DNA from: Oscillospiraceae bacterium
Lineage (GTDB): Bacteria > Bacillota > Clostridia > Oscillospirales > Oscillospiraceae
Assembly (NCBI GenBank): GCA_017461445.1
Contig: JAFTXW010000013.1
Location: 1-64,000 of the forward strand
Reading direction: 5' to 3'
Length of the DNA: 64,000 bases
Position numbers and translations under genes: made by a program. The notes beneath the pieces are model-generated. The model did not search any database and was not told the origin of the DNA. It saw nothing but the letters and a program-made list of their open reading frames with translations. Below, piece by piece: positions 1 to 64,000 of this stretch (positions are counted from its first letter, which is position 1; each line of letters begins with the position of its first letter).

Positions 1-120
1 GAAGGTTTCGTGCTGGGCGTGGGTGCGAAGATGTTTACCATTGCGGGGCCGGTGATCGTGTATGGTGTGAGTGCGAGTGTGGTGTATGGGTTGATTTATT
101 GGATTTGGTCGATAATGTGA
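1..120 (+). CDS. 3' end of an unknown gene with a hydrophobic C-terminus (repeat copy R1)
   Basis: The reading frame is open from base 1 to a TGA at 118-120 and gives the last 39 residues of a protein whose start lies outside the window. The tail is glycine-rich and hydrophobic (VGAKMFTIAGPVIVYG, then YGLIYWIW) and would form one membrane segment or a membrane hairpin. The same 120 bp recur as R2 at 1397-1516 and, decayed, at 2598-2696 and 3692-3780, so this is the copy nearest the possible parent gene. I do not recognise the family. Confidence 0.6.
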   Translation, partial: EGFVLGVGAKMFTIAGPVIVYGVSASVVYGLIYWIWSIM

Positions 121-123
121 AAA

Positions 124-150
124 TGCCGCCTGTTGAGAAAACAGGCGGCA
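124..150. terminator. Hairpin between R1 and the first convergent gene
   Basis: TGCCGCCTGTT at 124-134 pairs with AACAGGCGGCA at 140-150 (11 bp, loop GAGAA). It lies between two convergent reading frames and probably stops transcription from both sides. Each of the four R copies is followed by a hairpin of different sequence at this position. Confidence 0.7.
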
Positions 151-154
151 TAGT

Positions 155-1213
155 TTATGTAATAGGAGCAAACCAATCGGGCGTTGGTGGATAATGTGCA
201 TCCAATGCCGGGATAACTTCCTTTTCTGCAGAAGCCAGAACTTGGAAGATTTGTAAGAAGAATGTTTCCAAATCTTTTTGATCCTGTGGATAGCGGAATG
301 TAGAACCGATACGATGGTCAAAGCCTGCACCGACATATCGGATCAACAGTCCGACACCTTTGAACATAGGACCAACATCAATATCCAGCAAAATATAGTG
401 TCCATTTGCTGTTCGTTTCTGGATAAAGAAACATCCATATTCATGCTTGACATAGGAATAACTATACTGCTTGCCAAACCTTTTTAGTGCGGGGGCGACC
501 GATAGACTGGGGGTATCTAATATGGCAGGGGTAGAGGTAATACGTTCGGGAAGATGCTTTTCAAAATGGTCGCAAGCATTTTGAACCAGAGGAGCAGCAC
601 TATTGTTCAGCTGGTCATATATAGATTGCTCTTCGTTTGTCAAGCAGCACTCCACAAACCCCATATAGCGCACACCCGGCAGAAGCTGCTTCATCGCCTC
701 GAAATAGGGTGCGGGGTCATAGGTTTCTGTCCCGTTATGAATCACGATCCTCAAGTCAATGCTGTTCCATCTGGGAAATACAGAATCACGATACAGAGTG
801 ATACTGGGTCCTTTGATGCAGGAAGGCGTGTTTCCTGGTTCTTGAATGATAGCCGGAATGTGATTCTCAAAAAAGTCCACATCCTGATAGATAATATGAG
901 CTTCACTAAGTCCGTATCTGCGGTGGATTTTAGGTACAACAGACATGATCTCAGTTTCGGGGCACCCGGTATCCTCTTCAATGTTGGACAAATAAAAAAG
1001 TTCCCCACCATTGGTAAGCTGCGAACGCATTGGGCCAATATGAGGGCAGTCTTTCATGATTTTAGGAAGTCCACCGTAGTTGTCATGAAAATAGTATAGG
1101 AACCGATCGTAATGAAGATTTTGCTGATTCAAAAAGGTTTGAACAATCTTGGGACAATCGGAAAATGGAATTTTGGTTCCGATCAAAAAGCGATAAGCTT
1201 GAATTGCCAACAT
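155..1213 (-). CDS. Unknown protein, first cassette gene of the R-repeat array
   Basis: A soluble-looking protein of 352 residues with no signal peptide or membrane segment, and I do not recognise the family. The start is placed at ATG 1213, nine bases after AGAGG; a GTG at 1219 in the same frame is too close to that site. A good minus-strand promoter lies upstream. The gene is less GC-rich than the housekeeping genes and sits between R1 and R2, convergent to R1, as the DUF4375-like and DUF4259-like genes sit beyond R2 and R3. By context it may be an immunity-type accessory gene, which is inference only. Confidence 0.75.
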   Translation of the reverse strand: MLAIQAYRFLIGTKIPFSDCPKIVQTFLNQQNLHYDRFLYYFHDNYGGLPKIMKDCPHIGPMRSQLTNGGELFYLSNIEEDTGCPETEIMSVVPKIHRRYGLSEAHIIYQDVDFFENHIPAIIQEPGNTPSCIKGPSITLYRDSVFPRWNSIDLRIVIHNGTETYDPAPYFEAMKQLLPGVRYMGFVECCLTNEEQSIYDQLNNSAAPLVQNACDHFEKHLPERITSTPAILDTPSLSVAPALKRFGKQYSYSYVKHEYGCFFIQKRTANGHYILLDIDVGPMFKGVGLLIRYVGAGFDHRIGSTFRYPQDQKDLETFFLQIFQVLASAEKEVIPALDAHYPPTPDWFAPIT

Positions 1214-1264
1214 ATTCACGTACCTCTTTTGCTACAAGTATATAATAAAACTCACTTCAAGCTT

Positions 1265-1293
1265 AGTATACTACATAGTTGATTTGATGTAAA
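1265..1293 (-). promoter_or_regulatory. Sigma-A-type promoter of the 155-1213 gene
   Basis: Read on the minus strand, TTTACA (plus 1288-1293) and TATACT (plus 1265-1270) are separated by 17 bases, close to consensus. The first cassette gene therefore carries its own promoter. Confidence 0.6.
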
Positions 1294-1372
1294 TTCCCTT
1301 TTGTTAGGAAGTCAAAATGTACCATAAATCATCAGCTCACAAGAAAAATGTTCCCTAATAGAACACGAAGTA

Positions 1373-1516
1373 ATGGGTCCTAACTTGACAGCAGCAGAAG
1401 GTTTCGTTCTGGGTGTGGGGGCGAAGATGTTTACCATTGCGGGGCCAGTGATCGTGTATGGGCTGGGGGCTAGTGTGGTGTATGGGGTTATTTATTGGCT
1501 TTGGACAATACTTTAA
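1373..1516 (+). pseudogene. R2: intact-frame copy of the R 3' end
   Basis: Bases 1397-1516 match R1 over the full 120 bp with scattered, mostly conservative changes and end in TAA. The frame is open back to an ATG at 1373, so a 47-residue hydrophobic peptide could be made, but the ribosome site is poor (GAAG only three bases upstream). I read it as a detached 3' end rather than a gene, although a small membrane peptide cannot be excluded. Confidence 0.6.
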
Positions 1517-1540
1517 AAGCAGGCCTTCACGGCCTGCTTT
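1516..1540. terminator. Hairpin between R2 and the second cassette gene
   Basis: AAAGCAGGCC and GGCCTGCTTT pair across TTCAC, with T-rich sequence on the plus side. It lies at the stop codon of the minus-strand gene that ends at 1542. Confidence 0.7.
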
Positions 1541-1541
1541 T

Positions 1542-2546
1542 TCAGCGGAAATGTTTTCGGTTTTCCAGTACATAAGCGGACAAACGATCCAGCAGCTCCT
1601 TTTCCACGGAAGAATAGTAGAGTTCATCCTCATCTTCAAAATCTATGCCTTTCTCTTCCAGACGATCCATTGCATTCTGGATAGCCTCCTCTGATTTCGG
1701 AACACGGCCGCGGGGAAATTTGCATTGAATCCGCTCCATAAGCTGAACCATCTGCTCCGCACCGATTTGTGAGAAGACCTGATAAACCTTTGCAAAATGG
1801 GTGCCATGATAGTAAAGATATCCTTCGAATCCGCCAGAGTTGACTTCCATACACATTTCGTCTACATAGTAAAAATTCCGCTCCCACTTATTCAGGCAAT
1901 TAAGTATAGCACCGTTTGCTGTCATTTCTCCCAGATGTGTGGAAAGACCGGAAAGCAGATCCGCTTCCGGCAAAGACAGAATCTCGTCAATGGTCTGGCT
2001 ACATTCATCAGGCTGCTTTGGCTGTGGAATCGGAATACTGGCAACGGGTTTCCGTTTCTCATCAGCAATCAGTTCAGGCACCTCAGAAGGGACAAGAGAT
2101 TTGTATTTCTCCCATACTTCGGTCAGATTATACATTGCAAGTTGAGCCTCAAAATCTGCTACTTCTGTGCAAAGCCAAACCAGGTAATTGATACCTGCCT
2201 TCGTGTTTCCATTTTCTATGTGGTATTGTGCCATGCGAAGGTAAAATATCGCATAGTGATCCATATAAGAAAAGCATGCCACAACAGTTTTCATGCAGGC
2301 AACACCTGCCTCAAAGTCGCCGCTTTCCATGTAGGAATTCCCGAGGAAAAACAAAAAACGAGCAAATGGGCGATAGTCTGGATTCTCGGCTAAGCGGTAT
2401 ATCCCAGACACCAGATCCTTCGGTGATTTTGAAATCGAATACTGCTGTTTAAGCTGCTCATATTTGTTGCGGAAGTCATCATAGATTTTTAGCTGCTGAT
2501 TTATTTCCACCAGTATCACCACTTTCTGTTTGATTAGCAATAGCAT
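1542..2546 (-). CDS. DUF4375 (DMP19-like) protein with helical repeat N-terminus
   Basis: A protein of about 334 residues. Residues 20-150 look like TPR-type helical repeats (FARFLFFLGNSYMESGDFEAG). The last 150 or so residues carry the DUF4375/DMP19-like signature VNSGGFEGYLYYHG followed by a helical tail. The biochemical role of the family is not established; such proteins often occur in accessory and immunity-rich loci. The start is uncertain: ATG 2546 has no ribosome site, and GTG 2510 after AAAGTGGTG is an alternative. It is the second gene of the R-repeat array, between R2 and R3. Confidence 0.75.
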   Translation of the reverse strand: MLLLIKQKVVILVEINQQLKIYDDFRNKYEQLKQQYSISKSPKDLVSGIYRLAENPDYRPFARFLFFLGNSYMESGDFEAGVACMKTVVACFSYMDHYAIFYLRMAQYHIENGNTKAGINYLVWLCTEVADFEAQLAMYNLTEVWEKYKSLVPSEVPELIADEKRKPVASIPIPQPKQPDECSQTIDEILSLPEADLLSGLSTHLGEMTANGAILNCLNKWERNFYYVDEMCMEVNSGGFEGYLYYHGTHFAKVYQVFSQIGAEQMVQLMERIQCKFPRGRVPKSEEAIQNAMDRLEEKGIDFEDEDELYYSSVEKELLDRLSAYVLENRKHFR

Positions 2547-2597
2547 ATCACATACTGACGAAATTCACAACGGCGAAACGCACCATTTCATCACAAG

Positions 2598-2696
2598 GGG
2601 CGAAGATGTTTACCATCGCGGGGCCGGTGATCGTGTATGGGCTGGGGGGCTAGTGTGGTGTATGGATTGGTCTATTGGATTTGGAATCTACTATAA
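2598..2696 (+). pseudogene. R3: frameshifted, 5'-truncated copy of the R 3' end
   Basis: Homology to R1/R2 starts abruptly at GGGGCGAAGATG (2598) and runs to TAA 2694-2696. One extra G in the run near 2645 breaks the frame and brings in a stop. The stretch is non-coding now and marks the boundary of the third cassette. Confidence 0.7.
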
Positions 2697-2700
2697 TTTA

Positions 2701-2730
2701 TCCCCGGGAAAGCACCGCTTTCCCGGGGAA
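2701..2730. terminator. Hairpin between R3 and the third cassette gene
   Basis: TCCCCGGGAAAGC pairs with GCTTTCCCGGGGA across ACC, giving a stem of 13 bp. It lies between R3 and the stop of the minus-strand gene at 2735. Confidence 0.7.
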
Positions 2731-2734
2731 CTGC

Positions 2735-3598
2735 TTAATCCAGAATTGAGTCAGATAAAATTGCCCTCAGAATATCCGATTCCGGGTTGCCCCACTGTGT
2801 GTCAATTCCCCAGAACACAAAGGATAGTCCGTTTCGATTGCTGATTTCCGGAAGGTCATCCTGGTTATTCCCGATCACACGGAAATTCCTTTTCTTAAAA
2901 TGGAACAGACTGCTTTCAGATGTGAATGTTGTATTATCTCTGGTAGGAACATAGGGAACATTCTTTAACTGTTCCGCAACGGGGCATTCATCAAATATTT
3001 TATTGTACAGCTGGAACATTGCCCAGTAATCCTTAAGCTCAGGTTCTATGTAAGAATACTGACTGACTTTATCGCCAACCTTACGCAAAACAATATATTT
3101 GCCATCGTAGTTTCTAAAATTCTGTTCGCCTAATTGCGAGTGTACAGGGTAATGCTTATCAAGCGTTTTAAGTTGGAGTGCAATCAGATCACCCGTCTGG
3201 AAAATGGGCTTCATATGTATGCTCAGCCGAATTTTCTTTTTAGGAGGTTGGGGAGATAATAGCTTCTCCCGGAATTCTGCAAGTACCTTTTTTCGCTTAT
3301 TTAATACACCATTTCCTTCAGCAGCCCAGATATCCAAACCAAATCCAGAATCGATCATTCCGATAGCTTGATTTCTGACTGCATCGGTCAAGATGCCGCA
3401 TTTCCACATGAAGTCGGCAAGAGAATAGTAATAATTCGCCCATTCTTCTTCATCCGATTCGTCGAAAGTCCTTCTGACATACGAATCAATTTTTGCCAGA
3501 GCTTTTTCAACATCATTATAGAGAAATGTTGCCTGATACTCTGATTTTAAATCCTGTGCAGTGTCGTTTCCGTTGATGCTTGCATTCCAAGTTCCCAC
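2735..3598 (-). CDS. DUF4259-like protein
   Basis: Start is set at GTG 3598, ten bases after AAGGAG, giving 287 residues; it makes the protein begin with the family-like GTWNASINGNDTAQD. The N-terminal 115 residues (NYYYSLADFMWKCGIL, IDSGFGLDIWAAEG) resemble DUF4259, found in Firmicutes accessory loci. The rest (about 135-287) is less clear. A longer frame to 3688 would run into the R4 repeat and is not favoured. Third gene of the R-repeat array, with its own promoter. An immunity-type role is inference. Confidence 0.75.
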   Translation of the reverse strand: MGTWNASINGNDTAQDLKSEYQATFLYNDVEKALAKIDSYVRRTFDESDEEEWANYYYSLADFMWKCGILTDAVRNQAIGMIDSGFGLDIWAAEGNGVLNKRKKVLAEFREKLLSPQPPKKKIRLSIHMKPIFQTGDLIALQLKTLDKHYPVHSQLGEQNFRNYDGKYIVLRKVGDKVSQYSYIEPELKDYWAMFQLYNKIFDECPVAEQLKNVPYVPTRDNTTFTSESSLFHFKKRNFRVIGNNQDDLPEISNRNGLSFVFWGIDTQWGNPESDILRAILSDSILD

Positions 3599-3622
3599 AG
3601 TAAGCACACTCCTTTTTATTTT

Positions 3623-3650
3623 AGTATACCAAGCCACTGTCCGAATGTAA
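3623..3650 (-). promoter_or_regulatory. Promoter of the DUF4259-like gene
   Basis: On the minus strand, TTACAT (plus 3645-3650) and TATACT (plus 3623-3628) are 16 bases apart, followed by AAGGAG and the GTG start. The -10 is the same as that of the first cassette gene. Confidence 0.55.
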
Positions 3651-3691
3651 ATAGCCAACAATAATTCATGGGGCATAATTATGTACAAACA

Positions 3692-3780
3692 GAGAGCTTT
3701 GTCCTGGGCGTGAAGATATTTACGATTACGGGGCCAGCATGGTGTATAGGCTGATATATTGGATCAGGACGATTTTATAA
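3692..3780 (+). pseudogene. R4: heavily decayed copy of the R 3' end
   Basis: The segment aligns to R1 in order (GGGCGTGAAGATATTTACGATTACGGGGCC, interrupted here only for description, then GTGTATAGGCTGATATATTGGAT) but lacks one block of about 6 bp and another of about 27 bp, and has an early stop. It is the most degraded of the four copies and the furthest from R1. Confidence 0.6.
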
Positions 3781-3784
3781 GGAA

Positions 3785-3816
3785 AGACCTCGATGGAACG
3801 GCATCCATCGAGGTCT
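3785..3816. terminator. Hairpin between R4 and rubrerythrin
   Basis: AGACCTCGATGG pairs with CCATCGAGGTCT (12 bp). CTTGTTTTT follows on the plus strand and a shorter T run on the minus strand, so it can serve both R4 and the rubrerythrin gene. Confidence 0.75.
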
Positions 3817-3823
3817 CTTGTTT

Positions 3824-4423
3824 TTACTTTTCCAGCAATTGTTTCCGGTTCAGGTCGCCTTCCTGCCAGCCGGCGGATTTGCCGCAGACGGGGCAGGGGT
3901 CGCAGGCGCGGATGCCCTCGTAGGTGTAGCCGCAGTTGAGGCACCGCCAGAGGATGGAGGTGTCCTTTTCCGTCAGCTCGCCCCTGAGCAGTTGTTCCTC
4001 CAGGGTCTTGAACTGGTTGTGGTGAACGCCCTCGATCCGGGCGATCTGCATCCATAGCCGGGCAGCGTCCTTGTAGCCCTCCCGGCGGGCCATCTCCGCG
4101 AAACCGGGATAGGCCTCGTCGTGCTCGTCCTTTTCCCCGTCGGCGGCAAAGCCCAGGTTTTCCGCCGTAGTGCCCAGCTGGAAGGGATAGCCCGCGTCCA
4201 CGGGGATATTTTCGGCGCAGCCGCCCAATTCCTTCAGCATTTCCAGAAATTCCTCGGCGTGGACGGCTTCGTTGGCGGCGGTCTCCTCAAAGACACGGGC
4301 GATCCATTCGCAGTTCTCCTGCCGGGCTACCTCCGCATAAATGGTGTACCGGGTTCGGGCCTGGGATTCCCCGGCAAAGGAGCGAACCAGATTCTTCCTG
4401 GTCTCCGAGTTGATAAATTCCAT
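3824..4423 (-). CDS. rbr: Rubrerythrin
   Basis: A cytoplasmic non-haem iron peroxidase that reduces hydrogen peroxide in anaerobes. The N-terminal ferritin-like bundle has the di-iron ligands E19, E52 and H55 (EAVH) and a second EGVHH motif. The C-terminal rubredoxin-like knot has CLNCGY and CPVCGK. Length is about 199 residues, typical for the family. ATG 4423 is preferred because AAAGGGG lies nine bases upstream; the in-frame ATG 4432 sits directly on the ribosome site. Single gene. Confidence 0.95.
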   Translation of the reverse strand: MEFINSETRKNLVRSFAGESQARTRYTIYAEVARQENCEWIARVFEETAANEAVHAEEFLEMLKELGGCAENIPVDAGYPFQLGTTAENLGFAADGEKDEHDEAYPGFAEMARREGYKDAARLWMQIARIEGVHHNQFKTLEEQLLRGELTEKDTSILWRCLNCGYTYEGIRACDPCPVCGKSAGWQEGDLNRKQLLEK

Positions 4424-4471
4424 AATTGGCATCCCCTTTCTATTGGGAGGATGCCCAGATTTCTCAGAGCT

Positions 4472-4511
4472 ATACCCGTAGGGACGACCGCAAGGGTCGC
4501 CCCTACGGGCA
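4472..4511. repeat. Palindromic intergenic hairpin (GTAGGGRCGACC family)
   Basis: CCGTAGGGACGACC, GCAA, then GGTCGCCCCTACGG forms an almost perfect stem with a GCAA loop. The same palindrome forms the terminal arms of the element at 61944-62077. It lies between the rubrerythrin and nagB genes. Confidence 0.75.
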
Positions 4512-4513
4512 GA

Positions 4514-4543
4514 AAAATCCCGGAATGCCGAGGCATTCCGGGG
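4514..4543 (-). terminator. nagB terminator
   Basis: Read on the minus strand, CCCGGAATGC and GCATTCCGGG form a stem followed by ATTTTTCT, just downstream of the nagB stop. Confidence 0.8.
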
Positions 4544-4557
4544 TTTGTTTGCATAGA

Positions 4558-5295
4558 TTACAGCAGGTCAGCGACCAGAGACAGGGCTTCCTCGTCCGCA
4601 ACCAGGGTGAAATCGGGGTGCAGCTGCAGGATGGAGCCGGGAGACTGGGGCTTGATGGGGCCGAAGAAGCAGTCCTTCACAGCCTGAGCCTTGCCCTTGC
4701 CGTTGCAGACCAGCAGGACCCGCTTTGCCTTCATGATGGAGCCAATGCCCATGGTGTAGGCGTGGGTGGGAACGTCCTCGCGCTTTTCGAAGAAACGCTG
4801 GTTGGCATCGATGGTGGAAGCGGTCAGCTCCACCTTATTGGTGCCGTTGACGAACTCGTCGCAGGGCTCGTTGAAGCCGATATGTCCGTTGGGGCCCAGG
4901 CCCAGCAGCTGCAGGTCAGCACCGCCGAAAGCATCGATGACGGCATCGTAACGTGCACACTCACCCTCAGCGTCGGGATTCATACCGTTGGGGATATTGC
5001 AGTTGGCCTGGTCGATATTCACATGGTCAAAGAGGTTGGTACGCATGAAGTAGGCGTAGCTCTGGTCGTGATCCTTCGTCAGGCCCACATACTCGTCCAG
5101 ATTGACGGTCTTGACCTGGGAGAAGTCCAGCTCGCCGGACTCATACTTGGCGATCAGCTCCTTGTAGGTGCCAATGGGGCTGGAGCCGGTGGCCAGGCCC
5201 AGAACACAGTCGGGTTTCAGATGGATCTGGGCGGCGATGATGTTTGCAGCCTTGCGGCTGACGTCATTGTAATCCTTTGCGCGAATCAGTCTCAT
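4558..5295 (-). CDS. nagB: Glucosamine-6-phosphate deaminase
   Basis: NagB converts glucosamine 6-phosphate to fructose 6-phosphate and ammonia, the last step of amino-sugar catabolism. The 245-residue length and the order of motifs fit: sugar-phosphate site TGSSP at 36-40, catalytic NLDEY around D67, and LGLGPNGHIGFNEP at 131-144 with the active-site histidine H138. The start has AAAGGGG ten bases upstream. No nagA is adjacent, so it appears monocistronic. Confidence 0.95.
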   Translation of the reverse strand: MRLIRAKDYNDVSRKAANIIAAQIHLKPDCVLGLATGSSPIGTYKELIAKYESGELDFSQVKTVNLDEYVGLTKDHDQSYAYFMRTNLFDHVNIDQANCNIPNGMNPDAEGECARYDAVIDAFGGADLQLLGLGPNGHIGFNEPCDEFVNGTNKVELTASTIDANQRFFEKREDVPTHAYTMGIGSIMKAKRVLLVCNGKGKAQAVKDCFFGPIKPQSPGSILQLHPDFTLVADEEALSLVADLL

Positions 5296-5493
5296 GTTAA
5301 TTTTCCCCTTTCAAAATATGAAGAAAAGTTTTATGGAAGCTGGGTTTATTGTAACATCTTTTTGAAAATCTGTACAGTCTTTTTTCCAAAATTCAGTCAC
5401 TTTCTATAAATCCATTCCTTTTTTTGACCACTCCCCTATTCTGGCCTTATTTTTTATTATGTTTTTGGCACTGTAATTATAGCCAGATCGAGA

Positions 5494-5524
5494 TATAATG
5501 AGCACACATTCCCCCAAGGAGGTA
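5494..5524 (+). promoter_or_regulatory. -10 element and ribosome site of the ECF S-component gene
   Basis: TATAAT at 5494-5499 lies ahead of a strong AAGGAGG at 5516-5522; no convincing -35 is visible at the right distance. Confidence 0.4.
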
Positions 5525-5530
5525 TAAATT

Positions 5531-6100
5531 ATGGAAAAGAAAACCACCTTTACAACCAAAAAGATCGTTCTGGCCGCGCTGCTGGCGGCTCTGACCGTGG
5601 TAGGCTCCGCCCTGCGGATCACCCTGCCTCTGGAGATCGCCGGCACCACGTCCTTCCACCTGGGCAACATCATGTGCGCCCTCAGCGGCATCCTGCTGGG
5701 CCCCTGGATGGGCGGTCTGGCCGCAGGCCTTGGTTCCGCCATCTACGACATGCTCAATCCTCTGTATATTTCCGAGGCCTGGATCACCTTCCTGTTTAAG
5801 GGTGCCTACGGCCTGGTTGCCGGTCTGATCGTCTGGAGCGGCAAGAAGCAGTGGAGCTATGGCAAGGCCACCGTTGCAACGCTCGCCGGTGCTGTTACAT
5901 ATGCCGTGCTGTACCTGGCCAAGAGCTACTTCTACAGCGGCCTGCTGCTGAAGGGGCTGACCCCTGACGCTGCCCTGCTGACCGTCATCGGCAAGCTGCC
6001 CGCCACCACCTTCAACGCCGTGGTCGCCATCATCTTCGCCCCCATCCTGGCCGTCGCCATCCGCAAGGCTCTGGAAAAGAGCCATTTGACGCTGGAATAA
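5531..6100 (+). CDS. ECF transporter S component, substrate unknown
   Basis: An integral membrane protein of 189 residues with five or six hydrophobic segments and the S-component pattern of a TTKKIVLAALLAALT start and the loop ALSGILLGPWMGGLAAGLGS. Such proteins bind a vitamin or similar micronutrient and dock onto a shared energy-coupling module (EcfA, EcfA', EcfT). No ECF ATPase genes are nearby, so it is probably a group II S component using a module encoded elsewhere. I see no riboswitch upstream, so the substrate cannot be inferred. Confidence 0.85.
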   Translation: MEKKTTFTTKKIVLAALLAALTVVGSALRITLPLEIAGTTSFHLGNIMCALSGILLGPWMGGLAAGLGSAIYDMLNPLYISEAWITFLFKGAYGLVAGLIVWSGKKQWSYGKATVATLAGAVTYAVLYLAKSYFYSGLLLKGLTPDAALLTVIGKLPATTFNAVVAIIFAPILAVAIRKALEKSHLTLE

Positions 6101-6267
6101 GCAGCTAACGCTGCATCGATATAAATCCCTATCGGGATTTTCGAGATACGCCTGCGGCGTTCGATATGAACTTGCGCACTCGATATGCACTGCGGTGCGA
6201 GAGGGATTTATAGCATATCGAATCCGCAAAGCGGATATATCGAATTTCCCGAAGGGAAATATATCGA
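6101..6267. repeat. Hairpin array 1 (linker word ATATCGA)
   Basis: The stretch is almost wholly short hairpins joined by one word. Left arm: GCAGC-TAAC-GCTGC (6101-6114), AAATCCC-TATC-GGGATTT (6123-6140), ACGCC-TGC-GGCGT (6148-6160), a degenerate unit, and GCAC-TGCG-GTGC (6187-6198), with linkers of the form TCGATAT. Right arm: ATCCGC-AAA-GCGGAT (6222-6236) and ATTTCCC-GAA-GGGAAAT (6244-6260), with linker ATATCGA at 6215, 6237 and 6261, the reverse complement of the left linker. An outer 11-bp stem joins 6120-6130 to 6202-6212. Function unknown. Confidence 0.8.
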
Positions 6268-6269
6268 CA

Positions 6270-6321
6270 AAAAATCCACCCGGAAACAACCGCCAAGGTT
6301 CCTTTCGGATGGATTTTTTTA
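6270..6321 (+). terminator. Terminator-like stem after hairpin array 1
   Basis: AAAAATCCA near 6271 pairs with TGGATTTTT near 6310-6318 around a smaller AACC-GCCA-AGGTT-type hairpin, and a run of T follows. It would end transcription from the S-component gene through the array. Confidence 0.6.
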
Positions 6322-6385
6322 TGAACTGCCATGTCGTCTGTCCCGCATTCGGCCGCTTTATTTCCCTGCAACAATTTCCCATTTG

Positions 6386-6416
6386 TTAACATTTCGCACA
6401 TACTGCGTGGTATAAT
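6386..6416 (+). promoter_or_regulatory. Promoter of the esterase gene
   Basis: TTAACA at 6386-6391 and TATAAT at 6411-6416 are 19 bases apart. AGGAGG follows at 6435-6440. Confidence 0.5.
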
Positions 6417-6447
6417 ATGGCTGAAAAAGTTTTCAGGAGGAATCACC

Positions 6448-7320
6448 ATGTCTATTGAGGCCCTTCTTTTTCACTGGGGTGCCGGTAAGGCTGACGCGAA
6501 GCGGGACGCCGCGATCCCGCTGCCCCAGGGCATTACCGAATGCCGCAACATCTCCTACGGCCCTTACGGGGACGACAGCCTGCTGGATGTATACTACCCC
6601 GATGGAACCACCGAGGCCCTGCCCACCATCGTCAGCATCCACGGCGGCGGGTACGTTTACGGCAATAAGGAGATCTACCGCCGCTACGGCATGGATATGG
6701 CACGGCGGGGCTTTGCCCTCGTGAATTTCAACTACCGACTGGCTCCTAAGTGGAAGTTCCCCACCCCCCTGGCGGATACCAATGCCGTACTGGAATGGGT
6801 GGTGCAGAACCACACCCGCTACCACCTGGACCCCCAGCGGATCATTCTGGTGGGCGACTCCGCCGGCGCACAGCTGGCCAGCCACTATGCCGCCATCCAC
6901 ACCAATTCCGATTTTGCCGCCCATTTTGATCTGAAGCTTCCCAAGGTACGCATCGTGGCTCTGGGCCTGAACTGCGGCATGTACGACGCTGCCGCCCAGG
7001 CTGCGGGCCCCCGGAAGGGGCTGGCCCTGGACTATCTGGGCAGGAAGCTCCCCGCCGATGATCCCCGGCTGCGGGTGCTGGATGCCATTACGGATAACTA
7101 TCCCCCCGCCTTCATAACCACCGCCTGCCACGATTTTCTCCGGGAAAACGCGGAGCCTATGTGGGAGCATCTGACGAAGAAGGGCATCCCCTGCCAGTGG
7201 AAGTGCTATGGCACCGAGGAGGATAAAACCGTGGGCCATGTGTTCCATGTGAACATTGTGCTGCCGGATGCCGTAACGTGCAATGATGATGCCGCGGCGT
7301 TTTTCAGAAAGTATGTATGA
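6448..7320 (+). CDS. Alpha/beta hydrolase, HSL-type esterase
   Basis: A cytoplasmic 290-residue hydrolase, probably a carboxylesterase. HGGG at 65-68 forms the oxyanion hole and GDSAG at 136-140 holds the nucleophile S138, the arrangement of the hormone-sensitive-lipase family. A C-terminal GHVFH supplies the likely catalytic histidine. ATG 6448 follows AGGAGG by seven bases; longer in-frame starts lie upstream of the promoter. Substrate unknown; deacetylation of small acyl esters is plausible. Confidence 0.9.
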   Translation: MSIEALLFHWGAGKADAKRDAAIPLPQGITECRNISYGPYGDDSLLDVYYPDGTTEALPTIVSIHGGGYVYGNKEIYRRYGMDMARRGFALVNFNYRLAPKWKFPTPLADTNAVLEWVVQNHTRYHLDPQRIILVGDSAGAQLASHYAAIHTNSDFAAHFDLKLPKVRIVALGLNCGMYDAAAQAAGPRKGLALDYLGRKLPADDPRLRVLDAITDNYPPAFITTACHDFLRENAEPMWEHLTKKGIPCQWKCYGTEEDKTVGHVFHVNIVLPDAVTCNDDAAAFFRKYV

Positions 7321-7380
7321 TAGCTTGCCCGCCCTGTAATTAGGTTGGAATCCATAAGACAGTAAACCGATATGGTCTGC

Positions 7381-7434
7381 ATTTGAGAGAAATTGCTATA
7401 TAAGCAAATGTCTATATAGCAATTTCTCTCAAAT
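7381..7434. repeat. Perfect 22-bp inverted repeat upstream of the HNH gene
   Basis: Bases 7381-7402 are the exact reverse complement of 7413-7434, around a 10-base spacer. The arms begin ATTTGAGAGAAATTGC and are AT-rich. It could be a terminator for the esterase, an operator, or the edge of the HNH insertion; no T run follows on the plus side. Confidence 0.8.
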
Positions 7435-7446
7435 CATCTATAATTA

Positions 7447-7474
7447 TTGCAAAACTGAATAAAATTAGTATAAT
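7447..7474 (+). promoter_or_regulatory. Promoter of the HNH endonuclease gene
   Basis: TTGCAA at 7447-7452 and TATAAT at 7469-7474 are 16 bases apart, 46 bases before the start codon. Confidence 0.6.
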
Positions 7475-7519
7475 AACATCATCAGACAATACTGCCTATT
7501 GAATTTGAGAGGTAATGAC

Positions 7520-8194
7520 ATGAAATTTGAATTGGATAGCTACCATCGCAACACGTCTGATAATGAGTTGATTGATGATTTAAAATGTGTGGCAAATCTT
7601 ATCCAAAGAAATACTGTTACATTAGAAGAATACAATGAATACGGACATTTTCACGGTACAACATTAACACGGAGATTTGGTTCTTGGTTTAAATGTTTGG
7701 AGTTAGCTGGTCTTGCACCATCAAGGCCAAAAATTGGAATATCAGATGACGAGTTATTTGAAGAAATCGAAAACATATGGATAAAACTCGGTAGACAGCC
7801 CACTTATGCGCAGATGCGTGATATGGCACGTTTTTCAATCGGAACATACGAAAAAAGATTTGGTGGATGGAGAAATTCTCTTAATGCATTTGTAGACTAT
7901 ATCAATGGCAACGATAATCTAGTTGACGCTCCTAATCACGTTCTACAAAATATACAAACTAAAGAAGATAATAAACATAAAACATCTCGTACAATTAACC
8001 TTAGAATAAGATTTCTCGTGCTAAAGCGGGATAATTTTAAATGTTGTAGTTGCGGCGCATCACCAGCAAAAGATTCATCTGTTGAATTACATGTTGATCA
8101 CATCAAGCCTTGGTCTAAAGGTGGCGAAACCGTTGTTGATAATTTGCAAACATTATGTTCAAAATGCAATATAGGAAAAAGTAATCTTGGTTAA
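7520..8194 (+). CDS. HNH endonuclease with two homing-associated repeats
   Basis: A 224-residue nuclease. Residues 13-65 and 75-127 are two copies of the homing-endonuclease-associated helical repeat ([12 protein letters not shown] and [11 protein letters not shown]), thought to bind DNA. The HNH domain has C175/C178, the DH pair at 193-194, N208 and C213/C216, so catalytic and zinc residues are all present. ATG 7520 follows GAGAGGT by seven bases. The gene is far more AT-rich than its neighbours, which suggests horizontal acquisition; it is free-standing and not inside an intron or intein that I can see. Confidence 0.9.
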
Positions 8195-8197
8195 AAT

Positions 8198-8232
8198 AAT
8201 CCGACCTATGATTTGTAACCATAGGTCGGATT
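8198..8232 (+). terminator. Terminator of the HNH gene
   Basis: AATCCGACCTATG and CATAGGTCGGATT form a perfect 13-bp stem across nine bases, followed by AACTGTTTT. Confidence 0.8.
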
Positions 8233-8275
8233 AACTGTTTTACTGACACCCCATTACTGCAGGGCGAGCTTGTTT

Positions 8276-8337
8276 TGCCGCCTTGCGGCGATGCGATTTG
8301 TTTCAAATCGCCGGGAGGGTCAAGACCCGCCCCTACA
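8276..8337. repeat. Composite three-hairpin intergenic element, copy 1
   Basis: Three adjoining hairpins (GCCGCC/GGCG, GCGATTTG/CAAATCGC, GGGAGGGTC/GACCCGCCC) end in CCCTACA. Elements of the same order are at 21299-21358 and, reversed, inside 61944-62077. It lies between the HNH terminator and the end of the membrane protein gene. Confidence 0.7.
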
Positions 8338-8353
8338 GTGATGTATGGAAGTT

Positions 8354-9628
8354 TTATGGCATTTCCCGGTAATAGATCATATTTGCCACGGTTTTGGTAT
8401 CCTGGAAGAAATCGTAGATATTTTGAACCCGCTGACGGATGGTTTCGTCGCAGTAGGTATCCGTACGGGTGGTCAGGAAGTAGTCCAGGTAAGCATCCGG
8501 GTCGGTGTAGATCAGGGATGTGGCATCGTAGATGGCGTAGTGCTCGTCCTCATAGATTTTCTTATCTTCCAGCTCCACAAAGCTGTGCAGCTGGCCGTAG
8601 ATAAACGCGTAGTTTTCCGGGAGGGCTTCCTCCGCGTCGTAGACGAACCAGAAGATCAGGGGCATGGCTACACCGCCGTCGGTGTCCCCTTCCCGCTGGG
8701 GGAGCATGGCATAGTGTACCCAGGCTTTTTCATCACGGGAGGCCACCATGCGGCCATAGCCGTCGGAGTAGGTCCAGTCGTCGATGGTCAGGCGGTACTG
8801 CACCTCCGCCGGGGCAGTCTCATCGAAGATGACCCCCTCGGGGATGCGGGCAAAGGCAGGCTCGGGATCCAGGAATACCGTAGGCTCCGACACCAAAATC
8901 TGCGGGGATAGGGAGGAAATGACCGTTCCCTCGAACCGGGCCAGCACCTCCTCCACCTTCTGCTGATAAGGGAAGTTGGCTTCGTTAAAGGCGATGGGCA
9001 TACCGCCGTAGGCTTCCTCGAAGTAGAACCGCAGTTCTTCCTCGATGGCTTCCAGATTGTCAGCGGGGATATCTTCCGCCGCGTTCATGGCCTCACGAAT
9101 CGGCTCCGTTTCCGCAAATTCCACGCTGCACATCCAGTCGTGGCCGAAGAGAAAATTCTGGTTGGTCAGTACCAGGTAATACCAGGCGTTGTTCTCTCCT
9201 TCCAGAGCCGCGGTATCGTAGGCCCCGGACAGGTCGATGGTCATGGTGCCGCTGGTGCCTGCGGAGAATTTTGTATTTTCAAAACGCACACGGCCTTCCA
9301 GCCTGGGGGCTTCCTCCTCGGTGAACCAGTTGATAAGCTTCAGCTGCTCCTGGAACTGAAGCTCCTTGTCCGATCCGTTTTCCACATAGACCGATACGAT
9401 GCCGTTTCCCTCGTAGGTGCCCGTCAGGCTCAGTTCATCCCCGTCCAGTGGGGAAAACAGGGGCCAGGTAAAGGCCGCCATGGTGAGAAACGCCATGATC
9501 ACCGCCGCCAGTACTGCCGTCCGCCGCAGGTCCCAGGGGGCGGCCCTTCCCCTGTTCAAGTCTACCCCGGTGTTCTTTTCAAAAATATCCTTGATGTTAT
9601 CCAAATTATGCGAATACATTCTGCCCAT
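8354..9628 (-). CDS. Membrane-anchored protein encoded with an ECF sigma factor, putative anti-sigma or sensor
   Basis: A protein of 424 residues with about 35 cytoplasmic residues, one membrane segment at 36-58 and a large extracytoplasmic part. It begins ten bases after the sigma gene and the sigma stop codon overlaps its ribosome site AGGAGG, so the two are one operon. The topology fits an anti-sigma factor, but no zinc finger (HxxxCxxC) is present and I do not recognise the domain. A sigma-regulated envelope protein is the alternative. Confidence 0.75.
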   Translation of the reverse strand: MGRMYSHNLDNIKDIFEKNTGVDLNRGRAAPWDLRRTAVLAAVIMAFLTMAAFTWPLFSPLDGDELSLTGTYEGNGIVSVYVENGSDKELQFQEQLKLINWFTEEEAPRLEGRVRFENTKFSAGTSGTMTIDLSGAYDTAALEGENNAWYYLVLTNQNFLFGHDWMCSVEFAETEPIREAMNAAEDIPADNLEAIEEELRFYFEEAYGGMPIAFNEANFPYQQKVEEVLARFEGTVISSLSPQILVSEPTVFLDPEPAFARIPEGVIFDETAPAEVQYRLTIDDWTYSDGYGRMVASRDEKAWVHYAMLPQREGDTDGGVAMPLIFWFVYDAEEALPENYAFIYGQLHSFVELEDKKIYEDEHYAIYDATSLIYTDPDAYLDYFLTTRTDTYCDETIRQRVQNIYDFFQDTKTVANMIYYREMP

Positions 9629-9638
9629 AGTTTCCCTC

Positions 9639-10178
9639 CTAAATAGCGGACAGGGCTTCCCGAAGCTGCCGCTTGGTGCGGTAGAGGGAATTGTCCACCT
9701 GTTTTACCGTCAGGCCCAATGCCAGGGCAATCTCCCGGGGCTTCTGATCGAAATAGTAGCGGCGCACCAGAATTTCCCGGCCCGGCTCGCCCAGGGCATT
9801 GACTGCCGCAATCAGTTCCCGGCGGGTCTCCTCCCGCAGCAGCTGCTCCTGCAGGCCAAAGCCCTCCGACAGCACCGCCTCCTCCAGGGGAAGCGTCCCC
9901 CGGCGGGTGATCTCCCGGTAGCGGTCGATGGCCCGGCTGCGGACTACGATGCACAGCCAGCTTTTCAGCGTGCCTCTGTCTGGGTCGAATTTTTCCGGAT
10001 TCTGCCACAGGTAGATAAAGGCATCGGCTACGCATTCCTCCACATCCTGATCACTTCCCACATTTTTCAGCACCGCCGCGGCAATGGGCCACAGCAGCCG
10101 GGAGAATTTGTCAATACAGCCCCCGATGACGGTCTCGTCCTTCGCCCGGATCCCGGCTATGATCTTTTCATCACGCAA
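9639..10178 (-). CDS. ECF-type RNA polymerase sigma factor
   Basis: A sigma factor of 179 residues with region 2 (DVEECVADAFIYLWQN, then SWLCIVVRSRAIDRYR) and region 4 (GEPGREILVRRYYFDQKP, then VKQVDNSLYRTKRQL). The start is set at TTG 10178, eight bases after AGAGG; a GTG at 10187 is in frame but overlaps that site. It is followed at once by a membrane protein that may control it. The signal and regulon are unknown. Confidence 0.9.
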   Translation of the reverse strand: MRDEKIIAGIRAKDETVIGGCIDKFSRLLWPIAAAVLKNVGSDQDVEECVADAFIYLWQNPEKFDPDRGTLKSWLCIVVRSRAIDRYREITRRGTLPLEEAVLSEGFGLQEQLLREETRRELIAAVNALGEPGREILVRRYYFDQKPREIALALGLTVKQVDNSLYRTKRQLREALSAI

Positions 10179-10259
10179 GGTACTCACCTCTTTGTTTTTC
10201 TGTCATGACACCCATAGTACGCATATTTCGAAGGAAACACTTTCCCGCAGCCAGAGAAA

Positions 10260-10288
10260 ACCCGCATTGCCGGAGGGGCAATGCGGGT
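10260..10288 (-). terminator. Terminator of the PPIC-type foldase gene
   Basis: ACCCGCATTGCC and GGCAATGCGGGT form a 12-bp stem; TTTTCT follows on the minus strand, a few bases after the stop codon. Confidence 0.85.
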
Positions 10289-10294
10289 CTAACT

Positions 10295-11770
10295 TTATTC
10301 AGCGGTCAGGCCGGATTCTGCCAGGAGCATGGCGGAATAGTCGGCGGTGATGGGATACTTGGCGGTGACTTCCTCGGTAAACTTCTGGGAGTTGTTCAGG
10401 ATCATCTCTTCCTCTACCGTGACCTCCCAGACGGGGTAGCTCTGGACGAAGTACATCACATGGTAGCCGTACTGGGTCTGCACCAGACCGTAGTCACCGG
10501 GGACGCGGCTTTCATCGAAGCACCAGTTCTCGAAGGGCTCCACCATCTGGCCTACCACCACCTGGGTGTACAAGCCGCCGTCGGGAACACCGTCATAGTT
10601 GGCATCGTTGCCGTCCTGGGTCTTTTCATTTGCCAGCTCTGCGAAGCTGTTCTGGGACCGGTCACCGGCCAGCCACTGATCCAGGATCTCCTGGGCCTTC
10701 TGGCGGCAGGTTTCCCACTCAGCATCGGAGTAGGTGGTGCTGCCATTCTCGTCAGTGGTGCCGCCCTCGGGCATCACCAAAATGTGGCGCACATCCACAT
10801 ACTTGTCATCCCGGTTCACACCCGCTTCGGCATAGGCTGCCTCATTCTCGGTGAAGTAGGCCTCTACCTCCGCCTCGGTGGGGACGAAGGTCTCATACTG
10901 GCTGTTGAAATACAGATAGCCCTTGTAGTACAGCTCCATGAAGGCCTTGTAGTCCTCCAGAGTCGCGCCGCCGCCGATATTGTAGGCCAGCAGCTCCTCA
11001 ACGGTCTCAAAGCCGTTATAGGCGGCACTCTCCTGCAGGGTGGTCTCCAGACCGTCCAGATAGGCCAGGCTCTCGGCATCCAGCTGGAAGCCGGTGGCAT
11101 CGGCCTCGGCAGACATGGCCTGGTAATTCTGCCAGGAGCCCAGGCAGCTTTCCAGGAAGAACTGCTGCCAGGTCATGGTCTGCCCCTCTACAATGGAGCA
11201 GAGCTGGGTATCCAGGGGCTGGGTATAGTCCAGACCGAAATAGGCGGCGTAGGCACCGTACTGGTTCAGGAAGCTCTGGACCTCCATCCAGTAGAACACC
11301 TGCAGCTGGCCGTTGGTCAGGGTGTAGTCACCGACGGTGGCTACGACAGTGTCTCTTGCCGCCAGCACATCAGCATCCGCGGCGGTGTAGGTGCCCTTGC
11401 AGGTGGCGTCGTCGGGGTTGCCGTCAGCGGGGACGGTGGCAGCCACAGGCTCAGTGGTGGCTGCGGTGCCCAAGGTGGGGTCTTCTGTGCTGCTCAGGAG
11501 CTTCTTTTCGCCGGACAGGCCGCCAGCCAGCAGAGCCACGATGACCGCAGCCACTACCACGATGGCTGCCACCATCAGGGCAATCTTGCCGGGGGTAGCC
11601 TTCTTGTTTTCCACGATCTCAGGGCCGGCAGCGGGCTGTGCAGCAGAGGCCGTCTCCACGGGAGCCGCAGTTTCCTCAGTAGTTTCCGGCTCAACGTTAT
11701 TCCTGCCGCAGTTGGGACAGAAGGTGCCGTTCTCCGCCAGTTCCGCCTGGCAGAATTTGCATTTTTTCAT
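10295..11770 (-). CDS. Zinc-ribbon, membrane-anchored PPIC-type peptidyl-prolyl isomerase
   Basis: A 491-residue protein with an unusual build. It starts with a zinc ribbon (C4, C7, C18, C21), then an acidic alanine-rich linker, one membrane segment at about 62-85, and an extracytoplasmic part with SurA/PrsA-like N-terminal helices and a parvulin domain (DVRHILVMPEGG around 360, GYHVMYF near 450). It probably folds exported proteins at the outer membrane face. ATG 11770 has GAGG seven bases upstream; an in-frame start at 11851 has none. Monocistronic. Confidence 0.85.
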   Translation of the reverse strand: MKKCKFCQAELAENGTFCPNCGRNNVEPETTEETAAPVETASAAQPAAGPEIVENKKATPGKIALMVAAIVVVAAVIVALLAGGLSGEKKLLSSTEDPTLGTAATTEPVAATVPADGNPDDATCKGTYTAADADVLAARDTVVATVGDYTLTNGQLQVFYWMEVQSFLNQYGAYAAYFGLDYTQPLDTQLCSIVEGQTMTWQQFFLESCLGSWQNYQAMSAEADATGFQLDAESLAYLDGLETTLQESAAYNGFETVEELLAYNIGGGATLEDYKAFMELYYKGYLYFNSQYETFVPTEAEVEAYFTENEAAYAEAGVNRDDKYVDVRHILVMPEGGTTDENGSTTYSDAEWETCRQKAQEILDQWLAGDRSQNSFAELANEKTQDGNDANYDGVPDGGLYTQVVVGQMVEPFENWCFDESRVPGDYGLVQTQYGYHVMYFVQSYPVWEVTVEEEMILNNSQKFTEEVTAKYPITADYSAMLLAESGLTAE

Positions 11771-11863
11771 AATTATCCTCATTTCTCCGTAAAACGGGCA
11801 AATCAACCGCTTTAGTTTACCACGCTTCTTGGAGAATTGCAAGCAGAACACAGAATATTTACA

Positions 11864-11942
11864 AATTAGGAGTTAGGAATGAGGAGTTAGGATTTTTTTA
11901 CTGGCCGTTCAACCCATAATTCCTCATTCCTAACTCCTAATT
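11864..11942. repeat. TAGGAGT-word inverted repeat
   Basis: Bases 11864-11885 and 11921-11942 are perfect 22-bp inverted copies built from the words TTAGGA, GTTAGGA and ATGAGGA. The spacer is 35 bases. It fills the gap between the divergent foldase and miaB genes. Confidence 0.8.
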
Positions 11943-11956
11943 CCTAACTTTCACCC

Positions 11957-11985
11957 TTGCAAACAGGACAGAAAAATGGTAAACT
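11957..11985 (+). promoter_or_regulatory. miaB promoter
   Basis: TTGCAA at 11957-11962 and TAAACT at 11980-11985 are 17 bases apart, 37 bases ahead of the miaB start. Confidence 0.45.
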
Positions 11986-12021
11986 ATATAGTTGAGAAAG
12001 TATCCACTGGAGGAAGATCCT

Positions 12022-13434
12022 ATGAACACCAAAACTACTGTTATTTCTCAGGCGGAGCTGGATGCCCAGTTCGCCTGGTGTGATAAAATCGCTGCCTATT
12101 GGCAGCAGGAGGGCCGCACACCCACTGCTTATGTGGAGACCTACGGCTGCCAGCAGAATGAAGCCGATTCCGAAAAGCTCCGGGGCTACCTGACCCAAAG
12201 CGGCTATTCCATCGTACAGGAGGCCGAGGGGGCCGACGTGGTGGTGATGAACACCTGCGCCATCCGGGAGCACGCGGAGCAGCGTGTCTTCGGTAATCTG
12301 GGTGCCCTGACCCACACAAAACGCCGTCACCCTGCCCAGAAAATTTTCCTCTGCGGCTGCATGGCAGGTGAAACCAAAGTTTCTGACCGCATCAAGCACA
12401 GCTATCCCCATGTGGACGGCGTGTTCTCCACCCACCATCTGTGGCAGTTCCCCGAAATTCTTTACAACGTGCTGACCAAGAAAAAGCGGCAGTTCTATGT
12501 TGTGGACGAGCCCGGCTCCATTGCCGAGGGTATTCCCCAGGTGCGGGATTCCCAGCTGAAGGCCTGGGTCTCCATTATGTACGGATGCAACAATTTCTGC
12601 ACCTACTGCATCGTCCCCTACGTCCGGGGTCGGGAGCGGAGCCGCCAGCCGGAGGATATCCTGCGCGAGTGCCGTGAACTGATTGAAAACGGTGCCAAGG
12701 ATATCACCCTGCTGGGACAGAATGTGAACTCCTACGGCAAAGATCTGCCCGGCGGTATGGATTTTGCCGACCTCTTATCCGCCATTGCCCAGATTCCCGG
12801 CGAGTTCCTGATCCGCTTCATGACCAGCCATCCCCGGGATGCGGGCAAGAAGCTGTTCGATACCATGGCAAAATACCCCAAGATCGCCAAACAGCTGCAT
12901 CTGCCCTTCCAGTCCGGTTCTACCCGTGTTCTGAAGGCCATGAACCGCCATTACGACCGGGAAAAGTACCTGGAAGCGGTGAACTACGCCAAATCCGTTA
13001 TGCCTGAGCTGGTGCTGACCTCCGATGTGATCGTGGGCTTCCCCGGGGAGACGGAGGAGGAATTTGAGGAGACCATTTCCCTCATTCAGGAAGTTCACTA
13101 CGACTCCCTGTTCACCTTCATTTTCTCCCCCCGCACCGGCACCCCCGCCGCATCCATGGAGGACCCCACTCCCAAAGAGGAGAAGAACCGCCGCTTTGAC
13201 AAGCTCTGCGCTGTCCAGAATGCCATCTCCGAGGAGATCCACGAGGGCTATGTGGGTAAGACCATGCGGTGTCTCGTAGACGGCAAGGACAAGGATATGC
13301 TCACCGCCCGTACCGAGGGCGGACGGCTGGTGCGCTTTGCGGGCTGTGACAGCCTCATCGGCACCTTCCAGAACCTGACCATCACCGGCTCCACCACCTG
13401 GAGCCTGAGCGGCATCCTGGCGGATGCCAATTGA
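12022..13434 (+). CDS. miaB: tRNA-2-methylthio-N6-dimethylallyladenosine synthase
   Basis: A radical-SAM methylthiotransferase of 470 residues that adds a methylthio group to i6A37 of tRNAs, the product of MiaA, whose gene is 8 kb downstream. The N-terminal domain has cluster cysteines C43, C79 and C113; the radical-SAM motif CNNFCTYC puts its cysteines at 189, 193 and 196; a TRAM domain ends the protein. GGAGG lies eight bases before ATG 12022. First gene of the miaB-mutS-mutL-miaA-hfq region. Confidence 0.95.
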   Translation: MNTKTTVISQAELDAQFAWCDKIAAYWQQEGRTPTAYVETYGCQQNEADSEKLRGYLTQSGYSIVQEAEGADVVVMNTCAIREHAEQRVFGNLGALTHTKRRHPAQKIFLCGCMAGETKVSDRIKHSYPHVDGVFSTHHLWQFPEILYNVLTKKKRQFYVVDEPGSIAEGIPQVRDSQLKAWVSIMYGCNNFCTYCIVPYVRGRERSRQPEDILRECRELIENGAKDITLLGQNVNSYGKDLPGGMDFADLLSAIAQIPGEFLIRFMTSHPRDAGKKLFDTMAKYPKIAKQLHLPFQSGSTRVLKAMNRHYDREKYLEAVNYAKSVMPELVLTSDVIVGFPGETEEEFEETISLIQEVHYDSLFTFIFSPRTGTPAASMEDPTPKEEKNRRFDKLCAVQNAISEEIHEGYVGKTMRCLVDGKDKDMLTARTEGGRLVRFAGCDSLIGTFQNLTITGSTTWSLSGILADAN

Positions 13435-13435
13435 C

Positions 13436-13512
13436 AATTGAAAAGGAAAAATTGAAAATTCATGGCCGAAGGCCATTCCATAACTTTCAACTTTCAATTT
13501 TCAACTTTCAAC
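13436..13512. repeat. TTGAAAA-word inverted element, copy 1
   Basis: Left arm AATTGAAAAGGAAAAATTGAA and right arm CAACTTTCAATTTTCAAC flank ATGGCC-GAA-GGCCAT. The element starts right after the miaB stop codon and ends about 28 bases before mutS. The related copy is at 22618-22733. Confidence 0.75.
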
Positions 13513-13539
13513 TATACATCTAGAAAAGGAATGGATCAT

Positions 13540-16143
13540 ATGGCCAAACCTACAAATGAGCTCACCCCTATGCAGAAGCAGTACCAGGAGATCAAGGAGC
13601 GGAACCGGGACTGCATTCTGTTCTTCCGGCTGGGTGACTTCTATGAAATGTTCAACGAGGACGCGAAATTGGCGGCCCGGGAGCTGGATCTGACCCTGAC
13701 CACCCGTGACCGGGGCAAGCCCAAGGAAGAGCAGACCCCCATGTGCGGCGTGCCCTACCACAGCGTGGATTCCTATATCGCCCGGCTGGTGCAGAAGGGA
13801 TATAAGGTGGCCATCTGCGAGCAGATGACGGACCCCGCCCTGACCAAGGGGCTGGTGGAGCGAGAGATCACCCGCATCGTCACCCCCGGCACCGTTACCG
13901 AAAGCTGTATGCTGGACGAGAGCCGTAACAATTACATCGGCTGTATCTACGGCGAAAGCGGCAAATTCGGTTTGGCCTTCTGCGATGTGTCCACCGGTGC
14001 CTTCTTCGCCACCGTCTGCGCCGACCCCCAGAGCGTTGCCTCGGAGCTGGGCCGGTTCGCCCCCAGCGAGGTCATCCGCTATGGTCAGAACGTGGACTGC
14101 GAACAGATCGAGGACGCCATTTTCCGCCGCCTGAACTGCTGCGTCAACGAAGGAAAATCCGAATCCTTTCGCTTAGAAAGCACGGAGGATGTACTGGAAA
14201 AACATTTTGGCGCGTCCCTTGCCCAGTTGGGCCTGACGGGCCTGCCTGCGGCGGTCATTGCCAGCGGCGCGCTGCTGCAGACCCTGCTGTGGGTGCAGAA
14301 GAATGACCTGGCCCACATCCGGGAGCTGCAATATTACACCACAGGCCGGTTTATGGAGCTGGATCTGGACGCCCGGCGGAACTTAGAACTCACGGAAACC
14401 ATGCGCTCCAAGGAGAAAAAGGGCACCCTTCTGTGGGTGCTGGACAAAACCCACACCGCCATGGGCGGCAGAATGCTCCGTTCCTGGCTGGAAAAGCCCC
14501 TGCTGGATCCCGTTGAAATCACCCGCCGCCATGGAGCTGTGGAGGATCTGGTGGACTCCGTCATCGTCCGGGGCGAGCTGGAACAGGCCCTGCGGGATGT
14601 GACCGATTTGGAGCGGGTCATGACGAGAATCGTCACCGGCACCGTCAACTGCCGTGACCTGCTGGGCCTCGCAAGAGGCTTCCGGGCACTGCCAGAAGTG
14701 AAGAACCAGCTTTCCAAAATGGAGGCTCCCCTGCTGCGTAAATTGGAGCAGGCCATCGATTCCCTGACAGACTGCGCTGACCTGATCGAGAACACCATCG
14801 TAGACGAACCTCCCCTGACCATCCGGGAGGGCGGCATCATCCGTCCGGGTGCCAACGCAGAAGCGGACCGGCTCCGGGACATCATGGAGGGCGGCAGCGG
14901 CACCATTGCCGCTATCGAGGCATCCGAGCGGGAAAAGACCGGAATCCGCACCCTGAAAGTGGGCTTTAACCGAGTATTCGGCTATTATATTGAGGTTTCC
15001 AAATCCTTTATGGATCAGGTGCCTGCCAATTACGTCCGCAAGCAGACCCTTGCCAACTGCGAGCGGTACATCACACAGGAATTGAAAGAGCTGGAAAACC
15101 AGGTGCTTACCGCCAAGGACCGGCTGACTGCCCTGGAATATCAGATCTTTACCCAGCTGCGGGAGCATCTGGCCCAGCAGGCCGCCCGGGTGCAGCAGAC
15201 CGCCGCCGCCGTGGCTGCTGCCGATACCCTGTGCAGCCTTGCCGCCGTGGCCGTTCAGCGGGGCTACTGCCGCCCGGAGATCACCCTGGGCCGGGAGATT
15301 TCCATCACCGACGGCCGCCACCCTGTGGTGGAGGCCATGCTGAAGGATTCCCTGTTCGTCCCCAACGACACCCACCTGGGTGCCGACGACAATCAGGTCT
15401 CCATCATCACCGGCCCCAATATGGCGGGTAAATCCACCTATATGCGGCAAGTCGCCCTCATCGTGCTGATGGCCCAGATGGGCTCCTTTGTGCCTGCGAG
15501 AAGCGCGAAAATCGGCCTTGTGGATCGGGTCTTCACCAGAATCGGTGCCAGCGACGATCTGGCATCGGGTCAGTCCACCTTCATGGTGGAGATGGCGGAG
15601 GTGGCCTCCATCCTGAAATACGCCACCTCCCGGAGCCTGCTGATTTTGGACGAGATAGGCCGGGGCACCTCTACTTACGACGGCATGGCTATCGCCCGTG
15701 CGGTGCTGGAATACGCCGCCAACCCTAAGCGTCTGGGAGCCAAGACCCTCTTCGCCACCCACTACCACGAGCTTTCCACCATGGAGGACAAGCTCCCCAA
15801 TGTAAAAAACTACAACATCGCCGTGAAAAAGCGGGGCGATCAGATGATCTTCCTGCGCAAAATCGTCCCCGGTGCCACCGACGACAGCTACGGCATTGAG
15901 GTGGCAAAGCTGGCGGGCATCCCCAACGTAGTCATCAGCCGGGCACGGGAGATCCTGGCGGAGCTGGAAAAAGAGGGTATTGTTCGCGCCCCCTCCGCAC
16001 CGAAGGAGCCGGAGGATCAGGTGAGTATGCTGGATCTGACGGGGCAGCAGATCATCGCCGCCCTCAGCACCATTTCCGTGGAGACCCTGACCCCCATCGA
16101 AGCCATGAACGAACTGTACAAGCTGAAAAAAATGTTGGAATGA
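13540..16143 (+). CDS. mutS: DNA mismatch repair protein MutS
   Basis: MutS recognises mismatches and recruits MutL. The 867-residue protein has the mismatch-binding motif F34-Y35-E36, Walker A GPNMAGKST at 625-633 and DEIGRGTST at 704-712, followed by the HTH and a C-terminal dimerisation tail. ATG 13540 is chosen because AAAAGGA lies about nine bases upstream; longer frames run into the intergenic repeat. Confidence 0.97.
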   Translation: MAKPTNELTPMQKQYQEIKERNRDCILFFRLGDFYEMFNEDAKLAARELDLTLTTRDRGKPKEEQTPMCGVPYHSVDSYIARLVQKGYKVAICEQMTDPALTKGLVEREITRIVTPGTVTESCMLDESRNNYIGCIYGESGKFGLAFCDVSTGAFFATVCADPQSVASELGRFAPSEVIRYGQNVDCEQIEDAIFRRLNCCVNEGKSESFRLESTEDVLEKHFGASLAQLGLTGLPAAVIASGALLQTLLWVQKNDLAHIRELQYYTTGRFMELDLDARRNLELTETMRSKEKKGTLLWVLDKTHTAMGGRMLRSWLEKPLLDPVEITRRHGAVEDLVDSVIVRGELEQALRDVTDLERVMTRIVTGTVNCRDLLGLARGFRALPEVKNQLSKMEAPLLRKLEQAIDSLTDCADLIENTIVDEPPLTIREGGIIRPGANAEADRLRDIMEGGSGTIAAIEASEREKTGIRTLKVGFNRVFGYYIEVSKSFMDQVPANYVRKQTLANCERYITQELKELENQVLTAKDRLTALEYQIFTQLREHLAQQAARVQQTAAAVAAADTLCSLAAVAVQRGYCRPEITLGREISITDGRHPVVEAMLKDSLFVPNDTHLGADDNQVSIITGPNMAGKSTYMRQVALIVLMAQMGSFVPARSAKIGLVDRVFTRIGASDDLASGQSTFMVEMAEVASILKYATSRSLLILDEIGRGTSTYDGMAIARAVLEYAANPKRLGAKTLFATHYHELSTMEDKLPNVKNYNIAVKKRGDQMIFLRKIVPGATDDSYGIEVAKLAGIPNVVISRAREILAELEKEGIVRAPSAPKEPEDQVSMLDLTGQQIIAALSTISVETLTPIEAMNELYKLKKMLE

Positions 16144-16147
16144 TTTT

Positions 16148-16846
16148 ATGAAAAGTAATCGCAGTTTTTCCGGTAACCTCACCAACCAGGAGACCATCGG
16201 CGGCTTTTGCTACCTGATTTTCATGCTGGTGTTTCTTCCCAGTCTGCTGAGCTGGATGAACAGCCAGCTGACCCACCCCTTAAGTTCGGCGGAGCTGAAT
16301 TTTGTGTTCTATCTGGTGAATTTCATTGCCATTTTGCTGATTTTCCACGACTTTCTGGGGCGGGGACTAAATCAAGTGGGCCAGCACCCCGCCATTTTCT
16401 GCCAGGCGGTGATTCTGGGCGGTGTGGCCTACTACGCCTGCAACTGGGCCACCACCTGGGTGGTACGCCAGCTGGTGCCAAGCTTTACCAACTACAACGA
16501 CCGGGCCATTGCCGCCATGAGCCAAGGAAGCTATTTTCTGACCCTCATCGGCACCGTGATCCTGGTGCCCCCGGTGGAGGAATGTCTGTACCGGGGCCTG
16601 ATTTTCCGCAATCTTTACGGGAAGAACCGCTGGGCCGCCTACATCGTCTCCATTCTGGCCTTTGCCGTTATCCACATCATCGGCTATATCGGCCAGTACG
16701 CCCCCCTGGAGCTGCTGATGGCCTTTTTGCAGTACCTCCCCGCGGGACTGTGCCTTGCCTGGGCGTACACCAAGGCGGACACCATTTATGCCCCCATCCT
16801 CATTCACGCCGCCATCAACTTTATCGGACTGCATGGTTTGAGGTGA
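16148..16846 (+). CDS. CPBP family intramembrane metalloprotease
   Basis: A membrane protein of 232 residues with about six helices and the CPBP/Abi motifs: EE at 144-145 with R149 (PPVEECLYRG), H176, and PILIHAAINF with H220 and N224. The family includes CAAX-type prenyl endopeptidases and bacteriocin-maturation or self-immunity proteins. It starts four bases after mutS and leads into the GNAT gene, so it is cotranscribed with the repair genes, though no functional link is known. Confidence 0.88.
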   Translation: MKSNRSFSGNLTNQETIGGFCYLIFMLVFLPSLLSWMNSQLTHPLSSAELNFVFYLVNFIAILLIFHDFLGRGLNQVGQHPAIFCQAVILGGVAYYACNWATTWVVRQLVPSFTNYNDRAIAAMSQGSYFLTLIGTVILVPPVEECLYRGLIFRNLYGKNRWAAYIVSILAFAVIHIIGYIGQYAPLELLMAFLQYLPAGLCLAWAYTKADTIYAPILIHAAINFIGLHGLR

Positions 16847-16849
16847 CCC

Positions 16850-17599
16850 ATGAACCAGCTTCTTCAAATGATCCACAGCGTAAACGACTATGAACGCACC
16901 CTGTTCCAGACCAAGCGGGAACATGTCAGTCCCAGTCTCGACCGCTGGTACAGCGACCTGCGGCCCGATCAGATGAACAACAATTTCTTCCTCCCCAAGG
17001 GCAGCCCTACCTGCTTTGACATTGATACCGCCATTGACCTGCAAAAGAAGCGAGGCCTACACTATGTAATGCTCCGCATGGCAAAGCCCATGGAGCCGGA
17101 GCTGCGGGAGCTGTTCCCCTTTGAAGAAGAAATCACCTATATCATGGCCCTTCTTCGGGATACCAGTTCTGAATGGAAGCAAAACGGGGAAATCGAGATT
17201 CGGGATATCCAGACCGCGGACATCCGCGCCGACCTTCTGGACGTGTCCTCCGTCCCGCAGCCCTATCAAGCCGCCGCTTACCGGAATATGCAGTTAGTCT
17301 TAGAGGTTGCTAAAGAAAACCCGGATTATCACTGGCTCTGCGCCTACAAGGGTGGTCAAAAAGTGGGTACTGTCTATGCCCTGTGCCGGGGTGGCTATGT
17401 GGAAATGGACGACCTGTGGGTCGCAAAAGAACACCGAAACCAATATATCGCCACCACATTGCTGAAATACATCGCACAGCAGTTCGGCGGAACGCTGTAC
17501 CTCCACGCAAATGCTGCCGCCACTCCCAAAGATATGTACGCCCGGATGGGCTTTGAAATTATTGAAACCGTATACGACTATTATATGGAATGGGCTTGA
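16850..17599 (+). CDS. GNAT family N-acetyltransferase (two-part)
   Basis: A protein of 249 residues. The last 100 or so residues form a GNAT fold with the acetyl-CoA loop HRNQYIATTLL and the preceding strand VEMDDLWVA. The first half is less conserved and may be a divergent N-terminal GNAT-like lobe. The ribosome site GAGGTGA overlaps the CPBP stop codon. Substrate unknown. Confidence 0.8.
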   Translation: MNQLLQMIHSVNDYERTLFQTKREHVSPSLDRWYSDLRPDQMNNNFFLPKGSPTCFDIDTAIDLQKKRGLHYVMLRMAKPMEPELRELFPFEEEITYIMALLRDTSSEWKQNGEIEIRDIQTADIRADLLDVSSVPQPYQAAAYRNMQLVLEVAKENPDYHWLCAYKGGQKVGTVYALCRGGYVEMDDLWVAKEHRNQYIATTLLKYIAQQFGGTLYLHANAAATPKDMYARMGFEIIETVYDYYMEWA

Positions 17600-17629
17600 C
17601 CATTCCCATATTTCACGGAAGGTGATCCC

Positions 17630-19609
17630 ATGCCCAAAATCATTCAGTTATCCCCCCATATTGCCAATCTGATCGCCGCTGGTGAGGTGGTGGAGCGTCC
17701 CGCTTCCGTCGTCAAAGAGCTGCTAGAAAACGCAGTAGACGCGGGGGCTTCCAAAGTCACCATTGAGATCCGGGACGGCGGCATGACCTTCCTGCGGGTC
17801 ACGGACAACGGCTGCGGTATGTCCCCCGAGGATGCCCGTACCGCCTTCAAGCGGCACGCAACCTCCAAGCTGCGCACCGCCGACGATCTGGCTGCCATTG
17901 CCACCATGGGCTTCCGTGGCGAAGCTCTTGCCGCCATCGCCTCCGTCAGCCGCATTGATCTCATGACCAAGACCGCAGGAAGCATTTCCGGCACCAGCCT
18001 GCGCCTGGAAGCTGGGGAAATTACCGAAGAATCCGAGGTGGGCTGTCCCGACGGCACCACCATTATCATAAGAGACCTGTTTTACAACACCCCCGCCCGG
18101 ATGAAGTTTATGAAGTCCGACACGGTGGAGGGAGGCCGGGTGGCTGCTGCCGTACAATTGCAGGCCCTGGCACACCCCGAGGTGGCCTTCCAGTTCCTGC
18201 GGGACGGCAAGCAGATTTTGTCCACCCCCGGTAACGGCGGTTTGCAGGCGGCAGTGTACTGCGTCTATGGGCGGGAGTGCGCCCAGCTGGTCAAAGTAGA
18301 AAGCCGCTGGGAAAATTACTCCCTGGCGGGCTTTGTGTCCAAGCCTACCGATGCACGCCCTAGCCGTAACCTGCAAACCTTTTTTGTCAACAACCGTCCT
18401 GTCAAATCCCGGCTTCTGATTTCCGCATTGGAGGAAGCCTACCGGAACCAGATCATGGTGGGAAAATTCCCCGCCTGCGTGCTGCATCTGACACTGCCCG
18501 CCAACGCGGTGGATGTGAATGTCCACCCCGCCAAGACAGAGGTCAAATTCCTGTCGGAAAAGGCTGTTTTTGACTGTGTGCATTATGGCGTTCTGGGTGC
18601 CCTCAACAAGCAGACCGACCGGCCCCAGGTGCAGTTTAAGAAGGTGCCTACAGAATCCAATGCAGGGGGCGATGCCACCATCGCCCCTCCCCCGAAGTCT
18701 CCGGCTCCCCCTGCCGGGCCGATGAAGGCATCTGCCCCTGCTCAGAAAAAGGACTCCTTCTTCCGTGCCATGAGTGCCGAGGAATACAAGACCTTCTCCA
18801 CCGCATTGAAGGACGCGCCCCAGCCAAAAAAGGAGGCCGCTGCCGCAACGCTCAGCAAGATCGAACGGCCCGCCAATATGCCCCTGCGGGAGTTTGTGAT
18901 GATGCCCGGCGTACAGGAGTCGGCGATCCCTGTGGTGACCGCACCGAAAAAGGCCGCACCTGCAGACGATGCCCCCATCGTCCCTCCCCCTGTCAAAGAG
19001 GAGCCTGTTGTGGAGCAGGTTTCTTTGGAGATGCCGAAGGAGACCGAATGGCGGATGGTGGGCGAGCTGTACAACTCCTATATCATTGTGGAGCAGGGGG
19101 ACGAGGCTTTCCTCATCGACAAGCATGCCGCCCATGAGCGCATCCTGTTTGAGAAGCTGAAAGCCAATCAGGAGAAGATCAGCTCCCAGAGCCTGCTCTC
19201 CCCTATTCCTGTTCGGCTCAGCCCCTCCGCCGCGGCGGAGCTGCTGGCAAATACCGATATGCTGGACGAATTGGGCTTTGAAATTGACGAATTCGGAGAG
19301 AATACCGTCCTGCTCCGCCAGATCCCCATGGATTTAAGCCCCGAGGATGCCGCCGACGCGGTGGAGACCCTGGCAGCGGACCTGCTGGCAGGCCGCCGGG
19401 AGCGCAAGGACACCGTTCGGGACGAGCTGCTGCACACCGTGGCCTGCAAGGCCGCCATCAAAGCAGGCTGGGTCAATGATGAAAAGGAGCTGCTGGCTGT
19501 GGCGAAGGAGGTCATGGCCCGGGAGGATTTGAAGTATTGTCCCCATGGGCGGCCCATCTGCGTGACCCTGAGCAAGAAGCAGCTGGAAAAGCAGTTTAAG
19601 AGAACTTGA
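17630..19609 (+). CDS. mutL: DNA mismatch repair endonuclease MutL
   Basis: A GHKL ATPase of 659 residues that couples MutS to strand incision. It has catalytic E30 in VKELLENA, DNGCGM at 59-64 and GFRGEAL at 94-100. A proline-rich linker covers about 335-465. The C-terminal endonuclease motif reads DKHAAHERILFE (usually DQHAxxE), and CPHGRP near the end is also typical of nicking MutL, consistent with the absence of MutH in Firmicutes. Confidence 0.97.
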   Translation: MPKIIQLSPHIANLIAAGEVVERPASVVKELLENAVDAGASKVTIEIRDGGMTFLRVTDNGCGMSPEDARTAFKRHATSKLRTADDLAAIATMGFRGEALAAIASVSRIDLMTKTAGSISGTSLRLEAGEITEESEVGCPDGTTIIIRDLFYNTPARMKFMKSDTVEGGRVAAAVQLQALAHPEVAFQFLRDGKQILSTPGNGGLQAAVYCVYGRECAQLVKVESRWENYSLAGFVSKPTDARPSRNLQTFFVNNRPVKSRLLISALEEAYRNQIMVGKFPACVLHLTLPANAVDVNVHPAKTEVKFLSEKAVFDCVHYGVLGALNKQTDRPQVQFKKVPTESNAGGDATIAPPPKSPAPPAGPMKASAPAQKKDSFFRAMSAEEYKTFSTALKDAPQPKKEAAAATLSKIERPANMPLREFVMMPGVQESAIPVVTAPKKAAPADDAPIVPPPVKEEPVVEQVSLEMPKETEWRMVGELYNSYIIVEQGDEAFLIDKHAAHERILFEKLKANQEKISSQSLLSPIPVRLSPSAAAELLANTDMLDELGFEIDEFGENTVLLRQIPMDLSPEDAADAVETLAADLLAGRRERKDTVRDELLHTVACKAAIKAGWVNDEKELLAVAKEVMAREDLKYCPHGRPICVTLSKKQLEKQFKRT

Positions 19610-19619
19610 GTGTGGAGTT

Positions 19620-20381
19620 ATGAATAATGTTGCGAAGCAGTACAAGAATTCCGATCATTTGAATACACGGATTTCCATTCATGATAAATATTCCACCAAC
19701 AAGCAGCCCTTTGGGGACTGGATCGTTTCGCATTATGAGATTGCCCCTGGCGACCACATTCTGGAGCTGGGGTGCGGTACGGGGAGCATGTGGAAAAACA
19801 ATCTGCATCTGCTTTCCTGCGGTGCCCGGCTGACCCTGACGGACTTTTCTGAAGGGATGCTGGAAGCTGCCCGGACTACCCTTGCCGGGGCAGAGAGTAT
19901 CACCTTCCGTCAGGCGGATATTCAGGCCATCCCTTTCCCTGACGCTTCTTTTGATGTGGTCATTGCCAACATGATGCTCTACCATGTGCCGAATCTGCAC
20001 AAGGGGCTGGCAGAAGTGCGCCGTGTCTTAAAGCCAGGCGGGAAATTCTACTGTGCCACCTACGGCATCCATGGTATTATGGAATATATCACCGATCTGC
20101 TGCGGGATATGAACGTCCGGGGCAGCATCGGCACCAGCTTTACCCTGCAAAACGGCGGGGATTCTCTTGGCAAACAGTTTGAGAAGGTGCGGCGACTTGA
20201 CCGGGAGGATGGACTGGCCATCACCGATATCGGAGATTTTGCTGACTACATTTACTCCCTGTCCGGTCTGACCAATATGGAAAATGTCCCCCGGCAGGTG
20301 CTGCTTGCCGCACTGGAAAGCCGGGTGGAGAACGGCATTCTGTACGTTCCCAAAGAATACGGAATGTTCATCTGTCAATAA
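19620..20381 (+). CDS. Class I SAM-dependent methyltransferase
   Basis: A small-molecule-type methyltransferase of 253 residues with motif I ILELGCGTGS at 47-56 and a UbiE-like pattern (FDVVIANMMLYHV, then RVLKPGGKFYCATYG). It starts ten bases after mutL. Substrate unknown. Confidence 0.88.
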   Translation: MNNVAKQYKNSDHLNTRISIHDKYSTNKQPFGDWIVSHYEIAPGDHILELGCGTGSMWKNNLHLLSCGARLTLTDFSEGMLEAARTTLAGAESITFRQADIQAIPFPDASFDVVIANMMLYHVPNLHKGLAEVRRVLKPGGKFYCATYGIHGIMEYITDLLRDMNVRGSIGTSFTLQNGGDSLGKQFEKVRRLDREDGLAITDIGDFADYIYSLSGLTNMENVPRQVLLAALESRVENGILYVPKEYGMFICQ

Positions 20382-20391
20382 GGAGAATTCT

Positions 20392-20847
20392 ATGTCAAGA
20401 AGCGAACAGGCCGTTTTTACCAATATGTGCATGGTCTATGACGAAAAGGGGAATATTCTCGTTCAGGACCGGAAAAATCCCGACTGGCCGGGGGTAACCT
20501 TCCCCGGCGGCCATGTGGAGCCGGGGGAGGCCTTCGTGGAGTCCGTCATCCGGGAGGTTCGGGAGGAAACGGGGCTGACTGTGGAAAATCCTGTGCTCTG
20601 CGGCACGAAGCAGTTCCAGACCAAAGAAGACGAGCGGTATGTGGTGTTATTTTACAAAACCAACCGCTTCTCCGGGGAATTGAAATCCTCAGACGAGGGG
20701 GAGGTCTTCTGGATTCCACGGGAGACGCTGCCCCAGTACAACCTTTCGGTTGATTTTCTGGAAATGGTATCCATCTTTGAATCGGATACGCTCAGCGAAT
20801 TCTATTACTATAAAGAGAACGGCAGCTGGAAAAGGAAGCTGCTGTAA
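20392..20847 (+). CDS. Nudix hydrolase, 8-oxo-dGTP diphosphatase-like
   Basis: A protein of 151 residues whose Nudix box at 40-62 is complete (GHVEPGEAF, then REVREETGL). The family cleaves nucleoside diphosphates linked to another group, and MutT-like members remove oxidised dGTP. Its place next to mutS/mutL makes a nucleotide-sanitising role attractive but unproven. ATG 20392 follows AAGGAG; the longer frame overlaps the methyltransferase gene. Confidence 0.88.
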   Translation: MSRSEQAVFTNMCMVYDEKGNILVQDRKNPDWPGVTFPGGHVEPGEAFVESVIREVREETGLTVENPVLCGTKQFQTKEDERYVVLFYKTNRFSGELKSSDEGEVFWIPRETLPQYNLSVDFLEMVSIFESDTLSEFYYYKENGSWKRKLL

Positions 20848-20858
20848 CAGGAGGCACC

Positions 20859-21293
20859 ATGACCTTCCGAAACATAACCGAAACCGATATTTCCGCTGTA
20901 GTCCCCCTCTATATGGAGCATTATAACACCTACGAGGGCGGGCAGTGGTCAGCGGAGACTACCTATAAACGCATCCATCAGGTTTGGAGCCACGAGGACG
21001 CCCTGTGTCTGATTTTGGAGGAGGGTGGGGAGATTCTCGGCTTCTGCATGGGGCATTTTGAACAGTACGATGATCTGACCGCCTATGACCTTGCGGAGAT
21101 CGTCATTGCCCACGACCGCCAGAACCGGGGAATCGGCACGGTGTTTATGGCAGAGATCGAACGCGCCGTCAAGGAAAAAGGCGGTGCCATGATCCAGCTG
21201 CAGGCTGTGAATGATACCATGCACGAACGGTTTTATGGCAAACTTGGGTACCAGACCTGCAATAATTTGGTGCTGAAATCGAAATTTCTGTAA
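20859..21293 (+). CDS. GNAT family N-acetyltransferase
   Basis: A single-domain GNAT of 144 residues, with acetyl-CoA loop QNRGIGTVFMAE and C-terminal FYGKLGYQ. GGAGG precedes the start. It is separated from the Nudix gene by 11 bases, so it belongs to the same transcript. Substrate unknown. Confidence 0.88.
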   Translation: MTFRNITETDISAVVPLYMEHYNTYEGGQWSAETTYKRIHQVWSHEDALCLILEEGGEILGFCMGHFEQYDDLTAYDLAEIVIAHDRQNRGIGTVFMAEIERAVKEKGGAMIQLQAVNDTMHERFYGKLGYQTCNNLVLKSKFL

Positions 21294-21298
21294 AATAT

Positions 21299-21358
21299 TC
21301 CGCCTGCGGCGGTGTGATGCGTTCCGCATCGCCGGGAGGGTCTTGACCCTCCCCTACG
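21299..21358. repeat. Composite three-hairpin intergenic element, copy 2
   Basis: CCGCC-TGC-GGCGG, GATGCG-TTC-CGCATC and GGGAGGGTC-TT-GACCCTCCC follow one another and end in CTACG. The order matches 8276-8337 and the reversed left part of 61944-62077. Confidence 0.75.
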
Positions 21359-21384
21359 AAATCTATTGTGGGAGGTCAGACCCC

Positions 21385-22305
21385 ATGAACAACATTATCT
21401 GCATCGCGGGTCCTACGGCCTCGGGGAAGACGGCTTTGGCTGTGGAATTGGCGAAGGAGCTGAACGGCGAGGTGGTATCCTGTGATTCCATGTATGTGTA
21501 CCGGCGCATGAATATCGGCACCGCCAAGCCCAGCCCGGAAGAAATGCAGGGCATCCCCCACCACATGATCGATGTTGCCGAGCCTGATGAGGATTTTTCC
21601 GTCAGCCGCTACTGCGAAATGGCAGGCCCCATTGTGGACGATATTGTGGCCCGGGGCAAGACCGCCATCATTGCGGGAGGTACGGGGCTTTACATGGATT
21701 CCCTGATCAAGGGTAACGATTTTGCCCCCGTCCCTGCCACCGGGCACCGGGAACGGCTGGAAAGGATGGAGCTGGATGACCTGATTACCCAGCTTCGGGA
21801 GATCGACCCGGAGGCACTGGAACGCTCCCAGAACAATCCCCGGCGGATCATCCGGGCACTGGAGGTCTACTATGAGACCGGGGAGACCATCACGGAGCAC
21901 AACCGCAGGACACAGGCCATCCCGCCCCGGTATCAGCCATTGTGGCTGGGGCTGGACTTTACCGAGCGGGCGGAGCTTTACCGCCGCATCGACCTGCGGG
22001 TGGGCATCATGCTGGAACTGGGACTTGTGGAGGAGATCCAAAGTCTTCTCGCCAGCGGCATCCCGGAAAAGTGTACCGCTATGCAGGCCATCGGCTACAA
22101 GGAATTTGTGGCTGCCCTGAACAGGCAGTGCACCATTGCAGAAGCCGCCGACCAGGTTCGGCAGTCCTCCCGCCATTATGCCAAACGGCAGCTGACCTGG
22201 TTCCGCAGAAACAAAAATATCCACTGGCTGACCCGGAATTCCGGCGAATCCTCGGAGGAAATTCTGAAAAAAGCTCGACAGGTTCTGCGTGAAAACGACA
22301 ACTGA
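21385..22305 (+). CDS. miaA: tRNA dimethylallyltransferase
   Basis: MiaA transfers a dimethylallyl group to A37 of tRNAs reading UNN codons and makes the substrate for MiaB. The 306-residue protein has the P-loop GPTASGKT at 9-16, DSMYVYRRM with the catalytic aspartate, and the GGTGLY motif. ATG 21385 follows GGGAGGT. The mutL-miaA-hfq order is widespread in bacteria. Confidence 0.96.
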   Translation: MNNIICIAGPTASGKTALAVELAKELNGEVVSCDSMYVYRRMNIGTAKPSPEEMQGIPHHMIDVAEPDEDFSVSRYCEMAGPIVDDIVARGKTAIIAGGTGLYMDSLIKGNDFAPVPATGHRERLERMELDDLITQLREIDPEALERSQNNPRRIIRALEVYYETGETITEHNRRTQAIPPRYQPLWLGLDFTERAELYRRIDLRVGIMLELGLVEEIQSLLASGIPEKCTAMQAIGYKEFVAALNRQCTIAEAADQVRQSSRHYAKRQLTWFRRNKNIHWLTRNSGESSEEILKKARQVLRENDN

Positions 22306-22348
22306 AACGTGCTAGCATATGTACATCCTAAAAGAAAGAGGTATACAT

Positions 22349-22576
22349 ATGTCTGACGCAATCAATTTACAGGAAGCCATTTTAAAAGAGGTACGCCGGG
22401 ACAAGGTGCCGGTAACGCTGTTCCTGATGAATGGCTTCCAGCTCCGGGGGATCATCACGGGCTACGACAGCTTCGTGGTGGTGCTGGTGTCCGATGGCAA
22501 GCAGCAGATGATCTACAAGCACGCCATCTCAACACTGGCTCCCATGCGCCCGCTGAAAGCAGCAGCCACTGTTTAA
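22349..22576 (+). CDS. hfq: RNA chaperone Hfq
   Basis: A short Hfq of 75 residues with the Sm1 core (NLQEAILKEVRRDKVPV, FLMNGFQLRG) and the Sm2 signature YKHAIST. It forms a hexameric ring that helps small RNAs pair with mRNAs. ATG 22349 follows AAAGAGG; the longer frame back to 22319 lacks a ribosome site. A strong terminator follows directly. Confidence 0.96.
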   Translation: MSDAINLQEAILKEVRRDKVPVTLFLMNGFQLRGIITGYDSFVVVLVSDGKQQMIYKHAISTLAPMRPLKAAATV

Positions 22577-22613
22577 CGCAAAAGGCGGCGGAGCACTCCG
22601 CCGCCTTTTTGCG
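22577..22613 (+). terminator. hfq terminator
   Basis: AAAGGCGGCGGAG and CTCCGCCGCCTTT pair across CA, with TTTTTGCG following. It marks the end of the miaA-hfq transcript. Confidence 0.9.
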
Positions 22614-22617
22614 TTAT

Positions 22618-22733
22618 AAATTGAAAATTGATAATTGAAAGTTGAAAAATTAGGTATCGGCTTCGCCTAATATATAAATTTATTGCCGAAGGCAATACCG
22701 CAATTTTCAATTTTCAACTTTCAATTTTCAACT
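22618..22733. repeat. TTGAAAA-word inverted element, copy 2
   Basis: Left arm (22618-22648) repeats TTGAAAATTGATAATTGAAA; right arm (22700-22733) repeats the reverse complement. Inside are two hairpins of opposite polarity: TTAGG around GGC-TTC-GCC, and ATTGCC-GAA-GGCAAT. It fills the hfq-yggS gap. Confidence 0.8.
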
Positions 22734-22775
22734 CAATAACCACCAGACTATTATAGAAAGAAGGCACTTTACAAA

Positions 22776-23486
22776 ATGAGTATTGCCGAAAACGTTGCCC
22801 GTATCCGCGCCGAAATGGCGGCAGCTGCCATTGCCTGCGGCCGGGATCCCAAGGAGATCAAGCTCTGCGCCGCTACCAAGATGAACGATGCCAACGCCGT
22901 GCGGCAGGCCATTGCCGCAGGTGTGGACTGCTGCGGCGAGAACCGGGTGCAGGAGCTGACCGCAAAGCTGGCCGAGAACGCCTACGAAGGTGCTCCCGTC
23001 CACTTCATCGGCCATCTGCAAACCAACAAGGTCAAGCAGGTAGTCGGAAAAGTCGATCTCATTCAGAGCGTGGATTCCGAGCGGCTGCTCCGGGCAATCG
23101 ACAAGGAAGCCGAGAAACAGGGCATTACCCAGGATATCCTGCTGGAAGTGAACATCGGCGAGGAGGCAAGCAAGTCCGGCTTTGGGGCTGACGACATTCT
23201 TCCGCTGATGGAAAAAATCGGCGAATTTCCAAACATATGTGTAAAAGGGCTCATGGCAATCCCCCCAATCAGCCACAATTCGGGAGAAAATCTAAAATTT
23301 TTTCAAAAAATGTGGCAAATATCTGTTGACATCAGGGCAAAAAAAGGCGATAATGTGATGGTAGAATGCTTATCCATGGGCATGTCCGGCGATTACCCGG
23401 ATGCAATCGCCTGCGGCAGCACGATGGTCCGTGTGGGCACCGCAATTTTCGGTGCCAGAAACTACGCCAAGGATTCATCACGATGA
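22776..23486 (+). CDS. PLP homeostasis protein (YggS/PROSC family)
   Basis: A single-barrel PLP-binding protein of 236 residues that buffers pyridoxal phosphate. K35 in CAATKMNDA is the expected Schiff-base lysine; GENRVQEL and HFIGHLQTNK are family motifs. In Firmicutes it commonly precedes sepF, as here. Confidence 0.93.
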   Translation: MSIAENVARIRAEMAAAAIACGRDPKEIKLCAATKMNDANAVRQAIAAGVDCCGENRVQELTAKLAENAYEGAPVHFIGHLQTNKVKQVVGKVDLIQSVDSERLLRAIDKEAEKQGITQDILLEVNIGEEASKSGFGADDILPLMEKIGEFPNICVKGLMAIPPISHNSGENLKFFQKMWQISVDIRAKKGDNVMVECLSMGMSGDYPDAIACGSTMVRVGTAIFGARNYAKDSSR

Positions 23487-23514
23487 TGTTACGATATTAG
23501 GAGGAAATATAGAA

Positions 23515-24075
23515 ATGAGCTTTTGGGATAATGTAAAGAAACTTGCCCAGCCCTACGCAGATGATGATTATGATGATTACGACGAGGAAGACGAATACCT
23601 CGATGAGTACGATGAGCCCGCGGAGCCTGTCCGCCGGGCACCCCGCCGCTCCCCTGCTCCCGCCGCCGCTCCCACCCCTGTGATGGACGAGGAGGAAGAG
23701 GATGAGGACGATTTCGGCTTCAGCCCCATGACCCCCGCCGCTTCCACCGCTTCCGCACCCGCCACCGGCTTCTCCGGCACCGTGCTGAACCGGAGCACCA
23801 ACAAGCAGGAGGTTGTGCTGTTCCGTCCCGGCAGCTTCAACGACACCTCCAAGGCCGCTGACGACCTGCGCACCCGCAAGGCTGTCATCGTCAACATGGA
23901 GGGCGTGGACAAGGCCATGGCCCGCCGGATTGTAGACTTCCTGTCCGGCTGTGTTTACGCACTGGACGGCGATGTGAAGAAGATCGCCCAGTCTGCTTAC
24001 CTGTTCTGCCCCCACAATGTAAACATCGTGGGCGACCTGGAGACCCTGCAGGCTGAGGTCGAAAGCTATATTTGA
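23515..24075 (+). CDS. sepF: Cell division protein SepF
   Basis: SepF anchors FtsZ to the membrane and shapes the septum. The 186-residue protein has the amphipathic membrane-binding N-terminus MSFWDNVKKL, an acidic Asp/Glu-rich linker that is long for the family (about 17-75), and the SepF core from about 95 (VVLFRPGSFNDTSKAADDL). GGAGG precedes ATG 23515. yggS-sepF-divIVA form a division operon. Confidence 0.95.
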   Translation: MSFWDNVKKLAQPYADDDYDDYDEEDEYLDEYDEPAEPVRRAPRRSPAPAAAPTPVMDEEEEDEDDFGFSPMTPAASTASAPATGFSGTVLNRSTNKQEVVLFRPGSFNDTSKAADDLRTRKAVIVNMEGVDKAMARRIVDFLSGCVYALDGDVKKIAQSAYLFCPHNVNIVGDLETLQAEVESYI

Positions 24076-24096
24076 TTTTAGAGAGGGGAACATATT

Positions 24097-24762
24097 ATGT
24101 TTACACCGCAGCAGATCGATCAGATTTCCTTCGGCAAGGCTACCTTCGGCGGCTACAATATGGAGCAGGTCGACGCATTCCTGGAGCCCCTGACCGAGGA
24201 TTATGTGACCCTGTATAAGGAGAACGCCCTGCTCAAGAGCAAGATGCGCGTTCTGGTTGGCAAGCTGGAGGAGTACCGCAAGAACGAAGCTTCCATGAAG
24301 GATGCCGTGGTCAACGCCCAGAAGACCTGCGATAAGATGGTCAAGGAAGCCGAGGCTAAGTGCGCCGCCATGCTGAATAACGCCAACGCCGCCGCTGCCC
24401 AGAGTGCGAAGAATACCGATGCCCTGGTTGCCGCCGAGGAGGCTAAGGTGGAGGAGGCCCGGAAGGCTGCCACCGCCAAGATCAACGAACTGCAGGAGCA
24501 GCTGCGCAGCTGTGTCCAGGCTCTGGAGCGGATCAAGGCTTCCAACGCCCCCAAGGAAGATCCCGCTCCCGCAAAGGCTCCCTTCGATTTCGATGATGCC
24601 GTTGCCAACGAGATTTCCCAGAATCTGGAGGCCCTGGTGGGCACCGCCGAGGAAACTGCCCCCAAGGCAGAGCCCAAGCACCCCACCAACGACACCACCA
24701 CCAGCAAGTTCGCCAACCTGAACCTGCAGTTTGGCCGTAACTACGATCCCAGCAGCAAGTAA
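24097..24762 (+). CDS. divIVA: Cell division/polarity protein DivIVA
   Basis: A coiled-coil protein of 221 residues that marks curved membrane at septum and poles. The N-terminus carries the membrane-binding DivIVA domain (SFGKATFGGYNMEQVDAFL), followed by long coiled coils and an alanine-rich tail. It is the last gene of the yggS-sepF-divIVA group; no terminator separates it from the ileS leader. Confidence 0.94.
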   Translation: MFTPQQIDQISFGKATFGGYNMEQVDAFLEPLTEDYVTLYKENALLKSKMRVLVGKLEEYRKNEASMKDAVVNAQKTCDKMVKEAEAKCAAMLNNANAAAAQSAKNTDALVAAEEAKVEEARKAATAKINELQEQLRSCVQALERIKASNAPKEDPAPAKAPFDFDDAVANEISQNLEALVGTAEETAPKAEPKHPTNDTTTSKFANLNLQFGRNYDPSSK

Positions 24763-24784
24763 GGCTGTTTCATATTCCCAATGC

Positions 24785-25020
24785 TACGACGAGGACGTGT
24801 GGCCATTTACACCGCTTCCAGAGAGCTGCCGGATGGTGCAAGGCAGTAAGCAGGCAGATGGCTGTATCACCTCCGAGCAGCGCACCGAAAATGAGTAGGC
24901 TGCGCCGATTTGCGCCCGATAACGCGCTGACGAGTGCCGGCGGAAACGCCGGAACAAGAGTGGTACCGCAGAGGTTTACGCGCCTTTGTCTCTTATGGGA
25001 GACAAAGGCGTGTTTCTTTT
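24785..25020 (+). promoter_or_regulatory. T-box riboswitch, tRNA-Ile specific, upstream of ileS
   Basis: Stem I has AGAGAG, the distal GGATGGTGCAA hairpin and the specifier ATC (Ile) at 24866-24868, just ahead of ACCTCCGAGC. The T-box GAGTGGTACCGC is at 24957-24969, and the terminator CGCCTTTGTCTC / GAGACAAAGGCG (24981-25010) is followed by TGTTTCTTTT. Uncharged tRNA-Ile should stabilise the antiterminator and switch on ileS. No clear promoter is visible between divIVA and the leader. Confidence 0.92.
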
Positions 25021-25027
25021 CTGCCTC

Positions 25028-25255
25028 TGTAGGGCGGGGTCATGACCCTGCCGACCAGCTTCCGGTAACTGCATGGTTCCGTATGCTGTAGAAGGTCGCT
25101 AATTTTCCATGTTGCTGCAAACCGTTTGTATGCTGGTTTGCAATTCCGGCTTTCTTTTCAGGAGGATTCTTCGTCACTTTCATCGGCACATTCCGCAACA
25201 CACAAACCGCCCGGTCATCGACACCGGGTCGGCGGGGTCATGCCCCCGCCCTACA
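25028..25255. mobile_element. 228-bp MITE-like element between T-box and ileS
   Basis: The ends 25028-25056 and 25227-25255 are 29-bp inverted repeats that match at 27 positions, beginning TGTAGGGCGGGG. The interior has no reading frame I would trust. No target-site duplication is obvious. The ends belong to the same palindrome family as the other intergenic hairpins in the window. Confidence 0.65.
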
Positions 25256-25286
25256 ACACACTGACAATACAATGGAGGTTATTCCA

Positions 25287-28076
25287 ATGGAATACAAAAA
25301 CACAATCATCACCCCTAAGACCGACTTCCCCATGAAGGCCGGTCTGCCTGCCCGGGAGCCCGGTATGCTGAAACGCTGGGAGGAGCAGGGTCTGTATAAT
25401 GCCATGCTGGAGAAGAACAAGGATCTCCCCCCCTTCGTTCTGCACGACGGCCCTCCCTTCTCCAACGGCTATATCCACATGGGCCACGCCCTGAACAAAA
25501 CCCTGAAGGACTTCATCGTCCGTTCCCACGCCATGATGGGCTACTACACCCCCTATGTCCCCGGCTGGGACAACCACGGCCTGCCCATCGAGCGCGCCAT
25601 CGAGAACTCCAAGAAGAAACTGAACAAGAATATGTCCGTACCCGAATTCCGCAAGGCCTGCGAGGAATTTGCTGAGGACTTCATCCAGAAGCAGATGGGC
25701 GGCTTTAAGCGTCTGGGCGTCGTGGGCGACTGGGAGCATCCCTACCGCACCATGGACAAGCACTTCGAGGCCCAGGAGGTCAAGGTCTTTGGCCGTATGT
25801 TCGACAAGGGCTATATCTACAAGGGCCTGAAGCCTGTCACCTGGTGCCCCTTCTGCGCCACTGCCGTTGCAGAGGCCGACATCGAGTATCAGGACGATCC
25901 CTGTACCTCTGTCTATGTCAAGTTCCCCATGAAGGATGACCTGGGCAAGCTCAGCCAGTTTGATCTGAGCCGTACCTTCTTCGTCATCTGGACCACCACT
26001 ATCTGGACCCTGCCCGGCAACATGGCCATCTGCCTGCATCCCCGGGACACTTACGTTCTGGTGAAGGCCGAAAATGGCGAAACCTACATCATGGCCGAGG
26101 CCCTGATGGAAAAGACCATGAAGATGGGGGGCTTTGAAAGCTACGAGGTTCTGGCCTCCTACCCCGGCCAGTTCTTCGAGAATATGATGGCCCAGCATCC
26201 CTTCATTGACAAGACCTCCCGGCTGGTGAATGCCGAGTACGTCACCATGGATTCCGGTACCGGCTGTGTCCACACCGCTCCTGGCTTCGGTGCTGACGAC
26301 TACCAGACCTGTATGCGCTACGGCATGGAGCTGGTGGTGCCCGTGGACGACTACGGCCGCCACACCGACTACGCAGGCAAGTACGCCGGTCTCAAGACCG
26401 AGGAGAGTAATCCCATCATTCTGGCCGATATGAAGGAAAGCGGCATGCTGTTTGCTTCCGAGAACATCGTCCACTCCTATCCCCACCACGACCGCTGCAA
26501 GAAGCCCGTTATCTTCCGTGCCACTCCCCAGTGGTTCTGCTCTGTGGAATCCTTCAAGGAGCAGGCCATCGCCGCCATTGAGAACGTGGAGTGGTTCCCT
26601 GCCTGGGGCGAGGACCGCATGGTCAGCATGATCCGGGAGCGTGCCGACTGGTGTATCTCCCGTCAGCGCCGCTGGGGTCTGCCTATCCCCGTGTTCTACT
26701 GCAAAGACTGCGGCAAGCCCGTTTCCACCCCCGAGTCCATCGCCAAGATCTCCGCGCTGTTCGACGAGCACGGCTCCAACATCTGGTTCGAGAAGGAAGC
26801 CATGGAGCTGGTTCCCGAGGGCTTCACCTGCCCCCACTGCGGCGGCAAGGAATTTGACAAGGAAAAGGACACCCTGGACTGCTGGTTCGATTCCGGCTCC
26901 ACCCACTACGCCTCCCTGATGCACCGGACCCCCGAGCTGTGGCCCGCCACTGTGTATATCGAGGGTGCCGACCAGTACCGCGGCTGGTTCCAGTCCTCTC
27001 TGCTGACCTCCGTCGGCGCGCTGGATCAGGGCGCACCCTTCAAGCAGGTGCTGACTCACGGCTGGACCGTTGACGGTCAGGGCCGGGCCATGCACAAGTC
27101 CCTGGGCAACGGCGTGGATCCCGCCGACCTCATTAAGGACTTTGGCGCAGACATCGTCCGTCTGTGGGCCGGTTCCTCCGACTATCATGCCGATGTTCGC
27201 TGCTCCAAGGAGATCTTCAAGCAGATCGCCCAGAACTACCTGAAGTTCCGCAACACCGCCCGCTACTGCCTGGGCAACCTGAACGAGTTCGACCCCAACA
27301 ACCTGGTTCCCGCCGATCAGATGGAGGAACTGGACAAGTGGGCCCTGACCAAGCTAGATGCCCTGGTCAAGACCTGCCGCAAGGCCTATATGGGCTACGA
27401 ATACCACAATGTATCCCACGCCATCAACGACTTCTGCGTGGTGGAGCTGAGCTCCTTCTATCTGGATATCATCAAGGACCGCCTGTACTGCGAGGAGAAG
27501 AACGGCCTGCGCCGCCGCTCCGCTCAGACCGCCCTGTTCCTGATCCTGGATGCCATGGCAAAGCTGTTCGCACCTATCCTGGCCTTCACTTGCGACGAGA
27601 TCTGGCAGTCCATGCCCCACCGCGAGTGTGACGATGCCCGGAACGTGCTGCTGAACCAGATGCCTGAGGACTTTGCCGCCTACGCACTGGATGACGCTGC
27701 CATGGAGAAGTGGGCCACCGTCATGAAGCTGCGCCAGGATGTCAACGGCGTTCTGGAGAAGGCCCGCGCTGACAAGCGTATTGGTAAGGCTCTGGAAGCC
27801 CATGTGTCCCTGGAGACCGCAGACGAGGCTCTGAAGGCCGCCTGCGAGGGTCTGAACCTGGCCGAGATCTGTATCGTTTCCGCCTGCGACTGGGCTGCCG
27901 CCGAAGAAGGCGCGGAGGTTGCCGCCGGTACCAATTTCCCCCAGCTGACCATCGGTGTTTCCGAGGCCAAGGGCGAAAAGTGCCCCCGCTGCTGGATGCA
28001 CAGCGAAAACGCCAACGCCGAAGGCCTCTGCCCCCGCTGCGCAAGTGTTGTCGCCAAGCTGGATATCGAGCTGTAA
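25287..28076 (+). CDS. ileS: Isoleucyl-tRNA synthetase
   Basis: A class I synthetase of 929 residues with HIGH motif HMGH at 64-67, KMSKS variant AMHKS at 601-605, the CP1 editing domain between, and a C-terminal zinc knuckle with C899, C902, C915 and C918. This is the bacterial type 1 architecture. ATG 25287 has GGAGG upstream; the in-frame start 25272 overlaps that site. Expression is governed by the T-box leader. Confidence 0.97.
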   Translation: MEYKNTIITPKTDFPMKAGLPAREPGMLKRWEEQGLYNAMLEKNKDLPPFVLHDGPPFSNGYIHMGHALNKTLKDFIVRSHAMMGYYTPYVPGWDNHGLPIERAIENSKKKLNKNMSVPEFRKACEEFAEDFIQKQMGGFKRLGVVGDWEHPYRTMDKHFEAQEVKVFGRMFDKGYIYKGLKPVTWCPFCATAVAEADIEYQDDPCTSVYVKFPMKDDLGKLSQFDLSRTFFVIWTTTIWTLPGNMAICLHPRDTYVLVKAENGETYIMAEALMEKTMKMGGFESYEVLASYPGQFFENMMAQHPFIDKTSRLVNAEYVTMDSGTGCVHTAPGFGADDYQTCMRYGMELVVPVDDYGRHTDYAGKYAGLKTEESNPIILADMKESGMLFASENIVHSYPHHDRCKKPVIFRATPQWFCSVESFKEQAIAAIENVEWFPAWGEDRMVSMIRERADWCISRQRRWGLPIPVFYCKDCGKPVSTPESIAKISALFDEHGSNIWFEKEAMELVPEGFTCPHCGGKEFDKEKDTLDCWFDSGSTHYASLMHRTPELWPATVYIEGADQYRGWFQSSLLTSVGALDQGAPFKQVLTHGWTVDGQGRAMHKSLGNGVDPADLIKDFGADIVRLWAGSSDYHADVRCSKEIFKQIAQNYLKFRNTARYCLGNLNEFDPNNLVPADQMEELDKWALTKLDALVKTCRKAYMGYEYHNVSHAINDFCVVELSSFYLDIIKDRLYCEEKNGLRRRSAQTALFLILDAMAKLFAPILAFTCDEIWQSMPHRECDDARNVLLNQMPEDFAAYALDDAAMEKWATVMKLRQDVNGVLEKARADKRIGKALEAHVSLETADEALKAACEGLNLAEICIVSACDWAAAEEGAEVAAGTNFPQLTIGVSEAKGEKCPRCWMHSENANAEGLCPRCASVVAKLDIEL

Positions 28077-28085
28077 TGTACCCCC

Positions 28086-28115
28086 TACCCGCCGGCCCTC
28101 AAGGGCTGGCGGGTA
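28086..28115 (+). terminator. Hairpin after ileS
   Basis: TACCCGCC and GGCGGGTA pair and continue through GCCC/GGGC to a TCAA loop. There is no proper T run, so termination may be weak. Confidence 0.5.
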
Positions 28116-28172
28116 CCCTTCCGGGGCTGAATTTGCTGCCGCAAAAATTTTTAGAAAAATGAAAAATAATGC

Positions 28173-28200
28173 TTGACAAATCAGAATCCCGTGCTATAAT
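28173..28200 (+). promoter_or_regulatory. tRNA operon promoter
   Basis: Consensus TTGACA at 28173-28178 and TATAAT at 28195-28200, 16 bases apart, 20 bases upstream of tRNA-Thr. Confidence 0.85.
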
Positions 28201-28220
28201 AAGCTCGTTCGGTTCGAGAC

Positions 28221-28296
28221 GCCGGTATAGCTCAGTTGGTAGAGCAACTGATTTGTAATCAGTAGGTCGGGGGTTCGAGTCCGTCTACCGGCTCCA
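28221..28296 (+). tRNA. tRNA-Thr (anticodon TGT)
   Basis: A full cloverleaf of 76 bases with acceptor stem GCCGGTA/TACCGGC, anticodon loop TTTGTAA (TGT), T arm GGTTCGAGT and encoded CCA. Confidence 0.96.
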
Positions 28297-28315
28297 ATCG
28301 AGCCTAACTAAATAT

Positions 28316-28400
28316 GGGGGAGTTCCCGAGTGGCCAAAGGGGACAGACTGTAAATCTGCTGCGTTTCGCTTCGATGGTTCGAATCCGTCCTCCCCCACCA
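28316..28400 (+). tRNA. tRNA-Tyr (anticodon GTA)
   Basis: A class II tRNA of 85 bases with a long variable arm, acceptor stem GGGGGAG/CTCCCCC, anticodon loop CTGTAAA (GTA) and encoded CCA. Cotranscribed with tRNA-Thr. Confidence 0.95.
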
Positions 28401-28433
28401 AAAATCCTGAATGCGAGAGCGTTCAGGATTTTT
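28401..28433 (+). terminator. Terminator of the tRNA operon
   Basis: AAAATCCTGAA pairs with TTCAGGATTTT; the loop side carries GCGAGAGC. The T run continues to 28433. Confidence 0.85.
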
Positions 28434-28520
28434 ACTTTTTACCTCTTCACTATTCACTCTTCACTAAAAAACGCATTCAGGATTTTTGAAAGTAATAAGT
28501 AATAGTGAAGAGTGAATAAG
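28434..28520. repeat. TTCACTA-word inverted element, copy 1
   Basis: ATTCACTCTTCACTA (28452-28466) is matched by TAGTGAAGAGTGAAT (28503-28517). Between the arms lies a second copy of the terminator's 3' half, TTCAGGATTTTT (28476-28487; first copy 28422-28433). The sister element is at 29499-29584. Confidence 0.75.
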
Positions 28521-28582
28521 TATATTGCAAAACCAACATTTCGTCTCTATAATAGGATTATCCTTTTTGTGAGGTGATCATT

Positions 28583-28930
28583 ATGGCAGATAGTCCCTTA
28601 TTGACGAAATCCAAGTCTTTTTCTTTAGAAATTATTCGTGTATGCAATGAGATCAAGCGAAGCCAAAAGGAAAGCATTTTAACCAATCAGCTTGTCCGCT
28701 CTGGGACAAGTATTGGTGCAAACATTCGTGAAGCTTTCTATGCACACAGCAAAGCGGACTTTATTGCCAAGTTACAGATTGCATTGAAGGAATGTTCCGA
28801 AAGCGAGTATTGGCTGGAATTGTTGATTGAGAGTGGCTATTATGGTGATAAGACCATCCTTGATAGATGTATTGAAATTAAGAGAATTCTTGTTTCTTCG
28901 ATCAATACAGCAAAAGCAAAGGAGAAATAA
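28583..28930 (+). CDS. Four-helix bundle protein (23S rRNA intervening-sequence family)
   Basis: A 115-residue all-helical protein with the family pattern NQLVRSGTSIGANIREA and CSESEYWLELL. The family was first seen encoded in intervening sequences of 23S rRNA genes but is common as free-standing genes of unknown function, often near mobile DNA. ATG 28583 follows GAGGT by seven bases. It is AT-richer than the core genes. Confidence 0.88.
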   Translation: MADSPLLTKSKSFSLEIIRVCNEIKRSQKESILTNQLVRSGTSIGANIREAFYAHSKADFIAKLQIALKECSESEYWLELLIESGYYGDKTILDRCIEIKRILVSSINTAKAKEK

Positions 28931-28932
28931 CC

Positions 28933-29316
28933 ATGTCACTATTGGATAAATTATTCCCCAAGAAGCAGCACGTTTGCCACCGCAAAATGCCCACCTGGGA
29001 AGAAATCGTCGATCATATGCAAGGCAAGGAACTATCCTTCTTTGCTGATACCATCGTGCGTATTATCGTATCTAAGAACAGAGCTAAGAGGATCATTATT
29101 CTCCAAAGCGATCATGGATACTACAAAACAGTATATGAGGAAATCCGTGTTTGGGATGAAGATGAATGGAATTACTTTTGCAACGACCCCGACAGGTATC
29201 CCGCATATTGGGAGCCGGTAGCTTCATCAATCAACAGCAAATCTTTCTATGGTACGGAAGATGATGCAATTAAGGCAGTTACCGATTCGCATGAATATAA
29301 AACGTATTTTGTATGA
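28933..29316 (+). CDS. Unknown small protein
   Basis: A soluble protein of 127 residues that I do not recognise. It begins two bases after the four-helix bundle gene, so both are one transcript. It has no signal or membrane segment, and the C-terminal half is rich in aromatic and acidic residues (WDEDEWNYF). Confidence 0.65.
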   Translation: MSLLDKLFPKKQHVCHRKMPTWEEIVDHMQGKELSFFADTIVRIIVSKNRAKRIIILQSDHGYYKTVYEEIRVWDEDEWNYFCNDPDRYPAYWEPVASSINSKSFYGTEDDAIKAVTDSHEYKTYFV

Positions 29317-29460
29317 TATCTGCTATGCAAATCATTTTGGCCAACCTTTGTTTTTAGTTTCAAAAGTTCCTGTCTTTATGGAATTATCATGTTTTTTGAA
29401 TTTTTGATTCTGATTTATACCTAAATGCTTCTTCGGAGATTCATTTTAGCCAGGCTTGCC

Positions 29461-29498
29461 AAAAATCGCCAAGCTTCGACAGAAGTTTGGCGATTTTT
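29461..29498 (+). terminator. Terminator after the 28933-29316 gene
   Basis: AAAAATCGCCAA and TTGGCGATTTTT form the base of a long stem continued by CTTC/GAAG around GACA. The A and T runs allow termination in both directions. Confidence 0.85.
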
Positions 29499-29584
29499 AC
29501 TTCTTCACTACTACCTATTCACTCTTCACTAAATCCAGCAGGCGATTTTTGGAAGTAATAAGTAATAGTGAATAGTGAATAAGT
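29499..29584. repeat. TTCACTA-word inverted element, copy 2
   Basis: TATTCACTCTTCACTA ahead of 29531 faces TAGTGAATAGTGAATA before 29584. As in copy 1, the centre holds a second copy of the adjacent terminator's 3' end, GGCGATTTTT (29541-29550; first copy 29489-29498). Confidence 0.75.
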
Positions 29585-29604
29585 GTTACCGGAAAACAGT
29601 GTGA

Positions 29605-29973
29605 TCATTGCTCGTCCTTATGGTCATAACGAACCAACTGAGGCTGACCTGTGGGACTAATATAAAAAGTTATTGTTTCCAGTCCGTATGGCGGATTATG
29701 AGGACCTTGGAAGGTCTCAACCTGTATGACGACTTCATGGCCCTGTGAATCTGAGACCTTTCGGATACTGAGGATCTCCGGATGCCAAAACTGTGTGGGT
29801 TCTCCGTAATGCTCCGCAACAGCTGCGGCGGTAGGCTGGTACAAAAGGTCCAGGATGACCTGTTCCGCCGCATCCACAGATATTTCCTCTTTTGAATCAA
29901 CCGCTGCGGCTGTTGTCAGCATAATGAATCCCAGCATGATGATTCCAATTGTTAATGCAGTAATTCTACGCAT
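29605..29973 (-). CDS. Secreted DUF3888-like protein
   Basis: A protein of 122 residues with a signal peptide over about 1-25 (MRRITALTIGIIMLGFIML). The mature part has HNPPYGLETITFYI preceded by VQVETFQG, the pattern of the DUF3888 family of small exported Firmicutes proteins of unknown function. ATG 29973 follows AGGGGTG; the longer frame to 30036 has no ribosome site. Confidence 0.7.
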   Translation of the reverse strand: MRRITALTIGIIMLGFIMLTTAAAVDSKEEISVDAAEQVILDLLYQPTAAAVAEHYGEPTQFWHPEILSIRKVSDSQGHEVVIQVETFQGPHNPPYGLETITFYISPTGQPQLVRYDHKDEQ

Positions 29974-30153
29974 AATTACACCCCTAAATAGGATGCGACC
30001 TTTTCTGCACTCTATATACATTTCGTTCAAACACAAAATTCACCATTTTTTGAGAAGTTCAAATACTGAAATATCCTTGCGGCTCTATGCATTTCCGTTC
30101 TTTCTGTCCTCAAAAACTTAGTCAAAAATATACATTAGGTTCAATACTGCCAG

Positions 30154-30186
30154 AAAAAGTCCGAATGCTTTGCATTCGGACTTTTT
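30154..30186. terminator. Perfect 15-bp bidirectional terminator-like hairpin
   Basis: AAAAAGTCCGAATGC and GCATTCGGACTTTTT pair across TTT. It stands at the left edge of hairpin array 2, in the gap between two minus-strand genes. Confidence 0.8.
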
Positions 30187-30355
30187 CAGTTAAGTGCGCC
30201 TTGCGGCGCGTGAAGTTGCTGGCGCAAGGAAGTGATGCTTCGCATCGCGAAGTTTCTGCGGAAGCGGGTGGCGCACTTACCTTCACTTTGTGCGAAGCAC
30301 AAAACTTCACTATGGCGATAGCCATAACTTCACATCCGCGAAGTGGATACCTCGC
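30187..30355. repeat. Hairpin array 2 (linker word ACTTCAC)
   Basis: Right arm: TTTGTGC-GAA-GCACAAA (30287-30303), TATGGC-GATA-GCCATA (30311-30326) and ATCCGC-GAA-GTGGAT (30334-30348), joined by ACTTCAC at 30304 and 30327 with variants at the ends. Left arm: GCGCC-TTGC-GGCGC (30196-30209), a degenerate unit, GATGC-TTC-GCATC (30233-30245) and further units, with linkers GTGAAGTT and GCGAAGTT, i.e. the reverse complement. TAAGTGCGCC (30191-30200) and GGCGCACTTA (30270-30279) form an outer 10-bp stem. The rest of the 373-bp gap (30037-30409) holds two terminator-like hairpins and no gene. Confidence 0.8.
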
Positions 30356-30365
30356 TAATCATTTT

Positions 30366-30400
30366 AAGGGCCGGTACGGTATTGAACTGCACCGGCCCTT
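30366..30400. terminator. Hairpin after the 30410-31105 gene
   Basis: AAGGGCCGGT and ACCGGCCCTT form a 10-bp stem over a 15-base loop, ten bases beyond the stop of the minus-strand gene. No long T run on the minus strand. Confidence 0.5.
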
Positions 30401-30409
30401 TTGGTATAG

Positions 30410-31105
30410 TTAAGTGAATTGGTCAATGATTCTGACTTCGCCTGTATCAACATCTTCAAAGATGAAGTGCGTATAAAGAGTCTGCGCATACTCTTTACCC
30501 TTTTTCCGCTTCTGCTCTACAAAGCGCATCGGTTTCCCGCTGGGCGAGATCGGCCATTCTGCATCCTGAACCCAGTGGGGATATTTCTTTCCCGCAAGGG
30601 GAAATAAGGCCTTGATCTTTTCTTTATACAGCCTTATCCGTCTAGTTTTGCTCAATCCTGCCGGAATTTCTTCCAACAGTTCATCTAGAAAATGATCCAC
30701 CTCGGGGCCGCCAATATATTGCGGACAGGCATCAAGCATGAAGCAAAACTTTTCGTCTAATGTCTTGTCAACAGCAATTGCGTCGTCTGGAAATGCCGTC
30801 GTGATCACTCGCGAAAATAAACTATGTACATTCAGATATCGCCCCAACCTTGAACGACTTCCCTGCCCTTCATAAACGTAAACCTGGATCTGTAGTTTCG
30901 CATTAAATGGATGTTCTATCGGAGGATGGCATACATAAAAATCCTTGCCTATTTCTGTCTGTGTGGTATAGGTTTTGAATTTGGGATCTGCAATTTTCGT
31001 CAGCCATTCCAGCAATTCCGGTCTTTCTTCTGTCTGCTTGAGCATTTCGGATACACTGATTTTCCCCTCAGCAAAGTCAACCCAGTACTTTTTCATTTCA
31101 TCCAT
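30410..31105 (-). CDS. Unknown conserved protein
   Basis: A soluble protein of 231 residues from ATG 31105, which follows GGGGGAAG by five bases; the in-frame ATG 31126 has no site. I do not recognise a named family. The features are an acidic N-terminus (FAEGKISVSEMLKQTEERPE), a central KLQIQVYVYEGQ and a C-terminal WPISPSGKPMRFVEQKR and FEDVDTGEVRIIDQF. It is AT-rich relative to the core and lies in an accessory stretch. Confidence 0.7.
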   Translation of the reverse strand: MDEMKKYWVDFAEGKISVSEMLKQTEERPELLEWLTKIADPKFKTYTTQTEIGKDFYVCHPPIEHPFNAKLQIQVYVYEGQGSRSRLGRYLNVHSLFSRVITTAFPDDAIAVDKTLDEKFCFMLDACPQYIGGPEVDHFLDELLEEIPAGLSKTRRIRLYKEKIKALFPLAGKKYPHWVQDAEWPISPSGKPMRFVEQKRKKGKEYAQTLYTHFIFEDVDTGEVRIIDQFT

Positions 31106-31189
31106 ACACGCTTCCCCCATGTACATGATGTTTTATTATAGCAGATACATTACGTTAAAGCAAGACAACGTGAGTGCGTTGAAAACCGC

Positions 31190-32113
31190 TTAGCTTTGTC
31201 TCAGCTTCTCCCTGCAACTTTCCGCCATTTTCCTTGGCCACTCTTTTTCCACGATCAGGCCCCTTCTGTCCAGCTCGGCGGCCAGGGCTTCCCAGATTTC
31301 GGCGGCTTTTTTGTAGTCACCCAGCTCCTCATAGCAGAAGCCCATGGAGTAGCTGGCATCCAGATATATGCTGTCCAGTTCCAGGGCCTTTTGCCAGTGG
31401 GCGAAGGCTTCCTCGTAGCGTTTCAGACTGCGGCAGGCGTCGCCTGCGTAGATGTGCAGGGCTGCGCGGTTGGGAAAGCGGGCGATACCCTCCCGTGCCG
31501 TCGCCAGGGCCTGCTCCGCCTGGCCCGCAAAGTAGTGGGCGGCGGCGCAGAGGAGCCAGCGCTGGGCATCCGCCGGGTCGGCCTCCAGCTCCCGGCGGCA
31601 GCGCTCCGCCTCCTCCCTGCCCCGGCCCAGGTCGCACATAAGGGCAAGCTTTTGCTGGGCGGCGGAGTAGCGCACATGCTCCGGGGCCTCCGGGCTCTCC
31701 ATGGCCTGCTCCAGCTTCCGCTGGGCCTGGGAGGCGGAAAGCTTCATCATGTAGTGGTACAGCACGCCCCAGGCCCGCAGATCGTCGGCAGTCCGCTCGC
31801 TGGGGGCTATGCGGGAAAATTCCTGCTCTGCCGCCAGAAAATCCTCCGTCCGGCCGGAAGCCTCATACACCGCCAGCAGCCGCTGGGCGTAGCTGGGATA
31901 GGCGCGGGCCTCCTCCCGGTACAGGTCATCCACCGTCACGCCGTACATCCGGGCGATTTGGGGCAGCAGCATCACATCCGGCAGGGTCGTGCCGCACTCC
32001 CACCGGGACACGGCCTGGCCGCTGACCCCCAGCTTTTCCGCCGCCTGCTCCTGGGTCAGCCCCTTCTCCTGCCGCAGCTGCCGTAAATTTCGAGAAAAAG
32101 ATACGCTGTTCAT
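31190..32113 (-). CDS. XRE-family regulator with C-terminal TPR
   Basis: A cytoplasmic DNA-binding protein of 307 residues. The N-terminal HTH (QEKGLTQEQAAEKLGVSGQ, then AVSRWECGTTLPD) is followed by TPR-type helices to the end (YAGDACRSLKRYEEAFAHW). GAGGAGG precedes the start. The promoter and a palindrome AGAAGCTTCT upstream are shared with the XRE gene at 42411, which suggests autoregulation or cross-regulation. The target is unknown. Confidence 0.9.
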   Translation of the reverse strand: MNSVSFSRNLRQLRQEKGLTQEQAAEKLGVSGQAVSRWECGTTLPDVMLLPQIARMYGVTVDDLYREEARAYPSYAQRLLAVYEASGRTEDFLAAEQEFSRIAPSERTADDLRAWGVLYHYMMKLSASQAQRKLEQAMESPEAPEHVRYSAAQQKLALMCDLGRGREEAERCRRELEADPADAQRWLLCAAAHYFAGQAEQALATAREGIARFPNRAALHIYAGDACRSLKRYEEAFAHWQKALELDSIYLDASYSMGFCYEELGDYKKAAEIWEALAAELDRRGLIVEKEWPRKMAESCREKLRQS

Positions 32114-32207
32114 CCTGAATCCTCCTCATTTCAATCATCGATTCCAGCCTTTGCAGATTCCTGCAAAACAGCTCATGGTTCATGGTTTTCTCCTGTGGTA
32201 TCAATTT

Positions 32208-32252
32208 AGAAGCTTCTGGGAGGATTATACCGTGGATGGGATTCGATGTACA
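32208..32252 (-). promoter_or_regulatory. Promoter and palindromic operator of the 31190-32113 XRE gene
   Basis: On the minus strand TGTACA (plus 32247-32252) and TATAAT (plus 32224-32229) are 17 bases apart. The palindrome AGAAGCTTCT (32208-32217) lies just after the -10, near the start of transcription. The block from GGTATAATC to AGAAGCTTCTAA recurs at 42363-42388. Confidence 0.65.
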
Positions 32253-32301
32253 GGTCTTGTTTTGCGAGGGAACTATTAAAAAGTGAGGATTGGTGTTTTG
32301 C

Positions 32302-32329
32302 TTGCAAAGCGGCGGATTTCTGGTATACT
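32302..32329 (+). promoter_or_regulatory. Promoter of the phosphodiesterase gene
   Basis: TTGCAA at 32302-32307 and TATACT at 32324-32329, 16 bases apart; GAGGTGA and the start codon follow. Confidence 0.65.
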
Positions 32330-32347
32330 GAAAGCGAGGTGAACCGT

Positions 32348-33214
32348 ATGCCGACCATTGCTGTCTTTTCCGACATTCATTCCAATTATCCTGCCTTTCA
32401 GGCCTGCTATGCGGACGCGCTGGAACAGGGGGCGGAGGGCTTTGTGTTCCTGGGGGACTATGTTTCCGATCTGGCCCAGCCCCGGGAGGTGCTGGAGCTG
32501 GTTTATGAGATACGTGAGCGGTACCCCACCTACTGCCTCCGGGGCAACCGGGAGCGGTATATGCTGGACTGCCGGGCGGGGCGGGCAGAATTTTCTCCCG
32601 GCTCCAAGAGCGGTTCTCTGCTGTTTACCTATGGGCAGCTGCGGGAGCGGGATTTCCGCTTTTTTGAAAGCCTGCCCATCCATGACATCCTCACCCTTTC
32701 CGGCCTGACCTTTGAAATTGCCCACGCGTCAAAGGAGGATGACCGCTTTTATTTTGAACAGGACAGCGAGGCCATCGGCACGGTATTTTCCCGGATGGCG
32801 TACTCCCTCCTGCTGACGGGCCATTCCCACAGGCAATACGCCGTCACCCGGAACGGAAAGACCATCCTGAATCCCGGCTCCGTGGGCGTGCCCCAAAGTG
32901 GCGGGATCGACGGGGAATATGCCCTGCTGACGGTGGAAAACGGTTCCTTGCGTTACCGCTTCCGCCAGGTACCCTACGACATAAAAGCCGCCATCCATGC
33001 CCAATTCGCCAGCAGCCTTGTGGAGACGTCCGGCTGCTGGGGCATCAGCATTCTCTACGACATTCTCACGGGAGAGGAAAAGACCATGGCACTGCTGGCC
33101 GAGGTCTCCCGCCGGGGCAGCGTCCACGACGAGGGACTGTGGCGCGTAGTTGCGGAGGAAATGGGGATGGGGTTTTCGGAGGAAGATATCCTGGAAGTAT
33201 ATAGGCAAGCATAA
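32348..33214 (+). CDS. Metallophosphoesterase, YfcE/MJ0936 family
   Basis: A calcineurin-like phosphodiesterase of 288 residues with the metal motifs FSDIHSN near 7-13, GDYVSD, GNRERY and TGHSHRQ. The family acts on small phosphodiesters. The last 80 residues are an added tail not needed for the core fold. ATG 32348 follows GAGGTGA by about six bases. Confidence 0.92.
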   Translation: MPTIAVFSDIHSNYPAFQACYADALEQGAEGFVFLGDYVSDLAQPREVLELVYEIRERYPTYCLRGNRERYMLDCRAGRAEFSPGSKSGSLLFTYGQLRERDFRFFESLPIHDILTLSGLTFEIAHASKEDDRFYFEQDSEAIGTVFSRMAYSLLLTGHSHRQYAVTRNGKTILNPGSVGVPQSGGIDGEYALLTVENGSLRYRFRQVPYDIKAAIHAQFASSLVETSGCWGISILYDILTGEEKTMALLAEVSRRGSVHDEGLWRVVAEEMGMGFSEEDILEVYRQA

Positions 33215-33215
33215 A

Positions 33216-33243
33216 GAAAGTCCGGCCGACTGGCCGGACTTTC
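33216..33243. terminator. Bidirectional terminator
   Basis: GAAAGTCCGGCC and GGCCGGACTTTC pair across GACT between the convergent phosphodiesterase and anti-sigma genes, with T-rich sequence on both sides. Confidence 0.85.
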
Positions 33244-33246
33244 TCT

Positions 33247-33999
33247 TTATGGCACATCGAAAAAGCTGAACCACATATGTCTGGATTCATATTTTCTGTA
33301 TTCTGTCTCTCCGGTTTCTCCATCATAAATCAGTTCATACCATTCGTCAACCTCCCAGCTATCCGGGGACACAGAGGTAGCTACGGTTTTGGTGACCCCA
33401 TCCGCAATGCCGTCTCCATCCACATCTCCATAACTTATATATATCCTGGTATTACCCGTCAGGTAGTCGTAGAATACCACTGTCCCGAACACGCCAATAT
33501 CATCAAATTCCACATTCTTCGGAAGCCATTTCCGAAGCTCCGGCTCCACTTCCCCAAAGGCAATCATCTGGTTCTCTCCTGTTGCCATCGCCGTCTGGAT
33601 GACTTCCATGCCCAGCAAGGTCTCCCCGATCAGCTTTTCCTCTTTTGAAAGATATAACCGGGGTTCTTCTTTCAGAATCCTGCTTTCCTCCATAACGGTG
33701 AAATCGATCATCTCCCCGGAGAAGTTGATTTCCATAAAGGCCCACCACGCCACCAGGCAAATCAGTACCGCCACGATACAGCTGCGGATATTGCGTTTCT
33801 TCTGTGCCCGAATGAAACGGATATAGGCTTCGCTCTCCTCCAATGGAACCGGCTCCAGCGGCATCCGCATAGCGTTCAGCTTCCCACGGCAGGCCGGGCA
33901 CCGGGCCGTATGGGCATCCACCAAACGGCGGCTGGCTTCGCTGGCAACCCCATCAACATACAGGGGCATCAAGTCCCGAATCACATCACATTCGATCAT
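33247..33999 (-). CDS. Zinc-finger anti-sigma factor with extracytoplasmic domain
   Basis: A membrane protein of 250 residues. The N-terminus has an anti-sigma zinc finger of zf-HC2 type (DLMPLYVDGVAS, then H30, C34, C37), one membrane segment at about 71-92 and an outer domain that ends in a negatively charged GDVDGDGIADG-like stretch. Its ATG overlaps the TGA of the sigma gene by four bases, so they are translationally coupled. It should hold the sigma factor inactive until an envelope signal arrives. Confidence 0.9.
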   Translation of the reverse strand: MIECDVIRDLMPLYVDGVASEASRRLVDAHTARCPACRGKLNAMRMPLEPVPLEESEAYIRFIRAQKKRNIRSCIVAVLICLVAWWAFMEINFSGEMIDFTVMEESRILKEEPRLYLSKEEKLIGETLLGMEVIQTAMATGENQMIAFGEVEPELRKWLPKNVEFDDIGVFGTVVFYDYLTGNTRIYISYGDVDGDGIADGVTKTVATSVSPDSWEVDEWYELIYDGETGETEYRKYESRHMWFSFFDVP

Positions 34000-34466
34000 G
34001 CTTTCTCCTCCATTTCCGCTATAATTCTTCCTTTCACCCGGTAATAGGTCACGCGGGCCCAGGTTTCTGTTTTTCCCAACGCTGCCGCGATATCCCGGAA
34101 GGGCAGCCCTTCCAGCCGCAGGAACAATACCTGCCGCTGTTCCGGGGACAGTGCCTTTGCCGCCCGGATGATCTCCGCAGCCTGCTCCTTTTGCAGGTAC
34201 AGGGCTTCCGGTGATGGTACCGCGCAGACTGCATCCTCCAAGGGCACCTCCCGGTTCCTGCGCTTGCATTGGTTCAGGTACAGGTTCCGCCCAATCGTGC
34301 ACAGCCAGGTGGATGCCTCGTATCGCGGGTCAAAGCTGCCGATCCGCTCCATGGCCCGTACAAAGGTCTCCGATGCCAAATCCTCCGCCTGCACCGGGTC
34401 ACCGCAGAGGGACAGCAGATAGCCGTATACGATTCGATAGTTATCCTTGTAGAATGCTTCCAGCAT
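33996..34466 (-). CDS. ECF RNA polymerase sigma factor
   Basis: A sigma factor of 156 residues with region 2 (AEDLASETFVRAMERIGSF, then WLCTIGRNLYLNQCKRR) and region 4 (LSPEQRQVLFLRLEGLPFRD). ATG 34466 follows GGGGAGGGG; the longer frame has no site. Upstream on the minus strand, TGTAACGAAAC and TATAAT are spaced like a promoter and could be the autoregulatory ECF site. The pair with the downstream anti-sigma gene is classical. Confidence 0.92.
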   Translation of the reverse strand: MLEAFYKDNYRIVYGYLLSLCGDPVQAEDLASETFVRAMERIGSFDPRYEASTWLCTIGRNLYLNQCKRRNREVPLEDAVCAVPSPEALYLQKEQAAEIIRAAKALSPEQRQVLFLRLEGLPFRDIAAALGKTETWARVTYYRVKGRIIAEMEEKA

Positions 34467-34542
34467 ACTGCCCCTCCCCTCATTGATTTCATCTATTATA
34501 CAATTTACCCTTTGTTTCGTTACAGCCTTTTGCAAAAAATTT

Positions 34543-34565
34543 CCGGCCCCCATTCGGGAGGCCGG
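34543..34565 (-). terminator. Terminator of the sdpR-sdpI operon
   Basis: CCGGCC and GGCCGG close a stem continued by CCC/GGG; AAATTTTTTG follows on the minus strand. Confidence 0.75.
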
Positions 34566-34571
34566 ATGCTG

Positions 34572-35225
34572 TTATACTTTTGCCGCTTCATAAGAATATA
34601 CCGTATCCAGAATTACCATGGCGGTCAGGATGCACAGGCAGATCAGGGTGCATGTCATGCCCTTTGTCAGGAAACTCACCAGGAGCATTGCCGCGCCGCT
34701 GACGATGGCGGCGATGCCGCCGAAACGTTGGGACTTCTTCCAGGCCTCGTCGCTGGACATGCTCCATTTGGTGCGCAGGCCCAGGAGGGAATTTTTCTTC
34801 GCCTTGGGCATCACATTTCCAAGAAGGATCAGCATCAAGCCCAGAAGCGTCCAGAGCAAACTGTCCAGGTTCAGGGGTAGGGTATTTAAATTCTCCACCC
34901 GGATAAAGGCGGCATAGAGGAAATAGACGGTCATGGCGGTGAACACACCCATGCCAAGCATTCCGGCGAAGACGCAGATCTTATAGTTATTCTCCCCCTC
35001 GCCCTCCTGCTTTCGGGTCACCTTCGCCATCCACAGCATAAAAATGCCAACCACAATGGTCAGAGCCGGCATCACCAGCATCTCATACTTGCTGCCCCAG
35101 CGGGTCACCTGGTTGTTGAAATCGTAATGGGCCGGGATCTGATCCGGCAGGATTGGCAGTGCCAGCAGCGTCACCGCCAGCGGCAGCAGCATTAAAAGGA
35201 TGTACAGAATTTTCTTAGCTTTCAT
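34572..35225 (-). CDS. SdpI family membrane protein (DUF1648)
   Basis: An integral membrane protein of 217 residues with about six helices and the SdpI signatures LPDQIPAHYDFNNQVTRWGS near the start and NSLLGLRTKWSMSSDEAW. In Bacillus, SdpI gives immunity to the SdpC toxin and sequesters the repressor SdpR. Here the SdpR-like gene lies directly upstream and overlaps it by 11 bases, but no sdpC is seen. ATG 35225 follows GGGGAGG. Confidence 0.92.
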   Translation of the reverse strand: MKAKKILYILLMLLPLAVTLLALPILPDQIPAHYDFNNQVTRWGSKYEMLVMPALTIVVGIFMLWMAKVTRKQEGEGENNYKICVFAGMLGMGVFTAMTVYFLYAAFIRVENLNTLPLNLDSLLWTLLGLMLILLGNVMPKAKKNSLLGLRTKWSMSSDEAWKKSQRFGGIAAIVSGAAMLLVSFLTKGMTCTLICLCILTAMVILDTVYSYEAAKV

Positions 35226-35493
35226 GTTCGGTTCCTCCCCGTAGGTTTGTGATCCAGATGATGGCTTCATCCAAGACTGTCAGGTTCAATTCATAGTAGA
35301 TGAAGTTTTTATACCGTGTTTCGTAAATCAGGTCGGCTTTTTTCAGCTTGGCCAGATGGTAGGACAGGGCCTGAGGGGTCATGCCCAGCCGCGACGCCAG
35401 CTCGCCGGAGCTGATGCGGCCCTGCTTCAGCGTTTCCAGCACCCTGCGCCGGTTATCATCCGCCAGTGCCGCCAGAACCTCCGCAACCGCCAT
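35215..35493 (-). CDS. ArsR/SdpR-family transcriptional repressor
   Basis: A winged-helix protein of 92 residues (LADDNRRRVLETLK, then MTPQALSYHLAKLKKADLI) without ArsR metal-binding cysteines, as in SdpR-type autorepressors. It is the first gene of the sdpR-sdpI operon. Two similar tracts, TCTTTAATTAG near 35521 and TCTTTAATTGG near 35578, lie upstream and could be operators. Confidence 0.9.
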   Translation of the reverse strand: MAVAEVLAALADDNRRRVLETLKQGRISSGELASRLGMTPQALSYHLAKLKKADLIYETRYKNFIYYELNLTVLDEAIIWITNLRGGTEHES

Positions 35494-35641
35494 TGGAGCA
35501 CTCCTTTCTATTTCAAATTTTCTTTAATTAGATTCTAGCATGTCTTCTCTTATCAGTCAACAGCTATTTCAAAAAATCTTTAATTGGTTTTATGTAAAAG
35601 CATTTTGACAGCCCATTCTACCAGCGGTAGAGGGCGTGGTA

Positions 35642-35671
35642 TTGACAGGGGCGGGACAGGATTTTTATAAT
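35642..35671 (+). promoter_or_regulatory. Promoter of the XRE membrane sensor gene
   Basis: TTGACA at 35642-35647 and TATAAT at 35666-35671, 18 bases apart; AAGGAGG follows ahead of the start. Confidence 0.75.
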
Positions 35672-35703
35672 GGGGGTACACCAAAACGCAAGGAGGGAGC
35701 ACC

Positions 35704-37038
35704 ATGGAGCTTGGACAGAAATTGAAGGACGCCCGCAGCCGGGCAGACATGAGCCAGGAGGCTCTGGCGAAAGCCATCGGTGTCAGCCGCCAGACCATCT
35801 CCAACTGGGAGAACGGACGGTCGTACCCCGATATCGGCAGCCTGTTGAAGCTCAGTGACCTGTATGGCCTGTCCCTGGATGAAATGCTGAAGGAGGATCA
35901 GGCAGTCAAGGCCCATTACGAAAACGAGACTGCGAAAAAGCGGAGATTCTGGGAGCTGGTATTGGAGGCAGGCGTTGTCGGCGAGATCCTCGGCCTGATG
36001 CTGTGGGCCCAGGAGTTCCCGAAAGCGGGGCTGGCAGTGACCGTCATCGGCGTGGTGCTGGTATATGCGGGGCTTATCATGCACCTGCGGCATTTTGACC
36101 ACACCCGGCAGGAGGTTCGGTATGGCATCCTGGGCCTCGTCATCAAGCTGGTCACCACCGTGGCCATTTTCCTCTTCCCTCAGCTGCGAAGCGATTTTCT
36201 GTTTACCCTGATGCGGTACGCTGGCATTTACCTGGTGCTGTGCTCCGGGGCATGGCGCAGCCTGCACAAAAGTCCGCGGTATTTGCTTTACATCGTGATG
36301 ATCCTTGCAGTCTGGCTGCTAGGCGTTATGGGTGGTCTGAAGGACGCGGGCGCGCTCAATGAACACTCCCCCTTCCCCCATGATTACCGGGTGGCCCAGG
36401 TGCTGTACCCGGAGGACGGCGGGGACGAAAGCGGCACCCGGGTCATGCTCACCGGCGGCGTTTCCTATTACCTGCGCATCGGCCGGAATGGAGCGGATAC
36501 GGAACGCATCGGCACCTTCACCTATCAGGAGCCCATGGCACACCAGACAGAGCTGAGCATCTGGAATTTGGTGCCGGAGGGCGATCCCGATGCACTGTAT
36601 ACGGCGGCGGTGGAGGCGGACGGCAGCGTGACCCTGGCCTATTCCCAGCAGGGGGAGCTGCAATACAAATGGCTCCTGGCCCGGACGGATACCTGCTCCG
36701 TGACCATCTCCACCACAGGAAAGAACATCAGCAAGCGGCCCGACTGGTATCCCGATGGAAGCGAAGACCCGGAGCCGTACCTGAAAGAGGTGGATGTGGT
36801 CGGGGAAGCTACCCTGCACATCGTGGTGCACGGAATGCCCACAGAGGACTATATCCTGGTAGAGGAATACCACCACGGGGATTCGGTGGAATACGCGCAA
36901 TACTCCCTGGAGCCCGCCGAGCGGGTGGGCTGCACCATGAAGCTGGCCACCCGGTATGGCGGAGTGGAGGAATATGCCCTCTACCGGATCAAATACGACG
37001 GCGGAGAGTACCGGTTTACGGTAACTTTTGGATATTAA
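35704..37038 (+). CDS. XRE-type DNA-binding protein fused to membrane and outer domains
   Basis: A 444-residue one-component regulator. Residues 1-65 are an XRE HTH (LAKAIGVSRQTISNWENGR). Several hydrophobic segments lie between about 80 and 215. The remainder is a probably extracytoplasmic beta-rich domain of over 200 residues with no family I recognise. The layout suggests that an outside signal is passed directly to a DNA-binding head. Confidence 0.82.
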   Translation: MELGQKLKDARSRADMSQEALAKAIGVSRQTISNWENGRSYPDIGSLLKLSDLYGLSLDEMLKEDQAVKAHYENETAKKRRFWELVLEAGVVGEILGLMLWAQEFPKAGLAVTVIGVVLVYAGLIMHLRHFDHTRQEVRYGILGLVIKLVTTVAIFLFPQLRSDFLFTLMRYAGIYLVLCSGAWRSLHKSPRYLLYIVMILAVWLLGVMGGLKDAGALNEHSPFPHDYRVAQVLYPEDGGDESGTRVMLTGGVSYYLRIGRNGADTERIGTFTYQEPMAHQTELSIWNLVPEGDPDALYTAAVEADGSVTLAYSQQGELQYKWLLARTDTCSVTISTTGKNISKRPDWYPDGSEDPEPYLKEVDVVGEATLHIVVHGMPTEDYILVEEYHHGDSVEYAQYSLEPAERVGCTMKLATRYGGVEEYALYRIKYDGGEYRFTVTFGY

Positions 37039-37093
37039 CAGAAAACGATGCCCCCTCGTAAACGCGGGGGGCAAGGCGGCTTCGCCGCATCAG

Positions 37094-37123
37094 GTAGACC
37101 TCCCCCGGGAGGTCTACTTTTTG
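37094..37123 (+). terminator. Terminator of the XRE sensor gene
   Basis: GTAGACCTCCC and GGGAGGTCTAC pair over CC and are followed by TTTTTTG. Confidence 0.85.
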
Positions 37124-37215
37124 TAGAATTGGGGGAAATTCTCCCCTTTCCCCCTTTTCCCTCTTTCTTTTTTATGGTACAATGGGGATGAAACTACCAT
37201 AAAGGAGGGCATCTC

Positions 37216-37446
37216 ATGCTTGCGGCTGTATTGGTCATGCTGTTCTTCCTTCCCCTGCTGTCGCTGATCTTTTTTATCGTCAGCCTGTATGACTATCTCT
37301 CCGCCCGAAGGGACGATAGCGTCAGCCCGGAGGAGCGGAAACGGTGCAGGAACCGTTTCATTGCCGCCTCTGTTACCGCCGCCGTTATCGGGCTGATTTT
37401 ATGGGGGATGGTTTCGATCGTGTTCGGCAGCATTTCCTTTATGTGA
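37216..37446 (+). CDS. Small two-helix membrane protein
   Basis: A 76-residue protein with hydrophobic segments at about 3-25 and 50-73 around a charged loop (SARRDDSVSPEERKRCRNR). Family unknown. It resembles the next gene in plan and so may be a diverged duplicate. First gene of a four-gene operon. Confidence 0.65.
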   Translation: MLAAVLVMLFFLPLLSLIFFIVSLYDYLSARRDDSVSPEERKRCRNRFIAASVTAAVIGLILWGMVSIVFGSISFM

Positions 37447-37462
37447 AAGGAGCGAATTTTCC

Positions 37463-37708
37463 ATGTCCACCTTTTTCGTCATTCTTTTCTTCGCAGTTCC
37501 CGCCATCTCTTCCATCATTCTGCTGGTCAGCCTGAGCCTGTTTTTCGGTGCGAAAGCAGACAACAAGAAGCATCCCGGCAGCCACGCGGAGAAGCAGATC
37601 AAGCGGTACAAGCTGGTGGCTATCGTGTCCGGCATCGTCACCGGGGCATTCGTTCTGATTTTCCTGGGGATGATCGGTCTGCTGTATTTGGCCGTGGCCT
37701 TTATGTGA
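37463..37708 (+). CDS. Small two-helix membrane protein
   Basis: An 81-residue protein with the same plan as the preceding one: a helix, a basic loop (NKKHPGSHAEKQIKRYK) and a second helix ending in a short aliphatic tail. Family unknown. It starts 16 bases after the first gene's stop. Confidence 0.65.
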   Translation: MSTFFVILFFAVPAISSIILLVSLSLFFGAKADNKKHPGSHAEKQIKRYKLVAIVSGIVTGAFVLIFLGMIGLLYLAVAFM

Positions 37709-37717
37709 GGTGCGCCT

Positions 37718-37858
37718 ATGAGCGAAAAAACCTTTACGAGGGTGCTGATCGCCGTGATTGCGGTTTGCCTTATGCTGACCATCGCCCATTTTGCTTACGC
37801 GGTGTACGCCTACCAGCACTGCTCCATCATCGAATTTATCGCAAGGGAGCTGTGGTGA
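37718..37858 (+). CDS. Very small membrane protein
   Basis: A 46-residue protein starting MSEKTFTRVLIAVIAV and crossing the membrane once, with a short polar tail. GAGGTG lies upstream and the genes on both sides are close (9 and 1 bases), so it is very likely translated. Family unknown. Confidence 0.65.
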   Translation: MSEKTFTRVLIAVIAVCLMLTIAHFAYAVYAYQHCSIIEFIARELW

Positions 37859-37859
37859 T

Positions 37860-38849
37860 ATGAAGAAACTGACAAAGCAGCTCCTGCTGCTGGTCCTGAT
37901 CGTGGTACTGTTCGGGTGCTTCAATCTCAGCATGTATTTCCTGCTCACCGGGCGGCTTGCTAACAATTTTAGCTCCGCCTCCCAGGCGAAAATGGTGGAT
38001 GTGGGACGGTACCTGCCCCATGAGGAGGATTCTGACCTTCCCCGCATCGATTCCTCTTTGAAGCTCACCGATAACCTTCCCGTGCTGGACGGTGCGGCGG
38101 CCCTGGTGCCGGTCTACGCCGCCATTGTGGACAATGTATACCCGGAAGGCTCCGTGACCTATGTAGGCGGCGAATTCTCCGATGACAATTACTACGGCGA
38201 GAACTTCGCCCCCGACAGTGCTATGCAATACAAGAACACCGTCCGGGGCTATCAGGCCATCGTGGACGGGGACACGGACATTCTGTTCTGCGCCGCCCCC
38301 TCCGCCGCCCAGAAGCAGTACGCGGAGGAACAGGGGGTAGAGCTGGTGTATGTGCCTGTGGGACTGGAGGCCTTTGTCTTCTTCGTCAACGAGAATAATC
38401 CCGTAGACGGCCTGACCACCGATCAGATTCGGGGCATCTACGGCGGCGAATTTACCAACTGGAAGGAAGTAGGCGGCCCTGACAGGGTCATCAATCCCGT
38501 TTCCCGGCTTTCCGGCAGCGGGAGCCAGTCCGCCATGGATGCCTTCATGGGGGATACTCCTACCGCCCCCAAGTCCCCTCTGGCCCTTTTCGGCGGCTCC
38601 ATTGGATTCTCCTTCCGCTATTACATGGACGGCATTGTGGGGAACAAAGCGGTGAAAATGCTGTCTCTCAACGACGTGTACCCCAGCGCGGAGAACATTC
38701 AGAACGGAACGTACCCTATCATCGCCCAGTTTTACGCCATCTACCGGGCGGACAACGACAACGAAAACATCCCCATCCTCATCGACTGGCTCCTCTCCGA
38801 CGAGGGCCAGCAGATCATCGAGGAAAGCGGATATGTAAGGATCCATTAA
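37860..38849 (+). CDS. PstS-like periplasmic-binding-type protein
   Basis: A 329-residue exported protein with an N-terminal membrane anchor (LLLLVLIVVLFGCFNLS). The mature part resembles PstS-type type II binding proteins: a DILFCAAPSAAQKQ segment, FFVNENNPVDGLTTDQIRGI, and a GSGSQSAMDAFMG loop. No pst permease genes are present. Instead it follows three tiny membrane proteins, so it may act as a sensor subunit rather than in transport. ATG 37860 starts two bases after the preceding gene. Confidence 0.8.
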   Translation: MKKLTKQLLLLVLIVVLFGCFNLSMYFLLTGRLANNFSSASQAKMVDVGRYLPHEEDSDLPRIDSSLKLTDNLPVLDGAAALVPVYAAIVDNVYPEGSVTYVGGEFSDDNYYGENFAPDSAMQYKNTVRGYQAIVDGDTDILFCAAPSAAQKQYAEEQGVELVYVPVGLEAFVFFVNENNPVDGLTTDQIRGIYGGEFTNWKEVGGPDRVINPVSRLSGSGSQSAMDAFMGDTPTAPKSPLALFGGSIGFSFRYYMDGIVGNKAVKMLSLNDVYPSAENIQNGTYPIIAQFYAIYRADNDNENIPILIDWLLSDEGQQIIEESGYVRIH

Positions 38850-38854
38850 AATAC

Positions 38855-38880
38855 GGGCCGGTTCCCTGGGGAGCCGGCCC
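38855..38880 (+). terminator. Terminator of the small-membrane-protein/PstS-like operon
   Basis: GGGCCGGTTCCC and GGGAGCCGGCCC pair across TG (one G-T pair), followed by TATGATTTTG. Confidence 0.7.
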
Positions 38881-39005
38881 TATGATTTTGCTTGCATTTT
38901 GCATCATAAATCCCGAGAGCCGTCAATGCGCTCTCGCAGAAGTGCCTTTCCTGCGGCTTGACCTCCCTCAGCATTTCCATTATACTATCTTGGGAGGTGG
39001 TTACT

Positions 39006-39545
39006 ATGGCTAATTTTCATTATCTGAATAAATCCGATTTTCCAGAATTGGCATCTGCAATTTTCAAAATATTTCGGGACAACATGGAAACCATTGCGCC
39101 ATCCGGTATGTCCTGCGAGGATGAATACCGCTGGTGGCGTGAAGCCGTGGGAGATGGTCTGAAGGCAGATGCCAGACAAATCATCCTGGTCAGAAGAACT
39201 GATACAAACCAGATCATTGGTTTTTTTCAATACTATACGAATGAAACGACTTTCATGATCGAAGAAATCCAAATCCTTTCTGAATATCAGGGAACGGCCA
39301 ATTTCCTTCACCGGTTATACGGCTTTGTCTTGGCCAATATCCCGCAGGATTTGGAATTTGTCGAAGCATACGCACGCAAGGAAAATATCCGCTCCATTGC
39401 TTTGCAGAGGAAACTGGGGATGGAAATCGTGGGCAGTGATAAAAGCGGCACGCTTTATCACCTGAAAGGCAGGTTTTCGGATTTTGCCAATTGGTACAAC
39501 GAGAGAAAACCCGGCACAAAAAATAACAGTTATTTCCATTGCTGA
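39006..39545 (+). CDS. GNAT-like N-acetyltransferase
   Basis: A 179-residue protein with the GNAT order: strand MIEEIQILSEYQG, then helix and the C-terminal SIALQRKLGMEIVG. The acetyl-CoA loop is weak, so activity is less sure than for the other GNATs here. ATG 39006 follows GGGAGG. Unlinked to the genes on either side. Confidence 0.7.
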   Translation: MANFHYLNKSDFPELASAIFKIFRDNMETIAPSGMSCEDEYRWWREAVGDGLKADARQIILVRRTDTNQIIGFFQYYTNETTFMIEEIQILSEYQGTANFLHRLYGFVLANIPQDLEFVEAYARKENIRSIALQRKLGMEIVGSDKSGTLYHLKGRFSDFANWYNERKPGTKNNSYFHC

Positions 39546-39598
39546 CACAAAAAGTACACACCCCTGTTATATCTTATTTTCAGGAAGGAGGTATGACG

Positions 39599-40270
39599 AT
39601 GGAGCTGAGAATTTTGATTGCGGAGGATGAACCGAAGCTGCTTACCGTCCTGTGCGACTATTTCCGTAGCCGGGGTGACATCCCCTGCCCCGCAAGGGAC
39701 GGGCTGGAGGCCCTGGCTTTGGCGGAAACGGAAGAATTTGACGGGGTACTGCTGGATATCATGATGCCGGGGCTCAACGGTCTTTCCGTCTGCCGGGAGT
39801 TGCGGAAGGACAGCGATGTGCCCATCGTGTTCCTCACGGCCCTGTCCGACGAGGAGGACAAGCTGCTGGGCTACGAGCTGGGGGCCGACGACTACATCAC
39901 CAAACCCTTTTCCCTGGCCGTCCTTTATGCCAAGCTCACCGCCCTCATCAACCGCAGCCGGGGCAGCGTCCTTACTGGGGACCGTCTGGCGGCGGGAGAC
40001 ATCCGGGTGGTGCTGTCCTCCCAGACCGTCACCGTAGGAAACAAGCCCGTCTCCCTCACCCCCAAGGAATATTCCCTGCTGCTGTGCCTGCTGCGCAACC
40101 GGGGCGCGGTGCTGAGCCGGGAGCAGCTGCTGGTGAAATGCTGGGGCTACGACTACGAAGGGGAAGCCCGTGCCGTGGACACCCACATCCGCCGCCTGCG
40201 GGAGAAGCTGGGCCCCGCCGCGGGGTACATCAAAACCGTCTATAAGACCGGCTACAAGCTGGAGGTGTGA
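39599..40270 (+). CDS. OmpR-family response regulator
   Basis: A 223-residue regulator with receiver acidic residues near D10, phospho-acceptor D53 (VLLDIMMPG), the conserved lysine in DYITKPFSL and a winged-helix domain (VDTHIRRLREKLG). ATG 39599 is seven bases after GGAGG; ATG 39593 is too close. It is followed at once by its histidine kinase. Confidence 0.94.
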   Translation: MELRILIAEDEPKLLTVLCDYFRSRGDIPCPARDGLEALALAETEEFDGVLLDIMMPGLNGLSVCRELRKDSDVPIVFLTALSDEEDKLLGYELGADDYITKPFSLAVLYAKLTALINRSRGSVLTGDRLAAGDIRVVLSSQTVTVGNKPVSLTPKEYSLLLCLLRNRGAVLSREQLLVKCWGYDYEGEARAVDTHIRRLREKLGPAAGYIKTVYKTGYKLEV

Positions 40271-40272
40271 CC

Positions 40273-42261
40273 ATGAAAAAGCGCAAGCCCTATACCCATC
40301 CCCTCCTGCGCCGCCGCATCATCGGTCTGGCACTGGCCCTGTGGCTGGCGGCCATGGGCCTGCTGACCTGGGCCGTGGCGGGAGATATGTATATTCAGCT
40401 GGAAAACAAGCTGTACAGCTATGCCTGGAACCCGGTGGGGCGGACTTATGAGGAAGAGAGCCTTCCGGGAATGATGGAGCAGGAAACGCTGGATAATCTC
40501 AGCTCCCCCTACTATTTCGTGGATGTGGAGCAGGTGCTCCCCATCGTCCATGAGCAGCGGCTGCAAAATCACGTCGGGGATGACGACTGGCTCTGGGGGA
40601 AATGGGATCTGTTTTTCGGCACGGAATTTGGCGTGATCTATTATGATGAAAATGGGGAGCCCATGGTGCAGACCGGGAACTGGCTGACCTTCACCTATAC
40701 CCGTGACGAAAACTGGAATGCGGAAGATACCACCCCTTTGGGCTATGGATATGTGAATCTGGATGCCATTGAGGGCGGGCCGGAGGCCTTTGACCATATC
40801 ATGACGGATTACTACGACAGCGGCTTTAACGAGTTTTTCATGCCGGTGCTGCGGATGACGGGGTACTTTGAAGAGAACGAATTCCACCCCACGGTCATTG
40901 ACCGGGGCACCTACCTCTCCTTCCAGGGCTGGGTGGACGATCCGGCCAAGCTGGCAAAGCGGGACACCAAAAACCAGGTGGAATGGGAGACCCTGCTGAC
41001 GGCGGAGATCACTCAGGGGCAGGAATTGGAAACCATTTACACCTTCAACAACGGCGGTTACAACATCACCACCCACCCGGTAACCGTCAACGGCACGACC
41101 TTCGATTCCCTGGTGCAGCTGATGCACGCGGAATACCACTCCCTGCAGGAATATCTGGCCACCGGGGATTATGACCTGTATGTGAGCCACGAGAAGGAAA
41201 GCCTCTGGGACGCGGTGCTCCTCCAGCGGGCCAGCCACACGGATGCCTATGGCAAGTATACCCTTTTCGTCGCCGTCCACTGCAAGCCCATGCAGTATGC
41301 CGCCCTGCGGCTGATCCCCGTATACCTGGAGTCCTTCGCAGTGGTGGCGGTCTGCGTCTGGTGGATGCTGCGGGGTATCCGAAAGAATCTGACGAACCCA
41401 TTGGAGGAAATGGCCACCGCCGCCAACCTCGGCACCGCCGTCACCCCCTCATCCCGGTGGTCGGAGCCTGCAACGCTGGAAAACTGGCTGAACCAAAGCC
41501 GGGAGACCCTGACCCAGAACAAAACCGATATCCAGCAGCTGAAAACCTCCCTGGACTATGCCCATCACGCGGAAGAAAACCGCCGTCAGCTGGTGTCCAA
41601 CATTACCCACGAGCTGAAAACGCCCCTTGCCATCATCCACAGCTACGCCGAATGCCTGCAAGAGGGCATCGCTGAGGAAAAGCAGCAGCAGTATCTGAAC
41701 GTGATCCTGGAGGAAGCCGAGCGGATGGATGCCATGGTGCTGCAAATGCTGGATCTGTCCCGTCTGGAAGCGGGCAAGGTGCGGCTGGCGGCAGACCAGT
41801 TCTCCCTTCTGGAGCTGACCCGCTCCATCACCGACCGGCTGGGGCCCATGCTGGAAGCGAAAAACCTGACGCTCCGCTACGGTTTTGAGGAGGAGTTCCG
41901 CATCACCGCCGACGAGAGCCGCATAGGGCAGGCCATCACAAACCTCCTGAGCAATGCCCTGAAATATACCCCCGAGGGCGGGAATATCCGGGTGGATGTT
42001 TACCTCCACCGGGGCCGGGTCAACTTCCGGGTGGAGAACACCGCCCCCCACCTGTCCCCGGAGGCTCTGGAAAAGGTCTGGGACAGCTTCTACCGGGCTG
42101 ACCCTGCCCGCACCGAGCCGGGCACCGGCCTGGGCCTGACATTGGTGAAGACCATCATCGAGCTTCACAGCGGCACCTGCACTGTGCGCAACACCACCGC
42201 CACCGAAAAGGGTGTGAAGGAAACCGCGGTGGAATTTGGGTTCAGTCTTCCGTTGGGATAA
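40273..42261 (+). CDS. Sensor histidine kinase with large extracytoplasmic domain
   Basis: A 662-residue kinase. A first membrane helix at about 17-37 and a second near 350 frame an outer domain of around 300 residues with no family I recognise. Then come HAMP, the HisKA box NITHELKTPLAIIHSYAE with H446, and the HATPase (N box ITNLLSNALKYTPEGG, G box GTGLGLTLVKTI). The GGAGGTG site overlaps the regulator's end. The ligand is unknown. Confidence 0.93.
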   Translation: MKKRKPYTHPLLRRRIIGLALALWLAAMGLLTWAVAGDMYIQLENKLYSYAWNPVGRTYEEESLPGMMEQETLDNLSSPYYFVDVEQVLPIVHEQRLQNHVGDDDWLWGKWDLFFGTEFGVIYYDENGEPMVQTGNWLTFTYTRDENWNAEDTTPLGYGYVNLDAIEGGPEAFDHIMTDYYDSGFNEFFMPVLRMTGYFEENEFHPTVIDRGTYLSFQGWVDDPAKLAKRDTKNQVEWETLLTAEITQGQELETIYTFNNGGYNITTHPVTVNGTTFDSLVQLMHAEYHSLQEYLATGDYDLYVSHEKESLWDAVLLQRASHTDAYGKYTLFVAVHCKPMQYAALRLIPVYLESFAVVAVCVWWMLRGIRKNLTNPLEEMATAANLGTAVTPSSRWSEPATLENWLNQSRETLTQNKTDIQQLKTSLDYAHHAEENRRQLVSNITHELKTPLAIIHSYAECLQEGIAEEKQQQYLNVILEEAERMDAMVLQMLDLSRLEAGKVRLAADQFSLLELTRSITDRLGPMLEAKNLTLRYGFEEEFRITADESRIGQAITNLLSNALKYTPEGGNIRVDVYLHRGRVNFRVENTAPHLSPEALEKVWDSFYRADPARTEPGTGLGLTLVKTIIELHSGTCTVRNTTATEKGVKETAVEFGFSLPLG

Positions 42262-42274
42262 AACAATTACTCAC

Positions 42275-42302
42275 GCAGGGCAGGGGCATTTCCCTGCCCT
42301 GC
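42275..42302 (+). terminator. Terminator of the two-component operon
   Basis: GCAGGGCAGGG and CCCTGCCCTGC pair over a six-base loop; GATTCCATTTTTT follows. Confidence 0.8.
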
Positions 42303-42362
42303 GATTCCATTTTTTAGGATTTTTTCTCAACAAATCCAATATGGCGCATTATCTATGTGCGC

Positions 42363-42388
42363 GGTATAATCTCCCCAGAAGCTTCTAA
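42363..42388 (+). promoter_or_regulatory. -10 and palindromic operator of the 42411 XRE gene
   Basis: TATAAT at 42365-42370 is followed by the palindrome AGAAGCTTCT at 42377-42386. The whole block matches the promoter of the XRE gene at 31190-32113 apart from one or two positions. The -35 region is poor, which fits a controlled promoter. Confidence 0.6.
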
Positions 42389-42410
42389 TCTATCTTAAGG
42401 AGACGATACT

Positions 42411-43175
42411 ATGAAACACAGCATTGGCGAAACTCTCAGGCAGCTGCGGCTGCAAAAAGGACTGACCCAGGAGCAGTTGGCGGAGGTCTTCGGGGTCTCT
42501 GCCCAAGCAGTAAGCCGTTGGGAGAATGATACCTCCTACCCGGACATCACTCTTCTTCCGGGGCTTGCCATGTTCTACAACACCTCTGTGGATGCCATCG
42601 TTGGTATGGATGAAATCCGGAAGGAAGAAACCTTACGAAAAATCCATAGCGAAATCAACCGTCTTGTCACCATCGGTCATACGGAGGAAGCCGTAACCTT
42701 GATCCGGGAAAGCCTGAAAACCTACCCCAGCGACAGCGGTCTGCTCATGTCCCTGGGCGAGACCCTAGCCCATCAGGCAGACCCCTCCGCTGCAAAGGAA
42801 GCGATCTCCATCGGTGAGCGTGTGATGGCAGACCCAACTGTCAATATGAAAGCCAAGAGTACCACCGCTGCCAACCTGCTGTTCCTGTACCGCAGGACTG
42901 GGGCAGAGGACAAGGCCGTGGCTCTGGTTCGCTCCCTGCCCCACATCTGGGAAAGCCGGGAGATTCTGATACCGGAGCTTTCGCAGGACGAGGCCTACCG
43001 AAAAGCCCTCCAGGAATGCGTTATCAAGGCACTGGTCTTCCTGTGCAATAAAATCGACGCAGTTCCTGTCCGTGATCCGTTCAAGGCCCCGGAATACATC
43101 CAGCTGGGTGTGGATTTCACCCCGGTGAAGTCCACAGACGAAATGTTGGAACAAATCCGTACCTTTCTGAGCTGA
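42411..43175 (+). CDS. XRE-family regulator with helical C-terminus
   Basis: A 254-residue DNA-binding protein with HTH QKGLTQEQLAEVFGVSAQ and RWENDTSYPD, very like the first 60 residues of the 31190-32113 protein. The C-terminal part is TPR-like (EAVTLIRESLKTYPSDSG). It shares the operator-like block described above with that gene. Target unknown. Confidence 0.9.
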   Translation: MKHSIGETLRQLRLQKGLTQEQLAEVFGVSAQAVSRWENDTSYPDITLLPGLAMFYNTSVDAIVGMDEIRKEETLRKIHSEINRLVTIGHTEEAVTLIRESLKTYPSDSGLLMSLGETLAHQADPSAAKEAISIGERVMADPTVNMKAKSTTAANLLFLYRRTGAEDKAVALVRSLPHIWESREILIPELSQDEAYRKALQECVIKALVFLCNKIDAVPVRDPFKAPEYIQLGVDFTPVKSTDEMLEQIRTFLS

Positions 43176-43181
43176 TCGCTC

Positions 43182-43216
43182 AAATCCCGGTTCCTCTTGG
43201 GAGGTTCCGGGATTTT
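43182..43216 (+). terminator. Terminator of the 42411 XRE gene
   Basis: AAATCCCGG and CCGGGATTT with an inner CCTC/GAGG stem, followed by TCTCTTG. Confidence 0.75.
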
Positions 43217-43219
43217 CTC

Positions 43220-43248
43220 TTGCTTGTTTCCGGGAAATCCTGTACAAT
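43220..43248 (+). promoter_or_regulatory. Promoter of the PHP-domain gene
   Basis: TTGCTT at 43220-43225 and TACAAT at 43243-43248, 17 bases apart. Confidence 0.55.
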
Positions 43249-43277
43249 AGAGCAAAAGATGACAGGAGGAAACGCCT

Positions 43278-44000
43278 ATGGGATATCTTTATGAAACACA
43301 CTGCCATTCCAGCCAATGCAGCCTGTGCGCCATCAGCACAGCCCAGGAGCTGGTGCGCGCTTACTGCATCAAAGGCTACGCGGGGCTGGTGCTGACAGAC
43401 CATTTTATCTGGGGCAACACCGCTGTGCCCCGGCATCTGCCCTGGGAGGAACGGATGCGGCGGTATTACCGGGCCTATCTGGACGCGAAGGAAGCGGCGG
43501 CAGGGCTGGACTTTGACGTGATCTTCGGCTTTGAGCACGCCTACGGCGACGGGAAGGAGGTACTGGTCTACGGCGTGGAACTGGACTTTCTGCTGGTGAA
43601 CCCGGACATCCCGAAACTAAATCTGGACCAGTTCGTGGAGCGCATCCACGAGGCCGGGGGTATCGTCATTCAGGCCCATCCCTACCGGAACCGCAGCTAT
43701 GTGAACATGGCGGTCGGCCCCCGCGCTGACATCGTGGACGGCATCGAGGTCTACAACGCCGGAAATAAGCCGGGCGAGGATGCCCAGGCCCTGCATTTGG
43801 CCTGGGAAAAGGACTACATCATCACCTGCGGCGGCGATGTCCACTGGGCCCAGGATGAGCGTATCGGCAGCGCGGGCGTGCTCCTTCCCCACCGGGTAGC
43901 GACCAGCAAGGAATTCGCCCACGCCCTGAAACGCCGGGAGCATGGGTTCCTGGTGAAGGGGAAGCGGCTTGGAAGTGTAACGGAGGCTGACTTAGACTGA
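43278..44000 (+). CDS. PHP-domain phosphoesterase
   Basis: A 240-residue metal-dependent hydrolase with metal motif YETHCHS (H7, H9), LVLTDHF, HEAGGIVIQAHPYR and CGGDVHW. The fold is that of histidinol-phosphatase and polymerase PHP domains, here free-standing. Substrate unknown. Confidence 0.88.
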   Translation: MGYLYETHCHSSQCSLCAISTAQELVRAYCIKGYAGLVLTDHFIWGNTAVPRHLPWEERMRRYYRAYLDAKEAAAGLDFDVIFGFEHAYGDGKEVLVYGVELDFLLVNPDIPKLNLDQFVERIHEAGGIVIQAHPYRNRSYVNMAVGPRADIVDGIEVYNAGNKPGEDAQALHLAWEKDYIITCGGDVHWAQDERIGSAGVLLPHRVATSKEFAHALKRREHGFLVKGKRLGSVTEADLD

Positions 44001-44018
44001 CCACATGGAGGTGCTTTT

Positions 44019-45116
44019 ATGTTTTTAGAGCTTACCAATGAGCAGCGCAAATGCTTCGGACTGCATCCTGTAGAGGAACATTGGAAACGTATAAAGATCA
44101 AAGCCAGCCCCTATGATCATTTTGAGACCTATGTCTACATAGATAATTGCATCATCAAAAAGAGCGTCATGTGCGGCAATAATTTTTTCAATGAATCCGA
44201 ACTGGAAGAACTCCTTTCTGAAGATCTGAAATATCTCCTCCCCAAAACTGCAAAGGGAAAGCCCGCTTTGCTATCATCCTCCACGCTGCGCAAGCGGAAG
44301 GCTGCGGGCATGATGTTCGCTTACCATAACGGATATATCAGCCTGTCAAACTGCAATACGCAGCGTGACTATTACATTTCTTCCTATGAGCGTCCCGAAG
44401 TCAACAGCTTAGAGGACTTCAGTGACTGGGTTTCCCGGTGGTGCGAAGAAACAACGCAGGAGGATTTAGAGGATGTTGCCCGGTTCGCACAGCAGGAGCG
44501 AAAGCACGTCAAATTTAGGGAAGGCGATGTGTTCCGCTTTAAGCTGAACCGCAGGCTGTACGGGTATGGCAGGATTATTTTGGACTATTCCAAAATGCGA
44601 AAAAACAAAGAGCCATTCTGGGATATTCTAATGACTAAACCGCTTGTATGCAGTGCCTACCACATCCTGACGGAACGAAAAGATATCCGCATTCAAGATT
44701 TGGAACATCTACGTTCCACACCTTCTACATTCATTGCGGATAATAATCTTTTCTATGGGGAGTACGAAATCATCGGCAACATTCCCGTTCGGGAGACAGA
44801 GGATTATCCCATTATGTACGGAAGAAGCATCCATGTTGGCGAAACGGCAGTTGTATTTCAATGTGGAAAGCTGTACCGCCGGATTGAAAACGGCCAAACG
44901 CTATATCCCAATTTTACCAATAATGGTATTGGATTCCTGATGAATACCAAGATACCAGTTTTACAACAATGCATTGCAGAAAACTCCAATATGCCTTATT
45001 GGAACCAACATCGTTGGGCCCCAGTTAATCACGATCTTCGCAATCCAAAATTTCGTAAAGAGCTTGAGGAAATCTGCGCACAGTTCGGTATTTCCCCCTC
45101 CCAGTTGGATCTATAA
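44019..45116 (+). CDS. Protein with Imm26-like immunity domain
   Basis: A 365-residue protein. From about residue 165 the sequence VKFREGDVFRFKLNRRLYGYG matches the start of the Imm26-type immunity domain (bacterial polymorphic toxin immunity families), quoted here in part. The N-terminal 150 residues are unfamiliar. No toxin gene is adjacent. It is AT-richer than the flanking genes, so it looks acquired. GGAGGTG precedes the start. Confidence 0.7.
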   Translation: MFLELTNEQRKCFGLHPVEEHWKRIKIKASPYDHFETYVYIDNCIIKKSVMCGNNFFNESELEELLSEDLKYLLPKTAKGKPALLSSSTLRKRKAAGMMFAYHNGYISLSNCNTQRDYYISSYERPEVNSLEDFSDWVSRWCEETTQEDLEDVARFAQQERKHVKFREGDVFRFKLNRRLYGYGRIILDYSKMRKNKEPFWDILMTKPLVCSAYHILTERKDIRIQDLEHLRSTPSTFIADNNLFYGEYEIIGNIPVRETEDYPIMYGRSIHVGETAVVFQCGKLYRRIENGQTLYPNFTNNGIGFLMNTKIPVLQQCIAENSNMPYWNQHRWAPVNHDLRNPKFRKELEEICAQFGISPSQLDL

Positions 45117-45193
45117 CCGGTGTGATTGTTAGTTTTGTGTATTTGCACCAAAGCCATTTGATTTTCAGCCAGAAACATTTTCATCAAAGGGTA

Positions 45194-45222
45194 TTGACCC
45201 GGGGCGGCAGGAGTGCTAAAAT
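45194..45222 (+). promoter_or_regulatory. ilvE promoter
   Basis: TTGACC at 45194-45199 and TAAAAT at 45217-45222, 17 bases apart. The short leader contains no T-box, so ilvE is controlled separately from the main operon. Confidence 0.65.
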
Positions 45223-45254
45223 AGGTGAAATTACAAAACCAACGAGGTGTTACT

Positions 45255-46265
45255 ATGGAAAGAAAGAATATCGACTGGGGTAATCTCGGTTTCGGCTATG
45301 TGCAGACGGATTGGCGGTATGTTGCCAACTTTAAGAACGGCCAGTGGGAAGAAGGCGGCCTGACTGCGGACGCCAACATCACCATGAACGAATGCGCCTG
45401 CGTGCTGCAGTATGCCCAGACCTGCTTCGAGGGTCTGAAGGCCTACACCACCGTAGACGGCAAAATCGTCTGCTTCCGCCCCGACCTGAACGCCGCCCGT
45501 ATGGCAGATTCCTGCCGCCGGATGAAGATGCCCGTGTTCCCCGAGGAGAAGTTCGTGGAGGCCGTCATTGAAACCGTCCGCGCCAACGCCCAGTGGGTGC
45601 CCCCCTACGGCTCCGGTGCTTCCCTGTATCTGCGTCCCTTCATGTTTGGCAGTGATTCCATCATCGGCGTGAAGCCCGCCAACGAGTTCCAGTTCCGTAT
45701 CTTCGCCACCCCCGTTGGCCCCTACTTCAAGGGCGGCGTAAAGCCCCTGACCGTCCGTATCTCCGATCTGGACCGGGCAGCCCCCCGTGGTACCGGCCAC
45801 ATCAAGGCAGGCCTGAACTATGCCATGAGCCTGTACAACATCGTGGATGCCCATGAACAGGGTTACGACGAGAACGTCTATGTGGACTCCGCCACCCGGA
45901 CTCACATCGAGGAGACCGGTGGTGCCAACATCATTTTTATCAAGGGCAACACCCTTGTTACCCCCAAGTCTGACACCATCCTGCCCTCCATCACCCGCCG
46001 CTCCCTGCTGCAGGTGGCAAAGGATTACTTGGGCATGGAGGTTGAGGAGCGTGAGGTTTTGCTCTCCGAGATCGACCAGTTTACCGAGTGCGGCCTCTGC
46101 GGCACCGCAGCCGTCATCTCCCCCGTGGGCAAGATCGTGGATCACGGCAAGGATATTTCGTATGCCGGCATGGGCCCCGTCATCCAGAAGCTATACGATA
46201 CCCTCCGGGGCATCCAGATGGGCCAGATTGAAGGCCCCGCAGGCTGGATCCAGGAGATCTGCTGA
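45255..46265 (+). CDS. ilvE: Branched-chain amino acid aminotransferase
   Basis: A fold-type IV PLP enzyme of 336 residues that makes Leu, Ile and Val from their keto acids. GHIKAGLNYAMS holds the PLP lysine and SGASLYLRPF and RTHIEETGGANI are family motifs. ATG 45255 follows GAGGTG; an in-frame start at 45225 precedes the ribosome site. It sits directly upstream of the T-box-controlled pathway operon. Confidence 0.95.
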   Translation: MERKNIDWGNLGFGYVQTDWRYVANFKNGQWEEGGLTADANITMNECACVLQYAQTCFEGLKAYTTVDGKIVCFRPDLNAARMADSCRRMKMPVFPEEKFVEAVIETVRANAQWVPPYGSGASLYLRPFMFGSDSIIGVKPANEFQFRIFATPVGPYFKGGVKPLTVRISDLDRAAPRGTGHIKAGLNYAMSLYNIVDAHEQGYDENVYVDSATRTHIEETGGANIIFIKGNTLVTPKSDTILPSITRRSLLQVAKDYLGMEVEEREVLLSEIDQFTECGLCGTAAVISPVGKIVDHGKDISYAGMGPVIQKLYDTLRGIQMGQIEGPAGWIQEIC

Positions 46266-46308
46266 CGGTATTCGCGTCCCGCAGCGAAAGACTTTTGTTT
46301 TTCCGTGC

Positions 46309-46337
46309 TTGACACAAGCGGGAAGTCATGCTATAAT
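46309..46337 (+). promoter_or_regulatory. Promoter of the branched-chain operon
   Basis: Consensus TTGACA at 46309-46314 and TATAAT at 46332-46337, 17 bases apart, directly ahead of the T-box leader. Confidence 0.85.
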
Positions 46338-46344
46338 TTCGGCA

Positions 46345-46620
46345 ATTGAAAAAGAGAACGCAACGAAGAGGAAAAAGCGGTTTATGGACGGATGGCAGAG
46401 AACCGGCGGATGGTGTGAGCCGGCGAAGTCGAAACCGTATACTGGCCTCGGAGCGGCCGATCCGAAAGAGAATGAGTAGGACGGACGGAGCCCGACCGAT
46501 ACAGCGGGGCGTGATTGTCAGATCACAGTGAGTGGCCGCGTTTGCGGCAAAAAGAGTGGTACCGCAAGGTTTTTATCGCCATAAAAGCCCTGTCTCTTTG
46601 TCTAAGAGACAGGGCTATAT
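46345..46620 (+). promoter_or_regulatory. T-box riboswitch upstream of ilvA, probably tRNA-Leu specific
   Basis: Stem I has AGAGAA and a distal GGATGGTGTGA hairpin, the T-box AGAGTGGTACCGC is at 46553-46565, and the terminator AGCCCTGTCTCTT / AAGAGACAGGGCT is at 46586-46616. In the ileS leader the specifier ATC lies one base before CCTC; the same offset here gives CTG (Leu) at 46442-46444, followed by G. Leu control fits an ilv-leu operon. ATA or ACT in other registers is less likely. The whole 46266-46652 gap is promoter plus this leader. Confidence 0.85.
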
Positions 46621-46652
46621 TTATACATAAATCGGAAGGACGAACGACACAT

Positions 46653-47849
46653 ATGCTGACTATCGATAGAGTTTTCCACGCATCCGTGGTTCTCAAAGAC
46701 ATCATCCGCCCCACCCCTCTTGCAAAGGCCTATGGCATCGCCCCGGACTGCCAGCTGTACTTAAAGCCCGAAAATCTGCAGAACACCGGCTCCTTCAAGC
46801 TGCGCGGCTCCGGCTACAAAATCGCCATGCTGAGCGACGAGGAAAAAGCCAAGGGCGTAATCGCCTGCTCCGCCGGAAACCACGCCCAGGGTGTGGCCCT
46901 GGCCGCTTCCAAATGCGGTATCTCCTCCCTGATTTGCCTGCCGGATACCGCCCCCATCTCCAAGATCGAGGCCACCAAGGCCTACGGTGCCCAGGTGTGT
47001 CTGGTAGAAGGCTGCTACGACGATGCCTACAACAAGGCTCTGGAACTGAAGGAGGAGCACAGCTACACCTTCGTCCATCCCTTTGACGACGAGAATGTCA
47101 TTGCGGGACAGGGCACCATCGGTCTGGAGATCGTCAACGCACTGGACGACATCGACGCGGTCATCGTCCCCATCGGCGGCGGCGGACTGATCTCCGGCGT
47201 GGCCTACGCCATCAAGTCCATCCGCCCCAGCATCAAGGTCTACGGCGTTCAGGCGGCAGGTGCCCCCAGTATGTACAACTCCGTCAAGACCGGCCATATC
47301 CAGCAGTTGGAAAGCGTGTCCACCATTGCCGACGGCATTTCCGTGAAAAAGCCCGGCGACATCACCTTCGACATGGTCAGCAAATATGTGGACGACATTG
47401 CCCTGGTAACGGAGGATGAAATTTCCTCCGCCATTCTGGCCCTGATTGAAAAGCAGAAGATGATTGCCGAGGGCGCAGGCGCGGTGTCTGTGGCAGCGGC
47501 CATGTTCAATAAGTTTCCCATCCAGGGCAAGAAGGTGGTCAGCCTGATCTCCGGCGGCAATATCGACGTGACCAGCCTGTCCCGGGTTATCGAGCGGGGC
47601 CTGATGAAGTCCGGCCGGATCAGTAATCTGCTGATCGAGCTGGCAGACAAGCCCGGCCAGCTGAAGGATGTGTCCCGGATCATCGCAGACTGCGGCGGTA
47701 ACGTCACCGGCGTCCACTACGAGCGGGGTGCCACCAAGAGCGTCAACGGCTGCTTCCTGCGAATCAACATGGAAACCCGAAATTACGACCATGTGGAAGA
47801 AATCATTCAGGCCCTTCAGAACGAAGGCTTCAAGATCGTGGAAAAATAA
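46653..47849 (+). CDS. ilvA: Threonine ammonia-lyase (threonine dehydratase)
   Basis: IlvA deaminates threonine to 2-oxobutanoate for isoleucine synthesis. The 398-residue PLP enzyme has K49 in NTGSFKLRG, the phosphate loop PIGGGGLISG and a single C-terminal ACT domain (about 325-398). The short form with one ACT resembles catabolic-type enzymes, but its place heading the operon argues for biosynthesis. The ribosome site GGAAGGA is rather far (about 12 bases) from ATG 46653. Confidence 0.94.
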   Translation: MLTIDRVFHASVVLKDIIRPTPLAKAYGIAPDCQLYLKPENLQNTGSFKLRGSGYKIAMLSDEEKAKGVIACSAGNHAQGVALAASKCGISSLICLPDTAPISKIEATKAYGAQVCLVEGCYDDAYNKALELKEEHSYTFVHPFDDENVIAGQGTIGLEIVNALDDIDAVIVPIGGGGLISGVAYAIKSIRPSIKVYGVQAAGAPSMYNSVKTGHIQQLESVSTIADGISVKKPGDITFDMVSKYVDDIALVTEDEISSAILALIEKQKMIAEGAGAVSVAAAMFNKFPIQGKKVVSLISGGNIDVTSLSRVIERGLMKSGRISNLLIELADKPGQLKDVSRIIADCGGNVTGVHYERGATKSVNGCFLRINMETRNYDHVEEIIQALQNEGFKIVEK

Positions 47850-47860
47850 GGAGAATAAAA

Positions 47861-48232
47861 ATGGAAGTTATCTACACCCCCAACGCCCCTGAGGCCATCG
47901 GCCCCTACTCCCAGGCCATGAAGGTTGGAAACCTGGTCTTTACCTCCGGCCAGATCCCCATTAACCCCGCCACCGGCAGCATTGAGGCCGTGACGATTGA
48001 GGAGCAGACCGAGCAGGTCTGCAAGAACATCTCCGCCGTGCTGACCGCCGCAGGCAGCTCCCTGGAAAAGGTAGTCAAAACCGTCTGCTTCCTGAGCAAT
48101 ATGGACGATTTCGCCGCTTTTAACGGCGTATACGCGAAATACTTCACCGGCAAGCCCGCCCGCTCCTGCGTGGCTGTCAAGACCCTGCCCAAAAACGTAT
48201 TGGTAGAGGTCGATACCGTAGCAGAAATCTGA
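47861..48232 (+). CDS. ridA: RidA family 2-iminobutanoate/2-iminopropanoate deaminase
   Basis: A 123-residue enzyme that hydrolyses the reactive enamine/imine released by IlvA, protecting PLP enzymes such as IlvE. The family motifs IGPYSQAMKVGNLVF and RSCVAVKTLPKN carry the conserved arginine. It starts 11 bases after ilvA, a direct functional pairing. Confidence 0.95.
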   Translation: MEVIYTPNAPEAIGPYSQAMKVGNLVFTSGQIPINPATGSIEAVTIEEQTEQVCKNISAVLTAAGSSLEKVVKTVCFLSNMDDFAAFNGVYAKYFTGKPARSCVAVKTLPKNVLVEVDTVAEI

Positions 48233-48251
48233 TTGAAAGGACGATACAGCA

Positions 48252-49922
48252 ATGAAGATGGATACCAGCAAATACAGTGTCGGCTATTATCCGGCACCCG
48301 GCGAATATTATGATTGGGTTCGCAAGGATCATGTGGAGAAGGCCCCCCAGTGGTGCAGCGTTGACCTGCGGGACGGCAACCAGAGTCTGGTGGTTCCCAT
48401 GAGCCTGGAAGAAAAGCTGGAATTCTATCGACTATTGCTGAAAGTGGGCTTCAAGGAGATCGAGGTTGGCTTCCCTGCCGCCTCTGAGACGGAATATGAG
48501 TTCCTCCGCACCTTGATTGAGAACGACATGATCCCTCAGGATGTGACGGTGCAGGTGCTGACCCAGTGCCGTGAGCACATTATCCGCAAGACCTTCGATG
48601 CCTGCAAGGGCGCGCCCAGTGCCATCATCCATTTTTATAACTCCGTATCCGTTGCCCAGCGGGAGCAGGTGTTCCGCAAGAGCAAGGAGGAGATCAAGGA
48701 AATCGCCGTTGAGGGTGCGAAACTGGTCAAGCAGCTGGCATCGGAATACGAAGGCAATTTCCGCTTTGAATACTCCCCCGAAAGCTTCACGGGCACCGAG
48801 CCGGACTACGCGCTGGAAGTCTGCAACGCCGTTCTGGATGTGCTGGAGCCCAGCGAAACCAACAATGTGATCATCAACCTGCCTGTCACCGTGGAAATGA
48901 GCCTGCCTCATGTTTACGCCAGCCAGGTGGAATACATCAGCAAGAACCTGAAATACAGGGAGCATGTGACCCTCTCCCTGCACCCCCACAATGACCGGGG
49001 CACCGGCGTGGCCGACACCGAGCTGGCACTGCTGGCAGGCGCGGACCGGGTGGAAGGTACCCTCTTTGGCAACGGTGAGCGGACCGGCAATGTGGATGTG
49101 ATCACTCTGGCCATGAATATGTACTCCCATGGCGTAGATCCCAAGCTGGACTTCTCCAACATGCCTGCCATCGTGGAAGTCTATGAAAAATGCACCCGGA
49201 TGCATGTTTATGAGCGGAGCCCCTACGCAGGTGCGCTGGTATTCGCCGCCTTCTCCGGCAGCCATCAGGATGCCATCGCCAAGGGCATGAACTGGCGGAA
49301 GGAAAAGAACCTGCACCAGTGGACGGTTCCCTATATCCCCATCGATCCCCAGGACATCAGCCGCACCTATGATGCCGACGTGATCCGGGTCAATTCCCAG
49401 AGCGGCAAGGGCGGTATCGGGTACCTGCTGGAGCAGGCCTACGGCTATGTACTGCCGCCGAAGATGCGGGAGCACTTCAGCTACCTGTGCAAGGGCATCT
49501 CCGACCACGACCACCGGGAGCTGAAGAGCGAGGATGTGCTGGGCATCTTCATGGACCGCTATCTGAATGTCCAGACCCCCATCACCATCGCCAACATGAA
49601 TTCCGTGCAGGTGCCCGGCGGCGTGGAGGCCTATGTGACCTTCCTGCGCCACGGCCGGAGAAACACCGTCCACGCCATCGGCAACGGCTCTCTGGATGCC
49701 GTCAGCAATGCCTTGAAGGACTACACCGGAAGCGTGTATAAGCTGAAGGTCTACACCGAGCACAGCGTTCAGGAGCGGTGCTCCGACTCTACCGCCGCCG
49801 CATACATCGGTCTGGAAAAAGAGGACGGCACCATGAGTTGGGGCGCGGGCACCGATACCGACATCACCCGGGCCAGCATCAACGCACTGCTCAGTGCCTA
49901 CAACAATATGATTCGGGAATAA
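48252..49922 (+). CDS. leuA: 2-isopropylmalate synthase
   Basis: LeuA condenses 2-oxoisovalerate with acetyl-CoA, the first step of leucine synthesis. The 556-residue protein has the DRE-TIM start [10 protein letters not shown] with R40/D41, [11 protein letters not shown] and a C-terminal regulatory domain ending in the dimer tail. The length and N-terminus ([16 protein letters not shown]) are those of the long LeuA2-type enzyme, not the shorter Bacillus type. Confidence 0.95.
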
Positions 49923-49935
49923 GGAGAGAAACGTC

Positions 49936-51195
49936 ATGGGAATGACAATGACACAAAAAATTCTGGCCGCCCACGCGGGGCTGGAATCCGTCAACGCGGG
50001 CCAGCTGATCAAAGCCAAGTTGGACATCGTCCTGGGCAACGACATCACCACCCCCGTTGCCGTCAATGAATTCACAAAAGCCGGATTTGATTCCGTTTTT
50101 GATAAGAACCGTATCGCCATCGTTCTGGACCACTTTGTGCCCAACAAGGACATCAAGGCGGCGGAACAGTCCAAGCAGTGCAGGGAATTTGCCTGCCAGC
50201 ACTGCGTCAGCCACTTCTACGATGTGGGTAAGATGGGCATTGAGCACGCGCTGCTGCCCGAGCAGGGCATCGTTACTGCGGGCGACTGCATCATCGGCGC
50301 GGACAGCCACACCTGTACTTATGGCGCCCTGGGTGCCTTCTCCACCGGTGTCGGCTCCACCGATATGGCCGCGGGTATGGCCACCGGCACCGCCTGGTTC
50401 AAGGTCCCCCCTGCCATCCGGTTCGAGCTGACCGGGAAGTTGGCCCCTAATTGCAGCGGTAAGGATGTGATCCTCACCATCATCGGAAAGATCGGCGTGG
50501 ACGGTGCCCTGTATAAGAGTATGGAGTTCACCGGCCCCGGCGTTGCTTCTCTTACCATGGATGACCGGCTGTGCATCTGCAATATGGCCATTGAAGCCGG
50601 TGCCAAGAACGGCATCTTCCCCGTGGACGAAACCACCGTCAAATACATGGAAGGCCGCTGCGAGCGGACTCCCGTGGTCTATACCGCCGATCCCGACGCG
50701 GAATACGAGCAGGTCATTGCAATCGATCTAAGCCAGATCGTCCCCACCGTCGCCTGCCCCCACCTCCCCGAAAACACCAGGCCCGCCGCAGAGCTGGGCA
50801 GCATCAAGATCGACCAGGTGGTCATCGGCAGCTGCACCAACGGCCGCATGGAGGACATGGAAGCCGCCTACAACACCCTCAAGGGAAAGACCGTGGCTCC
50901 CGGTGTCCGCTGCATCATCATTCCCGCCACCATGGCAATCTACCGGGAGTGCGTGGAGCGGGGCTACGTCACCGCCTTCATTGACGCAGGAGCCATCGTC
51001 TCCACCCCCACCTGTGGTCCCTGCCTGGGCGGTTACATGGGCATCCTGGCAGCAGGCGAACGATGCATCGCCACCACCAACCGGAATTTCGTGGGCCGCA
51101 TGGGCCATGTGGACAGCGAAGTGTACCTCGCCAGCCCCGCCACGGCAGCAACCAGCGCATTGACCGGATACATCACCGCACCTAAGGAGGTTTGA
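49936..51195 (+). CDS. leuC: 3-isopropylmalate dehydratase large subunit
   Basis: A 419-residue aconitase-family subunit that isomerises isopropylmalate with LeuD. Iron-sulphur cysteines are visible in GSCTNGRM and [21 protein letters not shown] is typical of the shorter archaeal/clostridial-type subunit. AAGGAG precedes the start. Confidence 0.96.
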
Positions 51196-51197
51196 CC

Positions 51198-51683
51198 ATG
51201 AAAACACAGGGAACCGTTTTCAAATACCCCGACAATGTGGATACTGACGTGATCATCCCCGCCCGGTATCTGAATACCTCCGACGCGAAAGAGCTTGCCA
51301 AGCACTGCATGGAGGATATCGACACCGAATTCGTCAAGAAGTTCACCCCCGGAGATGTGATGGTGGCAGGCTGGAACTTCGGCTGCGGCTCCTCCCGGGA
51401 GCACGCCCCCCTGGTTATCAAGACCTGCGGCACCGGCTGCGTCATCGCCAAGTCCTTCGCCCGGATCTTCTACCGCAATGCCATCAACATCGGCCTGCCC
51501 ATTCTGGAATGTGTGGAGGCTGCCGAGGAGATTTCCGCCAATGACCAGGTCAGCGTGGACTTTGACACCGGTATCATTACCAATCTGACCACCGGAAAAA
51601 CCTACCAGGCACAGCCCTTCCCCGAATTTATACAAAATATAATTCAAAAGGGCGGACTGCTTGCGTCTTTGAAAGAAGTGTGA
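51198..51683 (+). CDS. leuD: 3-isopropylmalate dehydratase small subunit
   Basis: A swivelling-domain partner of LeuC with 161 residues, including the substrate motif [12 protein letters not shown]. It follows leuC by two bases with AAGGAGG across the stop. ATG 51198 is preferred over the GTG-type start two codons earlier. Confidence 0.96.
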
Positions 51684-51687
51684 TAGA

Positions 51688-52767
51688 ATGAACAGAAATA
51701 TCGCGGTAATTCGCGGCGACGGCATCGGCCCTGAGATCGTTAACCAGGCTCTCCTGGTTCTGAAACGGGTGGCGGAGCTGTATGGACACACCTTTACATA
51801 CACCGATGTGGACATGGGCGGCTGCGCCATTGACAAATGGGGCGATCCCCTGCCCCAGGAAATGCTCCAAAAGTGCATCGAATCCGACAGCGTGCTTCTC
51901 GGTGCGGTGGGCGGCCCCAAGTGGAACGATGTTCCCGGCCATATGCGTCCCGAAAAGGGCCTGCTTCGTCTCAGAGCGGGCATGGGCGTTTACAGCAACA
52001 ACCGTCCTGCCAAGATCTGGCCCCAGCTGGCGGATGCTTCCCCGCTGAAAGAGTCTATCGTTCAGAAGGGCATCGATTTCATCATCGTCCGGGAGCTGAT
52101 CGGCGGCATCTACTTCGGCAAGCATGAGACTGTCGAAGAAAACGGCGAAGCCGTCTCCATCGATGAGCTGCGCTACACTGAAAGCGAGATTGAACGCATC
52201 GGCCGCATCGGCTTCGAGACCGCCCAAAAGCGGAATAAGAAGCTGTGCAGCGTGGAAAAGAGCAATGTGCTGGATTCCTCCCGCCTGTGGAAGAAGGTCA
52301 TGCACCGGCTGGCGGCAGAATACCCCGACGTGGAGCTTTCCGACATGCTGGTGGACAACTGTGCCATGCAGATCGTGAAGGATCCCAGCCAGTTTGACGT
52401 GATCGTAACGGAGAATATGTTCGGTGATATTCTCTCCGACGAGGCCTCCATGATCACCGGCTCCATTGGTATGATCCCCTCCTCCAGCCTGGGTGCCACC
52501 GGCTGCGGCCTGTACGAGCCTATCCACGGCTCCGCCCCCGACATTGCGGGTAAGGATATCGCAAACCCCATCGGCACCGTTCTGGCTGCTGCCATGATGC
52601 TGCGTTACAGCTTCGACATGGCAGAGGAAGCGGATTGTATCGAAAACGCCGTTTCCGCTGTTCTGGACGCGGGATACCGCACCGGCGATATTTTCAGCGA
52701 AGGCTGCAAAAAAGTTGGCTGCACCGAAATGGGCAGCCTGATTATAGAAAACCTGAAGAAAGGATGA
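51688..52767 (+). CDS. leuB: 3-isopropylmalate dehydrogenase
   Basis: An NAD-dependent decarboxylating dehydrogenase of 359 residues that completes the leucine branch. The sequence IRGDGIGPEIV at the N-terminus, VRELIGGIYFG and the DILSDEASMITGSIG loop are diagnostic. It starts four bases after leuD. Confidence 0.96.
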   Translation: MNRNIAVIRGDGIGPEIVNQALLVLKRVAELYGHTFTYTDVDMGGCAIDKWGDPLPQEMLQKCIESDSVLLGAVGGPKWNDVPGHMRPEKGLLRLRAGMGVYSNNRPAKIWPQLADASPLKESIVQKGIDFIIVRELIGGIYFGKHETVEENGEAVSIDELRYTESEIERIGRIGFETAQKRNKKLCSVEKSNVLDSSRLWKKVMHRLAAEYPDVELSDMLVDNCAMQIVKDPSQFDVIVTENMFGDILSDEASMITGSIGMIPSSSLGATGCGLYEPIHGSAPDIAGKDIANPIGTVLAAAMMLRYSFDMAEEADCIENAVSAVLDAGYRTGDIFSEGCKKVGCTEMGSLIIENLKKG

Positions 52768-52771
52768 TGAC

Positions 52772-54442
52772 ATGAAACTTAGCGGTTCCGATATCATCGT
52801 TCGTACATTGATCGAGCAGGGCGTCGACGTGGTCTTTGGCTACCCCGGCGGCCAGGTCATCAACATCTACGACTCCCTCTACAAGTACCAGGATGAGCTG
52901 AAGCACGTTCTGACCGCCCACGAGCAGGGCGCGTCCCACGCTGCTGACGGCTACGCCCGTGCCACCGGTAAGGTAGGCGTCTGCATCGCCACCTCCGGCC
53001 CCGGTGCCACCAACCTGGTCACCGGCATCGCCACCGCCTACATCGACTCCGTTCCCCTGGTTGCCATTACCGGCAACGTACCTACCACCGTCATCGGCAC
53101 CGACGGCTTCCAGGAAATCGACATCACCGGTGTCACCCTCCCCATTACCAAGCACAACTATTTCGTCGGCTCCATCGAAGACCTGGCGGACACCATCCGG
53201 GAAGCTTTCAGGCTGGCAAAGTCCGGCCGTCCCGGCCCCGTGCTGATCGACGTACCCAAGGATGTACAGGTCGCCAAGTACGATTACGAGCCTCAGCCGG
53301 TCGTGGAAGCAGACGAAAGCCGCGCCGCCAAGGATATCCGCATCCAGCAGGCAGCGGAGTGCATCAATGAAGCCCAGCGGCCCTTCATTTACTTCGGCGG
53401 CGGTCTCATCACCAGCGAGGCCCAGGACGAGCTGCTGCAGATGGCAGAGCTGATCGACGCCCCCATCGGCTGCTCCATGATGGGCATCTCCGGTGTTCCC
53501 ACCGACTATCCCCGGTTCCTGGGTATGCAGGGTATGCACGGCCACTACGCCTGCTCCATGGGCATGCACAACGCCGACTGCATTATTGCCCTGGGTGCCC
53601 GGTTTAATGACCGGGTCACCGGCAACCGCGCCAAGTTCGCCCGCACCGCAAAGATCGTCCACATCGACATCGACGGCGCGGAGCTGAATAAGACCGTCAC
53701 CGCCGCCCACGGCCTCCGGGGCGACGTAAAGAAGACCCTGCAGAAGCTGATCCCCCTTCTGAAGAAAACAGAGCATCCCGAATGGCAGGCAAAGATCGCC
53801 CAGCTGGTGGAGGAAGAAGAGGCGGGCCTGGACAGCCGGGAAGGCATGACCCCCCGGAACGTCATCAACGCCCTGAACCGCTACCTGGGGGAAAACACCC
53901 CCGTTGCCACCGACGTGGGGCAGCACCAGATGTGGGCCGCCCAGTATGTAAATTTCAAGAACAGCCGCCGCTTCATTTCCTCCGGCGGTCTGGGTACCAT
54001 GGGCTTCGGCATGGGTGCCGCCATGGGCGCGCAGATGGGCACCGGCGAGCGCAGCGTGCTGATCACCGGCGACGGCAGCTTCGGTATGAACCTGAATGAG
54101 CTGGCCACCGCCGTGGCAGAGAACATCCCCATGGTGATCCTTCTGCTGAACAACTCCGTTCTGGGCATGGTTCGCCAGTGGCAGACCCTGTTCTTCGACA
54201 AGCATTACTCCAACACCATGCTGACCGGACGCCAGACGGACTTCGTCAAGCTGGCGGAAGCCTTCGGCGCAAAGGCCAGCCGGGCCCTGACCCTGGAGGA
54301 GCTGGAAAGCTCCCTGCAGGAGGCCTTCGCCTGGAACGGCCCCTATCTGATCGACTGCGCCATCGACAAGGACGAGTTCGTCCTGCCCATGCTGCCCCCC
54401 GGCGGTTCCATGGATGATATCATTGTAAGGATCGGTGACTGA
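52772..54442 (+). CDS. ilvB: Acetolactate synthase large subunit
   Basis: A ThDP-dependent enzyme of 556 residues that makes acetolactate (Val, Leu) and acetohydroxybutyrate (Ile). E51 in AHEQGASHAADGYARA is the catalytic glutamate and GDGSFGMNLNELATA the ThDP/Mg site. An FAD-binding middle domain is present. It starts four bases after leuB. Confidence 0.96.
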   Translation: MKLSGSDIIVRTLIEQGVDVVFGYPGGQVINIYDSLYKYQDELKHVLTAHEQGASHAADGYARATGKVGVCIATSGPGATNLVTGIATAYIDSVPLVAITGNVPTTVIGTDGFQEIDITGVTLPITKHNYFVGSIEDLADTIREAFRLAKSGRPGPVLIDVPKDVQVAKYDYEPQPVVEADESRAAKDIRIQQAAECINEAQRPFIYFGGGLITSEAQDELLQMAELIDAPIGCSMMGISGVPTDYPRFLGMQGMHGHYACSMGMHNADCIIALGARFNDRVTGNRAKFARTAKIVHIDIDGAELNKTVTAAHGLRGDVKKTLQKLIPLLKKTEHPEWQAKIAQLVEEEEAGLDSREGMTPRNVINALNRYLGENTPVATDVGQHQMWAAQYVNFKNSRRFISSGGLGTMGFGMGAAMGAQMGTGERSVLITGDGSFGMNLNELATAVAENIPMVILLLNNSVLGMVRQWQTLFFDKHYSNTMLTGRQTDFVKLAEAFGAKASRALTLEELESSLQEAFAWNGPYLIDCAIDKDEFVLPMLPPGGSMDDIIVRIGD

Positions 54443-54443
54443 T

Positions 54444-54950
54444 ATGAAGAGATTTACCGTAGCAATTCTGGTCAACAACCAGTTTGGTGTGCTGAACCGG
54501 GTCACCAGCATGTTCCGCCGCAGACAGTTCAACATCACCTCCCTGGCGGTGAGCGAAACCGAATCCACCCAGTTTTCCCGTATCACCATCCAGTCCGAGG
54601 GCGACGAAATCACCAAGCAGCAGCTGATCAACCAGCTGTACAAGCTTCCCGACGTAAAATCCGTTCTGGAGTTCAATCCTGACGAGACCGTCAGCCGGGA
54701 ACTGCTGCTGGTCAAGGTGAAGAACGATCCCGAGGCCCGCAGCGGTCTGACCGCCGCCTCCGATGCCTACGAGGGCAAGATCGTGGACTACACCAAGGAA
54801 TCCATCATCATTCAGATGGTGGGCGATACCCGCAAGATCAACAACTTCGTCAAGCTGATGAAGGACTTTGAGATCCTGGAGATCTGCCGCACCGGCATCA
54901 TCTCCCTGGAGCGGGGCGCGACTACCATTGATAAAAACGTCTTTATCTAA
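54444..54950 (+). CDS. ilvN: Acetolactate synthase regulatory subunit
   Basis: A 168-residue regulatory subunit with an N-terminal ACT domain (VNNQFGVLNRVTSMFRRR) and the C-terminal ACT-like half, providing feedback inhibition by valine or other branched-chain amino acids. ATG 54444 is one base after the ilvB stop; a GTG at 54435 in frame is possible but closer to the ribosome site than usual. Confidence 0.95.
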   Translation: MKRFTVAILVNNQFGVLNRVTSMFRRRQFNITSLAVSETESTQFSRITIQSEGDEITKQQLINQLYKLPDVKSVLEFNPDETVSRELLLVKVKNDPEARSGLTAASDAYEGKIVDYTKESIIIQMVGDTRKINNFVKLMKDFEILEICRTGIISLERGATTIDKNVFI

Positions 54951-55994
<1,044 letters not shown>

Positions 55995-56011
55995 TCAATT
56001 TGCATCCGTAG

Positions 56012-56037
56012 GGGAGGGTTTTTGACCCTCCCTTAAC
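56012..56037. repeat. Palindromic hairpin between ilvC and ilvD
   Basis: GTAGGGGAGGGT and ACCCTCCCTTA form an imperfect stem over TTTTG. It belongs to the same intergenic palindrome family as 21299-21358. It may shape ilvC/ilvD transcript ratios, as 3' hairpins often do. Confidence 0.6.
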
Positions 56038-56074
56038 GTGCATTACAAACTATAAAGAAAGCAGGAATGCTGTT

Positions 56075-57733
56075 ATGATCAAAGACACCATCGTAAACGG
56101 CCCCCAGAATGCGGCGCACCGAAGCCTGTACCACGCCCTGGGCCTGACCCCCGAGGAGCAGCAGCGGCCTCTCATCGGCATCGTCAGCTCCTATAACGAG
56201 ATCGTTCCCGGCCACATGAATCTGGACAAGATCGTGGATGCCGTAAAGCTGGGCGTCGCCATGGCAGGAGGCACCCCCATCGTGTTCCCCGCCATTGCCG
56301 TCTGTGACGGCATCGCCATGGGCCACGAGGGCATGAAGTATTCCCTGGTCACCCGTGACCTGATCGCTGACTCCACTGAGGCTATGGTGAAGGCCCACGG
56401 CTTTGACGGCCTGGTGATGGTTCCCAACTGCGATAAGAACGTGCCCGGCTTGCTGATGGCCGCTGCCCGTGTCAATATCCCCACCGTGTTCGTCAGTGGC
56501 GGCCCCATGCTGGCAGGCCGTGTGGACGGCAAGAAGACCAGCCTTTCCAGCATGTTCGAGGCCATCGGTGCCTACACCGCAGGCAAGATCGACGAGAAGC
56601 AGCTGTCCGTCTGCGAAGCGGGTACCTGCCCCACCTGCGGCTCCTGCTCCGGCATGTACACCGCCAACTCCATGAACTGTCTGACAGAAGTTCTGGGCAT
56701 GGGCCTGCGGGGCAACGGCACCATCCCCGCCGTCTACTCCGCCCGTATCGAGCTGGCAAAGCACGCCGGTATGCAGGTGATGGAGCTGGTGAAGAAAAAC
56801 ATCCGCCCCCGGGACATTATGACCGAAAGTGCCATCCGCAACGCTCTGACCGCCGATATGGCCCTGGGCTGCTCTACCAACTCCATGCTCCATCTGCCCG
56901 CCATCGCCAACGAGTGCGGCGTGGACTTCAATTTGGATATGGCCAACGAGATCAGCGCGAAGACCCCCAACCTGTGCCATCTGGCCCCCGCAGGCCCCAC
57001 CTACATGGAGGATCTGAACGAGGCCGGCGGCGTTTACGCAGTGCTGAAGGAGCTGACCAAGCTGAACCTGCTGGACACCTCCGCTATGACCGTCACCGGC
57101 AAGACCCTCGGCGAGAATATCGCCTCCGCTGTCAACCGGGACACCTCCGTCATCCGCACTGTGGAGAATCCCTATTCCTCCACCGGCGGCATTGCCGTGC
57201 TCCGGGGCAACCTGGCCCCCGAGGGCAGCGTGGTCAAGCGCAGCGCGGTTCTTCCCGAGATGCTGGTGCACGAAGGCCCCGCGCGGGTCTTTGAATGCGA
57301 GGAGGAAGCACAGGCCGCCATCAACGCAGGCAAGATCCAGCCCGGCGACGTTGTGGTCATCCGCTATGAAGGCCCCAAGGGCGGCCCCGGTATGCGGGAA
57401 ATGCTGAACCCCACCTCCGCCATCATGGGCATGGGTCTGGGCAATTCCGTAGCCCTCATCACCGACGGCCGCTTCTCCGGTGCCACCCGGGGTGCCTGCA
57501 TTGGCCACGTCTCCCCCGAAGCCGCTTCCGGCGGTGTCATCGGCGTGGTGCGCGACGGCGATATCATCAGCATTGACATTCCCAACAATAAGCTTGAGCT
57601 GAAGATCAGCGACGAAGAGCTGGCGGAGCGGATGGCAAACTTCGTTCCCAAGAAGAAGGAGCTGTCCGGCTACTTAAAGCGTTACGCCGCGCTGGTTTCC
57701 AGCGGTGCCAAGGGCGCGATTTTGAACGTATGA
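56075..57733 (+). CDS. ilvD: Dihydroxy-acid dehydratase
   Basis: An iron-sulphur dehydratase of 552 residues acting in Val, Leu and Ile synthesis. Cluster ligands are in PNCDKNVPG (C119) and [16 protein letters not shown] (C185, C188, C191). The C-terminal [17 protein letters not shown] is typical. Its TGA overlaps the next gene's ATG. Confidence 0.96.
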
Positions 57734-58923
57734 CGCAATTGAAGGCTTTGAACATCCGGCTGCAGTCCCTGGCGGTTTTCCGGGCATTGCTGAATGACCC
57801 GGTGGTGGCCGCCCTGTGCGGCTATCTGGACAGCCTTAGCGGCGACCCGGCCCAGTCCGTTTCCCGGTATGCCGCCTTTGTGTCCGCCTTGTACGGCACC
57901 GAAAAGCGCACGCTGGCAGGGTACATCCAGAGCATCGTCAACAATGACGAAAACGCCTACATCCGCATGATCGGCATGGGTGCGGAGCCCTGGCCGGAGA
58001 TGGACGCGGACGTGTGGGCGGAGCTGGAAATCCTGCAAGCTGTTGCCGATTTGACCCCGGAAACGCTGCGTCAGGGACTGGACTGGGCCGGCTACCTCCC
58101 CGGCTTCCCGGTAAAAAAGCTGGACATCGCCGAAAGCTACCGGGAGCGGTGCGCCAACATTCACCGCTACGGTTACGGCATCTACGCCAAGTACCACATG
58201 TTCTACATCGGCCCCGAGAACAAGATCATCCCCGTTCGGAACCCGGACAAGACCCGGCTCAGCTCCCTGGTGGACTACAAGCGGGAGCAGCAGATCATCC
58301 TGGACAACACCCTGGCCCTGCTGAACGGCAAGCCTGCCGCCAACATACTGCTGACCGGCGACGCGGGCACCGGCAAGTCCTCCACCATCAAGGCGGTGGT
58401 GAACGAGCTCCACAAAAAGGGGCTGCGGATTTTGGAGGTCCGCAAGGAGCAGCTTCACGCGATTCCCGCCATCCTGGACGAGCTGAACACCAATCCCCTG
58501 AAATTCATTTTGTTCATCGATGACCTTTCCTTCCAGAAGGATGATGACAATTTCAGCGCATTGAAGGCTATTCTGGAGGGCAGCGTCTCTGCCAAGGCCT
58601 CCAACATCGTGATCTACGCCACTTCCAACCGCCGCCATCTGGTGAAGGAAAGCTTCTCCCAGCGGGACGGGGACGAAGTGCACCGCAACGATACTATCCA
58701 GCAGCTGATTTCCCTGTCGGAGCGGTTTGGCATCCATGTGACCTTCCAGAAGCCGGACAAGAAGACCTACCTGGACATCGTCCACCATCTGGCCCGGGAG
58801 CAGGGCATTTCTATGGACGAAAATGAGCTGGATATCCTGGCAGAACGCTACGCCCTGAACCGGGGCGGCCGCTCCGCCCGGGCCGCCAAGCAGTTCGTGG
58901 ACGGGTTGGTTTCCCAGCAATAG
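57730..58923 (+). CDS. DUF815 AAA+ ATPase
   Basis: A 397-residue ATPase. The N-terminal 190 residues are helical and specific to the family. The ATPase part has Walker A GDAGTGKS at 210-217, Walker [11 protein letters not shown], and a sensor region [11 protein letters not shown]. The biochemical role of DUF815 is not established. Its ATG overlaps the ilvD stop codon (ATGA), so it is translated from the branched-chain transcript. Confidence 0.88.
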
Positions 58924-58930
58924 CATAAAC

Positions 58931-58959
58931 AAAGCCCATGCCAGCACGGCATGGGCTTT
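58931..58959. terminator. Terminator shared by the branched-chain operon and degV-like gene
   Basis: AAAGCCCATGCC and GGCATGGGCTTT pair over AGCAC between convergent genes. Confidence 0.85.
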
Positions 58960-58969
58960 CGCATTGCGG

Positions 58970-59833
58970 TTAATATTTCAGGTTGGTATTATTCTCGTTA
59001 TAGCTACCCTGGAAGCCGATGATCAAGCCGCCGGCCTCTGCATAGAAGCTGCACAGGGCGGTGGTGGGCTCGATGGTGATCTTTGCGTTGGGGAACTCGG
59101 CAAGGATGGCATCCTTCAGGGCGTTGGCAGGGCCTTCGCCGTAGCAATGGGCAATGCGGAAGATGCCGCCATCAAAGAAGCCCCGCTCCTTTGCCATCTC
59201 CACCAGGGTCTGGATGGCCTTCCGGTCACCCCGGGGCTTGTGGCAGGGGGTGATCTCGCCGCCCTTTACATCGCCTACCACCCGGATGCCCAGCACGCCC
59301 GCGATCTTGGCGACAGCGGGGCTGACACGGCCGTTCCGGGCCAGGTTGGTCAGGGACTGGAGGCAGAACAGGGTGTGGTTATGGTTGGTATAATCCAGCA
59401 CCTTTTCCTTGATGGTCTCGTAATCGTCGCCTGCGGCTGCCAACTCCTTGATCTTATCCACGATCATCATCATCTCAGGGCCAGTGGACAGAGAATCGAT
59501 GATGAACGCCTTCTTGCCGGGTTTTTCCTCCATGTAGGTATCGGCGGCCTGCTTGCCCGCGTTGTAGCTGCCGGACAGGTGCTTGGTGATGGTCAGGCCG
59601 AAGACATAGTCGGCACCGCCGAAGGCATCCAGCCATTCCTGCACATTGGGGCAGGAGGAACCGGACTTGCCCTTGTGGTGCTTCAGGTCCTCCACCATAC
59701 CTGCCACATCCAATGACGCGTCATCCACATATTCCTTTTCGCCCGCACGGATCTTCAGGGGAACGGTGGTATAGTCGATGCCCTCCACCTGGAACACATT
59801 GGAAGAGGAATCGGAAACGATCTTCAAATTCAT
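58970..59833 (-). CDS. DegV family fatty-acid-binding protein
   Basis: A 287-residue two-domain protein of the DegV/FakB family. The start (KIVSDSSSNV) and the SGSYNAGKQAADTY segment match the fatty-acid-binding pocket of the family, which presents fatty acids to FakA kinase. No fakA is nearby. AAGGAG precedes the start. Confidence 0.93.
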   Translation of the reverse strand: MNLKIVSDSSSNVFQVEGIDYTTVPLKIRAGEKEYVDDASLDVAGMVEDLKHHKGKSGSSCPNVQEWLDAFGGADYVFGLTITKHLSGSYNAGKQAADTYMEEKPGKKAFIIDSLSTGPEMMMIVDKIKELAAAGDDYETIKEKVLDYTNHNHTLFCLQSLTNLARNGRVSPAVAKIAGVLGIRVVGDVKGGEITPCHKPRGDRKAIQTLVEMAKERGFFDGGIFRIAHCYGEGPANALKDAILAEFPNAKITIEPTTALCSFYAEAGGLIIGFQGSYNENNTNLKY

Positions 59834-60038
59834 AACTACTCCTTATTATGCCTCCGGGCATTTTTATTTTACTCTTATATTTTATAAGCCGAAGTCTTTT
59901 CCGTCAAGGCTGCCGGGGAGCAATTCGCAAAAGTAGAGCACTCTACCGGGAGTAGAGTTCCTGTTTTGTTGTAAAATCCCCGATTTTCAGTACAAATTCC
60001 GCATGTTTTCCCCTATGCCCTTTTTTGCACTTTTGCTC

Positions 60039-60083
60039 TTGACAAAGCTGTATAAACTGTATATACTGTACCTATACAGATAA
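60039..60083 (+). promoter_or_regulatory. Promoter and probable operator of the YtrA-ABC operon
   Basis: TTGACA at 60039-60044 and TATACT at 60062-60067 are 17 bases apart. CTGTATA (60048-60054) and TATACAG (60073-60079) flank the -10 as inverted half-sites, suitable for autorepression by the first gene's product. Confidence 0.7.
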
Positions 60084-60099
60084 ACACAGAGGTGATGGA

Positions 60100-60474
60100 A
60101 TGTATGTACTGATCGACAACCGGAGCGGCGCGCCCATCTATGACCAGATCTACTCCCAAATCAAAGCCCAGATCATCAGCGGCGAGCTTACCCCCCACAC
60201 CATGCTCCCCTCCATCCGGGGACTGGCAAAGGACCTGCGCATCAGCTTCGTGACCACCAAGCGGGCCTACGACGAGTTGGAAAAAGAGGGCTTCCTCTAT
60301 ACCGTCCAAGGCAAGGGCTGCTTCGTGGCACCAAAAAATGTTGAGCTGCTGCGGGAGGAAAACCTTAAAAAAATTGAAGCGCACATCGAAGAAATCGTAC
60401 AGCTGGCCGCCACCTGCGGTCTTTCCAAGGCTCAGGTGCTGGATATGGTCAGCTTCAGTCTGGAGGAACGGTAA
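60100..60474 (+). CDS. YtrA-type GntR transcriptional regulator
   Basis: A 124-residue regulator with the GntR winged helix (GAPIYDQIYSQIKAQIISGE, then SIRGLAKDLRISFVTTKRAY) and a short C-terminal helix, the YtrA layout. Such regulators repress the ABC transporter they precede and usually sense envelope or antibiotic stress. Its TAA overlaps the ATG of the ATPase. Confidence 0.92.
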   Translation: MYVLIDNRSGAPIYDQIYSQIKAQIISGELTPHTMLPSIRGLAKDLRISFVTTKRAYDELEKEGFLYTVQGKGCFVAPKNVELLREENLKKIEAHIEEIVQLAATCGLSKAQVLDMVSFSLEER

Positions 60475-61307
60475 TGAACACATTAGAGATCAAACACTTA
60501 TCCAAATCCTTCCCCGGCTTTCAGCTGGACAATATCAGCCTGACCCTGCCCAGCGGCTGCGTCATGGGCCTGGTGGGCGAAAACGGGGCGGGCAAAAGCA
60601 CCACCATCAAGCTGATTCTGGAAATGCTCCGCAGAGACGGCGGCACCGTCACTATCCTCGGTAAGGACAGTGTACAGCTGGTCAAGGAGGACATCGGCGT
60701 GGTCATGGACGAGGTGGGCATCCCCCTGTGCCTGAACACCCGGCAGGTTGGGAAGGTCATGGCGGGCAGCTACCAAAACTGGGATCAGGCCCGGTATGAA
60801 GCCCTGCTCCAAAAGCTGTCCCTCCCTGATAAGAAGCCCTTCAAGGACTTTTCCCGCGGCATGAAAATGAAGCTGGGCATCGCCATTGCCCTGTCTCACA
60901 ACGCCAAGCTGCTGATTTTGGACGAGGCCACCAGCGGCCTTGACCCGGTGGTCCGGGACGAGGTGGTGGAAATGTTCCGGGAATTTACCATGGATGAAAG
61001 CCACGCCATTCTCATTTCCTCCCACATCGTCAGCGATCTGGAAAAGCTCTGCGACTACATCGCCTTCCTCCATCAGGGCAAGCTGCTGCTGTGCGAGGAA
61101 AAGGACCGGCTTTTGGAGGAATACGGCCTGGTGCTGTGTACCCCGGAACAGCTCATGGAGCTGGACGCGGACACGGTAAAGGGCACAAAGAAATCGCCCT
61201 ACGGCATTGAAGCCCTGGTGCTGCGGGAGAACGTCCCCGCCGGGTGGAAGGTCAGTCCCGTGAGCATCGAGGATCTGTTTATTTTCATGGTTAAGGAGGC
61301 GAAGTGA
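60474..61307 (+). CDS. ABC transporter ATP-binding protein
   Basis: A 277-residue ATPase with Walker A GENGAGKST at 35-43, the signature FSRGMKMKLGIA and Walker B LLILDEATSGLD. The sequence of the signature (SRGM rather than SGGQ) is normal in this export subfamily. It pairs with the next gene. Likely exports a peptide or drug, or moves a lipid. Confidence 0.93.
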   Translation: MNTLEIKHLSKSFPGFQLDNISLTLPSGCVMGLVGENGAGKSTTIKLILEMLRRDGGTVTILGKDSVQLVKEDIGVVMDEVGIPLCLNTRQVGKVMAGSYQNWDQARYEALLQKLSLPDKKPFKDFSRGMKMKLGIAIALSHNAKLLILDEATSGLDPVVRDEVVEMFREFTMDESHAILISSHIVSDLEKLCDYIAFLHQGKLLLCEEKDRLLEEYGLVLCTPEQLMELDADTVKGTKKSPYGIEALVLRENVPAGWKVSPVSIEDLFIFMVKEAK

Positions 61308-61308
61308 T

Positions 61309-61932
61309 ATGAGAGGACTTCTGCTAAAGGATCTGTACATGGCCTGGAAGTATTGTAAACTCTATCTTCTGATGGTCGTCGGCTTCCTGATGATCGCCGC
61401 AGGCGGACATTCTAATTCCTTTTTTCTGATTTATCCCAGCATTATGAGTGGTCTGATCCCCATGTCTTTGCTGGCCTATGACGAGCAGCACAAATGGGAC
61501 CAGTATTCTCTGACGCTGCCCTATACCCGTGTTCAGCTGGTGTCGGTAAAATTTCTGGTGGGATTAGCACTCTGCTTTGTAGTGGTCATTTCCTCCGCCC
61601 TGGTGCTGGCCATTCGTATGCTTACGGCAAACGAGTTTTCCTGGAACATCTGGATTGTATGGGTAGGCAGCGTACTATGCAGCTGCCTCCTCGGCCCCTC
61701 TCTCTGTCTGCCCTTCATGTTCAAGCTGGGCGCGGAAAAGGGACGCATTTTCTACAGTATTTCCCTTGGCCTCCTCTGCGCCATTTGCGTCCTTCTGACC
61801 CTGAACCTGCCCACCGGCACAGGCATCACCGATCTGGCAGCCGTCATCCCCCTGGCCTGCCTGGTATCCATCGCCATCTTCGCCCTCTCCTGGTGGCTGT
61901 CCATACGGTTCTACGAAAAGCGGGAGTTCTGA
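61309..61932 (+). CDS. ABC-2 type transporter permease
   Basis: A 207-residue membrane protein with six hydrophobic segments and the ABC-2 family start MRGLLLKDLYMAWKY. It starts one base after the ATPase stop and completes the exporter. Confidence 0.88.
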   Translation: MRGLLLKDLYMAWKYCKLYLLMVVGFLMIAAGGHSNSFFLIYPSIMSGLIPMSLLAYDEQHKWDQYSLTLPYTRVQLVSVKFLVGLALCFVVVISSALVLAIRMLTANEFSWNIWIVWVGSVLCSCLLGPSLCLPFMFKLGAEKGRIFYSISLGLLCAICVLLTLNLPTGTGITDLAAVIPLACLVSIAIFALSWWLSIRFYEKREF

Positions 61933-61943
61933 TTGGCACCCCC

Positions 61944-62077
61944 GCGTAGGGGCGACCCTTGCGGTCGCCCGGCGATGCGGAACGCATCGCACCGCCGAAG
62001 GCGGAACATTTTTGATTGCCCTGACGGTCAATGGCACCCTGCGGGTGCCCGGGCGACCGCAAGGGTCGCCCCTACGC
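61944..62077. mobile_element. 134-bp MITE-like element with perfect 27-bp terminal repeats
   Basis: Bases 61944-61970 and 62051-62077 are perfect inverted copies (GCGTAGGGGCGACC-) that also fold on themselves over GCAA. Inside are GCGATGCG-GAA-CGCATCGC, CCGCC-GAA-GGCGG and GGCACCC-TGC-GGGTGCC. The left half is the reverse complement of the three-hairpin element at 21299-21358 with a different core. Confidence 0.7.
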
Positions 62078-62109
62078 GATGTAAAACGTCAGCCAACCTT
62101 TTCTTTTCA

Positions 62110-62138
62110 TTGACGACCCCCTCGGGAATCGGTATAAT
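62110..62138 (+). promoter_or_regulatory. Promoter of the nitroreductase gene
   Basis: TTGACG at 62110-62115 and TATAAT at 62133-62138 are 17 bases apart. Confidence 0.7.
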
Positions 62139-62162
62139 GAAAAGAAAAACGGAGGTTTTTCT

Positions 62163-62693
62163 ATGGACTTTTTAGAGATCGCAAGGGCGCGGCAGTCCTG
62201 CCGGGCTTATGATGAGGGACGGGCTGTGGAGCCGGAGAAGCTGGAGGCTGTTCTGGAAGCCGCACGGCTGTCTCCCTCTGCCTGCAACGGGCAGCCCTAC
62301 CATTTTACCGTCTGCCGGGGGCAGGCCGCAAAGGATGTGGCTATGGCCTGCCGGGGGCTGGGGCTGAACAAGTTCGCCGTTCAGGCACCCGTGGTCATCG
62401 TGGTTTCCGAGGAGCCCTATGTCAAGTCCGCCGCCATGGGCGCAAGGGTGAAGGGGAACGACTACCGCTCCATCGACATCGGCATCGCCACCGCTTATCT
62501 CACCGCCGAAGCCGCCGCCCAGGGGCTTTCCACCTGCATCCTGGGCTGGTTGGACGACCCGAAGATTCGGGAAATTTGTGGCCTGACCCATCCCGTCCGC
62601 CTGGTCATCACCCTGGGCTACGCCAAGGAGGGCGATGTCCTTCGAAAGAAGGTCCGCAAAGATTTGGGAGAATTGGTCTCCTACAAAGAATGA
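62163..62693 (+). CDS. Nitroreductase family FMN oxidoreductase
   Basis: A 176-residue flavoprotein with the family start ARQSCRAYDEGRAV, PSACNGQPYHF and YRSIDIGIATAYL. Typical substrates are quinones and nitro compounds; the natural one is unknown. Single gene with its own promoter and terminator. Confidence 0.92.
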   Translation: MDFLEIARARQSCRAYDEGRAVEPEKLEAVLEAARLSPSACNGQPYHFTVCRGQAAKDVAMACRGLGLNKFAVQAPVVIVVSEEPYVKSAAMGARVKGNDYRSIDIGIATAYLTAEAAAQGLSTCILGWLDDPKIREICGLTHPVRLVITLGYAKEGDVLRKKVRKDLGELVSYKE

Positions 62694-62700
62694 ATACCCG

Positions 62701-62727
62701 CCCCGCTGTGAATGCAGCGGGGTTTTT
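62701..62727 (+). terminator. Nitroreductase terminator
   Basis: CCCCGCTG and CAGCGGGG pair over TGAATG, followed by TTTTTG. Confidence 0.85.
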
Positions 62728-62752
62728 GCTGCCTTTGGCAGTTCGATACATC

Positions 62753-62836
62753 ATTTAACCTTTTTGTTAAATATCCTGTTGACAAGTATCCGCTTTTATG
62801 CTATCATTCATTTAACAGTTAAGTTAATTGTTAAAT
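62753..62836 (+). promoter_or_regulatory. Promoter and twin operators of the second SdpR-like operon
   Basis: TTGACA (62779-62784) and TATCAT (62802-62807) are 17 bases apart. ATTTAAC-N6-GTTAAAT (62753-62772) lies before the -35, and a second ATTTAAC/GTTAAAT pair (62810-62816, 62830-62836) covers the region after the -10, the layout of an autorepressed promoter. Confidence 0.75.
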
Positions 62837-62859
62837 ATCCTTTCAAAGGAGGAACTGCC

Positions 62860-63123
62860 ATGGGTTTACAGCAGACCTTAAAAGCCTTGGCCGACCCTAC
62901 CCGGCGGGAGATTTTAAATCTTCTGAAAAACAAGCGGCTCTCCGCCGGGGAGATCACCGACCATTTCGACATTACTGCCGCCGCCATTTCCCGGCATTTA
63001 TCTGTCCTGAAGGAGGCAGACCTGATCTGGGACACCCGGGACGGCAAGTACATCTACTACGAGCTGAACGCCTCCGTCCTGGAGGAGATCATGCTCTGGA
63101 TCACCGATCTGAAAGGAGAATGA
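62860..63123 (+). CDS. ArsR/SdpR-family transcriptional repressor
   Basis: An 87-residue winged-helix protein (LADPTRREILNLLK, then AAAISRHLSVLKEADLIW) without metal-site cysteines, close in plan to the SdpR-like protein at 35215-35493. ATG 62860 follows AAAGGAGG. It leads an operon with yhfC and a probable sdpI. Confidence 0.92.
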   Translation: MGLQQTLKALADPTRREILNLLKNKRLSAGEITDHFDITAAAISRHLSVLKEADLIWDTRDGKYIYYELNASVLEEIMLWITDLKGE

Positions 63124-63126
63124 AAT

Positions 63127-63969
63127 TTGATCCCTGTTTCCACCATTCTGGCCTGTGTCTTTACACTGTTCGTCAGCCTGATCCTGCCCGTCCTTATTTT
63201 GATCGTTTTTGCGGTAAAGAATAAAGACAATGGCATCTGGTCCGCCTGGTTCATCGGCGCGGCGGGCTTTATCGTGCCCCAGCTGCTGATCCGGCTCCCC
63301 ATTCTGAGCCTTTTGTCCGCGATCGATGGCTTTGCATCCTTTATGTCCTCCCATCTGCTGGTATACGCCCTGTTCCTGGCCTTCACGGCGGGGTTGTTCG
63401 AGCTGGCAGGCCGTTACGCAGCGGCAAAGCTGCTGACCAAAAAACTCAATTTCAAGCGTTCCCTTGTCGCGGGCCTGGGCCACGGCGGTATCGAGGCCAT
63501 GGCGATCGTGGGCATTTCCTTTGTTAACAATCTGGCCTACATTTTTCTGATCAACAGCGGCAGCTTTGATGCCGTCCTTGTTGAGACTGCCGCCGCAGGC
63601 ATTGACACTGCCCAGCTGGAAGCCATCCGGGAATCCTTTCTCACCACCTCTCCCGTCCTGTTTCTGCTGGCGGGCTACGAGCGGCTGCTGACCATGGTTT
63701 TCCACGCGGCCATGTCCATGATCGTCTGCTATGCCGTCCACTCCGGGAAGCCCCGGAAGGGCCTGCTGGTCTGCCTGGCTCTGCACACCCTGCTGGACTG
63801 CGGTGCGGGCATTACGTTGCTCATCAATCAGGGGACCCTGTCTCAAGCCCTGGGCTACACCATCATCTACACCATTATGACCGCTGTCGCCATTCTCTCC
63901 CTGCTGATTCTGAAACATATCCGCACCCGCTGGCCTGACCCGGCCCCTATTGAAGGAGGTACCCTATGA
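63127..63969 (+). CDS. YhfC family intramembrane protein
   Basis: A 280-residue membrane protein with seven or so helices and GLGHGGIEAM and CLALHTLLDCG, the conserved histidine-containing motifs of the YhfC family of putative membrane metalloproteases. The start is TTG 63127, placed eight bases after AAGGAG. It begins three bases after the repressor stop and its TGA overlaps the next ATG. Confidence 0.88.
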   Translation: MIPVSTILACVFTLFVSLILPVLILIVFAVKNKDNGIWSAWFIGAAGFIVPQLLIRLPILSLLSAIDGFASFMSSHLLVYALFLAFTAGLFELAGRYAAAKLLTKKLNFKRSLVAGLGHGGIEAMAIVGISFVNNLAYIFLINSGSFDAVLVETAAAGIDTAQLEAIRESFLTTSPVLFLLAGYERLLTMVFHAAMSMIVCYAVHSGKPRKGLLVCLALHTLLDCGAGITLLINQGTLSQALGYTIIYTIMTAVAILSLLILKHIRTRWPDPAPIEGGTL

Positions 63970-64000
63970 TCCTGCAAAATAAGAAACGCCTGATCCTCAC
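63966..64000 (+). CDS. Start of a probable SdpI-family gene (cut by window end)
   Basis: ATG 63966 overlaps the yhfC stop codon and has GGAGGTACC upstream. Only MILQNKKRLIL is visible; the operon position and the basic start followed by a hydrophobic turn suggest SdpI. This is inference from context. Confidence 0.5.
   Translation, partial: MILQNKKRLIL

Follow-up and report, generated by a model that had tools for sequence, protein, structure and literature searches.

The first 3780 positions of the window (the whole analysed stretch of 64,000 nucleotides) form, with good probability, an array in which non-autonomous integrative cassettes are stacked at the 3' end of spoVAC; exchange there would be catalysed by the large serine recombinases (LSRs) of an element that carries three of them, a reading drawn from sequence comparison. 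The recombination signal is the DNA arm just 5' of the repeat together with a GA dinucleotide, and not the 120-bp repeat itself. The earlier note had seen the last 120 bp of one gene four times on the plus strand and had proposed the repeat as recombination substrate; of this proposal it holds that the shared 3' end marks a recombination site, whereas the signal lies in the upstream arm and the GA. The parent gene, which that note had left unnamed, is the sporulation membrane-protein gene spoVAC (PF03862, E 1.2e-44), and it carries a 3' end homologous to the repeat. The locus is composed as follows:

1..120, plus strand: R1, spoVAC 3' end, last 39 codons, intact; its first base lies at the GA crossover position and opens contig C49
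124..151: terminator-like hairpin 3' of R1
155..1219, minus strand: cassette 1 cargo, without a Pfam family at E<=1
1265..1293, minus strand: promoter-like TTTACA-N17-TATACT into cargo 1
1374..1396, plus strand: right arm of cassette 1, TGGGTCCTAACTTGACAGCAGCA, joined to R2 at GA
1397..1516, plus strand: R2, displaced spoVAC 3' end, 39 codons intact
1517..1542: terminator-like hairpin 3' of R2
1542..2546, minus strand: cassette 2 cargo, with a weakly TPR-like N-terminal part and DMP19 (PF14300, E 1.8e-17)
2597..2696, plus strand: R3, spoVAC 3' end, first 21 nt missing, frame broken
2735..3688, minus strand: cassette 3 cargo, probably starting near 3607; best Pfam match DUF1617, E 0.15, not significant
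3623..3651, minus strand: promoter-like TTTACA-N17-TATACT into cargo 3
about 3697..3780, plus strand: R4, degenerate spoVAC 3' end, distal limit of the array

R2 is 86% identical to R1 over 122 nt, the upstream arm of R3 is no longer recognisable, and the spoVAC-tail match scores of R1 to R4 are 179, 171, 78 and 62. The window thus shows clear decay towards the distal end; as a general rule such decay was rejected, because across arrays the trend is weak (rho -0.33, p 0.05, n 35) and reversed in 4 of 11. Beyond R4 follows ordinary chromosome with a rubrerythrin gene and then an ORF that resembles NagB by eye. A DNA search of the own genome at E<=0.001 recovered R1, R2 and R3, with the weak R4 below reporting, and found no further copy outside the locus in 2.66 Mb. 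The contig, from an uncultured, Oscillospiraceae-like genome, starts exactly with R1, and no close copy of the 5' part of the parent gene was found in the window's assembly.

The stop codon of each repeat is followed by a G+C-rich hairpin of different sequence, and R1, R2 and R3 are each followed by a different minus-strand gene, both as first described. The second gene, described there as DUF4375-like, carries DMP19, for which DUF4375 is an older name; the DUF4259 assignment of the third is unsupported. Genes 1 and 3 have no significant family in Pfam, NCBIfam or PADLOC. That at least two convergent genes have their own promoter agrees with the promoter-like sites of genes 1 and 3; the same pattern was not found for gene 2. 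Exact promoter-like sites occur at 20 of 47 junctions, compared with 0.04 in shuffles. A 35% identical homologue of the first cargo gene sits in a spoVAC cassette of a relative (L099), DMP19 is likewise present in the cassette of L122, and the third cargo gene is 62% identical to the cargo of cassette 1 in L102.

Repeated 3' ends beside unrelated small genes, with DMP19 among the cargo, would speak for the polymorphic-toxin-like locus of the earlier note, in which orphan C-termini and immunity genes accumulate. This analogy fails because the parent is SpoVAC, whose identity in the main refutes it, and because the cargo, as far as identified, belongs to metabolism, regulation or restriction-modification or is unknown (it includes an esterase, GH43, a transporter-like protein, type I restriction-modification, regulators and, by eye, sugar-use genes). 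A toxin C-terminus with its immunity gene was not found at the locus, and the three window cargo proteins gave zero PADLOC matches at E<=0.001, so that a toxin locus is extremely improbable. Convergence of the accessory gene, which the earlier note had counted into the make-up of the units, is not defining, because several cassettes hold plus-strand genes.

The view of the units as cassettes is largely right. In relatives, 22 of 80 named loci have orphan spoVAC ends that enclose cargo. This is a lower bound; it omits L150, whose second match is probably a paralogue, and would miss cases like L117, where no extra tail lies within its 10 kb, yet tails occur about 12 kb from spoVAC on the same contig. 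Further sets of loci in part repeat the contigs of this one. At least two spoVAC-tail matches occur in 45 of 136 same-genus genomes, a count taken from a listing that may include paralogues. Numbers and kinds of cassettes vary between relatives, as the earlier note had expected of cassettes, and related cassettes stand in different orders in different arrays. One cassette is common to two genomes of different families (G046 and G473), with 90% identity in its body, 83% in the preceding tail and only 66% in the following tail, at 53% identity of the SpoVAC proteins. Plasmid and phage origins were considered and rejected: of 18 plasmid records that matched the tail, both of the 2 fetched have a full-length spoVAC, and of 7 'phage' records, the 6 fetched look like bacterial contigs because their spoVAC is full-length or nearly so.

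The orphan tails are preceded by a common arm, with the consensus TGNGTCCTANNTTGACACAAGCA followed by GA in 47 chosen junctions; these were hand-picked, decayed ones such as R3 and R4 of the window being omitted, and the four positions CA-GA are conserved by construction, because the rows were snapped to them. The arm is present before orphan tails and absent from the spoVAC genes compared. A 23-nt arm pattern with up to 3 mismatches was found in 10 of 60 genomes (including the window's own) at 13 places, 12 of which lead into a spoVAC tail or tail fragment, and control matches were zero. In gene pairs with high matched upstream similarity (79 of 80 genes, the pairs not being independent), the tails diverge at the GA, and more so when the genes bear arrays; unlike tails are also found in some pairs without a visible array.

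The same GA is the insertion site of an LSR element. As read from the assembled genomes, an element lineage with three tandem LSRs occupies spoVAC at this one GA and splits the gene, and the small cassettes, the first of the window among them, terminate at this GA with an arm of similar type. A search for the LSR matched 4 of 136 genus genomes, and in all four as well as in G138 of another family, a displaced spoVAC tail follows just after the third LSR (about 90-175 bp past the LSR match in the genus carriers). In all five trio genomes spoVAC is split near codon 106 by a common element left end, and the GA is shared at both element ends, as a direct repeat within the 2-8 bp typical of insertions by triplet-serine-integrase elements, though the two ends of each element are on different contigs. 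An arm such as GTCCTAACTTGACACAAGCA forms the right end of the element and directly adjoins the displaced end of spoVAC. Two of three trios on viral contigs, newly obtained with the LSR protein, also have spoVAC tails, and in the divergent trio L200 the arm differs. In G470, the three LSRs are in tandem and in the same orientation, with Resolvase and Recombinase domains; the other trios were matched by similarity, and in G427 only the third LSR is on the contig examined. In a tree of 35 rows with long branches, each position in the triplet has a clade of its own (support 100/98 for A, 93/96 for B (under the star), and 99/98 for C). The left contig of G470, the one element examined in this respect, bears conjugation genes (PF02534, PF19044, and TrbL below its cut-off). 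Among the 136 genus genomes, the element left end is found at spoVAC only in the four trio carriers; only this position at spoVAC counts, because the pattern was written from these same elements and its control gave 9 matches. Outside spoVAC the pattern occurs at 7 places that look unrelated (6 in one common upstream context, 1 in another).

How sharply the sequences change at the GA can be seen where the same element stands in two contexts, with 22 mismatches in the 5681 nt before the junction and 26 within the 117 nt of tail that follow. A near-identical element end thus abuts two different tails, with identity breaking at the junction, which speaks against ordinary homologous recombination in conserved spoVAC ends of transferred DNA, with an arm merely inherited from one founding insertion; the arm being that of LSR elements inserted at the same GA speaks against it as well. 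Homologous recombination would fit the wobble positions of the first ~48 nt, which gene tail and displaced tail have in common in 7 of 22 loci (22 loci with 33 orphan tails passed the reading-frame filter; agreement means >=0.75 of the wobble sites in bin one and likewise in bin two, at 24 nt per bin), and also L112, whose tails are alike in nearly everything beyond the first ~24 nt. The shared wobble sites count against our preferred explanation, because GA-only exchange does not explain them. From that pattern a crossover core some ~50 nt inside the tail had been considered; it was rejected as the main site in view of the gene pairs, the element in two contexts, the split genes and the cross-family cassette. 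Altogether, homologous recombination as the cause is unlikely.

As junction breaks, split genes and the cross-family cassette agree, the cassettes can be described as carrying the right arm of the element together with a spoVAC end that replaces the old one. Because a cassette begins with the spoVAC 3' end and not with the element left end, spoVAC stays whole, and because this left end is missing, cassettes are not simple deletion derivatives of the element. They may nevertheless be relics only, decayed leftovers of separate element insertions that are no longer mobile, and it fits such an origin that some tails have decayed (R3 and R4 of the window, L119, L114) and that no recombinase was found in the cassettes examined: none of 29 of the 88 listed cassette ORFs, those scanned with Pfam, is a recombinase or transfer protein, and there was no LSR match at E<=1e-20 within the examined DNA of 27 array loci. 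Yet many tails and arms are intact, related cassettes are at different positions and in different families, and their starting with a spoVAC end is not what an element leftover would have, so that relics are rather improbable, if slightly less so than homologous recombination. In the window's genome the third LSR has no match at E<=1e-60 (the assembly is 91% complete), and the sequences compared revealed neither a cassette circle nor an excision, nor two strains that differ by the presence of a cassette.

We regard mobilisation by the recombinases of the element as the most likely way in which the cassettes are moved. An incoming element would land at spoVAC, where its LSRs would catalyse exchange at the GA, and it could excise with or without neighbouring cassettes, as each cassette right junction would be equivalent to the attR of the element, then travel by conjugation and later leave cassettes behind. 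In each event spoVAC would gain the tail of the cassette, and the old tail would be pushed downstream, free to decay. Convergent cargo would be transcribed from the promoter near the cassette right end and halted by the hairpin. More speculatively, and with the odds somewhat against it, the LSR triplet could serve an integron-like gene-capture platform, in which circular cassettes have an attachment site that is half arm and half spoVAC 3' end, each insertion rebuilds spoVAC, a sporulation channel gene, and adds a promoter-equipped gene, and an integrated helper element switches spoVAC off.

With this, a widespread gene-exchange site is identified in uncultured gut Firmicutes, which is tied to sporulation and therefore to transmission between hosts. 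Small unknown genes become linked to a likely mobiliser with an attachment site that is now testable, and the arrangement suggests a way for recombinase-less cassettes to avoid the cost of disrupting the target gene. A literature search, without preprints and with most subscription papers missing, found no paper with spoVAC and 'serine recombinase' together.

Integron gene cassettes are likewise small, often one- or two-gene units with diverse cargo that are stacked at one site. Here, in contrast, promoters are often inside the cassettes, and no tyrosine recombinase was seen in the arrays examined: a crude regex screen, run on the window and on 100 relatives' loci and blind to LSRs, found no IntI beside an array and tyrosine-recombinase-like ORFs in 3 loci only (2 distinct genes), upstream of spoVAC. 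CIMEs and accretion-mobilisation (PMC5704250, PMC7563491) also involve units that lack a recombinase, bear att-type sites and stand in tandem next to an integrative element, and the lack of recombination and transfer genes in the cassette DNA searched agrees with this. CIMEs keep attL and attR, however, whereas the cassettes have only an attR-like right arm, with the target-gene end on the left. Staphylococcal SCC and the Enterococcus cassette chromosome (PMC6222049) are LSR-driven islands at a conserved gene too, with att repeats, often several attR, and variable cargo, but they use rlmH, a CcrAB pair and a central TATCATAA motif, which is missing from the 47-junction consensus; here the target is spoVAC, with an LSR triplet, GA, a replaced end of 39 codons and many recombinase-less cassettes of ~1 kb. 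Like yin in yabG (PMC10747680) and skin (PMC5025042), the LSR element interrupts a gene of sporulation, but the small cassettes leave it uninterrupted. The streptococcal ICEs with a serine-integrase triplet, for which mutT, traG and hsdM are reported as targets (PMC4701971), have in common with the element three LSRs in the same orientation, separate clades A, B and C, an intragenic insertion marked by a very short direct repeat, and a conjugation module; what differs here is spoVAC as the target, and that small cassettes which restore its tail form arrays at this site.

The sequence that occurs in four plus-strand copies (R1-R4) at the start of the window is found in relatives as the 3' end of an ORF of ~145 amino acids, which matches PF03862 (SpoVAC/SpoVAEB) with an E-value of 1.2e-44; the gene from which these copies derive is spoVAC. 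The tail, i.e. the last 39 codons of spoVAC, was matched in 54 of 60 genomes including the own one (E<=0.01) and in 118 of 136 genomes of the same genus (E<=1e-6); the relatives that have names are for the most part Oscillospiraceae MAGs, and some are Faecousia. Six records deposited as bacteriophage (L155-L160, MT83xxxx) look bacterial and contain a full-length or nearly full-length spoVAC. A close 5' part of spoVAC was not found in the own assembly, where the best match beyond the tails is 38% identical and probably represents a paralogue. Base 1 of the contig, C49, is the first base of the repeat and at the same time the exact crossover position described below, and this assembly break may lie where strains differ.

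An intact spoVAC followed by at least one additional tail on the same strand was detected in 22 of 80 named loci (up to 10 kb examined), and in three further loci (L074, L092, L103) an arm-like site remains although the tail has decayed. The cassettes, consisting of tail, cargo and a right arm, comprise 48 intervals over 27 loci, with 455-9455 bp and a median of about 1.2 kb, one of which (the first of L041) begins at a contig end. Their cargo is diverse, with 88 ORFs of 70 or more amino acids in 62 clusters that include some tail-reading artefacts, and genes occur on both strands. Among the 29 of these 88 ORFs that were covered by a Pfam scan, several had no family match, and the others included GH43, ROK, SIS, a tannase-like esterase, hydantoinase and FAD oxidoreductases as well as Fic, regulators of the AraC and MerR types, a membrane protein resembling YitT, and DMP19. 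PADLOC models recognized a type I restriction-modification set, and genes for rhamnose and galactoside use were noted by eye. Promoter-like sites lie near the right ends of the cassettes, with exact matches at 20 of 47 chosen junctions, compared with 0.04 on average over 50 shuffles. Elsewhere in the window, a perfect 22-bp inverted repeat (7381-7434) directly precedes an ORF at 7499-8194 that by eye resembles an HNH endonuclease. Five loci have a G+C-rich insert of ~100 bp, probably a small repeat element, at one identical position within the spoVAC tail (after AAGATGTT or similar):

L097, about 9225-9340: G+C-rich tail insert
L110, about 13972-14086: G+C-rich tail insert
L206, about 17277-17382: G+C-rich tail insert
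L214 and L215: G+C-rich tail insert

On their 5' side, orphan tails are preceded by the arm TGNGTCCTANNTTGACACAAGCA in varying form, and the tail itself begins directly after the arm with the dinucleotide GA. At the position of the arm, the intact spoVAC genes displayed have the codons ...AAAACC|GA. A 23-nt arm pattern with up to 3 mismatches was found at 13 places in 10 of 60 genomes, including the own one, with zero matches in the control, and 12 of the 13 lead into a tail or part of one; at the remaining one (G033:C76:3137), tail likeness is limited to the first codons. A looser expression applied to the available loci also matches some tail-less sites (e.g. L105:11694). The window has a clear arm before R2; before R3 and R4, none can be recognised.

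A candidate mobiliser is a trio of tandem large serine recombinases (LSRs; A, B, C). Two motif scans of viral contigs yielded two contigs, each with three tandem LSR genes that stop just short of arm and spoVAC tail. When the third LSR was used for the reverse search, matches at E<=1e-110 came from 4 of the 136 genomes of the same genus, each of which has a displaced tail of spoVAC some 90-175 bp past the match, and an order-wide search of 394 genomes with an LSR from L199 gave one match at E<=1e-110, also with a displaced tail. Two LSR proteins retrieved three new trio contigs among the viral ones, of which L199 has the tail about 325 bp beyond the trio, L200 has a tail with a different arm, and L201 leads into an apparent tyrosine-integrase gene with no spoVAC tail. 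Each protein of the trio in genome G470 has Resolvase and Recombinase domains. A tree calculated from 35 LSRs separates the positions A, B and C, and the close spoVAC trios cluster with 100/100 support at each position, with the divergent L200 trio outside. Related trios at other targets (L191 in G002:C33, L201, and L192 in G013:C1) sit in a spoVT-like gene, a tyrosine-integrase-like gene (both by eye) and a third target; their right ends have in common a T-run and, after it, TTGACA.

Each of the five trio genomes has its spoVAC interrupted at the GA close to codon 106, where the gene passes into a common left end (GANGANNGTGNTATAATANN..CCAAGTCAG-like, followed at some distance by GATTTAGTCCAA). 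At spoVAC, this left-end pattern, which was derived from these very elements and has 9 matches in a reversed control, occurs in only the four carriers among the 136 genus genomes; seven places away from spoVAC look unrelated. The direct repeat common to both element ends, which lie on contigs not physically joined, is GA. As the left contig of G470 encodes a coupling protein (PF02534, 1.2e-50), a TraG-type P-loop protein (PF19044, 8.2e-21) and a TrbL match under its cut-off, the element is by its gene content of conjugative type, a relaxase not being among the genes found.

The position of the exchange is indicated where one element adjoins different tails. Up to the junction, the element common to L153 and G470 has 22 mismatches over 5681 nt, and the tails thereafter have 26 over 117 nt, the earliest at the sixth base; the adjacent cassettes encode NERD in L153, and an ornithine-cyclodeaminase-like protein with a LysR regulator in G470. 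A cassette common to G046 and G473, which belong to different families and have 53% identical SpoVAC proteins, is 90% identical in its body, with 83% in the preceding and 66% in the following tail, the pattern that movement of tail-gene-arm units would predict. In spoVAC pairs with an upstream wobble identity of 0.6-0.7, identity is 0.69-0.76 over the 48 nt that precede GA and falls, in the first 24 nt past it, to 0.32 in array-array (n=7), 0.38 in array-none (n=27) and 0.47 in none-none pairs (n=40). As this contrast is mostly gone at lower upstream similarity, and unlike tails exist also in some pairs without visible arrays (e.g. L092 and L130), it supports the exchange at GA without being decisive. 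Within the 22 array loci, gene and displaced tails have mean identities of 0.55 and 0.57 in wobble bins 1-2 versus 0.36 and 0.44 across loci, and of 0.40, 0.46 and 0.52 versus 0.37, 0.41 and 0.49 beyond the first 48 nt. This excess, most of which falls within the initial ~48 nt of the tail, is not explained by exchange at GA and suggests a second, homology-driven process.

Related cassettes also occupy different places. One with a 452-aa gene is the first in L077, L082, L084 and L217 and the second in L110 (77-92% DNA identity), and other locus pairs have common cassettes at 88-92%. The minus-strand cargo genes 3 and 1 of the window have homologues in cassettes of L102 (62%) and L099 (35%), respectively. 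Decay of distal tails is clear in the window and weak across 11 arrays.

Site, arm, GA core, split gene, tandem arrays and promoter-like sites near the right ends are all read from the sequence itself. The LSRs would carry out the exchange, every insertion would provide a new spoVAC end, and cassettes may leave together with an integrated element through attL x attR excision, or move as circles of their own. It is plausible that restoration of spoVAC after element damage selects for tail-gene-arm units.

A literature search pairing spoVAC with 'serine recombinase', whose scope excluded preprints and most subscription papers, gave no paper. The nearest systems found are the triplet LSR elements of streptococci (PMC4701971), the SCC-like ECC (PMC6222049), CIME accretion (PMC5704250, PMC7563491), yin in yabG (PMC10747680), and mobile elements that carry spoVA genes (PMC6907783).
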